This document shows, piece after piece, positions 1-64,000 of a DNA stretch of 64,000 nt. The translations under genes and the position numbers were made by a program. Each line of letters begins with the position of its first letter. The first letter of the stretch is position 1. Below the pieces are notes generated by a model that saw nothing but the letters and a program-made list of their open reading frames with translations, was not told the DNA's origin and did not search any database. Source of the DNA: Adhaeribacter radiodurans (GTDB lineage Bacteria > Bacteroidota > Bacteroidia > Cytophagales > Hymenobacteraceae); contig NZ_CP055153.1 of the NCBI RefSeq assembly GCF_014075995.1, positions 2,480,001 to 2,544,000 on the forward strand. Reading direction: 5' to 3'.

Positions 1-108
1 TTTATAATAGGGTTTATACCGTAAGTGACGCTCGCGGTACCACGCATAAAGACCAATAGCAACTACCAGGAGGAGTAAGGCCGGTAAAATATATTCCGGA
101 ATATGCAT
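1..108 (-). CDS. Partial small membrane protein (N-terminus only)
   Basis: An ATG-initiated frame on the minus strand starts at 108 and stays open for 36 codons to the window edge, so the C-terminus is missing. The visible part starts MHIPEYILPALLLLVV: a hydrophobic stretch at about residues 7-22 looks like one N-terminal membrane anchor, followed by a basic and aromatic segment (YRERHLRYKPYYK). It lies 57 nt downstream of the Lon-domain gene on the same strand and may be co-transcribed with it. I do not recognise a family. Confidence 0.5.
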   Translation of the reverse strand, partial: MHIPEYILPALLLLVVAIGLYAWYRERHLRYKPYYK

Positions 109-165
109 AACTTAAAAGCTGCATTTAGTTTATAATCAGAAAAGTAAAGTTTACTTAATAAATAC

Positions 166-801
166 TTAAAAGTTCGGGGGAATCAGGTTTTTAAAATGGC
201 CATTTAATTTAACCCGTTCTTTTAAGCGTTCGGTTTGTTCTATCACTGGTAAAATGGCAATTAAATGAGCCAATACCATTTCCTGGCGTTTGCTCTCCCG
301 CCGAAACTGTAGCAGAATGTACTCTTGTTCTAAAGTTAAGCCTAGTTGGTGGGCAATGTCGTAAATTTTAAAATTTTCGGGCAAATTAATGTATAGGGTG
401 GCGAGTCCTAGAATTTCGTACAAGTGTTGAATTTTCTCCTGAATTTGCACCTTCATTATAGAATCTTCATCATCTGTATCTTGAAGTACTTCTACTTCAC
501 CGCCGGCGTATAATTTAAAAGGTAACTGCCGGTAAAAATTAATAATCCGGAACAAGTTGCCTCCTTTGCATTTAATGTCCATTTCGCCACCTGGGTACGT
601 TTTATCTATGCTTTGGACATTCACTTCGGTACCGATTTCGCTTACTCCTTTTTTAAGAAAAGCGGGAATGCCAAACGGTTTACCCGCCGCGAAGCAATCT
701 TCTACCAGTTGTTTATAGCGGGGCTCAAAAATGTGCAGGTTTATCTTTTCGCCCGGATAAACAACAATATTTAAAGGAAATAAAGGTAGAAAATTTGCCA
801 T
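166..801 (-). CDS. Stand-alone Lon N-terminal (substrate-binding) domain protein
   Basis: The 211-residue protein consists almost entirely of the LON substrate-binding domain (PF02190-like): the start MANFLPLFPLNIVVYPGEKINLHIFE and the later EPRYKQLVEDC motif match the first strands and helix of that domain. There is no AAA+ Walker motif and no Ser-Lys protease domain, so it is not Lon protease itself. Such proteins are common in bacteria and their role is not established; substrate recognition or adaptor activity is inference. It is cytosolic, with no signal peptide. The ATG at 801 gives the expected N-terminus. It is divergent from mtgA across about 140 nt. Confidence 0.85.
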   Translation of the reverse strand: MANFLPLFPLNIVVYPGEKINLHIFEPRYKQLVEDCFAAGKPFGIPAFLKKGVSEIGTEVNVQSIDKTYPGGEMDIKCKGGNLFRIINFYRQLPFKLYAGGEVEVLQDTDDEDSIMKVQIQEKIQHLYEILGLATLYINLPENFKIYDIAHQLGLTLEQEYILLQFRRESKRQEMVLAHLIAILPVIEQTERLKERVKLNGHFKNLIPPNF

Positions 802-929
802 AGTACGAATGGAATGGTGTAGCCTCTTATAGATTTAACCAACTCCGCCCCGGAAAGTTAATGGTATGTATGATTAAATAAGGTAAAAAATGTATGTAAA
901 TTTAGTTATTTCTGTGCGGAGAACCTTTG

Positions 930-937
930 TATTTTTG
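930..937 (+). promoter_or_regulatory. TAnnTTTG -7 box of mtgA
   Basis: TATTTTTG matches the Bacteroidota -7 element and ends 4 nt before the ATG at 942. No clear TTG -33 element is seen at the right distance. The predicted transcription start falls at or next to the start codon. Confidence 0.45.
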
Positions 938-941
938 GGCA

Positions 942-1661
942 ATGGTAATGAATCTGAAACTTATCCGTGACCTTACTTTAAAGTTGGTCTTACTATTATT
1001 TGTATTAAGTATTTTATGGGTACTGGTTTACAAATGGTTTACGCCTCCGGCAACCCTGCATATGATTGAGCGTCGGGCAAAAGCAGGGCAGGAAAAAAAA
1101 GTAAATCCCCGCATTCGGTACGACTTTGTTTCGCTGGAAGATGTTACCCCCAATGTGCCATTGGCGATAATGGCCGCTGAGGATCAACTGTTTTTAGTGC
1201 ACGACGGTTTCGACTACAAAGCCATTAAAGGAGCTTTTAAAAAAAACTTAAAAAGCAAACGTATTGCTGGAGGAAGTACGATTAGTCAGCAAGTAGCTAA
1301 GAACGTTTTTTTATGGCATGGCCGCAGTTACATCCGGAAGCTGGTAGAAGCTTATTTTACCATGCTCATTGAATTTTTCTGGAGCAAGCACCGGATTATG
1401 GAAGTATACGTGAATATTGCTGAAATGGGAGATCAGGTTTTTGGCATTGAAGCTGCCGCTCAAAAGTATTACCATACCTCGGCCAAAAATTTATCGGCTT
1501 CGCAGGCAGCATTAATTGCTTCTGTACTACCCAATCCAATAAAATATTCGGTAAAAAAACCATCCTCGTACACGTTAAAGAAACGCCGGTTTGTAACGCG
1601 TAACATGCGCCTAATGGGCGGCATTACAAGTGTAAAATTACTAATGCAAGACGCTATTTAG
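942..1661 (+). CDS. mtgA: Monofunctional biosynthetic peptidoglycan transglycosylase
   Basis: A GT51 transglycosylase that polymerises lipid II into glycan strands at the inner membrane. An N-terminal membrane anchor lies at about residues 10-32. The GT51 motifs follow in order: AAEDQ (catalytic Glu near residue 80), GGSTISQQVAKN, RKLVEAYF and EVYVNIAEMG. There is no transpeptidase domain and the length (239 aa) fits MtgA. The frame is open upstream to a TTG at 927, but the ATG at 942 (or 948) is preferred because a TAnnTTTG box occupies 930-937. It is divergent from the Lon-domain gene and convergent with the APP1-type gene. Confidence 0.9.
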   Translation: MVMNLKLIRDLTLKLVLLLFVLSILWVLVYKWFTPPATLHMIERRAKAGQEKKVNPRIRYDFVSLEDVTPNVPLAIMAAEDQLFLVHDGFDYKAIKGAFKKNLKSKRIAGGSTISQQVAKNVFLWHGRSYIRKLVEAYFTMLIEFFWSKHRIMEVYVNIAEMGDQVFGIEAAAQKYYHTSAKNLSASQAALIASVLPNPIKYSVKKPSSYTLKKRRFVTRNMRLMGGITSVKLLMQDAI

Positions 1662-1667
1662 TTGCTG

Positions 1668-1814
1668 GTTGTTGGTTGCTGGTTATTAGTTATATTCTTC
1701 TAAAAATTAAGGTTTTTCTTTTTGCCATTTTAATGAAGCTGATCTATTTAAAGAATATATAACCTAGCGAATGGACTGGAAACAAAGAAACTCTAACAAC
1801 CAATAACTAACAAC
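1668..1814. repeat. Imperfect inverted repeat at a convergent gene junction
   Basis: Low-complexity arms built from GTTG/GGTT units at 1668-1688 pair with 1794-1814 at 17 of 21 positions. The element fills the space between the stops of mtgA and the APP1-type gene, so a bidirectional terminator or repeat-derived spacer is plausible. It is not a classic hairpin with a T-tract. Confidence 0.4.
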
Positions 1815-1820
1815 GAAAAA

Positions 1821-2972
1821 CTAAACCGGTTCTTTGCCAGGTTCCTGGCCTTTGTCTTTTTCTTTTTCCGTTTCTATGGCCGGAATAGCTTCCTGGAAAA
1901 TTAAGCCGATTTGGGCTGCGTGTTCGGCGGCTTCCACGGTATTATCTACTACCAGCATAGGTACCTTATGATCTTTCATCTCTTCGGAAACAGCTATGGC
2001 TATTTTTTCACGTTCGGGAAGTTGCACATCCCGGATGTAAATGGCTAAAATGCGCGACGGAAATTGCTTTACTACTTCGCGGTAAATATTGGCATCTTCC
2101 TGACCGCTGTCACCAATTAAAACAAAATTTAGCTCCGGGTAAGTAAGCAGTATGTTCTGTATTTCTTTAAACTTATGGCCCATGTGGCTGGAGCCTATTA
2201 ATTTATTTTGCAATAGTCCAAAGTCACGGAGCAGGAGCGGACCCGCCGGAATTTCGTTTAAATCCAGGAAATCTTTGAGTAAATCGTACATGTTCCAGGG
2301 ACTGCTGGAAACGTAAAAAAACGGATTATTGCGCTTGCCGTTACGGCCTAGTTGCAGCGATTTGTAAAACTCTGAGACGCCGGCAAAAGGTAAACGGGTA
2401 CGGGCATTGTTTAAGAAAACAATCCGCGACATGCCTAATGCGCTGTAAGCGTTACTATGAATAATAGTATCATCAATATCGCTGATAATACCGTATTCCG
2501 CATCCGGAGGGGGTACTAAAACCTCGGTGGTAGCGTATATATCCTGGGTGTAAGGAATGGGTGCCTCCAAGAGTTTTACTTCTATGGGGTGCCAGATTTT
2601 GTCTAGATGCAAGGTTTCAGAAGGTTCAATGTTGATTACAAAATAACCTTCTCTATCCGAAACAATTTCGTGCTCTTTGCCTTGAAACTCAATTTTTAAT
2701 CGGGCATTTATTACCTCATCGCTTTCGAATCGCTTATACATGTTCAGCAAGTTATTCAGCACGGTGTCTTTATCGCCGGCCTGAGCAATGCCTTTGTTCT
2801 CGAGTACCCGGCCTTTAATATATAGCCGGTTTTGAGTACCATAACTGCGATAAGGTACAATTTGGATCGGATGAAAGTAATTTAACCTTTGCCTTAGCCG
2901 TAAAGTAAGATCATCAAATTTCTCTTCTATCTGGCTGATATAATGAACGAAAGTAGTTTTCCAGTCTGACAT
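1821..2972 (-). CDS. APP1-like phosphatase domain protein (DUF2183)
   Basis: A 383-residue protein with a C-terminal HAD-type phosphatase region of the APP1/DUF2183 family, whose yeast member is a phosphatidate phosphatase. Visible motifs: SDIDDTI (D165 and D167 as the predicted nucleophile and acid), FFYVSSSPW (motif II) and LIGDSGQED (motif IV). The N-terminal 150 residues resemble a beta-rich domain (KGRVLENKG...). No signal peptide is seen, so a cytosolic or peripheral membrane site is inferred. The C-terminus is a charged Glu/Lys tail. It lies downstream of the M48 gene but behind a strong terminator, so it is probably transcribed separately. Confidence 0.85.
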   Translation of the reverse strand: MSDWKTTFVHYISQIEEKFDDLTLRLRQRLNYFHPIQIVPYRSYGTQNRLYIKGRVLENKGIAQAGDKDTVLNNLLNMYKRFESDEVINARLKIEFQGKEHEIVSDREGYFVINIEPSETLHLDKIWHPIEVKLLEAPIPYTQDIYATTEVLVPPPDAEYGIISDIDDTIIHSNAYSALGMSRIVFLNNARTRLPFAGVSEFYKSLQLGRNGKRNNPFFYVSSSPWNMYDLLKDFLDLNEIPAGPLLLRDFGLLQNKLIGSSHMGHKFKEIQNILLTYPELNFVLIGDSGQEDANIYREVVKQFPSRILAIYIRDVQLPEREKIAIAVSEEMKDHKVPMLVVDNTVEAAEHAAQIGLIFQEAIPAIETEKEKDKGQEPGKEPV

Positions 2973-2980
2973 GGGCGGAA

Positions 2981-3016
2981 AGTAAAAATCCTAAGAAGAA
3001 TTCTCCTTAGGATTTA
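2981..3016 (-). terminator. Intrinsic terminator after the M48 gene
   Basis: Arms 2986-2995 and 3006-3015 form a perfect 10-bp stem with a 10-nt loop containing GAATTC. Read on the minus strand, the stem is followed by TTTTTACTTT. It separates the M48 gene from the APP1-type gene, whose ATG lies only about 10 nt beyond the T-tract. Confidence 0.75.
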
Positions 3017-3044
3017 CGTGTACTTGGTATTTGGGTTATATTCG

Positions 3045-3866
3045 TTAATTCAGGCTATTTTTAAATTCCTGATAAGTGGTAGCTCCGGAAGGCTGAGTTT
3101 TGCAGCCATCGGCAGCGGCTTTATTGTTAATGGCGTCCACGCGATTACCCGGGTCGGGGTGCGTGCTGAGGAACTCCGGTGTGCGGCCCTGCTGGCCTTC
3201 TTTAATAATTTTTTCGAAAAAGCCCGCCGCACCATTACAAGCATAGTAATTAGTAGCACCTAAATAATCAACCGAATACGCATCTGCTTCTTTTTCGGCA
3301 TCGCGGTCAAATTTTAGAGTAGCCAGATTGGTTGCAATTTGAGTTAAAGTACCCGGATTATCTCCTAGTGCTACGGACAATAAAATGGTTAAGCCATATT
3401 GCCGTTGCAATTGCTTAGTAGAATGCCTATGATCGGCGTGCGCAATTTCGTGCCCCAGTACGCCGGCAAATTGATCTTCGTTATCCAAGTATTTTATTAA
3501 ACCAGAAAAAACGTAAATATGGCCACCCGGAGTGGCAAAAGCATTTAATACGTTATCATCTTTAATAATTTTAGTGTCCCAGGTAAACTCACTGCGGTAG
3601 CTTACTTTACCCGAGCTTAAAATTTTATTTACTATACGATTTAAATGGTCGTAGGCTACTTTGTTTCTGGGGTTGGCGGGGTCGAGCAGTTGGCCTTTGG
3701 CTTGGTAAGTAGAATCTACTTCGCGCGAAACCTGAGCGCCTAATTTAATATCATCTTCAATAGAAAAATATAATCGGTCGCCGTTCTTATCTTCGGTACA
3801 ACCTCCTACACTTAATAGGGTGGCTAAGTAACCCAGTAAGGAAATTTTCTTAAAAATTTGAATCAT
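3045..3866 (-). CDS. M48-family metalloprotease, lipoprotein
   Basis: A zinc metalloprotease of family M48 (LoiP/BepA-like group), about 273 aa. The signal peptide MIQIFKK...LLSVGGC ends in a lipobox with Cys23, so it is probably anchored in the periplasm or outer membrane. The zinc motif is HEIAH (His139, Glu140, His143), and the third ligand is probably the Glu in EKEADAYSV. The TPGGHIYVFSGL segment is typical for the family. Such proteins do envelope protein quality control. The frame is open upstream to 3932, but the start at 3866 is chosen because it puts the signal peptide at the N-terminus. Confidence 0.88.
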   Translation of the reverse strand: MIQIFKKISLLGYLATLLSVGGCTEDKNGDRLYFSIEDDIKLGAQVSREVDSTYQAKGQLLDPANPRNKVAYDHLNRIVNKILSSGKVSYRSEFTWDTKIIKDDNVLNAFATPGGHIYVFSGLIKYLDNEDQFAGVLGHEIAHADHRHSTKQLQRQYGLTILLSVALGDNPGTLTQIATNLATLKFDRDAEKEADAYSVDYLGATNYYACNGAAGFFEKIIKEGQQGRTPEFLSTHPDPGNRVDAINNKAAADGCKTQPSGATTYQEFKNSLN

Positions 3867-4102
3867 AAAATGCGTTAACTTTAAATGGAAACGATGGTAA
3901 TTATAGTAACCTATAATAGAAAATTGTGCCATTTTATTGTGGCAGACTATAGTAGGAAAACTTACTTTTTTACTTCACCATTAAGTTTAACAAGTAATCC
4001 TAAAGGAAATAACTGAACTAAAGCGGTTTACTGAAGCAGCAACCTAATTGCATTGCGGGTGGAAAATTTCTTTTGGTTTATTAAATAATGGATTTTTAAA
4101 AA

Positions 4103-4513
4103 TTAAACATCTTTCCGGAAACTCATATAAATGGAACGCGCAAAAATTACTAGTAGCAACAGCGTTAAAACGGTACATGTAAACATAGCCGAGGTAACCA
4201 GCAGGGATATATTTTGAGGCTGCGGAGCAAAAGCATCAGTAAATAGTAAATTTTGCTCCTGATTAAAGGCAGCTGAGGTTAAATGGCCTAGTAAAAAAAC
4301 AAATACCACACCGCCAGCAACCGCCAGAATAAACGCCTGTTTACGACCTCGGTTCAGAAAATGCCCGATACTGAATCCTAAAAAACCAATTAGAAGACCT
4401 TGAATAGCAATAGATTTCGCAAAAGAGCCCATGAAGTAATACGCAATGGCTCCGCTTATAAGACTAACTATTCCCCAAAAAAGAACTAGTAAAGAAGCTC
4501 CTTTATATGTCAT
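4103..4513 (-). CDS. Hypothetical four-helix membrane protein
   Basis: A 136-residue, very hydrophobic protein with about four predicted membrane segments (roughly residues 6-28, 33-52, 60-80 and 100-127). A short loop with FNQEQNLLFTDAF lies between helices 3 and 4, and the C-terminus is basic (RSIYMSFRKDV). I recognise no catalytic motif and no named family. It is a single gene between the M48 gene on the same strand and the divergent topoisomerase gene. Confidence 0.65.
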   Translation of the reverse strand: MTYKGASLLVLFWGIVSLISGAIAYYFMGSFAKSIAIQGLLIGFLGFSIGHFLNRGRKQAFILAVAGGVVFVFLLGHLTSAAFNQEQNLLFTDAFAPQPQNISLLVTSAMFTCTVLTLLLLVIFARSIYMSFRKDV

Positions 4514-4676
4514 GTTTAATTGAATAAAAATTGTTAATTAAGTTAAAATTTACCCGCAAAATAGAACCACAAACTTCATCTAAAAAATTGTTTTCATTTA
4601 CTTTTTAAAGTTTTAAATGTTACCCATAACTTTTATGTGCCAGGTAAGGTAAAGTAAACGAGTTACTTTATAGTTA

Positions 4677-5747
4677 ATGGAAGAAAAAGACGTACATGTA
4701 CTTTACGCTGATCCGGTACAATCGGCAGCCGAAGCAGGTTTAAGATACATCCCAGATACGGGCAAAGGATTTAATCGCAAAAGAAGCGGAAAAGGATTTA
4801 CTTACCTGGATACAAAAGGCGAAAAAATTACAGACCCTAAAATTCTGGATCGGTTAAAGAAATTAATCATTCCGCCGGCCTGGGAAAATGTTTGGATATG
4901 CCCTTCGCCGAACGGGCATATTCAGGTAACGGGCCGCGATACAAAAGGACGTAAGCAGTATATTTATCATCCGGAGTGGCGCAACACCCGTAGCTTAACT
5001 AAATTTAGCCGGATGATTTCTTTTGGAGAAACGCTACCCACCGTTCGCCAGCAAATAGAAAAAGATTTACTAATACAATCCTTAAACCAGCGGAAAGTAA
5101 CGGCTATAGTGCTAAATCTACTAGATCAATCATTGATTCGGATTGGTAACCGCCAATATGCCGAAGCGAACAAATCGTATGGCCTTACTACTTTGCGCGA
5201 TAAACACGTAGCAATTGAAGGCGACCAGGTGAAATTTCAGTTTGTGGGTAAAAAAGGCGTGAGCCACGAAATTGATATTAAAGACCGGCGTTTGGCCCGC
5301 CTGGTGAAAAAATGTAAAGATATTCCGGGCTTCGACTTGTTCCAGTATTACGACGAAGATGGAACCCGACAAACGCTGGAGTCCGGGCAAGTAAACCAGT
5401 ACATTCAGGAAATTAGCGGGGCTGATTTTACGGCCAAAGATTTCCGAACCTGGGGCGGAACGGTGTTAATGGTAGAATGCTTAGAAAAGTTACTCGACGA
5501 AAAACCGGAATTGGAAAAAGAAAAGTCGGTAAAAGATGCTTTTAAAACAGTGGCTAAAGGATTAGGCAATACTCCCGCTGTTTGCAGTAAGTACTACGTG
5601 CATCCGCAGATTCTGGAAATTTTTAAAAACGATCAATTACTCGATTACTTAAAAAAACACGCCGCCGACCAACCCAGCGATCCTTATTTGTCCTCAACAG
5701 AGAAAATGGTGATCCAAATGCTAAAAAGTGCTTTACCAAATAGTTAA
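4677..5747 (+). CDS. Type IB DNA topoisomerase
   Basis: A poxvirus-like topoisomerase IB, 356 aa, that relaxes supercoils through a 3'-phosphotyrosine intermediate. The N-terminal beta domain (residues 20-100) contains PPAWENVWICP and GRDTKGRKQYIYHP. The catalytic domain shows RIGN (Arg155), NKSYGLTTLRDKHV, GKKG (catalytic Lys near 192), DFRTWGGT (Arg257) and SKYYVHP, with the active-site Tyr most likely Tyr307. All catalytic residues are present. The start ATG is at 4677. The gene is monocistronic and convergent with the exonuclease gene. The family is common in soil and radiation-tolerant bacteria and often dispensable. Confidence 0.92.
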   Translation: MEEKDVHVLYADPVQSAAEAGLRYIPDTGKGFNRKRSGKGFTYLDTKGEKITDPKILDRLKKLIIPPAWENVWICPSPNGHIQVTGRDTKGRKQYIYHPEWRNTRSLTKFSRMISFGETLPTVRQQIEKDLLIQSLNQRKVTAIVLNLLDQSLIRIGNRQYAEANKSYGLTTLRDKHVAIEGDQVKFQFVGKKGVSHEIDIKDRRLARLVKKCKDIPGFDLFQYYDEDGTRQTLESGQVNQYIQEISGADFTAKDFRTWGGTVLMVECLEKLLDEKPELEKEKSVKDAFKTVAKGLGNTPAVCSKYYVHPQILEIFKNDQLLDYLKKHAADQPSDPYLSSTEKMVIQMLKSALPNS

Positions 5748-5751
5748 ATGA

Positions 5752-5880
5752 TTGAATTGCTCAATGGTTAAATGGTTAGAGCGCTAATTTTTTAGTAATT
5801 AAATTTACTAGCATTAATTCTTACAAGAACAGCAATCTCGCACTTTAACCATTTAACAAATCAACAAGCCGGCAATTCAA
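5752..5880. repeat. Nested inverted repeats at a convergent junction
   Basis: Two dyads share one axis. TTGAATTGC (5752-5760) pairs with 5872-5880 over 9 bp, and GTTAAATGGTTA (5767-5778) pairs with 5846-5857 over 12 bp. The element runs from just after the topoisomerase stop into the last codons of the nuclease gene. It may act as a bidirectional terminator; no clean T-tract is present. Confidence 0.45.
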
Positions 5881-7280
5881 CTAAATATAATAACCTTATC
5901 GCGGTGCTTGGTGCGCAGGTAGCCGCGAATTATTTGCTGAATATCTTTATTATCGTTGTATAGTTTAATGACGCTTTTAAAATCCTCTATGTTAGAAGCG
6001 CTAAAAGTTTCGTCAACGAACCCAAAACCTAAGTAGCGGCCGTTTTCTACGCAAACAATGGTACGCTCACCAGGTTCCCGGCCTTTGCCAATAATTACGA
6101 AAGAATCATTCTCGTAGGTAAACGATTCTATGGCTTGGTCTACGCGAGCGTTGTATTCTTCCGGCGATTCTTTATTAATGCAGGCTCCTTTGCATTGGTG
6201 CACCTGGTAATCAAAGCAAGCGCCATTGGTTTTATATAAATCGCAGAGTTTCTGGCACAAATTGAATTTACCTACTTTATGAAAAAGGAAATCTTTCGAT
6301 TTAAAATGATTAGATAAAGCAATTATGGGCGGATTAGTTGAGGATACCTTTTGATACGTTAAGCGCTTGTAGCCATTTTGGTCGTAATACGCATAAATGC
6401 CGGAATTAAATACACTGCGTCGCTGCTGCCGGTTATAATGTGGTTTTAAGCGTTTTATTTCATCCGATTCAAAAAGCAAAGCTACCAGCTCATTTCCCAT
6501 TAACTCAAAAGATATATCAGCAATGCGGTTTTTGAATTCAATAGATTTACGGCTTTTAACATCAATGTTAAAATGCTGTATCGCCCTCTTCCGGATGTTT
6601 ATGCTTTTACCTACGTAAATTATCTCGCCTGTTTCGTCATAAAAATAATATACTCCCGGCGAATCGGGCAGCGCATCAATTTGAGATCTGGAAATCGCGG
6701 GCGGCAAAAGCGAAGTCCGCATTTCTTGCGACAGTAATTTTTTGCTGCTCGGTGCTAAAGCATCATCAGAATTAGCAATAGCCGGTTGATTTAATTTTAT
6801 TAATTTATCAAATAACTTAGCCGTGGCTTCGGCATCGCCAATAGCGCGGTGCCGCATTTGTAGATCTATATCCACGCTTTTACACAATTTGCCTAAGCTA
6901 TAAGAAGGCAAACCCGGTATAAGCGACCGACTTAAGCGCACGGTGCAAAGCGTTTTACGTTGGTAGTTAAAACCTAAATCGGCGAATTCTTTTTTAATGA
7001 AAGAATAATCAAACCGCACGTTGTGGGCCACGAATATTTTTCCTTCGGTGAACTGCACAATTTCTTTTGCTACTTCATGAAACTTGGGTGCTTCCCGTAC
7101 CATATCGTCGGTGATGCCGGTAAGTTGCGTTATAAAAAAAGGAATAGGCCGCTCCGGATTAATCAAGGTATTATACTGGTCTACTACCTGGTTGCCATCG
7201 TGAATAAAAATCGCGATTTCGGTAATCCGGTCCTGGGTAGGTTGCCCTCCGGTTGTTTCGATATCAATAATAGCGTACAA
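5877..7280 (-). CDS. DnaQ-like exonuclease fused to a UvrC/Cho-type GIY-YIG nuclease
   Basis: A two-domain nuclease, about 467 aa. Residues 1-170 are a DEDDh 3'-5' exonuclease: IDIETTGG (Asp6, Glu8), AHNVRFDY (Asp91) and HRAIGDAEA (His144, Asp149). Residues 205-290 are a GIY-YIG endonuclease of the UvrC/Cho type (GVYYFYDETGEIIYVGKS), followed by a UvrC-like middle region containing CxxxKxxC-like cysteines (CKGACINKE). Fusions of this kind are known in several phyla and are thought to act in DNA repair; the exact substrate is unknown. The frame is open to 7349, but a TTG at 7280 gives the family-typical start MYAIIDIETTGG. Confidence 0.85.
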   Translation of the reverse strand: MYAIIDIETTGGQPTQDRITEIAIFIHDGNQVVDQYNTLINPERPIPFFITQLTGITDDMVREAPKFHEVAKEIVQFTEGKIFVAHNVRFDYSFIKKEFADLGFNYQRKTLCTVRLSRSLIPGLPSYSLGKLCKSVDIDLQMRHRAIGDAEATAKLFDKLIKLNQPAIANSDDALAPSSKKLLSQEMRTSLLPPAISRSQIDALPDSPGVYYFYDETGEIIYVGKSINIRKRAIQHFNIDVKSRKSIEFKNRIADISFELMGNELVALLFESDEIKRLKPHYNRQQRRSVFNSGIYAYYDQNGYKRLTYQKVSSTNPPIIALSNHFKSKDFLFHKVGKFNLCQKLCDLYKTNGACFDYQVHQCKGACINKESPEEYNARVDQAIESFTYENDSFVIIGKGREPGERTIVCVENGRYLGFGFVDETFSASNIEDFKSVIKLYNDNKDIQQIIRGYLRTKHRDKVIIFS

Positions 7281-7486
7281 TGCGGCTAATTTTAGTTTTA
7301 AAAGAAGTATGTTAAAGCATAACAAATGCGAACCAATGCATAGTTTCAACTTAAGTACTTGATTTTAGAGTAATAAACCCTTAATTAATGAGTAAGAATG
7401 CTTTAAATTTACTAAAAAAACTAGTATTTACTAAATAGTAGGGCTTCATTTTATTAGCAGGCTAACTTAAATGTCTTTGTGTAGGC

Positions 7487-7514
7487 AAAAAAAGAGCAGC
7501 TAATGTAGCTGCTC
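7487..7514 (-). terminator. Intrinsic terminator of the DUF2383 gene
   Basis: Perfect 9-bp stem, GAGCAGCTA (7494-7502) with TAGCTGCTC (7506-7514), and a 3-nt loop. Read on the minus strand it is followed by seven T residues. It lies 28 nt beyond the DUF2383 stop. Confidence 0.9.
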
Positions 7515-7541
7515 CAATCAATAAGTATTAAAGTATTTTTA

Positions 7542-8015
7542 TTAAATAGAACGCTTCATAGTAGTGAGGCGATTTTTAGCTTCTAAAATCTCGCTGTGTT
7601 GCTTTTCTACAATGTTTCGGATTTCATTGGGTAAACCTTGCGCATTTAAAGCGGTTTCGTAAGTTTTTAGAGCAGCAGCATCGCCGTTTTCGCATTCACT
7701 CAGAATGGCATCGTTGCTGTTTCCCGCAATAGCAGATTTCAGGTTTATCCAGCCCCGGTGTACGGCACCGGCCGCTTCCATGGCAACACTCTCGATGGTA
7801 GTATCTGTTTGAGCGCTAATACCATATTGCTGCGCCTGACTTTGTAATTCGCTTACAAACTGCGCCCGTTGTTGAGCTAAATTGCTAAGTTCAGCCTTTA
7901 GTTGCGGATCGTTTACGTTTTCGGCGGCAGTTTCGTAGCCTTTCATGCCGTCCTTACAAGTTTCAACCAGGTCGTTAAGCGCCCGCGAAAAATTATCATT
8001 TTGATTTACTTCCAT
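7542..8015 (-). CDS. PA2169-family four-helix-bundle protein (DUF2383)
   Basis: A 157-residue all-helical protein matching the DUF2383/PA2169 family. The N-terminal LNDLVETCKDGMKGYETAAENV and the later ESVAMEAAGAVHRGWINLK segments are characteristic. The fold is ferritin-like, but its role is not established; family members are often linked to stress or stationary phase. No signal peptide, so cytosolic. It is monocistronic with a strong terminator behind it. Confidence 0.85.
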   Translation of the reverse strand: MEVNQNDNFSRALNDLVETCKDGMKGYETAAENVNDPQLKAELSNLAQQRAQFVSELQSQAQQYGISAQTDTTIESVAMEAAGAVHRGWINLKSAIAGNSNDAILSECENGDAAALKTYETALNAQGLPNEIRNIVEKQHSEILEAKNRLTTMKRSI

Positions 8016-8119
8016 CTTTTTATATAAAATAAAGAGTTTTTAAATAAGCATATTGAATAGTAATCTATACTTGATTTAAAAGTTTAAGTTTTAGTAATGA
8101 AAGAGTTACTTATTAATAC

Positions 8120-9268
8120 TTATTTAGATACTTTATCCTGTTCTTCTTTTTCTTTCTTCAGATTAAAAATGGTTTTTACCCGGTCAGAAAGCGTAGTAAA
8201 TACATTAGGCTTTTCTGAATTGCTGTTAATATCGCCCAGTAAAAAACCAAATGGTTCCAAAGGCTCATAGGCGTCGAACAATACTTTTAGAATGGCTATA
8301 ATCGGAATTGATAAAATCATTCCGGCGGCTCCCCAAATTTCGCCGCCAATAATTAAAGCCAAAACCGCCGCAAACGGATTAATACTTACTTTAGAACCGG
8401 TAATATTAGGCGTAATAAAATTACCTTCCAGGAACTGCACAAACGCAAAAATACCAATTACAATAATCGCATCTACCAACGACCCGGTTTGTACTAACGT
8501 GTATAAGGCAGGTAAAGCTGCTCCAATTAATATACCTATGTAAGGAATAATAGTAAGGATTGAGGCAAAAATACCAAAGAACACCGCGTACGGAACACCC
8601 ATAATCATTAAGCCCGTTATGTTGAGTAGGGCAACAATAACAATTACTATAATTAATCCGGAGATGTAGCTTTCTACTACTTTTTGAATATTATCAATGG
8701 TAGTAATTAAAGTAGATCGTTTATCGCGGGTAATAAATTTAAACATAAACCGCCGGAAGTGGTCGCGGTAATAGAGCATAAAAAAAATGTAAATAGGAAT
8801 AATAGTAAGTACACTTAAGGCACCTGTAGTTAAAGATAAAGTGCCCGTTAAAATGGTGGTGCCGGTTTGTTGCAGCGATCCAATATTTTTAGTAAGAAAT
8901 TCCCGACCGTTGGTAGGTTTAATGCCAAAGTTCTTCAGCAAGAACACCTGTACCTTTTGAATATACTCATTTACCTTATCGGATAAAGTACCTAATTCCT
9001 GAATAAAGCCAATTAATTGCGAAGACAACAGCCAGATAAGTCCCCCCAGAAATGCTATTACTACAATTATACAAATTAAAATCGCCACTGGCCGGGGAAT
9101 ACGCCACTTCTCTAAACGTTCGCAAAGCGGCACCAACAACAAAGCAAACAAACCGGAAAAGCAAATAGGTACTAATATAGATTTAAAGGTTTGCAAAAAC
9201 CAGATCAGCAAAACCAGGCCCAGCAAAATAATAGTGTACTTAAAGTACTTAGGGAAGGAAATTTCCAT
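8120..9268 (-). CDS. AI-2E family transporter
   Basis: A 382-residue polytopic membrane protein of the AI-2E (PerM/TqsA) family. An N-terminal pair of helices is followed by a long loop and amphipathic segment (residues 75-140), then the conserved C-terminal bundle with the motif PYIGILIGAALPAL and the FVQFLEGNFITPNITGSKVSINPFAAVLALIIGG signature region. Substrates in the family range from autoinducer-2 to ions, so the cargo here cannot be told. The cytoplasmic tail is charged (KKEKEEQDK). It is divergent from parE. Confidence 0.88.
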   Translation of the reverse strand: MEISFPKYFKYTIILLGLVLLIWFLQTFKSILVPICFSGLFALLLVPLCERLEKWRIPRPVAILICIIVVIAFLGGLIWLLSSQLIGFIQELGTLSDKVNEYIQKVQVFLLKNFGIKPTNGREFLTKNIGSLQQTGTTILTGTLSLTTGALSVLTIIPIYIFFMLYYRDHFRRFMFKFITRDKRSTLITTIDNIQKVVESYISGLIIVIVIVALLNITGLMIMGVPYAVFFGIFASILTIIPYIGILIGAALPALYTLVQTGSLVDAIIVIGIFAFVQFLEGNFITPNITGSKVSINPFAAVLALIIGGEIWGAAGMILSIPIIAILKVLFDAYEPLEPFGFLLGDINSNSEKPNVFTTLSDRVKTIFNLKKEKEEQDKVSK

Positions 9269-9582
9269 TTTTTAGTAAAATTTTTAGCATTTAGTATTTT
9301 AAATTCCAGAAAATTTAGCTAAATTCATGTAAATAAATGTTAGCTTTTAACTTATAAAGTAGGGGCAAACAGCCAACAAATAGCGTTTTTATTGAACCTG
9401 TAAGATGTAAAATTAGTTTACCATAAACAAGTAACAGAAACTCAACTCTTGCTTTGTAATGCAAATTTCATTAGCATTTCTGATGCATAACCTCTAGGCC
9501 TTATACGTGCCCCGCTTTCGGGGTTATAAATTTTTTTCTTTACTTTAACATTAAATCTTTTTTAAAACGTCTTTTCTTTAGA
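9269..9582. other. Divergent intergenic region with a hairpin
   Basis: 314 nt between the AI-2E gene and parE, AT-rich. I find no good TTG/TAnnTTTG pair for either gene; TAGCTTTT near 9350 is one mismatch off. The one clear structure is CCCCG-CTTT-CGGGG at 9510-9523 on the plus strand, with a T7 run at 9531-9537. It could be part of the parE leader or a weak terminator. Confidence 0.4.
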
Positions 9583-11457
9583 ATGGCTGAAGTAACAAAC
9601 AATTATACCGAAGATAGTATCCGCTCCCTAGATTGGCGTGAGCACATCCGGCTCCGGCCCGGTATGTACATTGGTAAGCTGGGCGATGGCTCCTCGCAGG
9701 ATGATGGTATTTATATTCTGGTAAAAGAAATTATCGATAACTCCATTGATGAATACGTGATGGGGAACGGTAAAACCATTGAAATTAAAATCACCGATCA
9801 TAAAGTACAGGTGCGCGATTACGGCCGTGGTATTCCGTTAGGCAAGGTAATCGACTGTGTGAGTAAAATTAATACCGGCGGTAAGTACGACAGCAAAGCT
9901 TTTCAGAAATCAGTTGGTTTAAATGGGGTAGGTACCAAGGCTACTAACGCCCTGGCCAGTTATTTTAAAGTTCAGTCTGTACGCGACGGTCAGATGAAAG
10001 TAGCTGAATTTGAACGTGGGGAGTTACTGAATGACCATCCGGTAATTGAAACTAACCAGCGTAACGGAACCACCATTACCTTCGTGCCGGACGATACCAT
10101 TTTTAAAAATTATCGTTTTATCCCGGAATACCTGGAAAACCAGATCCGTAATTACGTGTATCTGAATGCGGGCTTAACCATAAACTTTAACGGTCAGAAA
10201 TTTTATTCCGAAAACGGCCTGAAAGATTTATTGACCCATAAAACCGATATAGAAGCCCTTCGATACGAAATCATCCATTTAAGTGGCGAAGACATTGAGA
10301 TTGCCTTATCTCACGGTAATGAATACGGCGAAGAATATTATTCCTTTGTTAATGGCCAGTATACTACCCAAGGGGGAACCCACTTAGCGGCTTTTCGCGA
10401 ATCTATTGCCAAAACTGTTAAAGAATTCTTCAAGAAAGATTACGAGGCTTCGGATGTGCGGGCATCTATAATAGGAGCTATCAGCATACGGGTACAGGAA
10501 CCGGTATTTGAATCTCAGACTAAAACTAAACTGGGTTCTATTCAAATGGGGCCAGATAGTCCGTCCGTGCGCAATTACATTCATGATTTTGTAAAAGAAC
10601 ACCTCGATAATTTTCTGCACAAAAACCCGGCTGTGGCTGATGCCATGAAACGCCGCATTGAGCAAAGTGAGCGGGAGCGCAAAGACATGGCCGGGATTAA
10701 AAAACTAGCTAATCAACGCGCCAAAAAAGCCAACCTGCACAACCGCAAATTGCGCGATTGTCGGGTACATTTTACCGATGAGCAAAACGAAAAACACCTG
10801 CTTTCTACCTTATTTATTACGGAAGGGGACTCGGCGAGTGGCTCTATTACTAAATCGCGCAACGTAGATACCGAGGCAGTTTTTAGCTTGCGCGGTAAAC
10901 CGCTTAATTGCTTTGGCTTAAAGAAAAAGGTAGTATACGAAAACGAAGAGTTTAACCTTCTCCAGCACGCCTTGAATATTGAAGAAAGCCTGGAAGATTT
11001 ACGTTATAACCGGGTTGTGATTGCTACCGATGCCGACGTAGACGGCATGCACATTCGCTTGCTGCTACTTACCTTCTTCTTACAGTTTTTCCCGGATTTA
11101 GTAAAAAATGGCCACTTGTTTATTCTGGAAACGCCTTTGTTCCGGGTGCGCAACAAAAAAGAAACTATTTACTGCTACAACGAAGAAGAAAAGCAGGCGG
11201 CCATGAAAAAACTGGGTAAAAACCCAGAAATCACCCGGTTTAAAGGATTAGGTGAGATTTCACCGGATGAGTTTGGTAGGTTTATCGGCGATAATATTCG
11301 ATTAGAACCGGTTATTTTAAATACCGAAACTTCTATCCAGAAAATACTGAGTTATTTTATGGGTAAGAACACACCGGAACGTCAGAATTTTATTATCGAC
11401 AACCTCAAGGTAGAAAAAGACATTGTTGAGGACGTAGAAGAGGAAGTTTATGCTTAA
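9583..11457 (+). CDS. parE: DNA topoisomerase IV subunit B
   Basis: ATPase subunit of topoisomerase IV, 624 aa, which decatenates chromosomes together with ParC. A GHKL ATPase domain (residues 20-210) has Glu49 and Asn53 in [11 protein letters not shown] and the [13 protein letters not shown] lid. The transducer domain follows, then the TOPRIM domain with EGDSASGS (Glu414) and DADVDG. The short length without a GyrB-type insertion and the direct parC neighbour favour ParE over GyrB. ATG at 9583. The stop overlaps the parC start by 8 nt, so translation is probably coupled. Confidence 0.93.
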
Positions 11458-14194
11458 GGATACTGAAAATGAGAATGATGCGCTGTTGAACGGAGAAGAA
11501 CCGTTTGCCGGCGAAGAAAAGATACACGAAATTACCGCCGTTGATGGCATGTACCAAAATTGGTTCCTGGATTACGCTTCGTACGTAATCCTGGAGCGGG
11601 CCGTACCCGCCATTGAAGACGGCTTAAAACCTGTGCAGCGTCGCATCCTGCACGCCATGAAAGAAATGGATGATGGTCGCTTTAACAAAGTGGCCAACAT
11701 TATTGGGCAAACCATGCAGTATCACCCGCACGGCGATGCTTCTATTGGCGATGCGATCGTGAACTTAGGTCAGAAAGATTTACTAATTGAAACTCAAGGA
11801 AACTGGGGCGATGTGCGCACCGGCGACAGTGCAGCCGCTGCCCGTTACATTGAGGCAAGGTTGTCTAAATTTGCCTTAGATGTAGTTTACAACCCCGATA
11901 CCACAGTCTGGCAGGCATCTTACGATGGCCGCAAAAATGAACCGGTGACTCTACCGGTTAAATTTCCATTGCTGCTGGCCCAAGGTGTGGAAGGTATAGC
12001 GGTAGGTTTATCTACCAAGATCATGCCCCACAACTTTAAGGAGTTGGTCCGGGCATCTATTGATGTTTTAAAGAAAAAACCTATTCAGCTATTTCCGGAT
12101 TTCCCAACGGCTGGAATGGTAGACGTTACGGATTACAAAGGAGGAGTTCGGGGGAGCCGCATCCGAATTCGGGCTACAATTGAGAAAGTTGATAAAACTT
12201 TACTCATTATCCGGGATGTGCCATACGGCACCACTACCACGGCGCTGATGGAGTCCATTGTAAAAGCCAGCGAGAACAATAAAATCAAAATTAAAAAGGT
12301 AATCGATAACACCGCGGCTAACGTGGAAATTCACGTGCAATTGCCACCTGGTGTATCTCCCGACTTAACAATTGATGCGCTGTATGCCTTTACCGATTGT
12401 GAGATTTCAATCTCGCCTAATACTTGCGTTATTATTGATGATAAGCCTCATTTCTTAACGGTAGAGGAAGTGCTAAGAATTTCTACCCAAAAAACGGTAG
12501 ATTTATTACAGCGCGAACTAGAGATTAAGTTGGCCGAACTCGACCAGAAATGGCATATGTCGTCTTTGGAGAAAATTTTCATCGAAAACCGTATTTACCG
12601 CAAAATAGAAGAATGTGAAACGTGGGAGGCAGTACTCGAAGCGATTGATAAAGGATTAAAGCCTTTCAGAAAGTTATTACGCCGGGATGTTACCACTGAA
12701 GATATCTTACGACTGACCGAAATTAAAATTAAGCGAATTTCGAAATACGATTCCTTTAAAGCGGACGAGTACATTAAAAAGCTGGAAGAGGAAATGGCCG
12801 AAACCGCCGATAATCTGGCTAACATTATTCGCTTCTCTATTTCTTATTTTGAAAATTTAATTAAGAAATATGGTACTGGTAGAGACCGCAAAACGCAGAT
12901 TCGCACCTTTGATGTTATAACCGCGCAAAAAGTAGCTATTGCTAACCAGAAGTTGTATGTAAACCGAACCGATGGGTTTGTAGGTTATGGCTTGAAAAAA
13001 GATGAATCGGTAGAGTTTGTAACCGATTGCTCCGATATGGACGATGTTATTGCGATTACCAAAGACGGTAAGTTCCGGGTAACCAGAATTGCGGAGAAAA
13101 CCTTTGTGGGCAAAGACATTATTTATGCAGGTATCTACAATAAAAATGATGAACACATGGTGTACAACATGATTTATGTAGATGGTAAAACCGGTATTTC
13201 CTTCGCAAAACGTTTCTCTGTAACCGGTATTACCCGTGATAAAGAATATGATTTAACGAAAGGCAATAAAGGCACCAAAGTACATTATCTAACCGCCAAT
13301 CCCAACAGCGAATCAGAAGTGGTGAATATAACGCTTACCCCAGCTTCCACGGCGCGGGTTAAATCTTTTGATTTTGACTTTGCTGAGTTAATGATTAAAG
13401 GCAAAGGTTCCTTGGGGAATACCGTTACTAAATACCCGGTTAAGAAAATAGTGCAGAAAAGCCGGGGTGAATCTACTTTAGGTGGCCGGGAAATTTATTA
13501 CGACGAAGTAATTGGCCGTTTAAACACTGAATCGCGTGGCAAATACCTGGGCTCGTTTAATACAGAAGATACTATTCTGGTGATATATAAAGATGGTTCC
13601 TATGAACAAACGTCATTTGAATTAACTAACCATTATGATGTAGCTAATATCGAAATTATTCAAAAGTTCGATCCGGAAAGCGTAATCTCAGCGGTTCACT
13701 ACGATGGGGAAAATAAATATACCTATGTAAAACGTTTTAAAATCGAGACTTCTACCATTGGTAAAAGATTTGTATTTATCAGTGAAAACAAAGGTTCTAA
13801 ATTGGTTTCCGTTTCCGCTCACCCGGAACCACAAGTAGAAATTAAATTTCAGGGCGATAAAAAATCAGAAAAAGAAACTGAAAATATATTGTTAAATGAA
13901 TTTATTGACGTAAAAGGTTGGAAAGCTACTGGTAATAAATTAAATTACTTCAGAATTTTTGGCATCAGCCTACTCAAACCCACTTCCGAAGATATTATAA
14001 GTAAACCTGTAAAAGGTTTGTCTCCGCGCCGGATAGCAAAACCAGACGCCGTAGCTCTTGCTTTGGAAGATAATCTGGTGGGAGTGCAACCTGATTCTCA
14101 AAATACTGAAAAACTGTTAGTAGATAGTTCCGTAGAAGATAATGCTGCTTCTCCGGAATCAAAACCAAAGAAGCGACAACTAAATTTATTTTAA
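11450..14194 (+). CDS. parC: DNA topoisomerase IV subunit A
   Basis: DNA cleavage subunit of topoisomerase IV, 914 aa. A winged-helix/tower core is present with the [14 protein letters not shown] motif, where Tyr133 is the predicted active-site tyrosine, and [14 protein letters not shown] (the quinolone-pocket helix). The C-terminal half (about 490-800) is a divergent beta-propeller, and the tail is a Lys-rich linker ending KKRQLNLF. The pairing with parE settles the assignment. It overlaps parE by 8 nt and is followed after 21 nt by a TPR gene. Confidence 0.93.
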
Positions 14195-14215
14195 TTATAG
14201 AATTTCAAAGTTAGT

Positions 14216-14995
14216 ATGATAAAGGTCTGGAACAAATCGTTTGGTGTGTGGCTCGTGTTGATGTGTATTTGTTGCCGGGCCTTTTCTCTTAACACCTCTG
14301 ATGAACTTGTTCGGGAGGCTAATCAACTATTAGGCGAATACAAAGATGCTGAAGCGCTTCAAAAATTTGAAGAAGTTTTGGTGGTAAATCCTGATCATTA
14401 CGAAGCCCTGTATAAAGTTAGTTTATTACACTCCCGGATTGGATTACGCTACTCGGATGAATTACAAAAAGGAGAGCATTTTATTTTAGCAAAAGACTTT
14501 GCTGAAAAAGCTTTAAAAGTAAAAAAACAAGGTGCTGAATCTAATTATGTAATGGCCTTAGCTCTGTCAAATTTATCTTTTGTTTCTGGTGCTAAAGCGC
14601 GGATTAGTAATTTAAAAGAAATTAAATCTTATATAGATAAATCTTTAGCTTCTAATCCTAACTACGCCAATTCGTGGCATTTATTAGGTCGCTGGCATTA
14701 TAAGGTGGCCAACATGAATGTATTTGAGTGTGCCATCTCTAAATTAATTAAAGGCTGTACTAAGTCGGAGGCAAGTAACAAACAAGCGGTTAATTGCTTT
14801 CAAAAAGCCATAAAATTAGATGGTAGCAATCTTAATTATTATTATGATCTGGCAATTGTTTACCGCGAAATGAAAGAGGTAGACCAGAGTATTGCCATAT
14901 TACAAAACGCTATGCAAGTGCAACCCATCACCACTGAAGATTTAGAACTTAGCCGTCGATGCAAAGTGATGCTTAATAACCTGAGTCCTAGTTAA
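14216..14995 (+). CDS. Exported TPR-repeat protein
   Basis: A 259-residue protein with an N-terminal hydrophobic signal segment (residues 8-25) and several TPR-like helical pairs: YKDAEALQKFEEVLVVNPDHYEALYKVS, NSWHLLGRWHYKV and KQAVNCFQKAIKLDGSNLNYYYDLA. It is probably periplasmic or membrane-attached. No enzymatic motif is seen. It follows parC by 21 nt and precedes a strong terminator, so it looks like the third gene of the parE-parC unit. Its link to chromosome decatenation is unknown. Confidence 0.8.
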   Translation: MIKVWNKSFGVWLVLMCICCRAFSLNTSDELVREANQLLGEYKDAEALQKFEEVLVVNPDHYEALYKVSLLHSRIGLRYSDELQKGEHFILAKDFAEKALKVKKQGAESNYVMALALSNLSFVSGAKARISNLKEIKSYIDKSLASNPNYANSWHLLGRWHYKVANMNVFECAISKLIKGCTKSEASNKQAVNCFQKAIKLDGSNLNYYYDLAIVYREMKEVDQSIAILQNAMQVQPITTEDLELSRRCKVMLNNLSPS

Positions 14996-15009
14996 CAAGT
15001 AAATATCTT

Positions 15010-15046
15010 AAAAAAAAAAAAAGCCGGTTAATGCCGGCTTTTTTTA
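15010..15046 (+). terminator. Terminator of the parE-parC-TPR unit
   Basis: Stem AGCCGG (15022-15027) with CCGGCT (15034-15039), extended by a long A-run on the left and a T-run on the right; the loop is 6 nt. It lies just after the TPR gene stop. The A/T symmetry could let it work in both directions, but no opposing gene ends here. Confidence 0.9.
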
Positions 15047-15185
15047 TGTGCTATTCTATACACTACTTTCGCACGTTTTAATTATCTTCATTTTAAAATT
15101 TATAAAAAATATTAACATATGAATAAAAAAACTGGTTTGTTGAAAACTAATGAACCGGTATAAGGTTATTTTAAATATTTGAATT

Positions 15186-15193
15186 TAATTTTG
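15186..15193 (+). promoter_or_regulatory. TAnnTTTG -7 box of the DUF5686 gene
   Basis: TAATTTTG lies 19 nt upstream of the TTG start codon at 15213. No convincing -33 TTG is seen at the usual spacing. Confidence 0.4.
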
Positions 15194-15212
15194 CCTTCTA
15201 ATTCTTTGAGCT

Positions 15213-17705
15213 TTGTATAAGTTTTTATTTATAGCAATTCTTGTACTCTCGGTATTAACTTCTCGAGCTCAAAACCGAATTTTTGGTAAAGTAACCGATG
15301 CTGCAACCGGCGAAGTACTTCCTTTTGTAAATGTTTATATAAAAAACACTAACATTGGTACCACTACCGACGATAAAGGCACGTTTAACATTAAGCTTTC
15401 TAAACTCCCCGATTCGCTAACTGTTTCTTTTGTTGGTTATCGTACTTTATCTAAAGCACTTAAAAGAGGTGTAAGCGTACAGGAACTTAACTTTAAACTA
15501 TTTGCCAGCACGTTAAATCTGCAGGAAGTAGTAATTCGGCCCGGCGAAAATCCTGCTTTTAAGATTATGCGCCAGGTAATCGAACATAAAAAAACGAACG
15601 ATAAAAGGCGCTTGCGGGCATACCAATTTGAGGCGTACACCAAAATGCAATTTGATATTGATAACCTGGCGCCTAAAAAGAAGAAAATTGGCTTACGTAC
15701 GGCACTATCTGCTGTAGTAGATTCGCAAATGTATATCCAAAGCAATGATGGGAAGAAAGTTTTACCTTTCTTTATTTCTGAATCCGTATCAGATTTCTAC
15801 TATAACCGTGACCCCCGCAAAACCAAAGAAATTGTGAAAGCCTCTAAAGTTACGGGTTATGGTATTCAGGACGGTAATTTAGTAGCGCAGGTAATTGGCA
15901 ACTCGTATCAGGATTATAATTTTTACCAAAACTACGTAAGTGTTCTGCAAAAAAACTTTATTAGTCCAATGGCCGATGGGTGGAAAAGTGCCTATGAGTA
16001 TGATTTAGTAGATAGTGTTTACATTGGTAAAACCCGTTGCTATAAAATTAAAATAGAACCTAAACGGGCTCAGGATTTAGCTTTTAACGGCTCTATCTGG
16101 ATTGCCGATTCGTCGTTTGCCTTACGAAAGATTGATGTACTGGTCAGTAAAGCGGCCAATATTAACTTTGTGGAAAAAATTCATTTGGTTCAGGAAGCTT
16201 TGCCCGTTACCGGAGGAACTTGGTTACCCTCCAAAACGGATTTAACCATGAATCTGGCTCGTATTAGTGAATCCCGGCCCGGAATTATTGCTAAAATTAA
16301 TACTTCGTGTAAAAACATATTAGTTAATCAAGAGCAAAAACAAAGCTTTTTTGATCAACCCATTGTGCTGGCTGATAAAGCAAATAGTAGTTCGGAAAGT
16401 TTCTGGGAACAAAGCCGGCACGACACTTTAACCGCCGTCGAAAAGCAGGTTTATTCTTTAATAGATTCAATTAAATCTACTCCCCGCATTAAACACATTA
16501 CCAAAGTAGTTACGGTATTAGCCACCGGTTACTTTAAAGCTGGGCCTATTAACATTGGTCGGTATCCGTATTTTTACGCCCACAATAATGTGGAAGGGCA
16601 TCGGTTTCAGGTGGGAGGCAAAACCAACATTGATTTTAGTAATAAATGGGAATTAAAAGGTTTTGCAGCTTACGGCACTCTGGATAAAAGATTTAAATAC
16701 GAAACATCGGCTCGCTTTATAATTTCCCGCAAAAAGTGGAGCGAAGTGGGTTTTACCCGCAAAGAAGATGTTGAACGAGTTGGTTTAATGTCGGAGAAAT
16801 TAGAGGATAGTTACTTTTTGACGGGTTTTTCCCGGTTTGGCGATTTAAGACGCCCTTTTTATTTAACCCAAACGAGCGGGTATTTGCAACGTGATATTTT
16901 TCCGGGTTTAAGGCAGCGCATTTCACTTAGTAACCGCATTTTCAAACCGGAATATGATTTTGCATATTACCGGCAGGAAGGCGAACAACCAAAAGTTTTA
17001 ACCCGTGATTTTTCGAGTACGACTGTAACTTTTTTTACTCGTTACGCCCAGAACGAAGTATTTGTACAGAACGACAACGAACGGATAAGTTTAGGATCAA
17101 CTACGCATTGGCCAATTTTTACTTTTAAATACACTTTAGGTTTAAACGGTTTATTTGGCTCTACAGTAGATTACCAACGTATTGATGTGGGGGTAAAACA
17201 TGATTTTGTGATGGGCCGTTTAGGAAATGCAATATACCGTCTAGAAGCAGGTAAAATTTATTCTCCCGTACCGTATCCTTTGTTAGAAAATCATTTGGGT
17301 AACGAAACGCCTTTTTATTATGCTCAAACGTTTAACCTGATGAATTATTTTGAATTCGCCAGTGATACGTACGCTTCGTTGCATTACGAGCAATATTTTG
17401 AAGGTTTACTTTTTAACCGCTTGCCTTTAATCAAGAAGTTAAAATGGCGAATAGTAGGTACTTCTAATGTGTTATACGGCCAGTTAAGTAAAGAAAATCA
17501 AGCTCTAATCTCACCCGTTGGCTATAATGGAACTCCACAGGAACCCGTTGGAACCTTAAACAAAACGCCTTACGTTGAAGCTGGTTACGCCATAGAAAAC
17601 ATCTTTAAAGTGTTGCGAATTGATGCTTTTCACCGGGTAACTTATTTGCAAAATCCAGATGTTAAGAAATTTGGTTTAAAATTTTCTTTGCAGTTTAAGT
17701 TGTAA
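15213..17705 (+). CDS. DUF5686 / CarboxypepD_reg-like outer-membrane protein
   Basis: An 830-residue protein with a signal peptide (MYKFLFIAILVLSVLTSRAQ), an N-terminal carboxypeptidase-regulatory-like beta domain (IFGKVTDAATGEVLPFVNVYI..., residues 20-110) and a long DUF5686 region that ends as a beta-barrel (C-terminal aromatic strands, GLKFSLQFKL). The architecture is that of a Bacteroidota outer-membrane protein of unknown function; some annotate it as TonB-receptor-related, but no plug domain is seen. The start is TTG at 15213, the only one that gives the signal peptide. It is flanked by the terminator at 15010-15046. Confidence 0.85.
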   Translation: MYKFLFIAILVLSVLTSRAQNRIFGKVTDAATGEVLPFVNVYIKNTNIGTTTDDKGTFNIKLSKLPDSLTVSFVGYRTLSKALKRGVSVQELNFKLFASTLNLQEVVIRPGENPAFKIMRQVIEHKKTNDKRRLRAYQFEAYTKMQFDIDNLAPKKKKIGLRTALSAVVDSQMYIQSNDGKKVLPFFISESVSDFYYNRDPRKTKEIVKASKVTGYGIQDGNLVAQVIGNSYQDYNFYQNYVSVLQKNFISPMADGWKSAYEYDLVDSVYIGKTRCYKIKIEPKRAQDLAFNGSIWIADSSFALRKIDVLVSKAANINFVEKIHLVQEALPVTGGTWLPSKTDLTMNLARISESRPGIIAKINTSCKNILVNQEQKQSFFDQPIVLADKANSSSESFWEQSRHDTLTAVEKQVYSLIDSIKSTPRIKHITKVVTVLATGYFKAGPINIGRYPYFYAHNNVEGHRFQVGGKTNIDFSNKWELKGFAAYGTLDKRFKYETSARFIISRKKWSEVGFTRKEDVERVGLMSEKLEDSYFLTGFSRFGDLRRPFYLTQTSGYLQRDIFPGLRQRISLSNRIFKPEYDFAYYRQEGEQPKVLTRDFSSTTVTFFTRYAQNEVFVQNDNERISLGSTTHWPIFTFKYTLGLNGLFGSTVDYQRIDVGVKHDFVMGRLGNAIYRLEAGKIYSPVPYPLLENHLGNETPFYYAQTFNLMNYFEFASDTYASLHYEQYFEGLLFNRLPLIKKLKWRIVGTSNVLYGQLSKENQALISPVGYNGTPQEPVGTLNKTPYVEAGYAIENIFKVLRIDAFHRVTYLQNPDVKKFGLKFSLQFKL

Positions 17706-17970
17706 AATAGCTTTACTTTTCTCAGAAGAGAACAATATCTCAAATATAAATAATGCGAATATCTGCTAGAATTGCCCATATTATTTAGTAAGTAGTAAGT
17801 ACATAAAACTTAGATATTTTAACTATTCTGAAATGCGCACGTAAAGTTGCCCGAAGTTAAGGTTTCTATTTCTGAATTTTGTTTAAAAACTATCCACTCA
17901 AACGTATCACATTAAAAATCAAAAATCGATAATTTTCCTGCAGGTATATTCATTAAGCTTTAGCGGCAGC

Positions 17971-19122
17971 ATGTTAAAACAAATTTTACTTTTTTTTATT
18001 GGCAGTCTTTTCTTTTCGTCCTGTTCTTCTCCGGAACAAAGTCAGGATAAAATGATTGATTTTCAAAAAGTAAAATACGATCCTGCTTATACACTTAAAG
18101 AAATTAGCGCCGCCATTAACCGCGATCCTCATAATGCTACCCATTATTTTAAGCGGGCTCAGTTTTATGTGGAGGCCAATAACTATACAGCAGCGCTAAA
18201 GGATATCAACCAAGCCATTGCTCAGGACGAAGAAAAAGGTGAATACTATTTTCGGAAAGCACAAATTCTACGTAAAACAGGAAATTACGCCGCCGCTCTT
18301 ACTGCCGCAACCCGGGCCGAAGATTTAAATTTCCGGAGTACAGATTTAGATGTGCTATTAGGAGAACTCTATTTATTTAGTAAAAAATATGGCATGGCAT
18401 TGCAGTATTTGAACGATGCAGCCGAAGAAACTCCGCAAAACGAATACATTTATTTTTACCGGGGTTTAGCTTACGCTCAAACCAGAGACACTATGGCTGC
18501 CATTCGTAATTTTAAGTCGGCCATTCGCCGGTCACCGGATTTAGTAGAAGCTTATAACCAATTGGTAAAAATTTATTTTGCCAGAAAAGAAGATGCTCTT
18601 GCCTTAGACTACCTGCGGGCGGGGCAAAAACAAGATTCTGCTAACGCGTATTTATGGTTCTACCGAGGCGAGTACTATAATAACTTAAAGCAGGTAGATA
18701 GCGCTTACATTAGTTACCGAAATGCAATAAAATACGATTCTTTGTTATATCTTGCCCGCCAAAGACTAGGAATATTAGCTTTTAATAAAAATAAATATTC
18801 CGAAGCTGCTGCTGAAATAGAAAAGGCCTTAAAACATTCGGATAATTTACCCCAGGCACATTTAGTTTTAGGTGAAAGCTATGAAAGAACCGGAAAATTA
18901 GAACAAGCCTTGGCCCATTACCAATGGATTTATAAACGGGAACCGGAGAACATAAAAGCCATGTGGGGCGTACGGCGCACCATGTACCAGTTATATAAAA
19001 TAAAACGCGATAGTTTGCGTCAAGACGAAAAAGAAAGACGAGATAGTTTGCTGGCTATATTTAGAGCGCGCCGGCAAGCGCAGGCAGAAAATAAGAAAAT
19101 ACAAAAAATAAAGAATGATTAA
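17971..19122 (+). CDS. TPR-repeat lipoprotein
   Basis: A 383-residue protein with a signal peptide and lipobox ([11 protein letters not shown], acylated Cys near residue 18), followed by at least eight TPR units (for example [30 protein letters not shown] and [20 protein letters not shown]). The C-terminus is a charged coiled-coil-like helix rich in Arg, Glu and Lys. It is probably anchored in the outer or inner membrane and scaffolds protein contacts; partners are unknown. Its last 8 nt overlap thrS, so the two are probably co-translated. Confidence 0.85.
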
Positions 19123-21055
19123 TATTACATTACCCGATGGCTCCGTAAAACAATACGAGGCCGGCGTAACAGGTCACGAAATTGCTGCCGGAATTAGTGA
19201 AGGTTTGGCGCGCAATGTTTTGGCTGCTAAAGTAAATAATGAAATTGTAGAATCTAATCGGCCAATTACGCAGGATGCTACTGTTCAGTTGCTGACCTGG
19301 AACGACGTGGAAGGAAAAGCTACGTATTGGCATTCTTCGGCCCACTTAATGGCCGAAGCTCTGGAAGCTTTGTATCCGGGTGTTCAGTTTGGCATAGGTC
19401 CTGCCATTGAAAATGGTTTTTACTACGATATTGATTTAGGTGATCGCCAGCTTTCGCAAGATGATTTTGCGGCCATTGAGCAGAAAATGTTAGAATTGGC
19501 CCGAACAAAAAGCCCTTACGAACGCAAAGCAATTTCCAAAGCCGATGCTATAGCTTACTTTACCGAAAAAGGAGATAAGTATAAATTAGATTTACTGCAA
19601 GATTTGCAGGATGGTACCATTACTTTTTACACCCAAGGTAATTTTACTGACTTATGCCGCGGTCCGCATATCCCGAATACGGGCTTTATAAAAGCAGTGA
19701 AGCTCATGAACGTGGCGGGTGCTTATTGGCGAGGCGACGAAAAAAGTAAACAGCTTACCCGGGTTTATGCTATTACCTTCCCTAAGCAAAAAGATTTAAC
19801 GGAATACCTCGAAAGACTGGAAGAAGCTAAACGGCGCGATCACCGGAAATTAGGGAAAGAACTGGAATTATTTGCTTTTTCGGAGAAAGTAGGCATGGGT
19901 TTGCCCTTGTGGCTGCCCAAAGGTACTGCTTTGCGCGAACGCCTTGAAAATTTTATGCGGCGGGCTCAGGTGAAAGCTGGCTATCAGCAAGTAGTTACGC
20001 CGCATATTGGTAGTAAAGAATTGTACGTTACTTCCGGGCACTACGAAAAATATGGTAAGGATTCCTTTCAGCCTATTCATACGCCAAATGAAGGCGAAGA
20101 ATTCTTATTAAAACCCATGAATTGTCCGCATCACTGCGAAATTTATAAAGTTAAACCCCGTTCATATCGCGATTTACCTCTTCGCTTAGCTGAATTTGGT
20201 ACCGTTTACCGCTACGAACAAAGTGGGGAGTTGCACGGTTTAACCCGGGTACGGGGATTTACCCAAGACGATGCGCATATTTTCTGTCGGCCCGATCAGG
20301 TGAAGCAGGAATTCAACAAGGTAATTGATTTGGTTTTATACGTGTTTAATGCCCTTGGATTCGAAGATTATACCGCTCAAATTTCTTTACGTGATCCAAT
20401 TAACCGCTCTAAGTACATTGGCAGCGACGAAGTTTGGGAAAAAGCCGAAAGTGCTATAATAGAAGCAGCGCAAGAAAAAGGTTTGCCTACTGTTACTGAA
20501 TACGGCGAAGCTGCTTTTTACGGTCCTAAACTGGATTTTATGGTAAAAGATGCTTTAGGAAGAAAGTGGCAATTAGGTACTATTCAAGTAGATTATAATT
20601 TGCCTGAGCGCTTTCAATTAGAATATACCGCGTCTGACAACACTAAACAACGGCCTGTTATGATTCACCGGGCACCTTTTGGTTCGATGGAGCGTTTTGT
20701 AGCAGTGTTAATTGAACATTGTGCCGGTAACTTCCCCCTTTGGTTAAGTCCAGAGCAATTTGCTATTTTACCTATTTCGGAAAAGTACCACGATTATGCC
20801 CAGGAAGTTTACGAGCGCTTGTTACAGGAAGATATTCGTGGTCATATTGATACCCGGGACGAAAAAATTGGCCGTAAAATACGGGATGCAGAAGTACAAA
20901 AAATTCCTTACATGATTATTGTAGGGGAGAAGGAGCAGGAAAATAATATTATTGCGGTTCGGAAACACGGCATCGGCGATATGGGAAACTTAACAGTGGA
21001 CCTTTTTATCAGTAATTTTAAGTCGATGGTAGAGGATATTTTAAGTAAAAAGTAA
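19115..21055 (+). CDS. thrS: Threonine--tRNA ligase
   Basis: Class II synthetase of 646 aa that charges tRNA-Thr. Domains in order: TGS (residues 1-60), the editing/SAD domain with [11 protein letters not shown], the catalytic core with [11 protein letters not shown] (zinc Cys), [17 protein letters not shown] (motif 2) and the [18 protein letters not shown] motif 3 region, then a C-terminal anticodon-binding domain (about 540-646). The length is typical. It starts inside the preceding TPR gene and is followed by infC-rpmI-rplT, the classic thrS-infC-rpmI-rplT order. Confidence 0.95.
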
Positions 21056-21133
21056 AATTTACTTTCAAAATATATTATTTTATGCGATATTCGCACCTTA
21101 ATTGTAAAATGTTAAACTTAAACGAGTAAAACT

Positions 21134-21685
21134 ATAAATCCTACAAATAAACGCCCCGGACCCAGAGCGGTCGTAGAGGAGCCTTATAAGATAAATAACC
21201 GAATTATAGCGCGGGAAGTACGTTTGGTTGGTGATAACATTCAGCCAGGTATTTATTCGCTTACCCAGGCGCAGGCAATTGCCCGGGAGCAAAATCTGGA
21301 TTTAGTTGAGATTTCGCCCAAAGCAGAACCACCGGTTTGTCGTATTGTAGATTACTCTAAGTTTAAGTACGACATCAAGAAGAAGCAACGGGAATTAAAA
21401 GCTAAAACGCAGAAAGTAGTCCAAAAGGAAATACGTTTTGGCCCTAATACAGATGACCACGATTTTGAATTTAAAGTAAAACACGCCAAAGCGTTTTTAG
21501 AAGGGGGTGCTAAAGTAAAGGCTTACGTCCATTTTGTGGGCCGCACTATTGTATTTAAAGAACGCGGTGAACTGTTGTTACTTAAGTTTGCCCAGGCTTT
21601 AGAAGAATATGCCAAAGTAGAGCAAATGCCTAAGCTGGAAGGAAAACGAATGTTTTTGTTTTTAGCTCCTAAACCAAAAAAATAA
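21134..21685 (+). CDS. infC: Translation initiation factor IF-3, non-AUG start
   Basis: IF-3 selects initiator tRNA and start codons on the 30S subunit. From the TTG at 21224 only about 153 residues are obtained ([12 protein letters not shown]...), which removes the first part of the N-domain. The same frame is open upstream to a stop at 21119 and encodes the family-typical [21 protein letters not shown], with no ATG, GTG or TTG before it. The start is therefore probably a near-cognate codon: ATA at 21134 (183 aa, chosen here), ACG at 21122 (187 aa) or, less likely, ATT at 21203. Rare infC starts such as AUU in E. coli are known to allow autoregulation by IF-3. The C-domain is complete to PKPKK. 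Confidence 0.8.
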
Positions 21686-21746
21686 ATCTGGCTGCAGTAT
21701 TTGTGCAACTACGTTTAAAAAGAATTTTAACAACTAAATAAATAAA

Positions 21747-21941
21747 ATGCCTAAAGTAAAAACTAAATCTGGTGCTAAAAAGAGATTTTCTCTGACCGGA
21801 ACGGGCAAAATAAAGCGCAAACACGCTTTTAAAAGCCACATTCTGACAAAGAAAACAACGAAGCAGAAAAGAAGTCTGACTCATGTTGGTTTAGTAAGTG
21901 ATGCTGACCTGGGACGGGTTAAAGCAATGCTTAACCTTTAA
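21747..21941 (+). CDS. rpmI: 50S ribosomal protein L35
   Basis: A 64-residue basic protein, [25 protein letters not shown]..., a textbook L35. It sits 61 nt after infC and before rplT, as in most bacteria. In E. coli, rpmI and rplT translation is controlled by L20; whether this leader does so is not visible. Confidence 0.96.
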
Positions 21942-22062
21942 TAGAAAATAGCTAACCAGTTTAGATTGGTTAAATAATTTTCTTGTAATTAAATTATTTA
22001 TCACCCGGGGCCTGGTTTAAAAAGTATTTGTAAAAATCACCACTCTCCAAAAACAGTAAGAA

Positions 22063-22407
22063 ATGCCAAGATCAGTAAACGTCGTTGCTGCCCGACAAAA
22101 AAGAAAGCGCATCATGAAGCTGGCAAAAGGTTATTTCGGACGTCGTAAAAACGTTTGGACCGTAGCCAAAAATGCCGTAGAAAAAGGTTTATTATACGCT
22201 TACCGCGACAGAAAAGCTAAGAAAAGAGATTTCCGCGGTTTGTGGATTCAACGTATTAATGCGGGTGTCCGGGAATATGGATTATCTTATTCTCAATTTA
22301 TGGGCAGCCTTAAAAAGGCTAACATTAACTTAAACCGCAAGGTTTTAGCTGATTTAGCCCTGAATCACCCGGAAGCTTTTAGAGGTATTGTTGAGAAAGT
22401 TAAATAG
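22063..22407 (+). CDS. rplT: 50S ribosomal protein L20
   Basis: A 114-residue L20 ([32 protein letters not shown]...) that binds 23S rRNA early in 50S assembly. It is the last gene of the thrS-infC-rpmI-rplT unit, 121 nt after rpmI, and a terminator follows. The gap contains a small TAACCA/TGGTTA hairpin near 21952-21971; an L20 autoregulatory site there is possible but not shown. Confidence 0.96.
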
Positions 22408-22425
22408 TACTTTAAAGAAAGGAAG

Positions 22426-22459
22426 AAAAGCTTAACCTTGGGTTAAGCTTTTTTTTTGC
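22426..22459 (+). terminator. Terminator after rplT
   Basis: Stem AAAGCTTAACC (22427-22437) with GGTTAAGCTTT (22441-22451), 11 bp with a 3-nt loop, followed by a T-run. It closes the thrS-infC-rpmI-rplT unit. Confidence 0.92.
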
Positions 22460-22610
22460 TTTTTAGTTATTGTTTTCTTTTTAGAAGTTTTCGGTATACA
22501 TTTAGTAAATAGGAAGTTCTCTAACGGATTTTTACATTCATCTGCAATTTGTTTGCTTTTTGATTAAAAAGTTTAACCGTTAAAAACCTTAAGACGAACC
22601 GCTTCGAAAT

Positions 22611-22641
22611 AAAAAAGCCTCTAAACATAAAGTTTAGAGGC
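22611..22641 (-). terminator. Terminator of the tRNA-Met gene
   Basis: A perfect 10-bp stem (22617-22626 with 22632-22641, loop 5 nt). On the minus strand it is followed by six T residues. It begins only 3 nt after the tRNA 3' end. Confidence 0.9.
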
Positions 22642-22644
22642 TTG

Positions 22645-22718
22645 TAGCGGGGAGGGGAGTTGAACCCCTGACCTCAGGGTTATGAATCCTGTGCTCTAAC
22701 CAACTGAGCTACCCCGCC
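22645..22718 (-). tRNA. tRNA-Met (anticodon CAT)
   Basis: A 74-nt cloverleaf on the minus strand: acceptor GGCGGGG pairs with CCCCGCT (G1-U72 wobble), the D-arm starts GCTCAGTTGGTTAGAGC, the anticodon is CAT at 22682-22684 within loop TTCATAA, and the T-arm is AGGGG-TTCAACT-CCCCT. The CCA end is not encoded. The paired first position and the anticodon stem without three G-C pairs argue for elongator Met rather than the initiator; a lysidine-modified tRNA-Ile2 cannot be fully excluded. It has its own promoter and terminator. Confidence 0.93.
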
Positions 22719-22733
22719 TTGAAATTCGGAGTG

Positions 22734-22765
22734 CAAATGTAGACATAACAATATTATATAAGCAA
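22734..22765 (-). promoter_or_regulatory. -33/-7 promoter of tRNA-Met
   Basis: On the minus strand: TTG (22763-22765), 21 nt, TACATTTG (22734-22741). This is a full match to the Bacteroidota consensus. The predicted start lies around 22728, about 10 nt before the tRNA 5' end. Confidence 0.75.
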
Positions 22766-22830
22766 GTTTTTAAAATAAAATAATTTGATTTAATTAAAGG
22801 AGCGAATTTAATACTACCAGGCTTATGATT

Positions 22831-23226
22831 ATGAGCAAATTTAAGTACACCAATGAATACCCAATCAATGCTTCAGCCCGGATGATTTATCCGTACTTAA
22901 GCACTGCCTCTGGTTTAGCCCAATGGTTCTGCCACGATGTTCGGCTAAATGAAGATAAACTATTTAATTTTATTTGGGATAACCAAAATCATTATGCTGA
23001 AATGAACAGTCATCGAACGAATAAGTCGGTGCGGTTTGTTTTCTTAAATGATCAGAAGCTCCACGAGCCAGATCCTAATTACATGGATTTTTGCATCGAA
23101 ACGAGTGAACTTACCCAAGAGCATTATCTTCGAGTAATTGATTATTCCGATGAAACGGACTTAGTGGAATTGAATGAAATGTGGGATGGTTTAATTCAAG
23201 GTTTACGGGATATAATTGGCGGTTAA
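22831..23226 (+). CDS. START-like (SRPBCC) domain protein
   Basis: A 131-residue single-domain protein of the START-like/AHSA1-related fold: MSKFKYTNEYPINASARMIYPYLSTASGLAQWF at the N-terminus and a C-terminal amphipathic helix (LNEMWDGLIQGLRDII). The fold binds hydrophobic ligands; the ligand here is unknown. An ATG six nt upstream (22825) is an alternative start. It lies 128 nt upstream of the LptF/G-type permease on the same strand, a pairing that I recall from other Bacteroidota and that suggests a lipid-related role (inference). Confidence 0.8.
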   Translation: MSKFKYTNEYPINASARMIYPYLSTASGLAQWFCHDVRLNEDKLFNFIWDNQNHYAEMNSHRTNKSVRFVFLNDQKLHEPDPNYMDFCIETSELTQEHYLRVIDYSDETDLVELNEMWDGLIQGLRDIIGG

Positions 23227-23354
23227 ATAACGTTATATACTCGTGAATGCAGAGTGCCTGTTTATGAGTTGCATTTTGCTTTACCCTGTTAAACCTAAAT
23301 TTACGATTTGTTTTGTATACTATTTTCAAAGGTATACGGAATGATCTTGCTTGT

Positions 23355-24767
23355 ATGAAAAAATTAGATAAGCTTATACTACGCTCTTTTATTGGTCCTT
23401 TCTTGTTAACTTTTGCGGTAGTAGAATTTATTTTACTTACCCAATACATGCTAAAATACCTCGATGATTTAGTAGGTAAAGACTTAGGCTTTTTTGTAAT
23501 TGCGCAGCTTTTAATGTATTTTAGCTTAAACATGGCCCCGGTAGCCTTGCCTTTAGCCGTGCTGATTTCTTCCCTGATGACGTATGGCAATTTAGGCGAA
23601 CACCACGAATTAACGGCTATTAAAACTTCTGGTATTTCTCTTATTCGTATCCTGCGACCCGTTTTTATTTTTACTTTTTTTCTGAGTATTGCAGCATTCT
23701 ATTTTAACAATAAAATAGTACCTAAGGCGAATTTAAAAGCCTACAGTTTACTATGGGATATTCGGCAAAAAAAGCCTTCGCTGGATATTCGGGAGAATAT
23801 ATTTTATAATGGCATTCCGGGTTACAGTATAAAAGTAACTGAAAAATTAGGAGATGAAGGCGATATCTTGAAAGGGGTAATGATTTATGATCATTCCAGC
23901 GGTAGAGGAAACACCAGCGTTATTATCGCGGATTCCGGTCGGATGTATACCAAATTCAACGACCAGTATTTAGCTTTCGATTTGTTTCGGGGTAAAATTT
24001 ACGCAGAACAGACTTCTAATACTGGTAATGATAACCAAGCGGGATTTGTTCGCCAGAAATTTACCTCTCAGAAAATGTTATTTAATTTGTCCTCCTTTAA
24101 CCTCGATCGTACCCGCGAGGATTTGTTTAAAGGTAGCCGGATGATGTTAAATATCAAAGAGCTCCGGCACGTAACCGATTCTTTACAAAAGCAATTAAAG
24201 CAGGAACGCAAATTAGTAGCGCCCAACTTAGGCCCTTATTACGCCTATTTTAAAGCAGATTCTCTTAGAAGATTGCAGACGCCAAAGATAACGGCTATTT
24301 CTAAAAGGCCTTTACCGGCACCAAACCCTAATATTATTTCTTTGGCTGCCAACAAAGCGCGGAATATAAAAAGCTTTACTACGGCATATACCGAAAAAAT
24401 GAAAGTAACGTACCGCGAAAGCAATAATTACCAGATTGAGATATTTCGCAAATTTACGCAATCAGCGGCCTGCGTGATTATGTTTCTAATTGGAGCACCA
24501 TTAGGAGCAATTATAAAGAAAGGTGGCTTAGGAATGCCCGTACTTATCTCTATTTTGTTTTTTATCATCTTCTACGTATTAACCATATTAGGTGAAAAAT
24601 GGGGGCGCGAAGGTATTGTAATGGTGGGAGCCGGAATGTGGGCTGCTAATTTAATACTGCTTCCTATCGGCTTATTTTTCCTGTTCCAGGCTCGAAACGA
24701 TTCTAGTTTGTTAGAAATTGATTTTTGGCGCCGTTTAACTTTACGCCTGAAGCGGAATAAATTATAA
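23355..24767 (+). CDS. LptF/LptG-family permease
   Basis: A YjgP/YjgQ-family inner-membrane protein, 470 aa, the permease type that works with LptB to extract lipopolysaccharide. Three membrane helices lie at the N-terminus (LRSFIGPFLLTFAVVEFILL and the two that follow), then a large periplasmic domain (about 100-350) and three C-terminal helices with the conserved FLIGAPLGAIIKKGGLG segment. The frame extends upstream to a TTG at 23313, but the ATG at 23355 gives the family-typical MKKLDKLILRSF start. Whether it corresponds to LptF or LptG cannot be told. Confidence 0.9.
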   Translation: MKKLDKLILRSFIGPFLLTFAVVEFILLTQYMLKYLDDLVGKDLGFFVIAQLLMYFSLNMAPVALPLAVLISSLMTYGNLGEHHELTAIKTSGISLIRILRPVFIFTFFLSIAAFYFNNKIVPKANLKAYSLLWDIRQKKPSLDIRENIFYNGIPGYSIKVTEKLGDEGDILKGVMIYDHSSGRGNTSVIIADSGRMYTKFNDQYLAFDLFRGKIYAEQTSNTGNDNQAGFVRQKFTSQKMLFNLSSFNLDRTREDLFKGSRMMLNIKELRHVTDSLQKQLKQERKLVAPNLGPYYAYFKADSLRRLQTPKITAISKRPLPAPNPNIISLAANKARNIKSFTTAYTEKMKVTYRESNNYQIEIFRKFTQSAACVIMFLIGAPLGAIIKKGGLGMPVLISILFFIIFYVLTILGEKWGREGIVMVGAGMWAANLILLPIGLFFLFQARNDSSLLEIDFWRRLTLRLKRNKL

Positions 24768-24816
24768 TACCCGGCAATTATAAAGTAAATTATTTTAAAT
24801 AATCTAAAAAAATACT

Positions 24817-24824
24817 TACCTTTG
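24817..24824 (+). promoter_or_regulatory. TAnnTTTG -7 box of rpsO
   Basis: TACCTTTG is a consensus -7 element 49 nt upstream of the rpsO ATG. No TTG is seen at the -33 distance. Confidence 0.55.
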
Positions 24825-24873
24825 CCGCCTAATAGAAACGACAAAGAAAGATATTTTAAGTAAACAATACCCG

Positions 24874-25149
24874 ATGAAATTAACTACCGAAGCGAAACAA
24901 GAAATTTTTGAAAAGAACAGCTTACAAAAGTCTAAAACCGAAACAGGTTCTGCTGAATCCCAAATTGCTTTGTTTACTCACCGTATAAATCACTTAACGG
25001 AGCATTTGAAAGAAAATAAAAAAGATTTCTCTACCCGTTTAGGTCTATTAAAACTGGTAGGTAAAAGAAGAAGGTTACTCCACTACCTGTCCAACACCGA
25101 AATTGAAAGATATCGGGCCATTATCAGCGAATTAGGTATTAGAAAATAA
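24874..25149 (+). CDS. rpsO: 30S ribosomal protein S15
   Basis: A 91-residue S15 with the signature [29 protein letters not shown] and the conserved SRL-like [13 protein letters not shown] segment. It binds 16S rRNA during 30S assembly. The rpsO-pnp order is conserved across bacteria, and here the two are separated by an intrinsic terminator that overlaps the rpsO stop codon. Confidence 0.96.
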
Positions 25150-25191
25150 AAAGATTAGGGAATTCAATTTACGGATTCCCTAATCTTTTTT
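25149..25191 (+). terminator. Terminator between rpsO and pnp
   Basis: A perfect 15-bp stem (25149-25163 with 25175-25189, loop 11 nt) ending in a T-run. It begins within the rpsO stop codon. Partial readthrough into pnp is possible. Confidence 0.9.
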
Positions 25192-25261
25192 ACATGCCCG
25201 TTATTTTCAATTTTAAATTTGTTTAAGGGCAAACGGCCCTTTTATGTATTTTCCATAATAT

Positions 25262-27406
25262 ATGTCTTATAACGCTATATATAAAACAATAACTTTAACC
25301 GATGGCCGGGAGATAACCATTGAAACCGGCAAACTCGCCAAACAAGCCGACGGAGCAGTAGTCGTAAAGATGGGTAATACCATGTTGTTGGCTACCGTGG
25401 TTTCGGCGAAAGAAGCCCGGGAAGGCACGGATTTCTTACCTTTATCCGTTGATTATCAAGAAAAATTTGCTTCCTCCGGTAAAATTCCGGGAGGTTTTTT
25501 AAAGCGGGAAGCGCGCCTGTCTGACTACGAAATTCTTATTAGCCGGCTAGTCGATCGCGTTCTTCGTCCTATGTTCCCGGAAGATTATCACGCCGATACA
25601 CAAATTTTAATAAATTTAATTTCAGCTGATACAGATATTTTGCCTGATGCCTTAGCTGGTTTAGCAGCTTCAGCGGCCTTAGCTGTATCGGATATTCCTT
25701 TCAACGGACCTATTTCTGAGGTTCGGGTAGCCCGGATTGATGGACAATACGTTATCAATCCTTTAGGATCAGACTTAGTGCGGGCCGACATTGATATTAT
25801 GGTAGGTGGTTCGGCGGATAGCATTGCCATGGTAGAAGGTGAAATGAGCGAAGTTTCGGAAGAAGAAATGCTCGAAGCTATTCGCGTAGCGCATGATGCT
25901 ATTAAGATTCAATGCCAGGTTCAGGTGGAATTAGCGCAGGAAGTGGGTAAGTTGCAAAAACGAGAATACTCACACGAAACACACGACCCAGACTTAAAAG
26001 AACGTTTGCGTGCTGAATTATACGATAAAGTTTATGCGGTTGCCAGATCAGGTAATAGTGTAAAATCAGAACGTAAAGTTGCTTTCCGGGCGATTATTGA
26101 TGAATTCATTGCTGCTTTGCCCGAAGAGCACGAAATTAATTTAGGATTACTAAAAACGTATTACCACGACATCGAAAAAGAAGCCGTACGGAACGTAGTT
26201 TTAGACGAACGGGTTCGCTTGGATGGACGTAAGTTAGATGAAATTCGGCCTATTTGGTCTGAGATCAATTACTTGCCTTCTACGCATGGCTCCGCCATAT
26301 TTACCCGTGGCGAAACGCAATCATTAACCACAGTTACTCTGGGAACCAAGCTGGATGAACAAATGATCGATAGCGCTATGTTTTCGGGCTATAACAAATT
26401 TATTTTACATTATAATTTCCCTGCTTTTTCAACGGGCGAGGTAAAGCCAAACCGGGGGCCTGGACGGCGCGAAGTTGGCCATGGTAACTTAGCTATGCGG
26501 GCTTTGCGCAAAGTATTGCCATCCGAAACCGAAAACCCATATACAATCCGTATTGTTTCTGATATACTGGAATCAAATGGTTCCTCTTCTATGGCTACTG
26601 TTTGTGCGGGTTCTTTAGCTTTAATGGATGCCGGCGTAAAAATAAAGAGTGGCGTATCGGGGATTGCTATGGGTTTAATTACCGATAAAGAAAGCGGTAA
26701 ATTTGCTGTACTATCCGATATCTTAGGCGATGAAGATCACTTAGGCGATATGGACTTTAAAGTAGCTGGTACGAAAGACGGTATTACAGCCTGTCAAATG
26801 GATATCAAAGTTCAAGGGCTATCTTTTGAAGTTCTTTCCCAAGCTCTGGCACAAGCCAAAGCGGGACGGATACATATTCTGGGTGAGATGGCTAAAACCA
26901 TTGCCGAAACTAATCCGGATTATAAGCCGCATACTCCACGCTCTTACAATATTGTTATTGATAAAGAATTTATCGGAGCTATTATTGGACCAGGCGGAAA
27001 AGTAGTTCAGCAAATACAAAAAGATACGGGTGCTACCATTGTTATTGAAGAGAAAAACGATAAAGGCCATGTAAATATCTTTGCCAATAACCAACAAGCT
27101 ATGGATGAAGCCGTAAGTAAAGTAAAGGCTATTGTATCCGTTCCGGAAATTGGGGAAGTATATATTGGTAAGGTAAAATCAATTCAGCCTTATGGTGCTT
27201 TTGTTGAGTTTATGCCGGGCAAAGATGGTTTGCTGCATATCTCCGAAGTAAAATGGGAACGCTTGGAATCAATGGATAACGTTTTAGAAATTGGCGAAGA
27301 AATAAAAGTAAAACTGGTTGATGTAGATAAAAAAACCGGTAAATTTAAGTTGTCGCGTAAAGTGTTAATACCTAAAGCCGGCGAACAAGCCCAAACAAAT
27401 TCTTAA
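25262..27406 (+). CDS. pnp: Polyribonucleotide nucleotidyltransferase
   Basis: PNPase, 714 aa, a trimeric phosphorolytic 3'-5' exoribonuclease of RNA decay. Domains in order: RNase PH-like 1 (residues 1-145), helical linker, RNase PH-like 2 (about 310-540, with [28 protein letters not shown]-type motif), KH ([13 protein letters not shown] near 575) and S1 ([31 protein letters not shown], about 635-705). The length is typical. It follows rpsO by about 110 nt. Confidence 0.96.
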
Positions 27407-27430
27407 AGAATCGAACTTATTCTGGTATAG

Positions 27431-27460
27431 CGGTGGTTTCCTTTCTGGGGCCACCGTTTT
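27431..27460 (+). terminator. Weak terminator-like hairpin after pnp
   Basis: CGGTGG (27431-27436) pairs with CCACCG (27451-27456) over a 14-nt loop, followed by TTTT. The stem is short and the loop large, so this is a tentative call. Confidence 0.45.
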
Positions 27461-27507
27461 CTGGTTTAACTTAATGCGAGTAGTTCCTTGGCTTAATTCA
27501 CCTGAAA

Positions 27508-27536
27508 TTTGATTTTAGCTTCATTTAATATTTTTG
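27508..27536 (+). promoter_or_regulatory. Candidate promoter of rpoD
   Basis: TTG (27509-27511), 17 nt, TATTTTTG (27529-27536), 115 nt upstream of the rpoD ATG. It matches the Bacteroidota consensus, but the region is AT-rich and chance matches are possible. Confidence 0.45.
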
Positions 27537-27651
27537 AAGATTAAGTACTTTATATATTTTCATAAAATATTAGTAAATCTAAATTCATTTTTTAAACATT
27601 TTTTGCTGAAAACACTTTAATACCAAATAATAAAATTTACGACATACTCTA

Positions 27652-28515
27652 ATGAGACAACTTAAAATAAGTAAACAAATCACTAACCGCGAGAGTCAGT
27701 CGCTGGATAAGTATCTACAAGAAATTGGTAAAGTTGATTTGCTTACTCCTGATGAAGAGGTTACGTTAGCTCAAAGAATAAAAGAGGGCGACCAGTTTGC
27801 TCTTGAAAAATTGACCAAAGCTAATTTACGCTTTGTGGTTTCGGTAGCGAAACAGTATCAAAATCAAGGTTTATCTTTAGGCGATTTAATCAACGAAGGT
27901 AACTTAGGTTTGATTAAAGCAGCTAAACGTTTTGATGAAACCCGGGGATTTAAATTTATTTCTTACGCCGTTTGGTGGATTCGTCAGTCTATTCTTCAAG
28001 CTTTAGCCGAGCAATCCCGGATTGTGCGTTTGCCTTTAAACCGGGTTGGTTCTTTAAACAAAATATCTAAATCTTTTTCGGAGCTTGAACAAAAGTTTGA
28101 AAGAGAGCCTTCACCGGAAGAAATTGCGGAAGTACTGGAATTAACAACTTCAGAAGTAGTAGATACTTTAAAAATATCTGGTCGCCACGTTTCTGTGGAT
28201 GCTCCGTTTGTACAAGGCGAAGAAAACCGTTTATTAGACGTATTAGAAAACGAAGACGAAGAATCGCCGGATACAGGTTTAATGAACGACTCTCTTCGGA
28301 AAGAAGTACAGCGGGCCTTATCGACGTTAACCAAACGGGAAGCTGATGTGATAACCTTGTATTTTGGTTTGAATGGCGAACATTCCTTAACCTTAGAAGA
28401 AATCGGAGAGAAGTTTAACTTAACCCGGGAGCGCGTACGCCAAATAAAAGAAAAAGCAATTCGTCGCTTACGTCATACCTCTCGTAGCAAAGCTTTGAAG
28501 CCATATTTAGGCTAG
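27652..28515 (+). CDS. rpoD: Primary RNA polymerase sigma factor (RpoD/SigA family)
   Basis: A 287-residue group 1 sigma-70 factor of the short Bacteroidota type. Region 1.2 starts at [20 protein letters not shown], region 2 has [54 protein letters not shown], region 3 follows, and region 4.2 is [29 protein letters not shown]. Region 1.1 is absent. This sigma reads the TTG/TAnnTTTG promoters found in this window (family knowledge). Monocistronic, with a terminator just after the stop. Confidence 0.95.
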
Positions 28516-28536
28516 TTTTTTAAGAATTATTTTAAT

Positions 28537-28565
28537 AAAGCCTTAGCTACATGTTAAGGCTTTTT
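28537..28565 (+). terminator. Terminator of rpoD
   Basis: Stem AAAGCCTTA (28537-28545) with TAAGGCTTT (28555-28563), 9-nt loop, followed by T residues. It lies 21 nt after the stop codon. Confidence 0.85.
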
Positions 28566-28614
28566 GCTTTTAAAGCTGTTAGGTTTTATCAATGCGAGGT
28601 TAGAACAAATACTG

Positions 28615-28642
28615 TTTGAATTGTTATTATTTTGTAGTTTTG
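28615..28642 (+). promoter_or_regulatory. Promoter of trxB
   Basis: TTTG (28615-28618), 16 nt, TAGTTTTG (28635-28642), 27 nt upstream of the trxB ATG. The spacing is at the short end for this promoter class. Confidence 0.6.
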
Positions 28643-28669
28643 CCCCGCATTTGATTATTCTTTATATAA

Positions 28670-29608
28670 ATGGAAGAAGAAAAAGTAAAATTATTAATTA
28701 TAGGTTCTGGTCCGGCCGGTTACACTGCTGCTATTTATGCGGCTCGGGCGGGCTTAAATCCAGTGATGTACCAGGGCTTACAACCTGGCGGACAACTTAC
28801 TATTACAAACGATGTAGAAAATTATCCGGGTTATCCGCAAGGAATTAATGGCCCCCAAATGATGGAAGATTTTCGTACGCAAGCAGAACGGTTCGGTACC
28901 GATATTCGCTACGGTATTGCCACAGATGTAGATTTTTCCGGAAAGCCGCATAAAGTTGTTATTGATGATTCGAAATCAATTTTAGCGGATGCTGTTATTT
29001 TAGCAACCGGCGCATCGGCTAAGTGGCTGGGAATAGAATCGGAGGCTCGCTTAAATGGCAGTGGCGTATCGGCTTGCGCTGTGTGCGATGGGTTCTTTTA
29101 CCGGGGGCAGGATGTAGCTATTGTAGGAGCGGGAGATACTGCATGTGAAGAGGCTACTTACCTAGCTAACTTATGCAGCAAAGTGTATATGATTGTTCGA
29201 AAAAGCGAAATGCGTGCTTCCTTAATTATGCAGGAACGCGTAAAGAAAACCCATAACATTGAATTAATATATAACTCAGTTACCGACGAAATTTTAGGCG
29301 AGCATACCGTGGATGGAGTCAGAATTAAAGACGTAGTTAACGGGGAATATCGGGTTTTAGATGTAAAAGGCTTTTTTGTGGCTATTGGGCATCAACCTAA
29401 TTCTGATATTTTTAAAAAATTTATTAACCACGATGCTAATGGTTATTTAAAAACAATTCCGGGTACTTCGCAGACGAACGTAGACGGGGTATTTGCCTGC
29501 GGCGATGTTCAGGATTATGTATACCGGCAAGCAGTTACCGCAGCGGGTTCCGGCTGTATGGCAGCTTTGGATGCAGAACGTTATTTAGTAGCCAATGAAT
29601 TACATTAA
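28670..29608 (+). CDS. trxB: Thioredoxin-disulfide reductase
   Basis: A 312-residue FAD/NADPH enzyme that reduces thioredoxin. The FAD-binding GSGPAGYTAAIYAARAG lies near residues 12-28, the redox CAVC pair (Cys136, Cys139) sits in SACAVCDGFFYRGQ, the NADPH motif is GAGDTACEEA, and the C-terminal FAD motif is GVFACGDVQDYVYRQAVTAAGSGC. All key residues are present. Monocistronic, with its own promoter between the rpoD terminator and the ATG at 28670. Confidence 0.95.
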   Translation: MEEEKVKLLIIGSGPAGYTAAIYAARAGLNPVMYQGLQPGGQLTITNDVENYPGYPQGINGPQMMEDFRTQAERFGTDIRYGIATDVDFSGKPHKVVIDDSKSILADAVILATGASAKWLGIESEARLNGSGVSACAVCDGFFYRGQDVAIVGAGDTACEEATYLANLCSKVYMIVRKSEMRASLIMQERVKKTHNIELIYNSVTDEILGEHTVDGVRIKDVVNGEYRVLDVKGFFVAIGHQPNSDIFKKFINHDANGYLKTIPGTSQTNVDGVFACGDVQDYVYRQAVTAAGSGCMAALDAERYLVANELH

Positions 29609-29919
29609 AAGTAAGTAATCATCAGAAGTTAGTTCTGGTTTAAATTACTATATTTTTAATATTAACTTTCTATACGAGTGGCAACTGGCGCGTATTTTCG
29701 GATGTCCTGTTTCTATTAGGGGAGAAGTTAAAATGGTAATATGTTTTAAAGTATTCTAATTACCACTTAAGCGAAACTGGTTACTAATTCTATAATAAAA
29801 AAGGTCTGAAAGTAATAAGAGGTAATGAATAGCTATCTCACAATAAAAATGGCAGTAATGAGGTTTATTTAAGAGTCATCTGAATACTACCTAACGTTAC
29901 TGCTAAACTTCAAGCACGA
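29609..29919. other. Intergenic region without a recognisable gene
   Basis: 311 nt between trxB and the M23 gene. I find no TAnnTTTG box and no convincing terminator. A short CAGAA/TTCTG hairpin (near 29621) and a GGTAAT/ATTACC pair (near 29733-29764) are the only structures seen. No ORF above about 15 codons is credible. Confidence 0.4.
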
Positions 29920-30960
29920 ATGTTTTCAATTAAATCTGCTTTAACTTACTATATAACCATATTGCTTCTTTTGTTAAGTGTTAGCGAAGGCTGGGCACAG
30001 AAGAAAAAATCAAAGGATTTTTTTAAAATTAAAACCCCTAAGATTCAATATGTAAAGCCGGATACCACTACTTTAATCGAGTACCAGGAATTTCCTGATG
30101 AGAAATCGGAAGCCAGCAAATCCGTATTTAGCCCGGCCAGAAAACTATCTATTGTTAGCGAAGATACTACTACTCTGGATTTGGGGGAACAAAGTATTGT
30201 AGAAATGTCGGAAGAAGTACTGATTGATTCTTCCTGGATTAAAATAGCAGGCTATTATGCCATTTGGGATACCCGCAGCGTGAATCCATATCGCATGGAT
30301 GGTCGCCAGATAAAAGAGGCTATTCCAATAAAACTGATTGATGAAGCCCGTAATCGGTTTAGTAAAATGCCACTCGAGACCACCCCGATAACTTCTGATT
30401 TTGGTTTCAGAGGTTACCGTTGGCACTATGGTACTGATTTGGATCTGGATACCGGGGATTCTATTTTAGCTGCCTTTGATGGGGTGGTGCGTATTGCAAC
30501 CTGGGATGGGGGAGGTTACGGTAATTACGTAGTAGTGCGGCATTACAATGGTTTAGAAACTTTGTATGGCCATATGAGTAAAAGCTTGGTTAAAGTGGGA
30601 CAATTTGTTAAAGCTGGTCAGCTCCTAGGTAAAGGTGGCAGTACTGGTCGCAGCACCGGGCCGCATTTACATTATGAAGTACGTTATCAAGGTAATCCCA
30701 TAGATCCGGAAAGATTATATGATTTTCCGGAATATAAGTTACTTCAAAATGATTTTGTGATAACATCAGCTTTATTCAATTACTATAATTCTGTCAAAAA
30801 ACATAAAGCCCGCCGAACCGTTTACCATACTGTCCGGCGGGGAGAAGTTTTAGGTTCTATTGCCCGTAAATACGGGATTTCAGTGTCCCAACTTACGCGG
30901 TTAAATCATATATCTGCCCGAACTACTATTCGGGCCGGGCGTAGGCTGCGCGTTAAATAA
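29920..30960 (+). CDS. M23 peptidoglycan endopeptidase with LysM domain
   Basis: A 346-residue exported protein: signal peptide (residues 1-26, ending GWAQ), a linker, an M23 LytM-type domain (about 155-265) with zinc residues in HYGTDLDLDTG (His169, Asp173) and GPHLHYEV (His251), and a C-terminal LysM domain (about 300-346) that binds glycan. The zinc ligands are present, so it should be an active endopeptidase rather than an EnvC-type activator. It cleaves peptidoglycan cross-links in the periplasm. It is followed after 10 nt by bshB1. Confidence 0.9.
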   Translation: MFSIKSALTYYITILLLLLSVSEGWAQKKKSKDFFKIKTPKIQYVKPDTTTLIEYQEFPDEKSEASKSVFSPARKLSIVSEDTTTLDLGEQSIVEMSEEVLIDSSWIKIAGYYAIWDTRSVNPYRMDGRQIKEAIPIKLIDEARNRFSKMPLETTPITSDFGFRGYRWHYGTDLDLDTGDSILAAFDGVVRIATWDGGGYGNYVVVRHYNGLETLYGHMSKSLVKVGQFVKAGQLLGKGGSTGRSTGPHLHYEVRYQGNPIDPERLYDFPEYKLLQNDFVITSALFNYYNSVKKHKARRTVYHTVRRGEVLGSIARKYGISVSQLTRLNHISARTTIRAGRRLRVK

Positions 30961-30970
30961 AATAGTAAAT

Positions 30971-31687
30971 ATGAAATTAGATATTCTTGCTTTTTCCTCT
31001 CATCCGGATGATATTGAACTGTCTTGCGCCGGAACGATTATTTCTCATGTAAAGGCCGGAAAAAAGGTAGGTATTGTAGATTTAACCAAAGGTGAATTAG
31101 GTACCCGCGGAACTCCCGCTATTAGAGAGGCGGAAGCTGCAGCAGCAACTACTATTATGGGGCTGCACGTAAGGGAAAACCTGGGGTTTGCCGATGGATT
31201 TTTTCGTAACGATCGGGAGCATCAGTTAGAAGTAGTTAAAATGCTGCGGCGTTACCAACCTGAAATTGTAATTGCCAATGCTGTTACCGACCGCCACCCG
31301 GATCATGGGAGAGGAAGCATTTTGGTTTCGGAAGCATGTTTTTTAGCAGGTTTGAAACAAATTCAAACTGAAGATGAAAATACAACGCAAGTGGCCTGGC
31401 GCCCAAAGGCAGTTTACCATTACATACAAGACCGCCTTTTGGTACCTGACTTTGTAGTAGATATTACTCCTTATTGGAATATTAAACTGGAAGCCATTAA
31501 GGCTTTTAAATCCCAGTTTTATGATCCTACTAATTCGGAGCCTAATACTTATATTTCCAACCCCGATTTTTTAGATTTCATTGAAGCCCGTAGTCGCGAA
31601 ATGGGTCATTTAATTGGCACAACATACGGCGAAGGTTTTACTAAAGAAAGGCACCTTGGGGTACGTAGCTTATTCGATTTAATATAA
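30971..31687 (+). CDS. bshB1: Bacillithiol biosynthesis deacetylase BshB1
   Basis: A zinc-dependent PIG-L/LmbE-family deacetylase, 238 aa, that converts GlcNAc-malate to GlcN-malate in bacillithiol synthesis. The zinc motif SSHPDDIELSCAGT (His11, Asp14) and the second motif DRHPDHGRGS are intact, and the KGELGTRGTP segment is typical of BshB1. It implies that this organism makes bacillithiol; bshA and bshC are not in the window. It shares a probable transcript with the M23 gene. The terminator at 31667-31708 overlaps its 3' end. Confidence 0.9.
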   Translation: MKLDILAFSSHPDDIELSCAGTIISHVKAGKKVGIVDLTKGELGTRGTPAIREAEAAAATTIMGLHVRENLGFADGFFRNDREHQLEVVKMLRRYQPEIVIANAVTDRHPDHGRGSILVSEACFLAGLKQIQTEDENTTQVAWRPKAVYHYIQDRLLVPDFVVDITPYWNIKLEAIKAFKSQFYDPTNSEPNTYISNPDFLDFIEARSREMGHLIGTTYGEGFTKERHLGVRSLFDLI

Positions 31688-31708
31688 TACTAAATCGAAT
31701 AAGCTTTA
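31667..31708. terminator. Dyad terminator between bshB1 and accC
   Basis: A perfect 15-bp stem: 31667-31681 with 31691-31705, loop 9 nt. It includes the last codons and stop of bshB1 and is followed by TTT on the plus strand. Its position suits termination of bshB1; use from the opposing accC side is possible. Confidence 0.7.
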
Positions 31709-31796
31709 AAAGCATACCACCTACTAGCTGATAAATAATTCAAAGAATTAATTTAAGTTCTAGTCTACTCGTTAGTACTTACAGGTATTCTTGTTT

Positions 31797-33296
31797 CTAA
31801 CGTACCCTGTTTTTTTTCCAATTAGAAGTTACGGGAGAAGAATTATTTGTGGTGGTAACGGTTTTAGGCTTAGCTGTTTCATACAGCCAGGCGGTTAAAG
31901 CAGCAGCCACCTGCTCCGCCGCTGGATTAGCCGGAGCTTGTAAATCTTCGGGCTTAAAATAATGTTCAATAAATTTCGTATCGAAATTACCCGATATAAA
32001 AGCCGGATGTTGCAGTACAAATTTGCCAAACTCCAGCGTATTTTCGACACCAGTAATTTTATACTCGTCAATGGCGCGCAACATTTTAGCAATTGCTTCT
32101 TGTCGGTTAGCCCCAAAAGTAACTAGTTTGGCAATCATAGGATCGTAGTAGATGGGAATGTCCATTCCTTGTTCAAAGCCATCATCCACGCGCACACCTA
32201 AACCTTGCGGACGTTTATAGGTGGTTAAATTTCCAATATCCGGTAAAAAATTATTTTGTGGGTCCTCGGCATAAATCCGCAGTTCTAAAGCATGCCCGTT
32301 AATTTTTAAATCTTCCTGTTTAAAAGATAAGGGCTGGCATTCGGCAATTTTTATTTGTTCTTTCACCAGATCCAAACCCGTAATTTGCTCGGTAACCGGA
32401 TGCTCTACCTGCAAGCGGGTATTCATTTCCAAAAAGTAAAAATAATTATTCTCATCTAACAAGAACTCAACGGTGCCGGCTCCCACATAGTCACAAGCTT
32501 TGGCTACGTTAACCGCGCACTGGCCCATTTCTGCGCGTAATTCAGGTGTTAGCACACTCGAAGGAGCTTCTTCAATAACTTTTTGGTGTCGCCGTTGAAT
32601 AGAACATTCCCGTTCAAATAAATGCACAATGTTGCCGTGCGTATCACCTAAAACCTGAATTTCTATGTGCCGGGGCGAGCCAATATATTTTTCAATAAAC
32701 ACCGAACCGTCACCAAAAGCCGACGTTGCTTCACTTACCGCAAGCTGCATTTGTTGCTCAAAGCTACTTACCTCCGAAACAATACGCATACCTTTGCCGC
32801 CTCCGCCAGCGCTGGCTTTTATTAAAATGGGGAAACCTACTTCTTGCGCTACTCTTTTGGCCGCTTCAACATCGGTAATGGCTTCTTCGGTGCCGGGCAC
32901 CATGGGGATGTTATATCTTGCTACCGCTGCTTTGGCAGCTAGTTTACTGCCCATTAGTTCAATAGCGGCAGGAGTAGGGCCAATAAAAATAATTCCAGCA
33001 TCCTGAACAGCTTGCGCAAAATCCGCATTTTCAGATAAAAACCCGTACCCCGGATGAATGGCATCTACCTGCAACTGGTGGCAAACTTGAATAATTTTAT
33101 CTCCCCGCAAGTAAGACTCGGCGGATTTTGCTTTTCCTACACAAATAGCTTCGTCGGCATATTGCACGTGTAATGCATTACGGTCGGCTTCGCTGTAAAT
33201 GGCTACCGTTTTCAGGCCCATTTCCCGGGCCGACCGCATCACGCGTAAAGCAATTTCGCCTCTGTTAGCTACTAAAATTTTATTTATTTTTCTCAT
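31797..33296 (-). CDS. accC: Biotin carboxylase subunit of an acyl-CoA carboxylase
   Basis: An ATP-grasp biotin carboxylase, 499 aa, which carboxylates the biotin of a carrier protein. Seen: the N-terminal NRGEIALRVMRSAREMG, the Gly-rich SAGGGGKGMRIV ATP loop, KVIEEAPSSVL and EMNTRLQVEHPVTEQITGLDLV. It is about 50 residues longer than usual AccC; the extra C-terminal segment (residues 455-499, Ala-rich then Thr/Ser/Asn) is not part of the catalytic fold. No accB or carboxyltransferase gene lies beside it, so it could instead serve propionyl-CoA or another acyl-CoA carboxylase. Divergent from the SPT-like gene. Confidence 0.85.
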   Translation of the reverse strand: MRKINKILVANRGEIALRVMRSAREMGLKTVAIYSEADRNALHVQYADEAICVGKAKSAESYLRGDKIIQVCHQLQVDAIHPGYGFLSENADFAQAVQDAGIIFIGPTPAAIELMGSKLAAKAAVARYNIPMVPGTEEAITDVEAAKRVAQEVGFPILIKASAGGGGKGMRIVSEVSSFEQQMQLAVSEATSAFGDGSVFIEKYIGSPRHIEIQVLGDTHGNIVHLFERECSIQRRHQKVIEEAPSSVLTPELRAEMGQCAVNVAKACDYVGAGTVEFLLDENNYFYFLEMNTRLQVEHPVTEQITGLDLVKEQIKIAECQPLSFKQEDLKINGHALELRIYAEDPQNNFLPDIGNLTTYKRPQGLGVRVDDGFEQGMDIPIYYDPMIAKLVTFGANRQEAIAKMLRAIDEYKITGVENTLEFGKFVLQHPAFISGNFDTKFIEHYFKPEDLQAPANPAAEQVAAALTAWLYETAKPKTVTTTNNSSPVTSNWKKNRVR

Positions 33297-33383
33297 GCCG
33301 CTGTGTACAATTTGGCTTTAATAACGTAATCTCTACTAAGCTTATAGTATTACTAATTATATTATTCCCGTCAATTATTAAAA

Positions 33384-33414
33384 TTGTTTATAAAACATTT
33401 AAATCCTAAATTTG
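33384..33414 (+). promoter_or_regulatory. Promoter of the SPT-like gene
   Basis: TTG (33384-33386), 20 nt, TAAATTTG (33407-33414): a full consensus match. The leader to the GTG start at 33493 is about 70 nt. Confidence 0.7.
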
Positions 33415-33492
33415 CCGGGGTTTAGTGACCGGTAACTTGCCGGTTGAATTTAAAGATTAATTTGTTTTTTCCATCACTTAATACAAGACAGA

Positions 33493-34731
33493 GTGGATTT
33501 ATTTGATAAACTGTTAGCCAACCGAGGACCATTAGGCAGCCATTCACATTACGCACACGGTTATTTTACATTTCCTAAATTAGAAGGAGAGATTGCTCCC
33601 CGTATGTTATTTCGGGGTAAACCGGTGCTTACCTGGAGTTTAAATAATTATTTAGGTTTAGCCAACCACCCGCAGGTTCGTAAGGTGGATGCGGAAGCCG
33701 CCGCTGAATGGGGTATGGCTTACCCAATGGGGGCTCGGATTATGTCGGGTAATTCTAATTTACACGAGCAATTGGAAGCAGAATTAGCCGATTTTGTAAT
33801 GAAGCCAGATGCTTTATTGCTGAATTTTGGTTACCAGGGCGTAGTGTCCATTATTGATGCCTTAGTAAGTCGCCACGATGTAATTGTGTACGACGCAGAA
33901 TCGCACGCCTGTATTATAGATGGAGTAAGATTGCACCAGGGGAAACGCTTTGTGTATACGCACAATAATATGGAAAACCTGGAAAAGCAATTACAACGAG
34001 CTACCCGTTTAGCCAGCGAAACCGGAGGTGCCATTTTAGTAATTACCGAAGGTGTTTTTGGAATGTCGGGTAATTTAGGTAATCTTCCGGCGATTATAGC
34101 TCTGAAAGAAAAATACAAATTCCGTTTGTTTGTAGATGATGCGCATGGATTTGGTACTCAGGGTAAAACCGGCGCCGGTACCGGCGAGCATTTTGGGATA
34201 CAGGACGGAATTGACGTTTACTTTTCTACTTTCGCTAAATCTATGGCCAGCATAGGTGCTTTTGTGGCAGGTCCGGAGCAGGTAATAGAATATTTGCGCT
34301 ATAATATGCGTTCGCAAATATTTGCGAAATCGTTACCGATGCCTTTGGTAGTAGGAGCAATTAAAAGATTAGAATTACTTCGGAGTAAACCGGAGTTAAA
34401 AGATAAACTTTGGGAAATTACCAATGCCTTACAGGATGGTTTACGGGAAAAAGGCTTTAATATAGGTACTACCCAATCCTGCGTTACTCCGGTTATTTTA
34501 AAAGGCCAGATTCCGGATGCTACCCAACTTACTTTAGACTTGCGTGAAAATTATAGTATTTTTTGTTCTATAGTTGTATATCCGGTGGTGCCTAAAGATG
34601 TTATCATGCTTCGATTAATCCCAACTGCCGCGCATACTTTGGAAGATGTAAAGGAAACTATTGAAGCTTTTGAACGAATTTCAGAGAAGTTGGACAAAGG
34701 TCTGTATTCAAAATCAGCTTTAACTGTCTAG
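33493..34731 (+). CDS. spt: Alpha-oxoamine synthase, probable serine palmitoyltransferase
   Basis: A PLP-dependent enzyme of 412 aa in the class that includes serine palmitoyltransferase, KBL and BioF. SPT condenses serine with an acyl-CoA as the first step of sphingolipid synthesis, typical of Bacteroidota. Seen: NNYLGLANHP, the PLP-contacting VDDAHGFG (Asp216, His218) and STFAKSMASIG with the Schiff-base Lys249. The acyl substrate and the distinction from KBL/BioF rest on overall resemblance and phylum context. The start is GTG at 33493; no other start fits as well. It has its own promoter. Confidence 0.8.
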   Translation: MDLFDKLLANRGPLGSHSHYAHGYFTFPKLEGEIAPRMLFRGKPVLTWSLNNYLGLANHPQVRKVDAEAAAEWGMAYPMGARIMSGNSNLHEQLEAELADFVMKPDALLLNFGYQGVVSIIDALVSRHDVIVYDAESHACIIDGVRLHQGKRFVYTHNNMENLEKQLQRATRLASETGGAILVITEGVFGMSGNLGNLPAIIALKEKYKFRLFVDDAHGFGTQGKTGAGTGEHFGIQDGIDVYFSTFAKSMASIGAFVAGPEQVIEYLRYNMRSQIFAKSLPMPLVVGAIKRLELLRSKPELKDKLWEITNALQDGLREKGFNIGTTQSCVTPVILKGQIPDATQLTLDLRENYSIFCSIVVYPVVPKDVIMLRLIPTAAHTLEDVKETIEAFERISEKLDKGLYSKSALTV

Positions 34732-34836
34732 AACTTACGAAAAATATTATAAAAAGCCCCTTTTTTTTGCTTCGTATTGAATATTGTGTATATTAGAGCG
34801 ATCAAATATTTATGTTCCACAACTAATAAAACTCTA

Positions 34837-35070
34837 ATGAACAAGTTTAGCAGTGTTAAAGACTTAGTAATGTCTTTGGAGAGCGATTTCGAAAAGTTCT
34901 ACGAAAAAGGAAATTCAGCAGCTGGTACCCGGGTAAGAAAAGGGATGCAAGACCTGAAAAACCTTGCTCAAGACCTTAGAAAAGAGGTACAAGACATGAA
35001 GAACAATGCGGCTGGTGGCTCTGAGGAGAATGCTGGTGCTAAAAAAAGCACTTCAAAGGCTAAAAAGTAA
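34837..35070 (+). CDS. Histone H1-like basic protein
   Basis: A 77-residue protein of the Bacteroidota histone H1-like family: MNKFSSVKDLVMSLESDFEKFYEKGNSAAGTRVRKGMQDLKNLAQDLRKEVQDMKN followed by a Lys/Ala tail (KKSTSKAKK). It is probably a nucleoid-associated DNA-binding protein. The frame is open upstream to 34777, but the ATG at 34837 gives the family start. A terminator follows. Monocistronic. Confidence 0.85.
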   Translation: MNKFSSVKDLVMSLESDFEKFYEKGNSAAGTRVRKGMQDLKNLAQDLRKEVQDMKNNAAGGSEENAGAKKSTSKAKK

Positions 35071-35093
35071 TTCAAGAACTTTCCACACCAACC

Positions 35094-35128
35094 AACAAAA
35101 AAAGTGGCCCTCACAGGACCACTTTTTT
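35094..35128 (+). terminator. Terminator of the histone H1-like gene
   Basis: GTGGCC pairs with GGACCAC (one bulged A) around a 6-nt loop, flanked by an A-run on the left and a T7 run on the right. It lies 24 nt after the stop. Confidence 0.85.
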
Positions 35129-35148
35129 TGCTTTAATATGTTTACAAA

Positions 35149-35333
35149 TTGCAGGTTAAAAGTTACATTGGAATAACTTTTTATAAGTAAAAAGATATAA
35201 GTACAAGATATTAAATGTTAGATTTTTTGTAAATAAATGATTGTATATCAATATTATATTACATCAATCCAAACAACCAGTATAGTAAACTGATTTAGCC
35301 TAGTTACTTAATTAAGAAACTTGCAACCTGCAA
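35149..35333. repeat. Inverted repeat before the tyrS stop
   Basis: TTGCAGGTT (35149-35157) is the exact complement of AACCTGCAA (35325-35333). The arms are about 167 nt apart between the convergent histone H1-like gene and tyrS. The right arm is itself part of a TTGCAACC-type repeat. A structural role is uncertain. Confidence 0.3.
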
Positions 35334-35344
35334 CCAAAAATTAA

Positions 35345-36652
35345 CTACTCCACTGCCACCAAGTAGTAGTTCTTTTTACCTTTTTGAATAACTAAATATT
35401 TACCTTGCAGAAGCTCAAAATTTAAATCTGTAGCAGAAGCAGCTACTTTATCGCGGTTAATACTTACCCCACCATTCTGCAGCATGCGTTTCGCTTCGCC
35501 TCTTGATTCAAATATTTGAAAATGAGTAGTATCTGCTAAAAACTCTACTACAGAACCAGCTTCTTGGTAAGATTGTTTCGAAACTTTTATAAGTGGTACA
35601 CCTTCAAAAACCGCTAAAAGTAAATCTTCAGATAAGGCGCGTAATGCGCTAATATCTCCTTTGCCAAATAAAACTTCTGAGGCCTGAATAGCAGCTAAAT
35701 AATCTTCTTCGGTATGCACCCGGGTAGTTACATCTTTTGCCAGCGCTTTTTGCAAAGTACGCAAATGAGGCGCTTCGTTGTGCTGCGTAATTAAAGTGTC
35801 AATTTCTTCCTGCGGCAATAAGGTGTAAACTTTAATCAGCTTTTGGGCTTCATCATCCGCTAAGTTTAACCAAAACTGATAGAATTTGTAAGGTGAAGTT
35901 AAGTTGGGATCCAGCCAAATATTACCTCCTTCGGATTTCCCAAATTTAGTACCATCAGATTTAGTAACTAATTTCCCTACTAAAGCATACGCTTTTCCAC
36001 CATCTATCCGCCGGATTAATTCGGTGCCAGTAGTTATATTGCCCCATTGATCAGAAGCACCCATTTGCAACCGCACATTTTTGTGCTTGTACAAATGGTA
36101 ATAATCATACCCTTGCAATAACTGGTACGAAAACTCCGTAAAAGACAAGCCTTCGGCCCGGCCTTCACCTTCTTCATCAACTTGTATCCGCTTTTGTACC
36201 GATTCTTTTTTCATCATGTAATTTACGGTGAGGTGTTTGCCAACATCCCGCAAAAAGCCCAGAAAATTAAATTCTTTGAACCAGTCGTAATTGTTTACCA
36301 TTTCAGCCGAGTTAGGTCCACAGTTAAAATCTAAAAATTTTTCTAACTGATTCCGGATTCCATCCTGATTTTGGCGAAGGGTATCTTCGGAGAGCAAATT
36401 GCGTTCAGCGGACTTACCCGAAGGATCGCCAATCATGCCGGTGGCACCACCTACTAAGGCAATAGGTTTATGGCCAAAACGTTGTAAATGCACCAGCAAC
36501 ATAATGGTGGCTAAATTACCAATGTGCAAAGAGGCAGCCGTAGGATCAAAGCCAACGTAACCGGTAGTCATTTCTTTGGTAAGTTGTTCTTCGGTGCCTG
36601 GCATAGCATCATGAAACATGCCGCGCCATTTTAATTCTTGTACTAGATTCAT
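35345..36652 (-). CDS. tyrS: Tyrosine--tRNA ligase
   Basis: Class I synthetase, 435 aa. Seen: the HIGH-like [11 protein letters not shown], the tyrosine-binding [13 protein letters not shown] and [14 protein letters not shown], the KMSKS-like KFGKSEGGN, and a C-terminal S4 RNA-binding domain. It charges tRNA-Tyr. The frame extends to an ATG at 36667, but the ATG at 36652 ([13 protein letters not shown]) matches the family start. It is divergent from holA; the promoter is at 36744-36751. Confidence 0.94.
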
Positions 36653-36743
36653 GTAAGAGCCTTCCATTATATGGTGAATAGGTATAATCTCAGATTAAAA
36701 ATTACTTAGGTAAGAACTTTATTATAAAAGTAATTTTCGGGCG

Positions 36744-36751
36744 CAAAGATA
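36744..36751 (-). promoter_or_regulatory. TAnnTTTG -7 box of tyrS
   Basis: TATCTTTG on the minus strand, about 91 nt before the tyrS ATG at 36652. No -33 TTG is seen at the usual spacing. It lies back to back with the holA promoter. Confidence 0.5.
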
Positions 36752-36762
36752 TCAGTTGTTCC

Positions 36763-36793
36763 TTGTTCCTTGTTACTGCTTCCCATATTTTTG
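36763..36793 (+). promoter_or_regulatory. -33/-7 promoter of holA
   Basis: TTG (36763-36765), 20 nt, TATTTTTG (36786-36793). The -7 box ends exactly 4 nt before the holA ATG at 36798. This is the best full consensus match among the boxes that abut a start codon. Confidence 0.7.
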
Positions 36794-36797
36794 TTAA

Positions 36798-37841
36798 ATG
36801 ACGGCCGAGGAAATACTACAAAAGTTAAAAAATAAGCAGTATGCCCCTGTTTATTTTTTGCAAGGTGAAGAACCTTATTTTATTGATTTAATCTCTAATT
36901 ACATTGAACAGCATGCTTTAGCCGAAAGCGAAAAAGGTTTTAATCAAGTGATTTTATACGGCAAAGATGTGGATATCAGCACTATTTTACTGCAAGCCAA
37001 ACGTTACCCCATGATGTCGGAGCGCTCGGTGGTAATCGTGAAAGAAGCCCAATCCATTGTAGATATTGATCGTGAGGCGGGCATGAAGCAATTCGAGGCG
37101 TATCTGCAAAATCCTTTGCCTTCTACCATTCTGGTTTTTTGCTACAAGCTAAAAGTGCTGGATGGGCGTAAGTCATTAGCCAAAGCAGTAAACAAACATG
37201 CCGTTTTGCTTACTACTAAGAAGTTATACGAGAACCAGGTGCCCACTTGGATTACCGGATACGTAAAATCAAAAAATTTACAAATTCAACCAAAGGCAAC
37301 CTTAATGTTAAGTGAATATATTGGGGCAGATATTTCGCGTTTGGCAAATGAAATTGATAAACTCGCCCTTAACTTAAAACCGGAGCAAACCATCGATGAG
37401 CGGATGGTGCAGGAAAATGTGGGTATTAGTAAAGAATACAATATTTTTGAACTGCAAACAGCACTTATTCAGGGCAATGTTTTAAAAGCTAATCGTATTA
37501 TTCAGTACTTCGAAGCCAATCCTAAAAACAACCCCATCATACCCAATTTAACGTTACTCTTTTCTTTTTTTACTAAATTATTGTGCCTGCACGCTTCTCC
37601 GGATAAATCTGAGGCAGCAATTAGTAAAAGCTTAGGCAATCGTAGCTTTTTGGTAAAAGAGTACCAGCAAGCCATGCGAACGTTTACTTATTATCGTACG
37701 GCTCAGATTATTCACTTTATTAGAGTGGCCGATTTGCAGAGTAAAGGCATTGAAGGAGGAAATATGACGGACGGCGAAATAATGCAGGAATTAGTTTTTA
37801 AGATTTTACATCCCATGCCGGAAGAAATACTCGCTTATTAA
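36798..37841 (+). CDS. holA: DNA polymerase III subunit delta
   Basis: The clamp-loader delta subunit, 347 aa. The N-terminal AAA+-like fold (MTAEEILQKLKNKQYAPVYFLQGEEPYFIDLIS) lacks Walker motifs, as is usual for delta. The middle region includes SEYIGADISRLANEIDKLAL, and the C-terminal collar domain follows. It binds and opens the beta clamp. The promoter abuts the ATG, and the gene is divergent from tyrS. Confidence 0.9.
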   Translation: MTAEEILQKLKNKQYAPVYFLQGEEPYFIDLISNYIEQHALAESEKGFNQVILYGKDVDISTILLQAKRYPMMSERSVVIVKEAQSIVDIDREAGMKQFEAYLQNPLPSTILVFCYKLKVLDGRKSLAKAVNKHAVLLTTKKLYENQVPTWITGYVKSKNLQIQPKATLMLSEYIGADISRLANEIDKLALNLKPEQTIDERMVQENVGISKEYNIFELQTALIQGNVLKANRIIQYFEANPKNNPIIPNLTLLFSFFTKLLCLHASPDKSEAAISKSLGNRSFLVKEYQQAMRTFTYYRTAQIIHFIRVADLQSKGIEGGNMTDGEIMQELVFKILHPMPEEILAY

Positions 37842-37979
37842 ATAATATTTGTAAAATTTAATATTCAGGTAAAATTTATGTGATTGCTTGCCGTTATTAT
37901 TCCACAACCAAAAGGCCGCTTTTATATAACAGCTCTACCGGAATATAAAAAAATGCTGCGCCGCTTTGCCGGTTTTTAT

Positions 37980-37987
37980 TAATTTTG
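37980..37987 (+). promoter_or_regulatory. TAnnTTTG -7 box of the envelope cluster
   Basis: TAATTTTG lies 43 nt upstream of the ATG of the large TPR gene at 38031. A proper -33 TTG is not seen. Confidence 0.4.
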
Positions 37988-38030
37988 ATTTTTTAATTGC
38001 GCCGCGCCGGATTTAACCGGTTCTTTTACC

Positions 38031-41000
38031 ATGAGAAAACTCCATTCTTTATTAATAACATCTGCCCTTTTGGGAAGTGCTTCCTTTGCTGAAGCCCAAC
38101 ATACGCAGGTTTTTTCCCACCCAGATCATTACTATCAGGAAGGACTTGAGTTGTTTGACCGGGAGAAATATGGCGCTGCCCAACAAGCATTTGCCCAATA
38201 CGTCAGTCTTATCGGGGATAATACCAAAACCATTGATGCCCAATATTATTATGCTTTAAGTGGTTTGTACTTAATGCACGCCAATTCCGAGAAATTAATT
38301 TTAGATTTTGCAGCCAATTATCCGGCGCATCCTAAAGCCTCCGTAGCTTACATGGAATTGGGTAAGTTCTATTTTAATAAAAAAGATTACGAGAAATCAA
38401 TTGAATATTTAGAGAAAACTCCTTCCGCTAGCCTGAATGATAAGCAAATGCGGGAAGCAGAATTTAAATTAGCGTATTCTTATTTTGCCCAAAAACAATT
38501 CGACAAAGCCAAAGTACTTTTCGATCGGAACAAAACGGGTGATCATAACTACGTGTACGCGGCTAATTATTACGCTGGTTATTTATCGTACCGGAATGCT
38601 GATTATGCCAAAGCAAAAAAAGACTTACAAGTAGCGGAGCAAAATGAAGCCTATAAGCAAATTGTGCCTTATATGCTCACCGAAATTTATTATAAAGAAG
38701 GTAATACAGACGAAGTAATCTCCTACGGCGAGCGGGTGCTCAAACAACAGCCGGAACCTCAGAATGCAGATGAAATTAGAATTTTAGTAGGAGATGGCTA
38801 TTATAAGAAAAACAATTATAAAAAAGCACTTACTTATTTTAACGAGTACGCTAAGGGTAAAAAGAAATTAGATCATACGGTTACTTATAAGTTAGGCTAC
38901 GCCAATTACAAAACCGGTGATTACAAAAACGCTGTTCAATATTTTCAGCCGGTTGCGTCGCAGAAAGAAGTTTTAGGACAAAATGCGGCCTATCATTTAG
39001 GGTTAAGTTACATAAAAGAAGAAAATAAGCAATTTGCTATGGCGGCCTTTGACCAAGCGCGCCGGGTAAATTTTGACTTGCCCGTTACTGAAGCGGCTAC
39101 GCTTAAATACGCCCAATTAAATTATGAGAATGGCAATTTCAACGAATCAATAAATGCTTTAGGTGAATTCCGGAAGAAATTTCCCCAATCAAAGTTAATT
39201 TCGGAAGCCGACGATATTTTAAGTGAATCGTATTTAAATACCAGTAATTACGGGGATGCGGTTCGGCACATTGAGTCTTTAAGTAATCGTTCATCGCGCA
39301 TTAACGAAACCTATCAGCGGGTTACTTATTTCCAGGCCGTACAATTATTTAACGATGGACGTTTTCAGGAAGCTTTAACCGCTCTGAATAAGTCGTTGGA
39401 ACATAAATACGATAGCGAAATCCGGGCGGCTAGCTTTTTCTTAAAAGGCGAAGCTCAATCCATTGCGCAGTTGTGGGACGAAGCTATAGCGAGTTACGGA
39501 GCCGTTTTTAAAACCTCCAACGCTTCTAAAACCGATTATTACATTAAATCCCGTTATGGAATTGGGTACGCTTATTACAATACCCAGCAGTACGATAAAG
39601 CTTTACCGCATTTTAGAACTTTCATCAGCGATGCAGGAGCGCAGGCTAATAATTCTAATATTAACGATGCTACCATTCGTTTAGCCGATTGCTATTATAT
39701 TCAGAAAAACTACAGCCAGGCTTTAGCCTTGTACGATAAAGTCATCGAGCTAAAAGCTGCTGATGCCGATTTTGCTTATTTCCAGAAAGGCGTAATTTAT
39801 GGTATTCAGGGCAAACGGGAACAGGCTGTTGAAAGCCTGCGCACTCTGGTAGCCAACTACCCACGTTCGCAATATGCCGACGAAGCCGCTTACCAACGGG
39901 CTTTAATTGATTTTGAAGCAGGGAACTATGCGCCGTCTATAACGGGTTTCTCTAACTTGATTAATACCAGACCCGATAGCCGTTTAATACCGAATGCCTT
40001 ACATAAACGCGGAGTAGCTTATTCCAACTTAAATAAACCTACCGAAGCTTTAGCTGATTTTAAACGCATATTAAACGATTATCCTTCTTCTAAAGTAGCA
40101 CAAAACGCTTTGTATAGTTTGCAGGAAGTATTGGCAGCCACTAATCAGAGCGAAGAATTTGATGTTTATCTGGCCCGATTCAAGGCAGCTAATCCACAAA
40201 ACGGTGCCTTAGAAAGCGTAGAGTTTGAAGCAGCTAAATCCCTGTACCTTGGTGGAAAATATGAACCTGCTATTCCGCGCCTGGAAACTTATTTAAAATC
40301 TTACCCAACCAGCCCGTACGCTCCGGAAGCCCGCTACTTTTTAGCCGATGCTTACTTAAAAAATAACGATAAAGAGGCCGCTTTAGCCACCTTTAAAGAA
40401 GTGGTAGCTGAAAGTAAATCCGAATATCTAAGCCGTGCCATTTACCGGACGGCCGAAATTGAATTCGAAAATAAGAATTATCCGGAAGCCATTACTTACT
40501 ATAACCGGCTACACGAAACAGCTACCAGCAAGAAAGATCAATCCAATGCCTTAATGGGTTTAATGCGAAGTTATTTTTTAACGAACGATTATACCAATAC
40601 CAGTAAAATTGCTGATGAATTAATTGCCCAAGGAAATGCTTCTTTAAATGCGTACAATTCTGCGCTTTTATTCAAAGGTAAAGCTTCTTACGCAGCCGGA
40701 AATTTAGAACAAGCTCTTAATGAATTATCTACCACCGTAGGTTCTGCCACCGATGCAAACGGAGCTGAGGCGCAGTATTTAGTAGGTGAAATCCATTATA
40801 AACAAAAGAAATACAAAGAATCGCTGAACGATTTATTTAAAATTAGCAGCAATTACTCGGCTTATGAATATTGGCTCGGTAAAGCCTTTATTTTAATTGC
40901 CGATAATTATACTGCTACTAACGAATTATTTCAGGCAAAAGCTACCTTAAATTCTGTAATCGAAAATTCCCCGAACCAGGAGATTGTACAAGAAGCTAAA

Positions 41001-41102
41001 GCTAAATTGGCCGCTCTTGAACCCGGTGCCAACACCAGCCTGAAAAAAGAAGATTCTACAAAAACTGATTTAACTAACGTTCTGACGGATTCTATTAAAT
41101 AA
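38031..41102 (+). CDS. Large exported TPR-repeat protein
   Basis: A 1023-residue protein with a signal peptide (about residues 1-22, LLITSALLGSASFAEAQ) and TPR units over nearly all of its length, roughly 20 repeats of the type YYKKNNYKKALTYFNEYAKG and AYQRALIDFEAGNYAPSITGF. It is probably a periplasmic scaffold. No enzymatic domain is seen. It opens a tight gene run; its stop overlaps the next start by one base (TAATG). The association with a beta-barrel protein and an ExbBD-TonB set suggests a trans-envelope complex (inference). Confidence 0.85.
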   Translation: MRKLHSLLITSALLGSASFAEAQHTQVFSHPDHYYQEGLELFDREKYGAAQQAFAQYVSLIGDNTKTIDAQYYYALSGLYLMHANSEKLILDFAANYPAHPKASVAYMELGKFYFNKKDYEKSIEYLEKTPSASLNDKQMREAEFKLAYSYFAQKQFDKAKVLFDRNKTGDHNYVYAANYYAGYLSYRNADYAKAKKDLQVAEQNEAYKQIVPYMLTEIYYKEGNTDEVISYGERVLKQQPEPQNADEIRILVGDGYYKKNNYKKALTYFNEYAKGKKKLDHTVTYKLGYANYKTGDYKNAVQYFQPVASQKEVLGQNAAYHLGLSYIKEENKQFAMAAFDQARRVNFDLPVTEAATLKYAQLNYENGNFNESINALGEFRKKFPQSKLISEADDILSESYLNTSNYGDAVRHIESLSNRSSRINETYQRVTYFQAVQLFNDGRFQEALTALNKSLEHKYDSEIRAASFFLKGEAQSIAQLWDEAIASYGAVFKTSNASKTDYYIKSRYGIGYAYYNTQQYDKALPHFRTFISDAGAQANNSNINDATIRLADCYYIQKNYSQALALYDKVIELKAADADFAYFQKGVIYGIQGKREQAVESLRTLVANYPRSQYADEAAYQRALIDFEAGNYAPSITGFSNLINTRPDSRLIPNALHKRGVAYSNLNKPTEALADFKRILNDYPSSKVAQNALYSLQEVLAATNQSEEFDVYLARFKAANPQNGALESVEFEAAKSLYLGGKYEPAIPRLETYLKSYPTSPYAPEARYFLADAYLKNNDKEAALATFKEVVAESKSEYLSRAIYRTAEIEFENKNYPEAITYYNRLHETATSKKDQSNALMGLMRSYFLTNDYTNTSKIADELIAQGNASLNAYNSALLFKGKASYAAGNLEQALNELSTTVGSATDANGAEAQYLVGEIHYKQKKYKESLNDLFKISSNYSAYEYWLGKAFILIADNYTATNELFQAKATLNSVIENSPNQEIVQEAKAKLAALEPGANTSLKKEDSTKTDLTNVLTDSIK

Positions 41103-42787
41103 TGAAAAATAAAAAAATGAAGACGGCGGGCTTAGCATTATTAGCTGGAATTTGTACCTTGATTGCCTCACCCGTCTGGGCACAAAAAAATACAGGTAAG
41201 CTAGAAGATGCTGAAATTGTAGTAGAAAAAAGCCGGGTTAATGAATTACCCGAAGCGAGCCGGAATTTTGAAAAGTTTAAAGTAGATCCGCCGCAGAAAA
41301 AACCAACGGCCGTATCGTATAAATTTACGGACTACAAACTTGCCCAGCAGGACCTTAACCTGAACATGCGCGTGTTAACCATTAAGCCGGAAGACCAAAC
41401 TCCGCTTCCTGGTAATTACTTAAAATTAGGTTATGGGAATTATGGCACTCCGTACGTAAAAGGTTATTTCCATAATAACCGCGATGAGCAGTATTCGTAC
41501 GGTGCCAATATTAGCCATATTTCATCTTCAAAAGGACCTGTTCCAAATTCCGGGGTAAGCAATAGCAGCATTGGCCTAAACGGCGAATCGTACACTAATG
41601 GCTTAACTATTGGAGGTAAGTTTAACTACGGACACGATAAGTATAACTTCTACGGATATTCTCCTTTAGATGAGAGTGTTAAAGAAGATTCAATTAAGCA
41701 ATTGTTTAACCGTATTTCGCTCCAAGGTTATCTAAATAATAAGAATACTGAAAGCCCTTTGCAGTACCAGGCAGGCGTAGGTGTTTCTATTTTCCGGGAC
41801 AACTTTGAGGCGCGGGAAAGTAATGTCGCCATTAATTTAGGCGCAACTTATGCTTTATCGGCTATTTCCCGGTTTAGCCTTAATGCCGATTTTTCGGGCA
41901 TTTCTTACCAGGACTCCAGCAAAACTACCCGCGGATTTTTTAAATTAAAACCGGCCTACGAAGTAGATGGTGATCGGTTTGACTACAGTGTAGGCGTGAA
42001 TTTGGCATATACCGGCGATAAGGTAAATGATGCAAAAAAAATGAATATTTATCCGGTATTAAAAATAGCTTATGAAGTAGCCGATGATAAATTAGTTTTA
42101 TTCGGAAATTTATCCGGCGATTTGCAGCGCACGTCTTTGTACCAATTAACTCAGGAAAATCCTTACCTGAATAGTAATTTACAAATTGCCGATGTAAATA
42201 AGGCACTGGATGTAAACGGTGGTTTAACGGGTAACATTAGTAAAAATTTAAGTTTTACGGCCCGGGTGTCTTATTTAAGCTATCGTAACTTATACTTCTT
42301 TAATAATGCCGCTTCCGATTCTTCCCGTTTCGATATTTTTTATGATAATGATAACACGAATGTGTTAACCTTTTTTGGCGAACTGGTATTTAATCAATCC
42401 GAAAAGTTACGTTTAGGTGCCCGTACAGAATACAATAAGTACAAAACGGCAAGTTTAGCCAAGCCATTTCACCGTCCCGCCACCCAGGCTAGTTTTTTTG
42501 GAACGTATAATATTTACAATAAGCTCTTCTTTAACGGCGAACTTTACTATATTAGCAGCTCCTACGGCAGTATTGCCCGAACTAATTCGGATAATACAAC
42601 TGTTTCCCGGATACTGAAAAAAACAGACAACATAGTAGATTTAAATCTTAAAGCTGATTACCGGTTCTCAGATAAGTTTTCGACTTTCGTGATGCTGAAT
42701 AATATTTTAAATAAGAAATACGAGCGTTATGTGAACTATCCTACAAAAGGACTTAATGTAATTGGTGGTATTTCGTATTCTTTCTAA
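41102..42787 (+). CDS. Outer-membrane beta-barrel protein of the cluster
   Basis: A 561-residue protein with a signal peptide (residues 1-27, ending SPVWAQ), a short Pro/Lys-rich N-terminal stretch and a long run of amphipathic strands that ends in an aromatic barrel strand (GLNVIGGISYSF). Homologues are often annotated as TonB-dependent receptors, but I see no plug domain. It may be a plug-less barrel energised or anchored by the adjacent ExbBD-TonB set (inference). Translation is coupled to the TPR gene. Confidence 0.75.
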   Translation: MKNKKMKTAGLALLAGICTLIASPVWAQKNTGKLEDAEIVVEKSRVNELPEASRNFEKFKVDPPQKKPTAVSYKFTDYKLAQQDLNLNMRVLTIKPEDQTPLPGNYLKLGYGNYGTPYVKGYFHNNRDEQYSYGANISHISSSKGPVPNSGVSNSSIGLNGESYTNGLTIGGKFNYGHDKYNFYGYSPLDESVKEDSIKQLFNRISLQGYLNNKNTESPLQYQAGVGVSIFRDNFEARESNVAINLGATYALSAISRFSLNADFSGISYQDSSKTTRGFFKLKPAYEVDGDRFDYSVGVNLAYTGDKVNDAKKMNIYPVLKIAYEVADDKLVLFGNLSGDLQRTSLYQLTQENPYLNSNLQIADVNKALDVNGGLTGNISKNLSFTARVSYLSYRNLYFFNNAASDSSRFDIFYDNDNTNVLTFFGELVFNQSEKLRLGARTEYNKYKTASLAKPFHRPATQASFFGTYNIYNKLFFNGELYYISSSYGSIARTNSDNTTVSRILKKTDNIVDLNLKADYRFSDKFSTFVMLNNILNKKYERYVNYPTKGLNVIGGISYSF

Positions 42788-42798
42788 AAGCCTAGCTT

Positions 42799-44232
42799 AT
42801 GGTATTAGAACATATTCAAAAATTGTTGTTTGACCATGACTGCGTGATTATGCCCGATTTTGGCGGCCTGATAACGCATTATGAGCCAGCAAAAATTCAT
42901 CCCATTCGTCATACATTTTTGCCACCGGCTAAGCGCGTTGCCTTTAACGAAAAGTTAAAGCTGAACGATGGCTTACTAATTAGTACCCTGGCTTACAATT
43001 ATAAATTAAGCGCGGAAGAAGCCCAGTTGCAGGTAATGCATTTTGTGCACGAATTACAACGGGAGCTGAATCAAAACCGTCGGTTTGATTTACAAGGAAT
43101 TGGCATTTTCCGGTTAAATGAAGAAAGTAAAGTTATTTTTGAATACGTAGAAAATGAAAATTACTTAAGTGATTCTTTTGGCTTGCCCGAGCTTATTTCT
43201 AAACCAATAATAGCTTCTGAGCCGGTTATTCTCCGGACTTTGTTAAAAGATCAATCAGTTAAATCTAAAAAAGGTTTCCGGAATAAAGTTCGCCAGTATT
43301 ACCGGGCGGCGGCAGCCTTAATGATTGGAGGGGTTGTAGTAACCGGTCTTTATTTACTTTCTTTACAGACCGACTATAATATAAGCGCCATTAATCCTAT
43401 TACCTTATTTCAACCAACCAGCGAAACAATCTCTACTTTAAAAGAACCAGTTAATGTAGATGATTCTTCCACTATCGATAACACTGTTGTTGATTTAACT
43501 ACGGATGACACCAACCTGGGTTCTTATGAAGATTCACCTTCAAGCACGGATTCAGATATTATAATTGCATCCACTTCGGCAAGTTCTGCCAACAAGGAAA
43601 TAGGAGAAGTAAATACTACGCCTGAAAAGAGTTTAGAAGAAGTAAAAACGGATAATGCGGAAGAGAAAAACCAAAAAGTTCTTAAAAAAGTAAGTATTGC
43701 TCCCGGTGAAGCGGTTCTTATTTCGGCGAGAGCGAGCGCAACAAAAAACTCTCCGGCCAAAGCTCCTCAAAAAGTTAATACTTCCACTGAACCCGTCGAG
43801 GTTAAACGTAATTTTAGCATTGACGAAATTAATGCGGCTTTAGGTAAAGAAGCCACTGGTTCTAAATCAGAATCGACCAACACCGTTAAATCAACCGCAA
43901 CCGCAAGTACAACTACTCCAAAAGTAAATCCTCCTGCCAAAGTAACGGAACGGAAAGAAAGTACCGCAAAAGCAAATATCCCGGCTACAATTAATACTAC
44001 ATCGGAGCGTTTCTACATTATTGTAAACGGATACTCTAATTATGAGAGTGCCGAACGTAACCGGAAAATAATTGCGAAAAAGGGTAGGCCGGGCAAGATT
44101 ATTGCCCCGTTTGGAGATGCCAAACTTTATCGGATTGCTATTGCAGAATACACTTCCCGGGAGCAGGCATTGCAAAACTTACCGGCATTAAAAAATAAAT
44201 ACGGAAATACTATCTGGATACTTAAACGTTAA
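42799..44232 (+). CDS. HU-CCDC81-like and SPOR domain membrane protein
   Basis: A 477-residue protein in three parts. Residues 1-140 resemble the HU-superfamily CCDC81-type domains (MVLEHIQKLLFDHDCVIMPDFGGLITHYEPAKIHP, with DLQGIGIFRL). One membrane segment follows at about 173-192 (LMIGGVVVTGLYLLSL), then a long Thr/Ser/Lys-rich linker, and a C-terminal SPOR domain (about 400-477, FYIIVNGYSNYESAERN...). SPOR domains bind denuded peptidoglycan at septa, so the protein should face the cell wall. The HU part would lie in the cytoplasm (inference). It is 11 nt after the barrel gene and 1 nt before exbB. Confidence 0.8.
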   Translation: MVLEHIQKLLFDHDCVIMPDFGGLITHYEPAKIHPIRHTFLPPAKRVAFNEKLKLNDGLLISTLAYNYKLSAEEAQLQVMHFVHELQRELNQNRRFDLQGIGIFRLNEESKVIFEYVENENYLSDSFGLPELISKPIIASEPVILRTLLKDQSVKSKKGFRNKVRQYYRAAAALMIGGVVVTGLYLLSLQTDYNISAINPITLFQPTSETISTLKEPVNVDDSSTIDNTVVDLTTDDTNLGSYEDSPSSTDSDIIIASTSASSANKEIGEVNTTPEKSLEEVKTDNAEEKNQKVLKKVSIAPGEAVLISARASATKNSPAKAPQKVNTSTEPVEVKRNFSIDEINAALGKEATGSKSESTNTVKSTATASTTTPKVNPPAKVTERKESTAKANIPATINTTSERFYIIVNGYSNYESAERNRKIIAKKGRPGKIIAPFGDAKLYRIAIAEYTSREQALQNLPALKNKYGNTIWILKR

Positions 44233-44233
44233 C

Positions 44234-44929
44234 ATGAATTCTTTTCTCTTACAAATTTCCACCACTGCCACCGATTCTTTAAACAATGTAGCAACTGCGG
44301 CCGCAACCGTAGATCCTGAATTATCGCTTATTGATTTGCTTTTTAAAGGCGGTTGGGTAATGATCCCGATTCTAATTCTTTCTATTATCTCTATTTACAT
44401 TATGGCCGAACGCTACGTGGCCATTAAAAGAGCTTCGCAAAACCCGGATTCATTCATGAATCAGGTAAAAGGGTTAATTCTGCGCCACGATTTGCAGGGA
44501 GCTTTGTTGCTTTGCGGTCAAACCCGTACACCCATTGCCCGCATGATTGAAAAAGGTATTAAGCGGATTGGCCAACCATTAAAAGATATTGAAACCTCAA
44601 TCGAAAATGTTGGAAAACTGGAAGTAACTAAACTGGAAAAGAACATTAGTATTCTGGGTATTATAGCCGGTATTGCTCCCATGTTAGGTTTTATTGGAAC
44701 CATTATCGGCGTAATTAAAATATTTTATGCTATTTCGGCTTCCGGAGATTTTGGTATTGCCCAGATTTCGGGTGGTTTGTACACTAAAATGGTTACCTCG
44801 GCGGCTGGTTTAATTGTGGGTATTATAGCGCACGTTGGTTATCATTATTTAAGCTTGATGGTAGATCGGGTAGTTTTTAAAATGGAGAATAACGCCATTG
44901 AATTTACCGATTTATTACAGGAGAATTAA
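44234..44929 (+). CDS. MotA/TolQ/ExbB-family proton channel protein
   Basis: A 231-residue membrane protein of the ExbB/TolQ family: an N-terminal helix (about 35-58, WVMIPILILSIISIYIM), and the conserved pair of helices with GIIAGIAPMLGFIGTIIGVIKIF (about 150-172) and MVTSAAGLIVGIIAHVGYHYL (about 195-215). With ExbD it forms the proton-driven motor. It belongs to the TPR/barrel/SPOR cluster. Confidence 0.92.
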   Translation: MNSFLLQISTTATDSLNNVATAAATVDPELSLIDLLFKGGWVMIPILILSIISIYIMAERYVAIKRASQNPDSFMNQVKGLILRHDLQGALLLCGQTRTPIARMIEKGIKRIGQPLKDIETSIENVGKLEVTKLEKNISILGIIAGIAPMLGFIGTIIGVIKIFYAISASGDFGIAQISGGLYTKMVTSAAGLIVGIIAHVGYHYLSLMVDRVVFKMENNAIEFTDLLQEN

Positions 44930-44932
44930 AAT

Positions 44933-45334
44933 ATGCAATTACGCGGTCGTAGGAGGGTGACCTCGCACGTAGAAACGGGTTCCATGAACGACATCATGTT
45001 TTTCCTGATGTTGTTTTTCCTTATTGTTTCTACCATGGTGAACCCCAATGTAATTAAACTTTTGTTACCTAGTGCCAACAGCGGTAAATCTGTAACAAAA
45101 CAACAAATAAATTTATCGGTAAACGAAAAAGGAGAATACTATATCAACAAAAGCTTGATTTCTCCGGAAAATTTAGAACAGGAATTGGGAGCGGTGGTAG
45201 CCGGTATAGCTGAGCCAACAGTTGTTTTACGGGTTGATGCGACTTTAAACGTACAAACTTTGGTGGATATTCTGGAGGTAGGTAATAAATTAAAGATTAA
45301 AATGATTATGGCGACTCAAACGCCAAAAGGTTAG
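44933..45334 (+). CDS. ExbD/TolR-family protein
   Basis: A 133-residue protein with one N-terminal membrane helix. The essential proton-carrying Asp lies in SMNDIMFFLMLFFLIVS (Asp20). A periplasmic domain follows. It works with the ExbB protein encoded 3 nt upstream and the TonB protein 10 nt downstream. Confidence 0.92.
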   Translation: MQLRGRRRVTSHVETGSMNDIMFFLMLFFLIVSTMVNPNVIKLLLPSANSGKSVTKQQINLSVNEKGEYYINKSLISPENLEQELGAVVAGIAEPTVVLRVDATLNVQTLVDILEVGNKLKIKMIMATQTPKG

Positions 45335-45344
45335 GGGAAAGGCT

Positions 45345-46220
45345 ATGACCGTAAATGAACAGGATTATCGAAAATACGGCTTGTTAGTTACCTTACTGTT
45401 TCACGGTGGACTAATAGCTTTATTTTTCTTTATAATATTACGGCAACCGCAACCGCCGTTATCCGGTGGCGAGGGAATTGTTCTTAATTATGGCGTAGAT
45501 GCAGAAGGTTTTGGAGATGTGCAAACTACAGCTCCTGCCAACGAATCCAAAAATACCGAAGATAGCCGGCCTGCTCCGGCTAGCCCTGCTAAAGCGGCGC
45601 AACCCGAAATAAAGCCAGAACCGGTAAAAGAAGAGGTAGAAGAAAAATTACTTACTACTACTGAAGAAAGTCCGGTGAACGTTAAAGTAATAGAGAAACC
45701 GCAGCCAAAAGTTATTGAAAAACCTAAAGAGGAAATAAAGGTCGAGGAAAAACCAAAAGCCCTTTATCCGGGTAAATCCAAAGCTACCAATGGTACTGGA
45801 AATGGGGATGCCGGGTCCAGCAATGCGGCCACGGGTAATAACAACGGTGACCGCCCCGGAAAGGTTGGGGATCAGGGCGACTCGAATGGGTCATTAAACT
45901 CGAAGGCATTATATGGTAAACCTGGAACAGGATCCGGGGGAAGTGGCTCCGGTTCATTAAACATGCCGGGCTGGGGTTACGACCGTGAACCACGACCGAA
46001 CGATACCTCCAGTGAAACCGGAGAATTAGTTTTCCGCATCAAAATTGACGAAGATGGCCAAGTGGAATCTGTAGTGAAAGTAAGCGGCAACGTTTCACCG
46101 GCTTTAGAAAAATTATACCGCGATGAAGTATATCGATCTACTTTTACGCGTACTAATTCTAGTGCAGCGGCTAATGTGGGAGCTACCGGAACAATTCGGT
46201 TTATTATCCGGGCAAAGTAA
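45345..46220 (+). CDS. TonB-like energy transducer
   Basis: A 291-residue protein with one membrane helix (about 12-32, GLLVTLLFHGGLIALFFFIIL), a long Pro/Glu/Lys linker (about 55-145), a Gly/Asn/Ser-rich region (about 148-205) and a C-terminal TonB-like domain (LVFRIKIDEDGQVESVVKVSGNVSP...). It should span the periplasm and pass energy to an outer-membrane partner, most likely the barrel protein of the same run (inference). Confidence 0.87.
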   Translation: MTVNEQDYRKYGLLVTLLFHGGLIALFFFIILRQPQPPLSGGEGIVLNYGVDAEGFGDVQTTAPANESKNTEDSRPAPASPAKAAQPEIKPEPVKEEVEEKLLTTTEESPVNVKVIEKPQPKVIEKPKEEIKVEEKPKALYPGKSKATNGTGNGDAGSSNAATGNNNGDRPGKVGDQGDSNGSLNSKALYGKPGTGSGGSGSGSLNMPGWGYDREPRPNDTSSETGELVFRIKIDEDGQVESVVKVSGNVSPALEKLYRDEVYRSTFTRTNSSAAANVGATGTIRFIIRAK

Positions 46221-46247
46221 CATCAACTATTCAACTAAGTTTCGGGC

Positions 46248-47540
46248 ATGACTTATCCGGAATGTCTTTCTTATTTATACCAGCACTTGCCGATGTTTCA
46301 CCGCGTCGGCAATATTGCTTTTAATAAAGGCTTAGAAAATATTGAAAGCCTGTGTCTTGTATTAGATAATCCGCAGCATAACTTTAAGTCGGTACATGTG
46401 GCCGGCACTAACGGAAAGGGTAGTTCTTCGAACATGTTAGCGGCTGTTTTACAGCAGGCCGGTTATAAAACCGGGCTATATACTTCTCCCCATTTAAAAG
46501 AATTTACCGAACGAATTAAAATTAACGGCAAGGATATACCGCAGGAGTACGTTGTAGCTTTTGTAGAAAATAATAAAGAATTATTTGCCCGGATTAAACC
46601 TTCCTTTTTTGAAATGACGGTTGCCTTGGCATTTAAATACTTTGCCGATGAACAAGTGGATATTGCTATTGTAGAGGTTGGTTTAGGTGGCCGGTTAGAC
46701 TCTACCAATATTATAACCCCATTGGTTTCCCTTATTACCAACATCAGCCTCGACCATCAAAGTTTATTAGGCGATGACTTACCCAGCATTGCTTTGGAAA
46801 AGGCTGGTATAATTAAACCTAACGTACCGGTTGTAATCAGCAAAACGCAACCGGAGGTGAGTGAAGTTTTTATTAAAAAGGCTGCTGAAGTGGATGCAAC
46901 TATTTTATTTGCTGATCAACAGTATCAAATTCATTTTAACCATCGAACTTTTAGGAAACAGTACTTCCAGGTAAGAGAAAATGGACGGGTATTATGGGAA
47001 GATCTGGAACTGGATTTAATGGGAAATTATCAGCGTGATAATTTACCAGGAGTATTGGCTACAGTGGATATTTTACAAGAGAAAGGTTACGATATTAGCG
47101 AAAAAAATCTTAAAGACGGGCTTTCTCACGTACACAGCATAACTGGGTTTAAAGGACGCTGGCAAATATTACAGGATAATCCATTGATTATTTGCGATAC
47201 CGGACATAATCCGGATGGTATAAAGCAAGTATTAGCTCAGTTGGAAACTACAACCAACAAGTTGGTTCATTTTGTGTTTGGAGCGGTAAAGGATAAAGAC
47301 GTAAGTGAAATTCTGCAGCTTTTACCCAAACATTACCGGTATTATTTTTGTCAGGCGCAAATTCCTAGAGCTTTACCGGTAGATGAGCTAATGAAATTAG
47401 CAGATGAAGCAGGATTGAAAGGGGAGCCTTTTTTAACCGTGAGTGATGCTGTTAAAGCTGCAAAAATTAATGTTAAAGAAAACGAAGTTATATTTATTGG
47501 CGGCAGTACGTTTGTCGTCGCTGAAATAGAAGAATTATAA
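46248..47540 (+). CDS. folC: Bifunctional folylpolyglutamate/dihydrofolate synthase
   Basis: A Mur-ligase-family enzyme, 430 aa, that adds glutamates to folates. The P-loop HVAGTNGKGSSSNMLAAVLQ, the following GLYTSPHLKEFTERIKING segment, EVGLGGRLDSTNI and the late DTGHNPDG motif are present. The dual activity is inferred from the family. It follows the TonB gene by 27 nt. Confidence 0.92.
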   Translation: MTYPECLSYLYQHLPMFHRVGNIAFNKGLENIESLCLVLDNPQHNFKSVHVAGTNGKGSSSNMLAAVLQQAGYKTGLYTSPHLKEFTERIKINGKDIPQEYVVAFVENNKELFARIKPSFFEMTVALAFKYFADEQVDIAIVEVGLGGRLDSTNIITPLVSLITNISLDHQSLLGDDLPSIALEKAGIIKPNVPVVISKTQPEVSEVFIKKAAEVDATILFADQQYQIHFNHRTFRKQYFQVRENGRVLWEDLELDLMGNYQRDNLPGVLATVDILQEKGYDISEKNLKDGLSHVHSITGFKGRWQILQDNPLIICDTGHNPDGIKQVLAQLETTTNKLVHFVFGAVKDKDVSEILQLLPKHYRYYFCQAQIPRALPVDELMKLADEAGLKGEPFLTVSDAVKAAKINVKENEVIFIGGSTFVVAEIEEL

Positions 47541-47546
47541 TACAAA

Positions 47547-48200
47547 ATGGCCCGATCGAAGCTAGCAAGATTTAAAGAGATTGCAGAAAATAATATTGTA
47601 GTAGAACCAGGAAAATCAATTTTTGACCAGATAAAAGGAAACTGGAACGAAGAATTCTTTAAAAATAACCACGAAATAATAGTAGAAATTGGCTGCGGCA
47701 AAGGAGATTATACCATTGGCATGGCTAATTTATTTCCGAATAAAAACTTTATTGGTGTAGATATAAAAGGTTCCCGATTATGGAAAGGTAGTCGTTTGGC
47801 GCAAAAGCATGGTTTAATTAACGTAGCTTTTCTCCGGAATTTTGTTGAACAGTTATCGGAACAATTTGTTCCCGGAGAAATTAGTGAACTTTGGGTAACT
47901 TTTCCGGATCCTCGCCCTAAAAGAGGGGATGAGAAAAAACGCCTTACCTCCGTCCGGTTTTTAGATATTTATCAGTCTTTGGTAAAACCAGACGGGATTA
48001 TTCATTTTAAAACCGATGATTTAGTTTTATTTGAATTTACCCTGAATTTGTTGCAAATGCGCGAAGCAAAAAACCTGCTTTATACATTTGATTTATACCA
48101 ATCCGATTTGCAGCATCATACCCTTGGTATTCAGACTACGTACGAAAAACGTTTTCTCTCGGAAAGACAAACTATTAAATATTTGCAGTATACCATATAG
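47547..48200 (+). CDS. trmB: tRNA (guanine-N7)-methyltransferase
   Basis: A 217-residue SAM-dependent methyltransferase that forms m7G46 in tRNA. The SAM site VEIGCGKGDYTIGMA, GVDIKGSRLWKGSRLA and the diagnostic WVTFPDPRPKRGDEKKRL are all present. It starts 6 nt after folC and ends the run; it is convergent with the TrpF-like gene. Confidence 0.93.
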   Translation: MARSKLARFKEIAENNIVVEPGKSIFDQIKGNWNEEFFKNNHEIIVEIGCGKGDYTIGMANLFPNKNFIGVDIKGSRLWKGSRLAQKHGLINVAFLRNFVEQLSEQFVPGEISELWVTFPDPRPKRGDEKKRLTSVRFLDIYQSLVKPDGIIHFKTDDLVLFEFTLNLLQMREAKNLLYTFDLYQSDLQHHTLGIQTTYEKRFLSERQTIKYLQYTI

Positions 48201-48204
48201 AAGG

Positions 48205-48279
48205 TAGACGATAGACTATAGTCCATAGTCGACAGAAAATAGTTCATAACATTTACTAGGGACTGTGGACTATCGTCTA
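48205..48279. repeat. Imperfect inverted repeat between trmB and the TrpF-like gene
   Basis: TAGACGATA (48205-48213) pairs with TATCGTCTA (48271-48279), and GTCCATAGTC (48221-48230) pairs with GACTGTGGAC (48261-48270, one G-T pair). The left arm carries a 7-nt insertion. Both genes end within or next to this element, so it is a plausible bidirectional terminator. Confidence 0.5.
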
Positions 48280-48283
48280 TTGA

Positions 48284-48907
48284 CTAAACTTCTTCTAGTT
48301 CTTCAAAAATTTCCTGAAGCTTATCAAAATCTTTCAAGCCTGGTTTAATTTCCTGGCCGCCTTTAAGGGCAATACCATCAGGTTTTATAATTTGTAACAC
48401 CTCGTTTACGTTTTCTTTTGAAATTCCAAAACCAATTATGATTTTGAAGTCCCGGGCTAAATCTTGCAGAAAACGAATGTTGGTTTCATCAATGGTTTGG
48501 TAATCATCCGAGAAAATCAAAAAAGAAGCCACATGATCTTTATACAAATGCATTTCTTCAATTAGCTCACTTTCAATGGTGTCTTTGGTAAAGCGTGCCC
48601 GTTGAATTACCGGGCAATTAATTTGTTGAATTTCATCAATTAAATATTGCTTTTCAAGCTGTACGTAATCTAGTTGGCAAGCTTCGGTTAACGCATTTAT
48701 TTGCTCTACGGTAGCCTTTTTAAATTCACCTACCAATTGTACACCAGCTACCCAACCGGCTATTTCCTTTATCTCCTGGGATGATATATAATTTGGTTGG
48801 CTTTCGTCGAGGCAAAAACCAAGCATATCCACGCCCATACCGGCACAATACCGGGCATCGCTTAAATTATTAATACTATTTACTATTACCGAAGTGATTA
48901 AAGCCAT
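48284..48907 (-). CDS. TrpF-like TIM-barrel protein lacking catalytic residues
   Basis: A 207-residue protein that aligns along its length with phosphoribosylanthranilate isomerase: NNLSDARYCAGMGVDMLGF, NYISSQEIKEIA and GFGISKENVNEVLQIIKPDGIALKGGQE. The catalytic Cys of KICG is replaced (IVNS), the catalytic Asp of the LLD segment reads LIF, and the Arg of KSKRYIS is Asn. No trp genes lie nearby. The enzymatic label trpF is therefore doubtful; a related but different function is more likely (inference). It is single and divergent from mnmA. Confidence 0.75.
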   Translation of the reverse strand: MALITSVIVNSINNLSDARYCAGMGVDMLGFCLDESQPNYISSQEIKEIAGWVAGVQLVGEFKKATVEQINALTEACQLDYVQLEKQYLIDEIQQINCPVIQRARFTKDTIESELIEEMHLYKDHVASFLIFSDDYQTIDETNIRFLQDLARDFKIIIGFGISKENVNEVLQIIKPDGIALKGGQEIKPGLKDFDKLQEIFEELEEV

Positions 48908-49106
48908 AACGAAGAAAATGAAGTTTAGCTAACATTTATACTATAACATTGTTGCAAAGTATTCCAAAGTCAAAATAAGTAAGTATTTGGGAAATGAGTA
49001 AGCTTTTCTAATAAAAATATATAGTGTTTAAAGAAAGATAAGGTTGGCAATCAACAATTAACTGCTAAAAACAATTCCTAAACTTATATTAGTGAAAGCT
49101 TGTTGG

Positions 49107-49114
49107 TATATTTG
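49107..49114 (+). promoter_or_regulatory. TAnnTTTG -7 box of mnmA
   Basis: TATATTTG, 42 nt before the ATG at 49157. No -33 TTG is seen at the usual spacing. Confidence 0.45.
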
Positions 49115-49156
49115 CAACTTATTGCAATAACTTTAATTTTTAGCATAACTTTAATA

Positions 49157-50260
49157 ATGAGTAAATTAGGTAGGGTTTTAGTAGCCATGAGTGGTGGGAT
49201 CGATTCTTCGGTAGCCGCTGTAATGCTGCATGAACAAGGCTACGAAGTAGTAGGCATGACCATGAAAACCTGGGATTATGCCTCTGCCGGAGGAAATAAA
49301 AAAGAAACTGGTTGCTGTAGCCTGGATTCTATTAATGATGCCCGTAATATTGCTGTTTCTTTAGGCTTTCCGCATTATATAATTGATATCCGTGAGGAGT
49401 TTGGCGATTATGTAATTAATCATTTCACCGACGAATATATTGCCGGTCGTACCCCAAACCCTTGTGTACTGTGCAATACGCACATTAAGTGGGATTCTTT
49501 GTTGCGTCGGGCGGATAAATTAGGTTGTGATTTTATTGCTACCGGGCATTACGCGAACATCCGCGAAGAAAATGACCGCTTTGTAATTTCGAAAGGTTTA
49601 GACGAGAATAAAGATCAATCTTATGCATTATGGGGAATTTCTCAGGCGAGTTTAAGCCGTACTATTTTCCCGTTAGGTAATCTTCGTAAAACTGAAATTC
49701 GCCAAATGGCCATAGAACGTGGTTTTATGGAACTGGTGCAAAAACCAGAGTCTTACGAAATATGCTTTATTCCAGATAACGATTACCGGGGTTTCTTAAA
49801 ACGTCGGGTGCCGGAATTACAAACAGAAGTAGCCGGTGGTGAATTTGTGCTGGAAGATGGAACAGTAGTAGGTAAACACGAGGGGTATCCGTTTTATACC
49901 ATTGGGCAACGCAAAGGTTTAGGTATTGCTTTAGGGTTTCCCGCTTATGTTACTAAAATAGAGAAAGATAAAAACCGGGTAGTTTTAGGTAATTACGATA
50001 ATCTGGCTAAAAATGCCATGCGGGTGGGTAAGCTAACTTTAAGTAAATATGCCGACCTGATGGATAAACCTACTGCTTCTGTTACGAAAGTACGCTACAA
50101 CGATCCGGGTACGGAGGCGGTAATTGAGCAAATAGGAGACAAAATGGAAGTGCATTTTGAACGGGGAGTACACGCCATTGCTCCCGGGCAAGCCGCTGTT
50201 TTTTACGAAGGCAACGATGTAATAGGCGGTGGCTGGATTGAAGCCAGTTATAACGTTTAG
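49157..50260 (+). CDS. mnmA: tRNA 2-thiouridylase
   Basis: A 367-residue enzyme that thiolates U34 of tRNA-Lys, -Glu and -Gln. The P-loop VLVAMSGGIDSSVAAVMLHEQGY, the nucleophile Cys in NPCVLCNTHIKW and the second catalytic Cys in YEICFIPDNDYRGFL are present, as is the GQRKGLGIALGFPAYV segment. The frame opens at a TTG at 49100, but the ATG at 49157 gives the family start MSKLGRVLVAMSGG. It is followed after 11 nt by a lipoprotein gene. Confidence 0.93.
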   Translation: MSKLGRVLVAMSGGIDSSVAAVMLHEQGYEVVGMTMKTWDYASAGGNKKETGCCSLDSINDARNIAVSLGFPHYIIDIREEFGDYVINHFTDEYIAGRTPNPCVLCNTHIKWDSLLRRADKLGCDFIATGHYANIREENDRFVISKGLDENKDQSYALWGISQASLSRTIFPLGNLRKTEIRQMAIERGFMELVQKPESYEICFIPDNDYRGFLKRRVPELQTEVAGGEFVLEDGTVVGKHEGYPFYTIGQRKGLGIALGFPAYVTKIEKDKNRVVLGNYDNLAKNAMRVGKLTLSKYADLMDKPTASVTKVRYNDPGTEAVIEQIGDKMEVHFERGVHAIAPGQAAVFYEGNDVIGGGWIEASYNV

Positions 50261-50271
50261 TAGCTTAAATA

Positions 50272-51009
50272 ATGTTAAAACAAGGGCTGCTGGTTCTGTT
50301 TATTTGTTTCTTTTTTATCGGCTGCACCGAAAAGATTGATCCTAATCCAGAGGGGCTAGGATTACAATATTACCCTTTGCAAGTAGGCGATTATTGGATT
50401 TACCATGTTACCGAAACAAGTTACCAAAACCAGTTTGCCCATCAAGCCAGCGATTCTGTTAATTATTTTGTGCGCGAACGAGTAGATACGGTTTTTAAAG
50501 ACTTAACGAATGAAGACACGTATAAAATTATTCGTTCGCGCCGCAATTCTACTGCCGAAGAATGGAGTTCAGATTCGGTGTACGTAGTAAATAAATCAGC
50601 TTCTGATGTAAGCGTAACGCAAAATAATTTACGAGTAGTTAAGTTTATTTTTCCGGTTAAAGAAGGTAAAAAGTGGAATGCAAACATATATAATACGCAA
50701 TCCGGAGTAAACAACACCTCCGAACAAAAGTTTTACTCTTTTGCCAACCAGAACGTAGCATTTTTACTAAATGGCCTTACTTACCCGAATACAGTAAAAG
50801 TAGAACAATTTTCAAACGACAATGCAATAGAAAAACAGGAAGCGTTTGAAATCTATGCCTACGGGGTAGGTCGAGTTTATAAACAAATAATAGACTTTAA
50901 TTATTGTTCGGATCCGGACCGGCAAAATGGCTGTGAAGTAGGAAAACAATTTATCGTTACCGGAATAAAACGGACAGAGAAATTACAGGAACATGGTTCC
51001 ATTAAATAA
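50272..51009 (+). CDS. Hypothetical lipoprotein
   Basis: A 245-residue protein with a signal peptide and lipobox (LFICFFFIGCTEK, Cys at about residue 18). The mature part is rich in beta-type sequence (LQYYPLQVGDYWIYHV...). A similar LQVGDYWIY-type opening occurs in other Bacteroidota lipoproteins, but I cannot name a function. A late Cys pair (YCSDPDRQNGCEVG) may form a disulfide. It is 11 nt after mnmA and 6 nt before the S8 peptidase gene. Confidence 0.75.
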   Translation: MLKQGLLVLFICFFFIGCTEKIDPNPEGLGLQYYPLQVGDYWIYHVTETSYQNQFAHQASDSVNYFVRERVDTVFKDLTNEDTYKIIRSRRNSTAEEWSSDSVYVVNKSASDVSVTQNNLRVVKFIFPVKEGKKWNANIYNTQSGVNNTSEQKFYSFANQNVAFLLNGLTYPNTVKVEQFSNDNAIEKQEAFEIYAYGVGRVYKQIIDFNYCSDPDRQNGCEVGKQFIVTGIKRTEKLQEHGSIK

Positions 51010-51015
51010 CCATAA

Positions 51016-52692
51016 ATGAAAATTTGGATTCTGACGAGTATTTTAATTCTAGGAGCATTGACTAGTCAGAGCCAAATAAACCCTGGCTCAACTGGTTTAA
51101 GCAAACATTTTATTTATTTTAAAGATAAAACTAATACTCCTTTTTCTATTCAGGAACCAAAAACATTTCTGTCAACAGCTGCTCTTGACCGGCGGCAACG
51201 CTACCAAATACCCGTTGTTTCCCGCGATTTACCCGTTACGCCTGAGTATGTAGCTCAACTCAAAGCAAATGGTGCCCGTGTGTGGTATACCTCTCGATGG
51301 TTTAATGGTGCTTTAGTGCAATGCGATACAAGTACGTACCGCAAAATAAAAGCTTTACCTTTTGTTAAAGAAACCCAAACGGTTGGGTTAAGAGCTAGTA
51401 AGAATCCTTCAACTAACGGGCAAAATTACATCACCCTAAAAAATCAAAATGATCAAAAACTTTCGTTCGTAAAAATCCAACAAGAATTCGGGGAATCTTA
51501 CGGCCAGGCTAAATTAATTGGTGTGCCAGCCATGCACGCCGATGGGTACCGAGGCGAAGGAATTAGTATTGCTGTATTTGATGGTGGCTTTTCGGGAGTA
51601 AATAGAATCGCGGCTTTTAATCACTTATTTAGAGATAAAAAAATTAAAGCGACTTTTGATTTCGTGGATAAGAATGCCAATGTATTTAAGAAAGATAACC
51701 ACGGCACCGAAGTTCTATCTACCTTGGCAGCAAATCAGCCGGGAACATTTGTGGGCACGGCTCCTCAGGCAGTATATTCGTTGTTTATTACGGAAGATGT
51801 AAAACGAGAGCAGAAGATCGAAGAAATTAATTGGTTATTGGCGGCAGAGTTTGCCGATAGCGCTGGAGTAGACATTATCCAAACCTCTTTAGGTTATAAT
51901 ACTTTTGATGGTTCCAGTGGTAACTATTCTTACCAGGATATGAACGGGGATAAAGCTATTTGTACCCGCGCTGCTGATTTTGCGGCCGCTACGGGCATGC
52001 TGGTAGTGGTAAGCGCCGGCAACGAAGGAAACAATGGCTGGCAATATATTACCGCTCCCGCCGATGCTGATTCGGTGTTAAGTATTGGAGCAACTGATTC
52101 ATTAGGGAACCGGGCCATATTTAGTTCGCTTGGTCCCGCTTCTGATGGGCGCATTAAACCCGAATTAGCAGGTCAAGGACTAAAATCAGCAGTTATTGAT
52201 TCAACCGGAAAAATAATTGGTGCCAATGGTACTTCGTTTTCTAGCCCCATTATATGTGGCTTGGTCGCTGGTTTTTGGCAAGCCAACCGGCAGTTAACCA
52301 ATTTACAAGTAATGGATTATCTGAAATTATCAGGTTCGCAAGCTACACAGCCCGATAATCGTTTAGGTTTTGGCATACCGCATTTTAAAAGAGCCCAGTT
52401 ATTGGCTCAACAAGATTCTGAAAAAAATCTAACTGGATTTAAATTGTTTCCCAACCCAGTCAAGGATAATCATTTTACCGTATTAGTGCCCGTAAATGCC
52501 GACCAGAACACGGAAATCAAAATTTTTAATGCTATTGGGCAGGAAGTAAACGTATTTACCTACCATTACGATAAAATAAAAACCGACCGTACTTTCGTTA
52601 CTTTTGAAATCACCGGGCTTTCTGCGGGTATGTATCAATGCGTTATTACTAGCTTGAACCGCTCCGAAACAATTCGGTTTTTAAAACTCTGA
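51016..52692 (+). CDS. S8 subtilisin-like peptidase with type IX secretion C-terminal domain
   Basis: A 558-residue secreted protease: signal peptide (1-20), an N-terminal prodomain-like region to about 170, and a subtilase domain with Asp189 (ISIAVFDGG), His229 (DNHGTEV), the AGNEGNNG oxyanion region and Ser407 in GTSFSSP. The triad is complete. The C-terminal 80 residues start FKLFPNPVKDNHF and form a beta-sandwich of the type A sorting domain, which predicts export by the type IX secretion system. Confidence 0.92.
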   Translation: MKIWILTSILILGALTSQSQINPGSTGLSKHFIYFKDKTNTPFSIQEPKTFLSTAALDRRQRYQIPVVSRDLPVTPEYVAQLKANGARVWYTSRWFNGALVQCDTSTYRKIKALPFVKETQTVGLRASKNPSTNGQNYITLKNQNDQKLSFVKIQQEFGESYGQAKLIGVPAMHADGYRGEGISIAVFDGGFSGVNRIAAFNHLFRDKKIKATFDFVDKNANVFKKDNHGTEVLSTLAANQPGTFVGTAPQAVYSLFITEDVKREQKIEEINWLLAAEFADSAGVDIIQTSLGYNTFDGSSGNYSYQDMNGDKAICTRAADFAAATGMLVVVSAGNEGNNGWQYITAPADADSVLSIGATDSLGNRAIFSSLGPASDGRIKPELAGQGLKSAVIDSTGKIIGANGTSFSSPIICGLVAGFWQANRQLTNLQVMDYLKLSGSQATQPDNRLGFGIPHFKRAQLLAQQDSEKNLTGFKLFPNPVKDNHFTVLVPVNADQNTEIKIFNAIGQEVNVFTYHYDKIKTDRTFVTFEITGLSAGMYQCVITSLNRSETIRFLKL

Positions 52693-52737
52693 TTGAATTA
52701 TCAGCTAAATTACTCCGAGTAGTACTAACAAAGTGCC

Positions 52738-52745
52738 TATCTTTG
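52738..52745 (+). promoter_or_regulatory. TAnnTTTG -7 box of rpe
   Basis: TATCTTTG, ending 4 nt before the rpe ATG at 52750. The spacing matches that seen at holA, mtgA and the DUF2911 gene. Confidence 0.5.
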
Positions 52746-52749
52746 CTGC

Positions 52750-53406
52750 ATGAAACCAATTATTGCTCCTTCTATTTTAGCAGCTGATTTTGCTAATTTA
52801 CAGACCGAAATTGAATTACTTAACCAAAGTGCTGCCGACTGGATTCATTGTGATATAATGGACGGCCGGTTTGTGCCTAATATTTCTTTTGGTTTACCAG
52901 TGTTGCAAGCGGTTCATAAACATGCCCGAAAGCCATTGGATGTTCATTTAATGATTGCTGACCCTCAGTTGTACATTGAACAATTTCAAAAAGCCGGAGC
53001 CAATAGTATTACGGTACATTATGAAGCTTGCCCGCATTTACACCGGGTTATTGAACAGATTAAAAATGTAGATTGCAAGGCGGGAGTAGCGTTAAATCCG
53101 CATACCCCTGTTGCTTTGCTCGAAGACATTATTAATGATGTGGATTTAGTTCTCATTATGTCTGTTAATCCGGGCTTTGGTGGCCAGAAATTTATTCCGC
53201 ATACCTATACCAAAGTGGCTGCTTTGCGCGAGTTAATACAATCAAAAAACGCGCATGCTCTAATTGAAGTAGATGGTGGAGTAAACGAAGAAACAGCACC
53301 CTTACTTTTAGAACAGGGGGCAAATGTTTTGGTGGCCGGGTCCTTTGTATTTCAAGCGAGTGATCCGTTACAGACCATCGCTAATTTACAAAATATCGCT
53401 TCCTGA
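52750..53406 (+). CDS. rpe: Ribulose-phosphate 3-epimerase
   Basis: A 218-residue TIM-barrel enzyme of the pentose phosphate pathway. Seen: PSILAADFANLQTEI, the metal/base region HCDIMDGRFVPNISFG, LDVHLMIADP, SVNPGFGGQKFIP and EVDGGVNEETAPLL. All catalytic motifs are intact. The TonB-dependent receptor gene starts 10 nt later. Confidence 0.95.
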   Translation: MKPIIAPSILAADFANLQTEIELLNQSAADWIHCDIMDGRFVPNISFGLPVLQAVHKHARKPLDVHLMIADPQLYIEQFQKAGANSITVHYEACPHLHRVIEQIKNVDCKAGVALNPHTPVALLEDIINDVDLVLIMSVNPGFGGQKFIPHTYTKVAALRELIQSKNAHALIEVDGGVNEETAPLLLEQGANVLVAGSFVFQASDPLQTIANLQNIAS

Positions 53407-53416
53407 TTTATTTTTT

Positions 53417-55867
53417 ATGCATCTGAGACTGGTTTTATGGCTGGCCTGGTTATTTTTTCCTGTTTTAGTTTATGCCCAACAAGCAACTGTTACGGGCCTG
53501 GTTATGGATGAAACCGGTGCTCCGCTTGAATACGCTAGTATAATTATAAAAGGAAAGACCTACGGAAGTCAAACCAACGCTGCCGGAATGTTTAAGATTA
53601 CGGTTCCTGCTGAAAAAGACATAGTTTTAGTAATAAATTACTTGAGTTATCAGAATCAGGAAATTCAGCTTAGATTAAAAAATAAAGAAAACCGGGAAAT
53701 TAAAGTAAAGCTTCTAACGGCAAGTAACGCGCTTTCCACCATTGTTGTCACCGATCAAAATTTTACTAATGCTAACTCTGCAGTAAGTATTATGCGCCTG
53801 AATCCGCGTATAACCAAGCAATTGCCTTCTGCATTCAACGATTTTAATAAAATTTTAGCTACTCTCCCGGGTGTATCTAGTAATAACGAACTTACTTCAA
53901 CTTATTCCGTTCGGGGCGGTAATTACGATGAAAATTTAGTTTATGTAAATGGCATTGAAATTTACCGGCCATTTTTAGTAAGTAACGCGCAGCAAGAAGG
54001 GCTTAGCTTCGTAAACCCAGACTTAGTGCGAGACGTGCAATTTTCATCGGGCGGTTGGCAACCTAAATGGGGCGATAAACTTTCTTCGGTATTAAATATT
54101 ACTTATAAAACTCCTAAAAAGCTGGCCGGCTCTGTAAATGGCGGATTAATTGGTGGAGGGGTACACCTGGAAGCTGCTTCTAAAGATAAAAGAATTACTT
54201 ATTTAGCCGGAGTACGTTATAAAAATGCACAATTAGTTTTTAACTCTCTGGAAACAAACGGCAACTACCAGCCTAGTTTCACAGATGCTCAAAGTTATAT
54301 TACAATAGATTTAACCCGTAAATCTCGCCGATCATTAGAATTACCCAAAACTACTTTAGGAATACTAGCCAGTGTAGCTCGTAATAAATACGAAGTTATA
54401 CCTTTTTACCGGGAAACTTCCTTTGGCACCAGGGACCGGGTGGTGCAATTAGGTATAGACTACAACGGGCACGAGCGAATGGAGTATGAATCGTACCAAG
54501 GTGGATTGAATTTAATACATCGCTTTACCCCAAAGTTTTTTACCGAAATAACTGCTTCATCTGTAATCGCTCGTGAGAGGGAATTACGAGATGTAGCGGC
54601 GAGTTATTCTTTTTACGAAGTAATAGATGATAAACAAACCCGGAACCCGAACGAAGAAGTACGTAATGTGGAGGCTGGCACCGATTTCGAACATTCCCGG
54701 AATAGTTTAACTGCTAAAATTTTTGCTTTAGAAAACCGGTATACCTGGCAGCCAACCAACCGGCAGGAGTGGCAATTAGGAATAAAAGCGGCGCGCGAAG
54801 ATATTACGGATCAATTAAAGGAATACAGATTAATGGATTCCGCCGATTATATAACGGTAAACCAGCAATTTGCTTCTAACTTAAAACTGCCTTCTTATCG
54901 CTACCAAGGTTACGGGCAACATACCTGGCAACTAGATTCTTTGCGTACGCTCACCTACGGGGTACGATTAAATTATTGGACCGTTAACCGCGAATTACTC
55001 ATTAGCCCTAGAGTGCAGTATACGGGAATCGTACCAACTCATTTAAATTGGTCTTACAAATTGGCGCTGGGCGTTTATTATCAACCTCCTTTTTACCGTG
55101 AATTGCGTGACCGGCAAGGTGACTTGAATTTAAATTTAAGGGCGCAAAAATCACTGCACTTTATTGCCGGAGCAGAATACAGGTATTTATCCTGGAACCG
55201 TCCTTTTAAACTAACAGCCGAAGTTTACTATAAAACACTGACGAACGTGGTGCCTTACGAGGTAGATAATGTGCGGCTACGTTATTTTGCTCAGAATAAT
55301 GCGAAAGCTTATGCTGCCGGGATTGACTTACGCGTAAACGGAGAATTTATACGAGGAGCTGAATCGTGGTTTAGCTTAGGAATTCTTACTACAAAAGAAA
55401 ATATATCCGGCGATTCTACCATTTATGATCTGGGGACCTTTAAACCGGTAAGTAAAAGGCCCATCAACTACATTCGGCGGCCTACTGATCAACGGGTAAC
55501 TTTTGGCGTTTTTTTTCAGGATCACATTCCTGACCATCCGTCTTACAAAATGTACCTGAACGGAGTAGTGGGTACTGGACTACCCTTTAGTCCGCCGGGA
55601 AATGAGTCTATCCGTAATCAATTTAATATGCCTTTTTACAAGCGCGTAGATATTGGATTTTCTAAGTTACTCTCTTTTAATAGTTCAACTACGGATAAAA
55701 CAGTTAGTCTGGAAAGCCTCTGGATAAGTTTAGAAATTCTAAATTTAATTGCGGCAAACAACGTAGTTTCCTATAATTACGTGAAAGATGTTCAAAACAT
55801 TACCTACGCCGTACCCAATTACTTGTCTTCCCGTTTAGTAAATCTACGCTTTATCGCTCAATTCTAA
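53417..55867 (+). CDS. TonB-dependent receptor with carboxypeptidase-like N-domain
   Basis: An 816-residue outer-membrane receptor: signal peptide (about 1-19, ending VYAQ), a CarboxypepD_reg-like domain (QATVTGLVMDETGAPLEYASIIIKG, residues 20-110), a plug domain (about 115-240, with VSSNNELTSTYSVRGGNYDENLVYVNGIEIYRP) and a beta-barrel ending in NLRFIAQF. No SusD-like partner follows, so the ligand is unknown. The frame is open upstream into rpe, but the ATG at 53417 starts the signal peptide. Confidence 0.9.
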   Translation: MHLRLVLWLAWLFFPVLVYAQQATVTGLVMDETGAPLEYASIIIKGKTYGSQTNAAGMFKITVPAEKDIVLVINYLSYQNQEIQLRLKNKENREIKVKLLTASNALSTIVVTDQNFTNANSAVSIMRLNPRITKQLPSAFNDFNKILATLPGVSSNNELTSTYSVRGGNYDENLVYVNGIEIYRPFLVSNAQQEGLSFVNPDLVRDVQFSSGGWQPKWGDKLSSVLNITYKTPKKLAGSVNGGLIGGGVHLEAASKDKRITYLAGVRYKNAQLVFNSLETNGNYQPSFTDAQSYITIDLTRKSRRSLELPKTTLGILASVARNKYEVIPFYRETSFGTRDRVVQLGIDYNGHERMEYESYQGGLNLIHRFTPKFFTEITASSVIARERELRDVAASYSFYEVIDDKQTRNPNEEVRNVEAGTDFEHSRNSLTAKIFALENRYTWQPTNRQEWQLGIKAAREDITDQLKEYRLMDSADYITVNQQFASNLKLPSYRYQGYGQHTWQLDSLRTLTYGVRLNYWTVNRELLISPRVQYTGIVPTHLNWSYKLALGVYYQPPFYRELRDRQGDLNLNLRAQKSLHFIAGAEYRYLSWNRPFKLTAEVYYKTLTNVVPYEVDNVRLRYFAQNNAKAYAAGIDLRVNGEFIRGAESWFSLGILTTKENISGDSTIYDLGTFKPVSKRPINYIRRPTDQRVTFGVFFQDHIPDHPSYKMYLNGVVGTGLPFSPPGNESIRNQFNMPFYKRVDIGFSKLLSFNSSTTDKTVSLESLWISLEILNLIAANNVVSYNYVKDVQNITYAVPNYLSSRLVNLRFIAQF

Positions 55868-55912
55868 ATTAGTAAAAGTGCAAAAGTAACCTGTAAAATT
55901 GGCTACTAAATC

Positions 55913-55956
55913 ATAAAAGCAAAAAGCGGAAGATACCTTCCGCTTTTTGCTTTTAT
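55913..55956. terminator. Bidirectional terminator between the receptor and DUF2911 genes
   Basis: A perfect 20-bp stem, 55913-55932 with 55937-55956, with a 4-nt loop. The arms contain T/A tracts on both outer sides, so it can terminate both convergent genes. Confidence 0.93.
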
Positions 55957-55986
55957 CAAAATATTAAAACTTTGAAAATAAGCCAT

Positions 55987-56865
55987 TTAGTTTATGTTCG
56001 CTTCAAAGCGCTTAAACTTCCAGACATTGAAATTACGCTCAATATTGGATTCGTATTTTTTATATTCTTCCTGGTCCTTTTTGCCTAATTTTATAGCTTT
56101 TTTGCACAAGTCTACGGCTCCTTCATATTCGTCTTTTTGAGCCAGCAACTGCGCCTTAATCCAATTGTTATAAAAGTTATCGTTAATGGATAACGATTTA
56201 TCAATCCATTTTAAAGCTAATTCGTGCAGCGTGTTTTTTGAAATTAAATAATTGGTTGCTTGCGCGTAAATTTGCCAATCGTCTGGTTTAGCTTTGGTTA
56301 GATCTTCCTGCAACATGGCCAATACTTTGGCATCGGTGTCCACTTCTATTTTTACCGAAACTTTTTTCCGCTCCCAGAAAAAACTCAGAGTACCGGTATT
56401 TTGCAGTACATCAGAAAATACAAATTGAAATGTTTCTTGGGTAGGAACTTCTTTTACTTGCGCCGGAATTCTTAAAATATCATCTTTAGGATCGTATCCT
56501 TCGGCGCCCCATAAGCTGGTATTTTTGTTTAAGATAAACAAACAAGAATCAGCACTTTCAGGTAAGGAATATAAGCTGTACGTTCCGGCCGCCACATTCT
56601 CTCCGTTTAACTTAACGGCATCCGAAAAAGTTATAAGAGTAGCCTCGTTGGCTCCGGTGCGCCATACTTCGTTATACGGCACCAATTTTCCCCAAACTTC
56701 TCGCCCTTTTACTCCGGGAGTATGGTATTTTAAGGTTATTTCTGTTAAACCTATGGTTTGCATTACCATAGCAGCCGGGCTAGGTTGGGGTAAGCGCAAT
56801 TGCGCCTGAACAAATTGCGGGACCAAAAAGAAAGTGAAACAAGCAAAAGCTAAAATAGCACGCAT
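55987..56865 (-). CDS. DUF2911 domain exported protein
   Basis: A 292-residue protein with a signal peptide (about 1-21, ending FVQAQ), a DUF2911 domain (about 30-180, with the GREVWGKLVPYNEVWRTGANEATLITFS signature and the GTYSLYSLP segment) and C-terminal helices that look TPR-like (KWIDKSLSINDNFYNNWIKAQLL...). It is probably periplasmic; the function of the family is unknown. The ATG at 56865 is 4 nt from a TAnnTTTG box. Confidence 0.88.
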   Translation of the reverse strand: MRAILAFACFTFFLVPQFVQAQLRLPQPSPAAMVMQTIGLTEITLKYHTPGVKGREVWGKLVPYNEVWRTGANEATLITFSDAVKLNGENVAAGTYSLYSLPESADSCLFILNKNTSLWGAEGYDPKDDILRIPAQVKEVPTQETFQFVFSDVLQNTGTLSFFWERKKVSVKIEVDTDAKVLAMLQEDLTKAKPDDWQIYAQATNYLISKNTLHELALKWIDKSLSINDNFYNNWIKAQLLAQKDEYEGAVDLCKKAIKLGKKDQEEYKKYESNIERNFNVWKFKRFEANIN

Positions 56866-56869
56866 AGTA

Positions 56870-56877
56870 CAAAGGTA
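56870..56877 (-). promoter_or_regulatory. TAnnTTTG -7 box of the DUF2911 gene
   Basis: TACCTTTG on the minus strand, ending 4 nt before the ATG at 56865. No -33 TTG at the usual spacing. Confidence 0.5.
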
Positions 56878-57124
56878 AATTCAAAAAGTTAATTGTTTTT
56901 CTCAGGAACAACCAATCTTAATCAACTACTAACCGAAGCAGATTATCTTATTCAGAAGTAAAAAATAATGCCAAAATACAGCATTAATATGGACAATTTA
57001 AAATCTACTGAGATGTAGTAAAGGCGTAATACTATAATTTTCAGGCAAATTACAAAAAATGATAGAAAATTATATGCGGAAACAGAAAAATTTAGGATAA
57101 GTTTTTATAATTCATTTTCTGGCT

Positions 57125-57132
57125 TACATTTG
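57125..57132 (+). promoter_or_regulatory. TAnnTTTG -7 box of the his operon
   Basis: TACATTTG, 9 nt before the leader-peptide ATG at 57142. No -33 TTG is seen. A start near 57138 would put the leader ORF almost at the 5' end of the mRNA. The rest of the 483-nt gap back to the DUF2911 gene is AT-rich with no other gene. Confidence 0.5.
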
Positions 57133-57141
57133 CATCATCTT

Positions 57142-57252
57142 ATGATGAAATACAGCAAACAATACAATTTTTTTCCTCTTTCAACGCCTTCTCACGCGTT
57201 TGATTTTGCTGTCCATTTTCACCATTACCATCATTCCTCCCGGGGAGAATAA
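57142..57252 (+). CDS. hisL: Putative histidine leader peptide
   Basis: A 36-codon ORF between the his promoter box and hisG, with ATG at 57142 (a second ATG at 57145) and stop TAA at 57250-57252. It encodes six His residues, five of them within residues 25-31 (HFHHYHH), plus an early His at residue 18 and several Phe and Tyr. Such clustering is the signature of an amino-acid attenuator peptide, and the ORF sits just upstream of the eight-gene his operon. The peptide itself needs no function. Translation is predicted from the ORF and context, not shown. Confidence 0.78.
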   Translation: MMKYSKQYNFFPLSTPSHAFDFAVHFHHYHHSSRGE

Positions 57253-57311
57253 TAGTTTTTACGTTCGGGAAGGAGGAAACTCCTGGTTGTAAGCTGTTTC
57301 ATCAATAGCTT
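57234..57311 (+). promoter_or_regulatory. Candidate attenuator structures of the his leader
   Basis: Three pairings downstream of the His codons are seen. A: 57235-57242 (TCCTCCCG) with 57266-57274 (one bulged A). B: AGGAG (57271-57275) with CTCCT (57280-57284) and a GAAA loop, exclusive of A. C: 57291-57298 with 57304-57311 (8 bp, one G-U), followed by TT. A local CTCC/GGAG hairpin at 57237-57247 lies before TTTTT (57256-57260). Which of them terminates transcription is not clear. Confidence 0.45.
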
Positions 57312-57348
57312 TTCACTTTAATATTCAGGAAGCATATAAAAATTAAAA

Positions 57349-58200
57349 ATGATTCGATTAGCCATTCAAAAGTCGGGTAGATTAAGCGAAGATTCCCTTA
57401 ATCTCATTCGGGAATGCGGTATTTCTTTTGTTAATTCTTCTTTAAAACTTAAAACCGAAGCCACCAACTTTCCTCTTGAAATTTTATTTCTGCGCGACGA
57501 TGACATACCCGGTTACGTTGCTGATGGAGTAGCCGACATTGGAATTGTAGGGGAAAACGTTCTTGTGGAAGAAGGTAAACAAGCACTGCAAGTAAAAAAA
57601 TTAGGTTTTTCGCAATGCCGTTTGTCCATTGCGGTTCCTAAAAACGCCGAATTTGATCATATTTCTGGTTTGGAAGGTAAAAACATTGCTACCTCTTACC
57701 CAAATTTACTGCAGTCTTATTTATCCGGCGAAGGTGTGAAAGCTCATATTCATACTATTAGCGGTTCGGTTGAGATTGCGCCAAGTATTGGGTTAGCCGA
57801 TGCTATCTGCGATATTGTTTCTTCGGGGAGTACGTTAATCAGCAACGGGTTACGCGAAGTACAGACTGTTTTTCATTCCGAAGCCGTATTAATTGCACAC
57901 CAGGATTTGACCAATGAGAAACGCGCCATTTTAAATCAACTTTTATTCCGGATTGATGCGGTAAGAAAAGCCCAGAAAGCTAAGTATATTTTACTAAATG
58001 CCCCTAACGAAGCAATACCCCGTATTAAATCTTTATTGCCAGGTATGAAAGCTCCTTCTATTTTACCTTTAGCGGAAGAAGGCTGGAGTTCTGTGCATTC
58101 GGTGGTAAACGAAGATGATTTCTGGGAAATAATCGAAAAGTTACGCGAAGCTGGTGCCCAAGGTATATTAGTAGTGCCAATCGAGAAAATGATTTTGTAA
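57349..58200 (+). CDS. hisG: ATP phosphoribosyltransferase (long form)
   Basis: First enzyme of histidine synthesis, 283 aa. The N-terminal IRLAIQKSGRLSEDSLNLIRECG and the catalytic-domain segments are present. The length and the C-terminal regulatory region (about 210-283, with VNEDDFWEIIEKLREAGAQGILVVPIEKMIL) mark the long, HisZ-independent form that is feedback-inhibited by histidine. The stop overlaps the hisD start by one base (TAATG). Confidence 0.94.
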   Translation: MIRLAIQKSGRLSEDSLNLIRECGISFVNSSLKLKTEATNFPLEILFLRDDDIPGYVADGVADIGIVGENVLVEEGKQALQVKKLGFSQCRLSIAVPKNAEFDHISGLEGKNIATSYPNLLQSYLSGEGVKAHIHTISGSVEIAPSIGLADAICDIVSSGSTLISNGLREVQTVFHSEAVLIAHQDLTNEKRAILNQLLFRIDAVRKAQKAKYILLNAPNEAIPRIKSLLPGMKAPSILPLAEEGWSSVHSVVNEDDFWEIIEKLREAGAQGILVVPIEKMIL

Positions 58201-59492
58201 TGTTAAAGCAAGTATTGTATCCTGATCGGGAAAGCTGGCCAGATTTAATAAAACGCCCCGTTCAGGAATTTGAGAAAATTGAAGAACAGATAAAAGTAAT
58301 CTTCGATCAGGTACGTAATAACGGTGATAAAGCCTTAATGGAACTTACCGCCCGATTTGATAAGGTAAGTTTAACCGGCTTGTTAGTATCGCCTGAAGAA
58401 ATAGCTACTGCCGCCGAACAAATTTCCCCGGAATTACAAACAGCTATTCAGCAGGCTTATAAAAATATAACTGTTTTCCACGAGACCCAACGAGAAGCTA
58501 GTCGCCCCGTCGAAACAATGCCAGGCGTACGTTGCTGGCGTAAAAGCGTAGCTATTGAAAAAGTAGGCCTATACATACCGGGTGGTACTGCTCCTTTGTT
58601 TTCTACCTTGTTAATGTTAGGAATTCCGGCTAAACTCGCCGGCTGTCGGGAAATTGTACTGTGCACACCACCCGGGAAAGATGGTTCTGTTCATCCAGCC
58701 ATATTATTTACAGCTTCGTTATTAGGTATTTCTACTATTTGTAAGGTTGGAGGGAGTCAGGCGATAGCAGCCCTTACTTTCGGCACCGAATCAATACCAG
58801 CCGTTTCAAAAATTTTCGGACCAGGTAACCAATACGTAACAGTGGCCAAGCAGATGGCCGGAAAGTACGGAGTAGCTATTGATATGCCGGCCGGCCCCTC
58901 AGAAGTATTAGTAATAGCCGATGAAACAGCCGATCCTAGCTTTGTAGCGGCCGATTTGCTTTCGCAAGCGGAGCACGGTACCGATTCGCAGGTGGTACTT
59001 GTTACGAACTCAGAACAACTGCTTCCTTTAGTTGAACAAGCTTTAGAAGAGCAATTAAAAAATCTATCTCGTCAGAATATAGCGGCAGAAACCTTAACGA
59101 ATAGTTTAGGAATTTTGCTGAAAGATTCAGAAGAAATGCTTGCCTTTTCAAACCTCTATGCGCCCGAACACTTAATTATTATTGCTCAGGAATTGGAACA
59201 CCTGGCCACAGGGGTAACCAATGCAGGTTCGGTATTTTTAGGTGCCTATAGTCCTGAATCAGTGGGAGATTATGCTTCGGGTACTAATCATACTTTGCCT
59301 ACTAACGGCTATGCTCGGGCTTATAGTGGAGTTTCTTTAGATTCTTTTGTTAAAAAAATTACCTTTCAGCACCTTAGTCCGCAAGGCTTGCAATCTATTG
59401 GTCCAATAGTAGAAATAATGGCCGATGCCGAAGGATTGGATGCTCACCGGCAGGCAGTAAGTATTCGCTTAAAAAGTTTATCAAATGTTTAA
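58200..59492 (+). CDS. hisD: Histidinol dehydrogenase
   Basis: A 430-residue zinc enzyme that makes the last two oxidations to histidine. Seen: KVGLYIPGGTAPLFSTLLMLGIPAKLAG, FGPGNQYVTVAKQM, DMPAGPSEVLVIAD, LLSQAEHGTDSQ and ASGTNHTLPTNGYARAYSGVS. All key regions are present. It overlaps hisC by 8 nt. Confidence 0.96.
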   Translation: MLKQVLYPDRESWPDLIKRPVQEFEKIEEQIKVIFDQVRNNGDKALMELTARFDKVSLTGLLVSPEEIATAAEQISPELQTAIQQAYKNITVFHETQREASRPVETMPGVRCWRKSVAIEKVGLYIPGGTAPLFSTLLMLGIPAKLAGCREIVLCTPPGKDGSVHPAILFTASLLGISTICKVGGSQAIAALTFGTESIPAVSKIFGPGNQYVTVAKQMAGKYGVAIDMPAGPSEVLVIADETADPSFVAADLLSQAEHGTDSQVVLVTNSEQLLPLVEQALEEQLKNLSRQNIAAETLTNSLGILLKDSEEMLAFSNLYAPEHLIIIAQELEHLATGVTNAGSVFLGAYSPESVGDYASGTNHTLPTNGYARAYSGVSLDSFVKKITFQHLSPQGLQSIGPIVEIMADAEGLDAHRQAVSIRLKSLSNV

Positions 59493-60534
59493 ACTTACTA
59501 ATTTGGTTCGCCCGAATATCCGGGGTATGAAACCTTATTCTTCCGCTCGCGATGAATTTGAAGGCGAGGCTAGCATCTTTGTCGATGCAAATGAAAATAA
59601 CCTTGGTAGCATGGCGGCCAACCAGCACTACAACCGTTATCCCGATCCGCATCAGAAAGAACTTAAAGCCGCCATTGCCCAAATAAAAGGAGTGAAGCCA
59701 GAACAAATTTTTCTGGGCAACGGCTCCGATGAAGCCATTGATCTCCTAATTCGATTGGTTTGTCAACCTGGTCACGATCAAATTCTAGCTTTTAGCCCCA
59801 CATACGGCATGTACGAAGTATCTGCTAATCTGAACGATGTAGAGTTAAAGCTGGTAAGATTAGACGAGAATTTTCAACTTCAATTAAATAAGCTGCAAGG
59901 GCAAATTCATTCTGAAATTAAAATTATATTTATCTGCACTCCTAATAACCCAAGTGGCAATTTAATTAACCGGAGCAGTATCGAGTACATTTTACAATCT
60001 TTTTCGGGATTAGTAGTAATTGATGAAGCGTACATTGATTTCTCTTCCGAAGATAGCTGGCTTACGCAACTAAGTACGTATCCTAATTTGGTAGTATTGC
60101 AGACTTTTTCTAAAGCTTGGGGTATGGCCGCGTTAAGATTAGGAATGGCATTCGCTTCGGAAGAAGTAATTTCCTTTTTAAACAAGATCAAGCCACCTTA
60201 CAACATTAACGAAGCTACTCAACAAATTGCTTTAGAAGCTTTACAAAACTCCGCTCGTTTACCCGAGATGGTAAAAGAAATAAAAGAAAGTCGGGAAATA
60301 CTTGTTAAAGCCTTAAAGCATTTACCAGTAGTCAAAAAAGTTTATCCTTCGGATGCTAATTTTATTTTGGTAGAAGTAACGGATGCCAATGCTGTATATG
60401 CATACCTCTTAAATAATGGAATTGTGGTTAGAAACCGCACTACGCAACCTGGCTGCTTTAATTGTTTAAGAATATCTGTTGGTACTAAATCAGAAAACGG
60501 AAAGCTGGTTACGTGTTTGAAAAACTATATTTAG
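59485..60534 (+). CDS. hisC: Histidinol-phosphate aminotransferase
   Basis: A PLP aminotransferase of 349 aa that transaminates imidazole-acetol phosphate. Seen: FLGNGSDEAIDLLIRLVC, TPNNPSGNLI, VIDEAYIDFS and QTFSKAWGMAALRLG with Schiff-base Lys210. It overlaps hisD by 8 nt. A 91-nt gap without clear signals separates it from hisB. Confidence 0.95.
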   Translation: MFKLTNLVRPNIRGMKPYSSARDEFEGEASIFVDANENNLGSMAANQHYNRYPDPHQKELKAAIAQIKGVKPEQIFLGNGSDEAIDLLIRLVCQPGHDQILAFSPTYGMYEVSANLNDVELKLVRLDENFQLQLNKLQGQIHSEIKIIFICTPNNPSGNLINRSSIEYILQSFSGLVVIDEAYIDFSSEDSWLTQLSTYPNLVVLQTFSKAWGMAALRLGMAFASEEVISFLNKIKPPYNINEATQQIALEALQNSARLPEMVKEIKESREILVKALKHLPVVKKVYPSDANFILVEVTDANAVYAYLLNNGIVVRNRTTQPGCFNCLRISVGTKSENGKLVTCLKNYI

Positions 60535-60625
60535 GAGATTGTAGCTTTAGTTTATAGTATTGCATATAGTATATTGAATATGAGTGAATTAAATTTTTAA
60601 TAAATATTCTATTAGAAAATTTTTA

Positions 60626-61720
60626 ATGAAAAAAGTTTTATTTATTGACCGGGATGGAACCATACTGGTGGAGCCAAAAACCGACTATCAGGTAGACTCC
60701 TTCGATAAATTTTCCTTCTTACCAGGTGTAATCCGAAATTTATATAAGATTAGTTCTGAACTGGATTATGAATTTGTGATGGTTACGAACCAGGACGGAT
60801 TAGGTACTTCTTCTTATCCGGAAAATACTTTTTGGCCTTTCCAGAACAAAATGTTGGAAATTCTGGCCGGTGAAGGAATAACTTTTTCAGACATTTTAAT
60901 TGATAGAAGTTTTGAACACGAAAATTTACCTACCCGCAAGCCTGGCATTGGAATGCTGCAAAAGTATTTATCAGGAAATTACGATTTAGTAAATTCCTAT
61001 GTGATTGGCGATAGAGTTACCGATATAAAATTAGCTGATAACCTGGGATGTAAAGCTATTTATCTCAACGAAAGCTATAATGCTACAATTGCTTTTTCTA
61101 CTAACAGTTGGGATGAAATTTACAACTATCTTCGTTTGCCTGCTCGTAAAGCAAGTATCATCCGCAATACCAACGAAACCAAAATTAAAGTTAATTTAAA
61201 CTTGGATGGTACCGGAGAGATGCACATCCATACCGGATTAGGTTTTTTCGATCACATGTTAGAGCAATTGAGTAAACATTCAGGTGCAGATATGAAGATT
61301 CAGGTAGAAGGAGATTTACACATTGATGAGCATCACACCATCGAAGATACAGCTATTGCCATTGGCGAAGCTTTTGCCCAAGCCTTAGGTGATAAAAGAG
61401 GTATTAGCCGCTACGGGTATTTATTACCCATGGACGATGTATTGGCCCAGGTAGCGTTAGACTTTTCCGGTAGACCTTGGTTGGTTTGGGAAGCAGATTT
61501 TAAACGTGAAAAAGTAGGCGATATGCCAACAGAAATGTTTTTCCACTTCTTTAAATCGTTCTCGGATGCTGCTAAATGTAATTTAAATGTGAAAGCCGAA
61601 GGTGCCAACGAACACCACAAAATTGAAGCAATTTTTAAAGCAGTAGCTAAGTCTATTAAAATGGCAGTGGCGCGTGACGTAAACAAAATGGAGATTCCCA
61701 GTACCAAAGGTATTTTATAA
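60626..61720 (+). CDS. hisB: Bifunctional histidinol-phosphatase / imidazoleglycerol-phosphate dehydratase
   Basis: A 364-residue fusion. Residues 1-165 are a HAD phosphatase ([10 protein letters not shown] with Asp8 and Asp10, [22 protein letters not shown]) and residues 175-364 are the dehydratase ([51 protein letters not shown]). The order phosphatase-dehydratase matches the E. coli-type HisB. Both active sites look intact. The stop overlaps hisH by one base. Confidence 0.95.
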
Positions 61721-62301
61721 TGAGTATTGTTATTATTGATTACAAAGGAGGTAATGTACAATCAGTAAAGTTTGCGCTGGAAAGATTAGGAGCAGAAGCC
61801 ACTTTGAGCGCTGATCCGGAAGTGATCAGAAGCGCCGATAAAATTATATTTCCGGGCGAAGGGGAGGCTAGTTCTGCTATGGAGGAGCTAAGAGCCCGCG
61901 GTTTAGATAAAGTAATTCCTGAATTAACGCAACCCTTTCTAGGCATTTGTTTAGGTATCCAGCTTTTATGCCGGCACTCCCAAGAAAATGACACGCAAAT
62001 GCTTGATATTATTCCAGTTGATGTGGTTCGGTTTAATCATAGCTTAAAGGTTCCACATATGGGTTGGAATAACTTATTTGATTTAAAAGGCGATTTGTTT
62101 AATGGCGTAAATGAGCAGGATTACGTTTATTTTGTACATAGCTATTATTTACCCGTTTGTGAATACACCATTGCCACAGGAGCTTACCCAGAACCTTTTA
62201 GTGCGGCTGTACAATACAAAAATTTTTACGCCATGCAGTTCCATACCGAAAAAAGTGGCCCTACCGGTACACGAATTATAGAGAACTTCCTCGCTTTATG
62301 A
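61720..62301 (+). CDS. hisH: Imidazole glycerol phosphate synthase, glutaminase subunit
   Basis: A class I glutaminase of 193 aa that feeds ammonia to HisF. The catalytic triad is visible: Cys77 in GICLGIQLLC, and His175 and Glu177 in QFHTEKSG. It overlaps hisA by 4 nt. Confidence 0.95.
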   Translation: MSIVIIDYKGGNVQSVKFALERLGAEATLSADPEVIRSADKIIFPGEGEASSAMEELRARGLDKVIPELTQPFLGICLGIQLLCRHSQENDTQMLDIIPVDVVRFNHSLKVPHMGWNNLFDLKGDLFNGVNEQDYVYFVHSYYLPVCEYTIATGAYPEPFSAAVQYKNFYAMQFHTEKSGPTGTRIIENFLAL

Positions 62302-63020
62302 TGCAGATTATTCCCGCGATTGATATTATTGGTGGCCAGTGCGTCCGCCTAACTGAAGGTGATTTTACCCAGCAAAAAACGTATGCCAGCAATCCGGTAG
62401 AAGTTGCTAAACAATTTGTTGATGCCGGTTTACAACGCTTGCATTTAGTAGATTTAGACGGAGCCCGGGCACGTAAACCTCTAAATTTAGCTGTATTAGA
62501 AGCCATTGCTACTCAAACAAATTTAATTATTGATTTTGGCGGCGGTATTCAGTCAGAAGAATCTATTCAGCAAGCGTTTAATGCCGGAGCACAGCAAATT
62601 ACTGCTGGTAGTATTGCCGTACGCGAGGTAAGCTTAGTGCAGCATTGGTTAGAAAAATTCGGGGCTAATAAAATAATTATTGGAGCCGATTTTCGTGATA
62701 ACTTTATTTCTATAAATGCCTGGGCTGAGCAATCTACGGTTTCGCTTACTAATTTTATTCAACAGTATTTAGAATACGGGGCTCAGACCTTTATTTGTAC
62801 CGATGTCAGTAAAGACGGTAAATTGCAGGGACCGGCTACTCAAACTTACACCGAGCTGGTTCAAAGTTTTCCGAAAGCTGGGTTTATTGCTAGCGGTGGT
62901 GTAACAACCATTAACGATTTAGAAGAATTAAAAGCTATCGGAATGGAAGGCGTAATTATTGGAAAAGCCATTTACGAAGGAACCATTACCCTGGCAGATT
63001 TAAATAAATTTGTATGTTAA
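62298..63020 (+). CDS. hisA: ProFAR isomerase (HisA)
   Basis: A (beta-alpha)8-barrel isomerase of 240 aa. Seen: [20 protein letters not shown] (catalytic Asp near residue 9), [28 protein letters not shown] and [15 protein letters not shown]. An ATG 3 nt downstream (62301) is an equally good start. It overlaps hisF by 7 nt. Confidence 0.94.
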
Positions 63021-63775
63021 CAAAACGTATTATTCCTTGTCTGGATATAAAAAACGGACGAACCGTGAAAGGGGTAATGTTCGAAAACATCCGGGATGCA
63101 GGTGATCCGGTGGCTTTGGCCGCCGAGTACGCCCGGCAAGGAGCGGATGAACTGGTGTTTTTAGATATTACCGCCACTAACGAAGAGCGTAAAACCTTTG
63201 CTCAACTCGTCCGGGAAATTGCGCGCCATATTGATATTCCGTTTACGGTAGGAGGCGGTATTGGTGCTATCCGCGACGTGGAAGTACTTCTGCACGAAGG
63301 AGCCGATAAAGTATCTATTAACTCTGCCGCTATAAAAGAACCGCAACTGGTATACGATCTGGCTAAACGTTTCGGTAGCCAATGTATAACGGTTGCCATT
63401 GATACCAAATTAACTGCTACGGGTTGGAAAGTATTTAGCCGCGCCGGAACCTTGGAAACGGAACATGCTACATTAGATTGGGCAAAACAAATTACGGATT
63501 TAGGTGCCGGCGAAATTTTGCTCACCTCTATGAGCCACGATGGTACCAAAAACGGATTTGCTTTGGATATTACCGGTGCTGTTTCACAGGGAGTTTCTAT
63601 TCCGGTTATTGCTTCGGGAGGAGCCGGCCAAATGGAACACTTTGCGGATGTATTTAATAAAGCACAGGCAGATGCTGCTTTGGCTGCCAGTATTTTTCAC
63701 TTCGGCGAGATTCCCATTCCTGCCCTTAAAAAATATTTAGTTAACCAGGATTTACCTATTCGTTTATGTTATTAG
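63014..63775 (+). CDS. hisF: Imidazole glycerol phosphate synthase, cyclase subunit
   Basis: A (beta-alpha)8-barrel of 253 aa that pairs with HisH. Seen: [19 protein letters not shown] (catalytic Asp11), [40 protein letters not shown] (second Asp) and VIASGGAG. It overlaps hisI by 10 nt. Confidence 0.96.
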
Positions 63776-64000
63776 ATTTTGCAAAAGCTGGTGGCTTGTT
63801 ACCCGTAGTTATTCAAGACAATTCTTCTCAGGAAGTACTTATGGTTGGGTTTATGAACCAAGAGGCATACGAAAAAACCCAGCAAGAAAAAGTAGTTACT
63901 TTTTATTCCAGAACCAAAAATCGCCTTTGGACCAAAGGAGAAACCAGCGGTAATTTCCTGCACGTAGTTAGTATTCAGGTAGATTGCGATCAAGATACAT
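63766..64000 (+). CDS. hisI: Phosphoribosyl-AMP cyclohydrolase, partial
   Basis: The start at 63766 ([18 protein letters not shown]) opens a frame cut by the window end after 78 codons. The PR-AMP cyclohydrolase signatures [32 protein letters not shown] and VDCDQDT are present. Whether the full gene is the HisIE fusion cannot be seen. It overlaps hisF by 10 nt and completes the order G-D-C-B-H-A-F-I. Confidence 0.92.

Follow-up and report, generated by a model that had tools for sequence, protein, structure and literature searches.

A conserved histidine-rich leader peptide ahead of hisG points to attenuation control of the his genes in Adhaeribacter radiodurans and related Bacteroidota

A short open reading frame (ORF) rich in histidine codons, located directly ahead of the his gene cluster of Adhaeribacter radiodurans (Cytophagales, Hymenobacteraceae), is very probably a histidine-starvation sensor that switches on the his genes. 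It lies in a stretch of 64,000 nucleotides (positions 2,480,001 to 2,544,000 of contig NZ_CP055153.1; hereafter the window), to which all coordinates refer unless stated otherwise. That the leader peptide senses histidine and controls hisG by some route appears to us close to certain, and control by transcription attenuation of some form is strongly favored, while the complete chain, namely a histidine attenuator with an intrinsic terminator hairpin before hisG, is held with moderate confidence. The leader-peptide attenuation proposed in an earlier sequence-only reading of this DNA is therefore supported, since the His-rich ORF is kept in relatives and the anatomy of an attenuator is found in most loci of the class Bacteroidia that carry the ORF.

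The leader ORF (57142 to 57252, forward strand) was identified by ORF reading and encodes a peptide of 36 amino acids, MMKYSKQYNFFPLSTPSHAFDFAVHFHHYHHSSRGE, which starts with tandem ATG codons at 57142 and 57145 and ends in HFHHYHH followed by SSRGE and the stop codon. The codons for HFHHYHH (57214 to 57234, forward strand), five of which specify His, are the proposed stall site, as judged from the translation of the ORF and the conservation of His in family-type leaders. An in-frame TTG at 57130 would add four codons to the ORF, but it sits inside the promoter box described below, and an ATG is therefore the likelier start. Five His in seven residues are reached by one of the 1,487 ORFs of 8 to 70 amino acids on both strands of the window, which is the leader ORF itself, and in 400 kb sampled from the same genome two of 9,465 short ORFs reach four His in seven and one reaches five.

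The gap between the end of the leader stop (57252) and the hisG ATG (57349) is 96 nt. The earlier reading had placed the 36-codon ORF 9 nt past a TAnnTTTG box, with five His in seven residues near its stop and about 100 nt of spacing to hisG, and our coordinates agree with it in each of these respects. The first gene of the cluster, hisG (57349 to 58200, forward strand; NCBIfam TIGR00070 and TIGR03455), is followed in the same direction by hisD, hisC, the bifunctional hisB, hisH, hisA and hisF (58200 to 63775, forward strand; NCBIfam), so that the order after the leader is hisGDCBHAF. Among the matches in the named collection, the closest hisG is that of Adhaeribacter aerolatus with 88% identity. 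An ORF of 292 amino acids that diverges from the his leader (55987 to 56865, reverse strand) had no NCBIfam match at an E value of 0.001. The ORF and its gene context can be read directly from the DNA, and the locus agrees with his leader-peptide attenuators in that a short ORF with clustered His codons precedes hisG, its promoter being a match to a consensus only.

The earlier reading had also called for a comparison of related hisG upstream regions, and the His cluster was indeed kept upstream of hisG in most of the sampled relatives while the other residues drifted. An ORF with at least four His in eight residues, at most 400 nt upstream of hisG, was found at 67 of 88 class loci (the window, locus L025, included), a set that contains near-duplicates such as L001 and L002 and from which a second, partial match in genome G013 was excluded. 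Applied to the reverse strand, the same search returned 0 of 88, and dinucleotide shuffles gave 2 of 440; the next amino acid by this criterion was Leu, with 20 of 88 loci, about as in shuffles (99 of 440). Among the 21 class loci below the threshold, 13 have three His. While hisG is present in 89 class genomes, the class counts use 88 loci because genome G166 was left out; its locus (L397) carries MNGTHHHHHLICSENPE, which brings the ORF to 68 of 89. At the named loci, 71 of 80 reach four His in eight without the start-codon rule, two of them (L082 and L084) looking accidental by position, and at the family loci L111 to L140, which come partly from the same genomes as the named loci, the ORF was found in 30 of 30 with a start codon required.

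The short ORF usually ends in HHxHHSS and a stop codon, as seen in Pontibacter, Rufibacter, Algoriphagus, Belliella and many Hymenobacter. In 95 distinct leaders of this family type, the two His that precede SS are conserved in 95 and 94 cases and the others in 89, 76 and 64, whereas residues 8 to 20 positions upstream have pairwise identities of 0.11 to 0.22. Both CAT and CAC are used at all conserved His positions except the last, and the first His of HHSS is encoded by CAT in 70 leaders and by CAC in 25. The conservation of the His codons is thus a direct observation. In a Hymenobacter subgroup (L067, L069, L072, L074, L075, L180 and L219), the His run is followed by LW-x-AGL-x-AG in place of SS and the stop, and the usual hairpin at the stop codon, described below, is therefore gone. 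Fibrella, Fibrivirga and three unclassified Cytophagales (L080, L082, L084, L092 and L101) have no clear His leader; in these five loci a TANNTTTG box starts 43 to 52 nt before the hisG start, and the attenuator has apparently been lost. In the phylum outside the class, the ORF was found at 20 of 31 located hisG loci, an uneven sample in which 18 loci belong to the highest-scoring hisG matches and the others were picked for family spread, and in which the positives at L363, L373 and L384 may be due to chance; seven of the 38 non-class stretches gave no hisG start and were dropped.

The promoter box of the window, TACATTTG (57125 to 57132, forward strand), is a consensus match to the Bacteroidota −7 element TAnnTTTG and ends 9 nt ahead of the first leader ATG. 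In Flavobacterium johnsoniae, the G of the −7 element is reported at position −5 (PMC6847099), and by this rule transcription is predicted to start near 57137, giving a predicted 5′ UTR of about 5 nt. A scan for E. coli-type promoters yielded a number of sites not above that in shuffles. Across the class, 53 of the 67 leaders have an exact TANNTTTG no more than 60 nt from a leader ATG, versus 17% of random positions in the same regions, and 26 of the 67 have one within 15 nt, versus 5% in the control; these counts took the box nearest to any in-frame ATG and thus slightly favor hits. Judged from box positions, 26 of the 53 boxed leaders would have a 5′ UTR of at most 10 nt. In F. johnsoniae, 87% of the predicted transcripts are reported to have leaders of more than 10 nt (PMC6847099), and about 3.7% of the 5′ UTRs in B. 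thetaiotaomicron are reported to be shorter than 10 nt (PMC7366714). In the 80 nt ahead of the hisG start, an exact TANNTTTG was found at 22 of 133 family and order loci, among them L031, L033, L040, L048, L077, L091, L128, L202, L208 and L209, and none was found there in the window; this suggests that some of these loci may possess an additional promoter past the leader.

An intrinsic terminator is present between the leader stop and hisG in 54 of the 67 class leaders, compared with 120 of 1,340 shuffles, and in 34 of the 54 a segment complements the 5′ arm of the terminator so well that no more than 5 of 100 shuffles equal it. This competing segment lies past the first His codons and usually near the leader stop, an arrangement known from classical attenuators paced by the ribosome. 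We folded truncated transcripts that were cut just before the terminator 3′ arm, with the ribosome either on the His codons or at the stop, for 51 loci (the 54 minus L018, L164 and L180, which have implausible terminators and are all still counted among the 54 of 67). The 5′ arm was sequestered on average to 0.80 in the stalled state, 0.21 with the ribosome at the stop and 0.51 with shuffled intervening sequence, and in 28 of the 51 loci at most 5 of 100 shuffles sequestered the arm as well as the stalled form. The fall from 0.80 to 0.21 is partly trivial because less RNA is free when the ribosome is at the stop, and since the value of the E. coli his leader hardly falls in the same measure (0.81 stalled, 0.77 at the stop, 0.45 shuffled), the drop seen in the class is no signature by itself.

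Folding of full transcripts at equilibrium was rejected as proof of a switch. The terminator exceeded 0.5 in both states at 50 of the 54 class loci; only two switched as predicted (L003 and L160), L164 was low in both states and L180 went the wrong way. As the proven E. coli his leader likewise gave 1.00 and 1.00, the equilibrium test does not discriminate, and attenuation would need to depend on the sequence in which the RNA folds as it is transcribed, as is assumed for E. coli. In one group of 12 loci (A4), segment 3 (GGCTTGCC type) pairs both with segment 2 (GGTGAGCC type) and with segment 4 (GGTAAGCC type), and 98.9% of the cells are paired in each of the helices 2:3 and 3:4 versus at most 63% when the helices are slid. 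The covariation score of 3:4 in A4 was above all 500 shuffles, that of 2:3 in A4 was not above shuffles (85 of 500 reach it), and in a second group of 10 loci (A3) two pairs of helix 2:3 were changed on both sides and the score was reached by 3 of 500 shuffles. Two of the three helix counts are therefore above shuffles, in groups that were picked by eye (10 of 11 loci for A3, 12 of 20 for A4), which favors the counted helices, and among loci whose kinship can inflate such counts.

In the window, RNA folding identified two competing pairings of the right geometry. Segment A (TTCCTCCCG; 57234 to 57242, forward strand), the 5′ arm of the proposed antiterminator, touches the end of the last His codon, and segment C′ (CGGGAAGGAGGAA; 57266 to 57278, forward strand) pairs either with A or with a downstream CTCCT; the pairing of A with C′ is also predicted in three close relatives (L199, L200 and L201). 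The distance from the beginning of the cluster's first His codon to the beginning of segment A is 20 nt, which fits the scheme: A would remain accessible while a ribosome occupies the first His codons and would be covered by a ribosome close to the stop. The alternative pairing is the short hairpin AGGAG-GAAA-CTCCT (57271 to 57284, forward strand), the proposed terminator stem, which has 5 bp and a T-poor tail, GGTTGTAAG, while the corresponding tails in relatives are GGTTTTT, GTTTTC and GTTTTG. Folding also gave a second hairpin, AAGCTGTT-TCATC-AATAGCTT followed by TTCACTTT (57291 to 57311, forward strand), as a candidate additional weak terminator; in L200 this hairpin is GCTGTT/AACAGC, followed by TTTTT. 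Two terminator scans found none between the leader and hisG in the window and one terminator-like site inside the leader ORF.

With an edge of 14, the hairpin arm of the window was sequestered to 0.84 in the stalled state, 0.32 at the stop and 0.53 in shuffled sequence, and for the window together with L199 to L201 the values were 0.77–0.98 stalled and 0.27–0.39 at the stop, with shuffled means of 0.53–0.76. Taken singly, the stalled pairing in the three relatives is unexceptional, with 8, 14 and 13 of 100 shuffles as good. In full transcripts the window hairpin reached 0.78 stalled versus 0.90 at the stop, which is hardly a switch, while a clear switch was seen in L201 (0.00 versus 0.77) and L200 (0.10 versus 1.00), and in L199 only at the widest footprint.

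In most relatives of the clade, the leader stop lies inside or beside a hairpin ATTCCTC-n-GAGGAAT, after which come a CATATNGCCC-like motif and another hairpin. In the window and L199 to L201 this layout is remodelled: segment A adjoins the last His codon and pairs with C′, which can alternatively form the xGGAG-loop-CTCCT hairpin. Another subgroup of the genus (L031, L128 and L202) has the sequence of the stop region paired with a distant ATTATTCCTC that is followed by a T run. In an alignment (A1) of 33 of 39 representatives drawn from 97 distinct loci, covariation was found in none of the six pairs of the stop-codon hairpin, which is uninformative because the hairpin is nearly invariant. 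The CATATNGCCC-like motif is conserved about 8–10 nt past the hairpin in these 33 loci and is possibly a pause site for RNA polymerase. We take the copy in the window to be a Cytophagales variant with competing hairpins and a weak terminator, and because of this weakness our view of the termination step draws mainly on the relatives.

The following sequence of events would account for these features. Transcription would start about 5 nt before the leader ATG, so that ribosomes could bind immediately and with no need of a Shine-Dalgarno sequence. Under a shortage of charged tRNA-His, the ribosome would wait on the His codons and segment A would stay free to pair with C′, thereby blocking the terminator hairpin and allowing RNA polymerase to continue into hisGDCBHAF. 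When histidine is plentiful, the ribosome would reach the stop and cover A, the hairpin from C′ would form and transcription would end. For A. radiodurans, we infer the stalling, the coupling of ribosome and polymerase, and termination itself.

Similar leaders for other amino acids were found in part of the loci examined. In the same genome, MKMKRITNAYFFYYYFFSTSQGS lies upstream of pheA and is followed by AAAGCCCCGAAAATTCGGGGC and a T run right before the pheA ATG. This Phe/Tyr leader (L247; G000:C2, near 4498560–4498708) is followed by a GC-rich hairpin, the T run and pheA, and the terminator looks canonical, its hairpin being judged by eye. At least six Phe or Tyr in eight residues are reached at 5 of 17 pheA loci (L245, L247, L250, L255 and L258; L258 belongs to a genome of 0.5 Mb, and its hit may be due to chance), and L246 and L251 have shorter aromatic runs. 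Upstream of trpE, 6 of 21 loci have at least two Trp in eight residues (L260, L265, L272, L273, L274 and L279), and each of these six ORFs is followed by a hairpin with a T run, as judged by eye; the trpE locus of the window genome (L276) has no Trp-rich leader ORF. No convincing Ile/Leu/Val leader was seen at 20 ilvD loci, where L240 and L241 reach 6 and 7 of 8, and none for thrA in 14 stretches, some of which may not reach the gene start.

Could the leader act without an intrinsic terminator? In this clade it might work via polymerase pausing or Rho-dependent termination, with the ribosome shielding or exposing RNA and the conserved hairpin around the leader stop serving as a pause hairpin. 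The succession of ATTCCTC-n-GAGGAAT and the CATATNGCCC-like motif in the 33 aligned loci is in line with this reading, as are the weak or absent U-tracts of several Cytophagales and the negative terminator scans in the window. However, L032, L037, L071, L128 and L202 from the same clade have U-tracts after a hairpin, and A. radiodurans itself has the canonical-looking terminator at pheA. In addition, the stop-codon hairpin is without covariation, partly since it is nearly invariant, and its usual form is lost in the window's own clade. We therefore regard this explanation as rather unlikely, and a histidine attenuator with an intrinsic terminator is preferred.

Purely translational control, in which the leader ribosome would refold the RNA and expose or hide the hisG start while transcription is unaffected, is improbable. 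Its basis is that the stalled fold of the window pairs CTCCTGG with TTCAGGAAG, 17–26 nt before the hisG ATG; this pairing exists in predicted folds only, the distance from leader to hisG is 96 nt, and 54 of the 67 class leaders are followed, ahead of hisG, by terminators with T runs. Hardly credible is a small His-rich protein in its own right, for instance a metal-binding one, or a chance run of His, unrelated to his regulation. One ORF of the 400-kb sample (L328) does have a His-rich C-terminus unrelated to his genes, but the fixed place before hisG at 67 of 88 class loci, the drift of the other residues, the fact that the ORF overlaps paired RNA segments and, at some of the loci examined, equivalent arrangements with Phe/Tyr ahead of pheA and with Trp ahead of trpE argue against it.

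As a tentative and somewhat doubtful extension of the attenuator reading, ribosome-paced attenuation could be an old, phylum-wide control of amino-acid operons that works on nearly leaderless mRNAs without Shine-Dalgarno sequences. The Cytophagales would have rebuilt it around the stop-codon hairpin and the CATATNGCCC-like element, possibly a pause site, which would replace or assist the classical terminator. If so, ribosome and polymerase would be coupled in this phylum, at least over leaders. Since attenuation needs a ribosome close behind RNA polymerase, the layout makes transcription-translation coupling directly testable, and its occurrence at 67 of 88 class loci and 20 of 31 other phylum loci means that this can be done in bacteria whose mRNAs are without Shine-Dalgarno sequences (PMC6847099). 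The leaders also offer a handle on amino-acid regulation in an abundant phylum.

Rfam matched none of the RNA elements described here, either in the window or in 16 relatives. The His_leader model (RF00514) did not match the window at its gathering score, nor did it appear in a permissive search of the locus, and its best match in the 16 relatives was L155 with 33.7 bits versus a gathering score of 49. The T-box model had no match in the window or these relatives, and Thr_leader and others matched the relatives below gathering only. At E values of up to 10, the his locus gave six weak matches, all to eukaryotic or unrelated families, which were discarded.

Little is in print on His leaders of Bacteroidota in the open-access literature that was searched. 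Vitreschak et al. (2004) may include candidates from Bacteroidetes. Strong clues for leader-peptide attenuation upstream of amino-acid operons have been reported in Flavobacterium psychrophilum, and the same source lists a 5′ element of hisG that is conserved in other Flavobacteriaceae and has no Rfam hits (PMC9723704). This element belongs to the same phylum and the same gene as the leader in the window; the available part of that source deals with one species and the Flavobacteriaceae, and gives no peptide or hairpins and no Cytophagales or wider phylum. The suggestion of the sequence-only reading that the leader may be undescribed was therefore too strong: the principle is long established and the phylum already has a reported candidate. 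The novelty lies in scope and architecture, as neither the spread across the class nor the Cytophagales variant seems to have been described in the searchable open-access literature. In B. thetaiotaomicron, long 5′ UTRs contain short ORFs reminiscent of leader peptides (PMC7366714). An account of the his genes in the Bacteroidota superphylum treats attenuation in S. enterica and E. coli, and the word "leader" is absent from its available part (PMC8305728). A summary of earlier work, as far as available, lists histidyl-tRNA-dependent attenuators for gamma-proteobacteria and some Firmicutes and none in Bacteroidetes (PMC4833913). In 2022, his attenuators were named for Proteobacteria, with Firmicutes added: in some Firmicutes, comparative genomics found runs of three to five consecutive His codons ahead of predicted attenuator structures (PMC9413887), leaders that belong to another phylum than ours, in a paper whose main text contains "bacteroid" 0 times.

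A close known counterpart is hisL of E. coli, in which, as in the leader described here, a short ORF with a cluster of His codons is placed after the promoter and ahead of hisG; with most class loci that carry a leader, hisL also shares an intrinsic terminator and a competing segment. The stalled values in truncated transcripts are alike (0.81 in E. coli, a mean of 0.80 in the class), while those at the stop differ (0.77 versus 0.21). The peptide of the window is also longer, with 36 amino acids versus 16 in the E. coli his leader, and the window differs further from hisL in its predicted 5′ UTR of 5 nt and in the first competing arm, which in this clade touches the last His codon.
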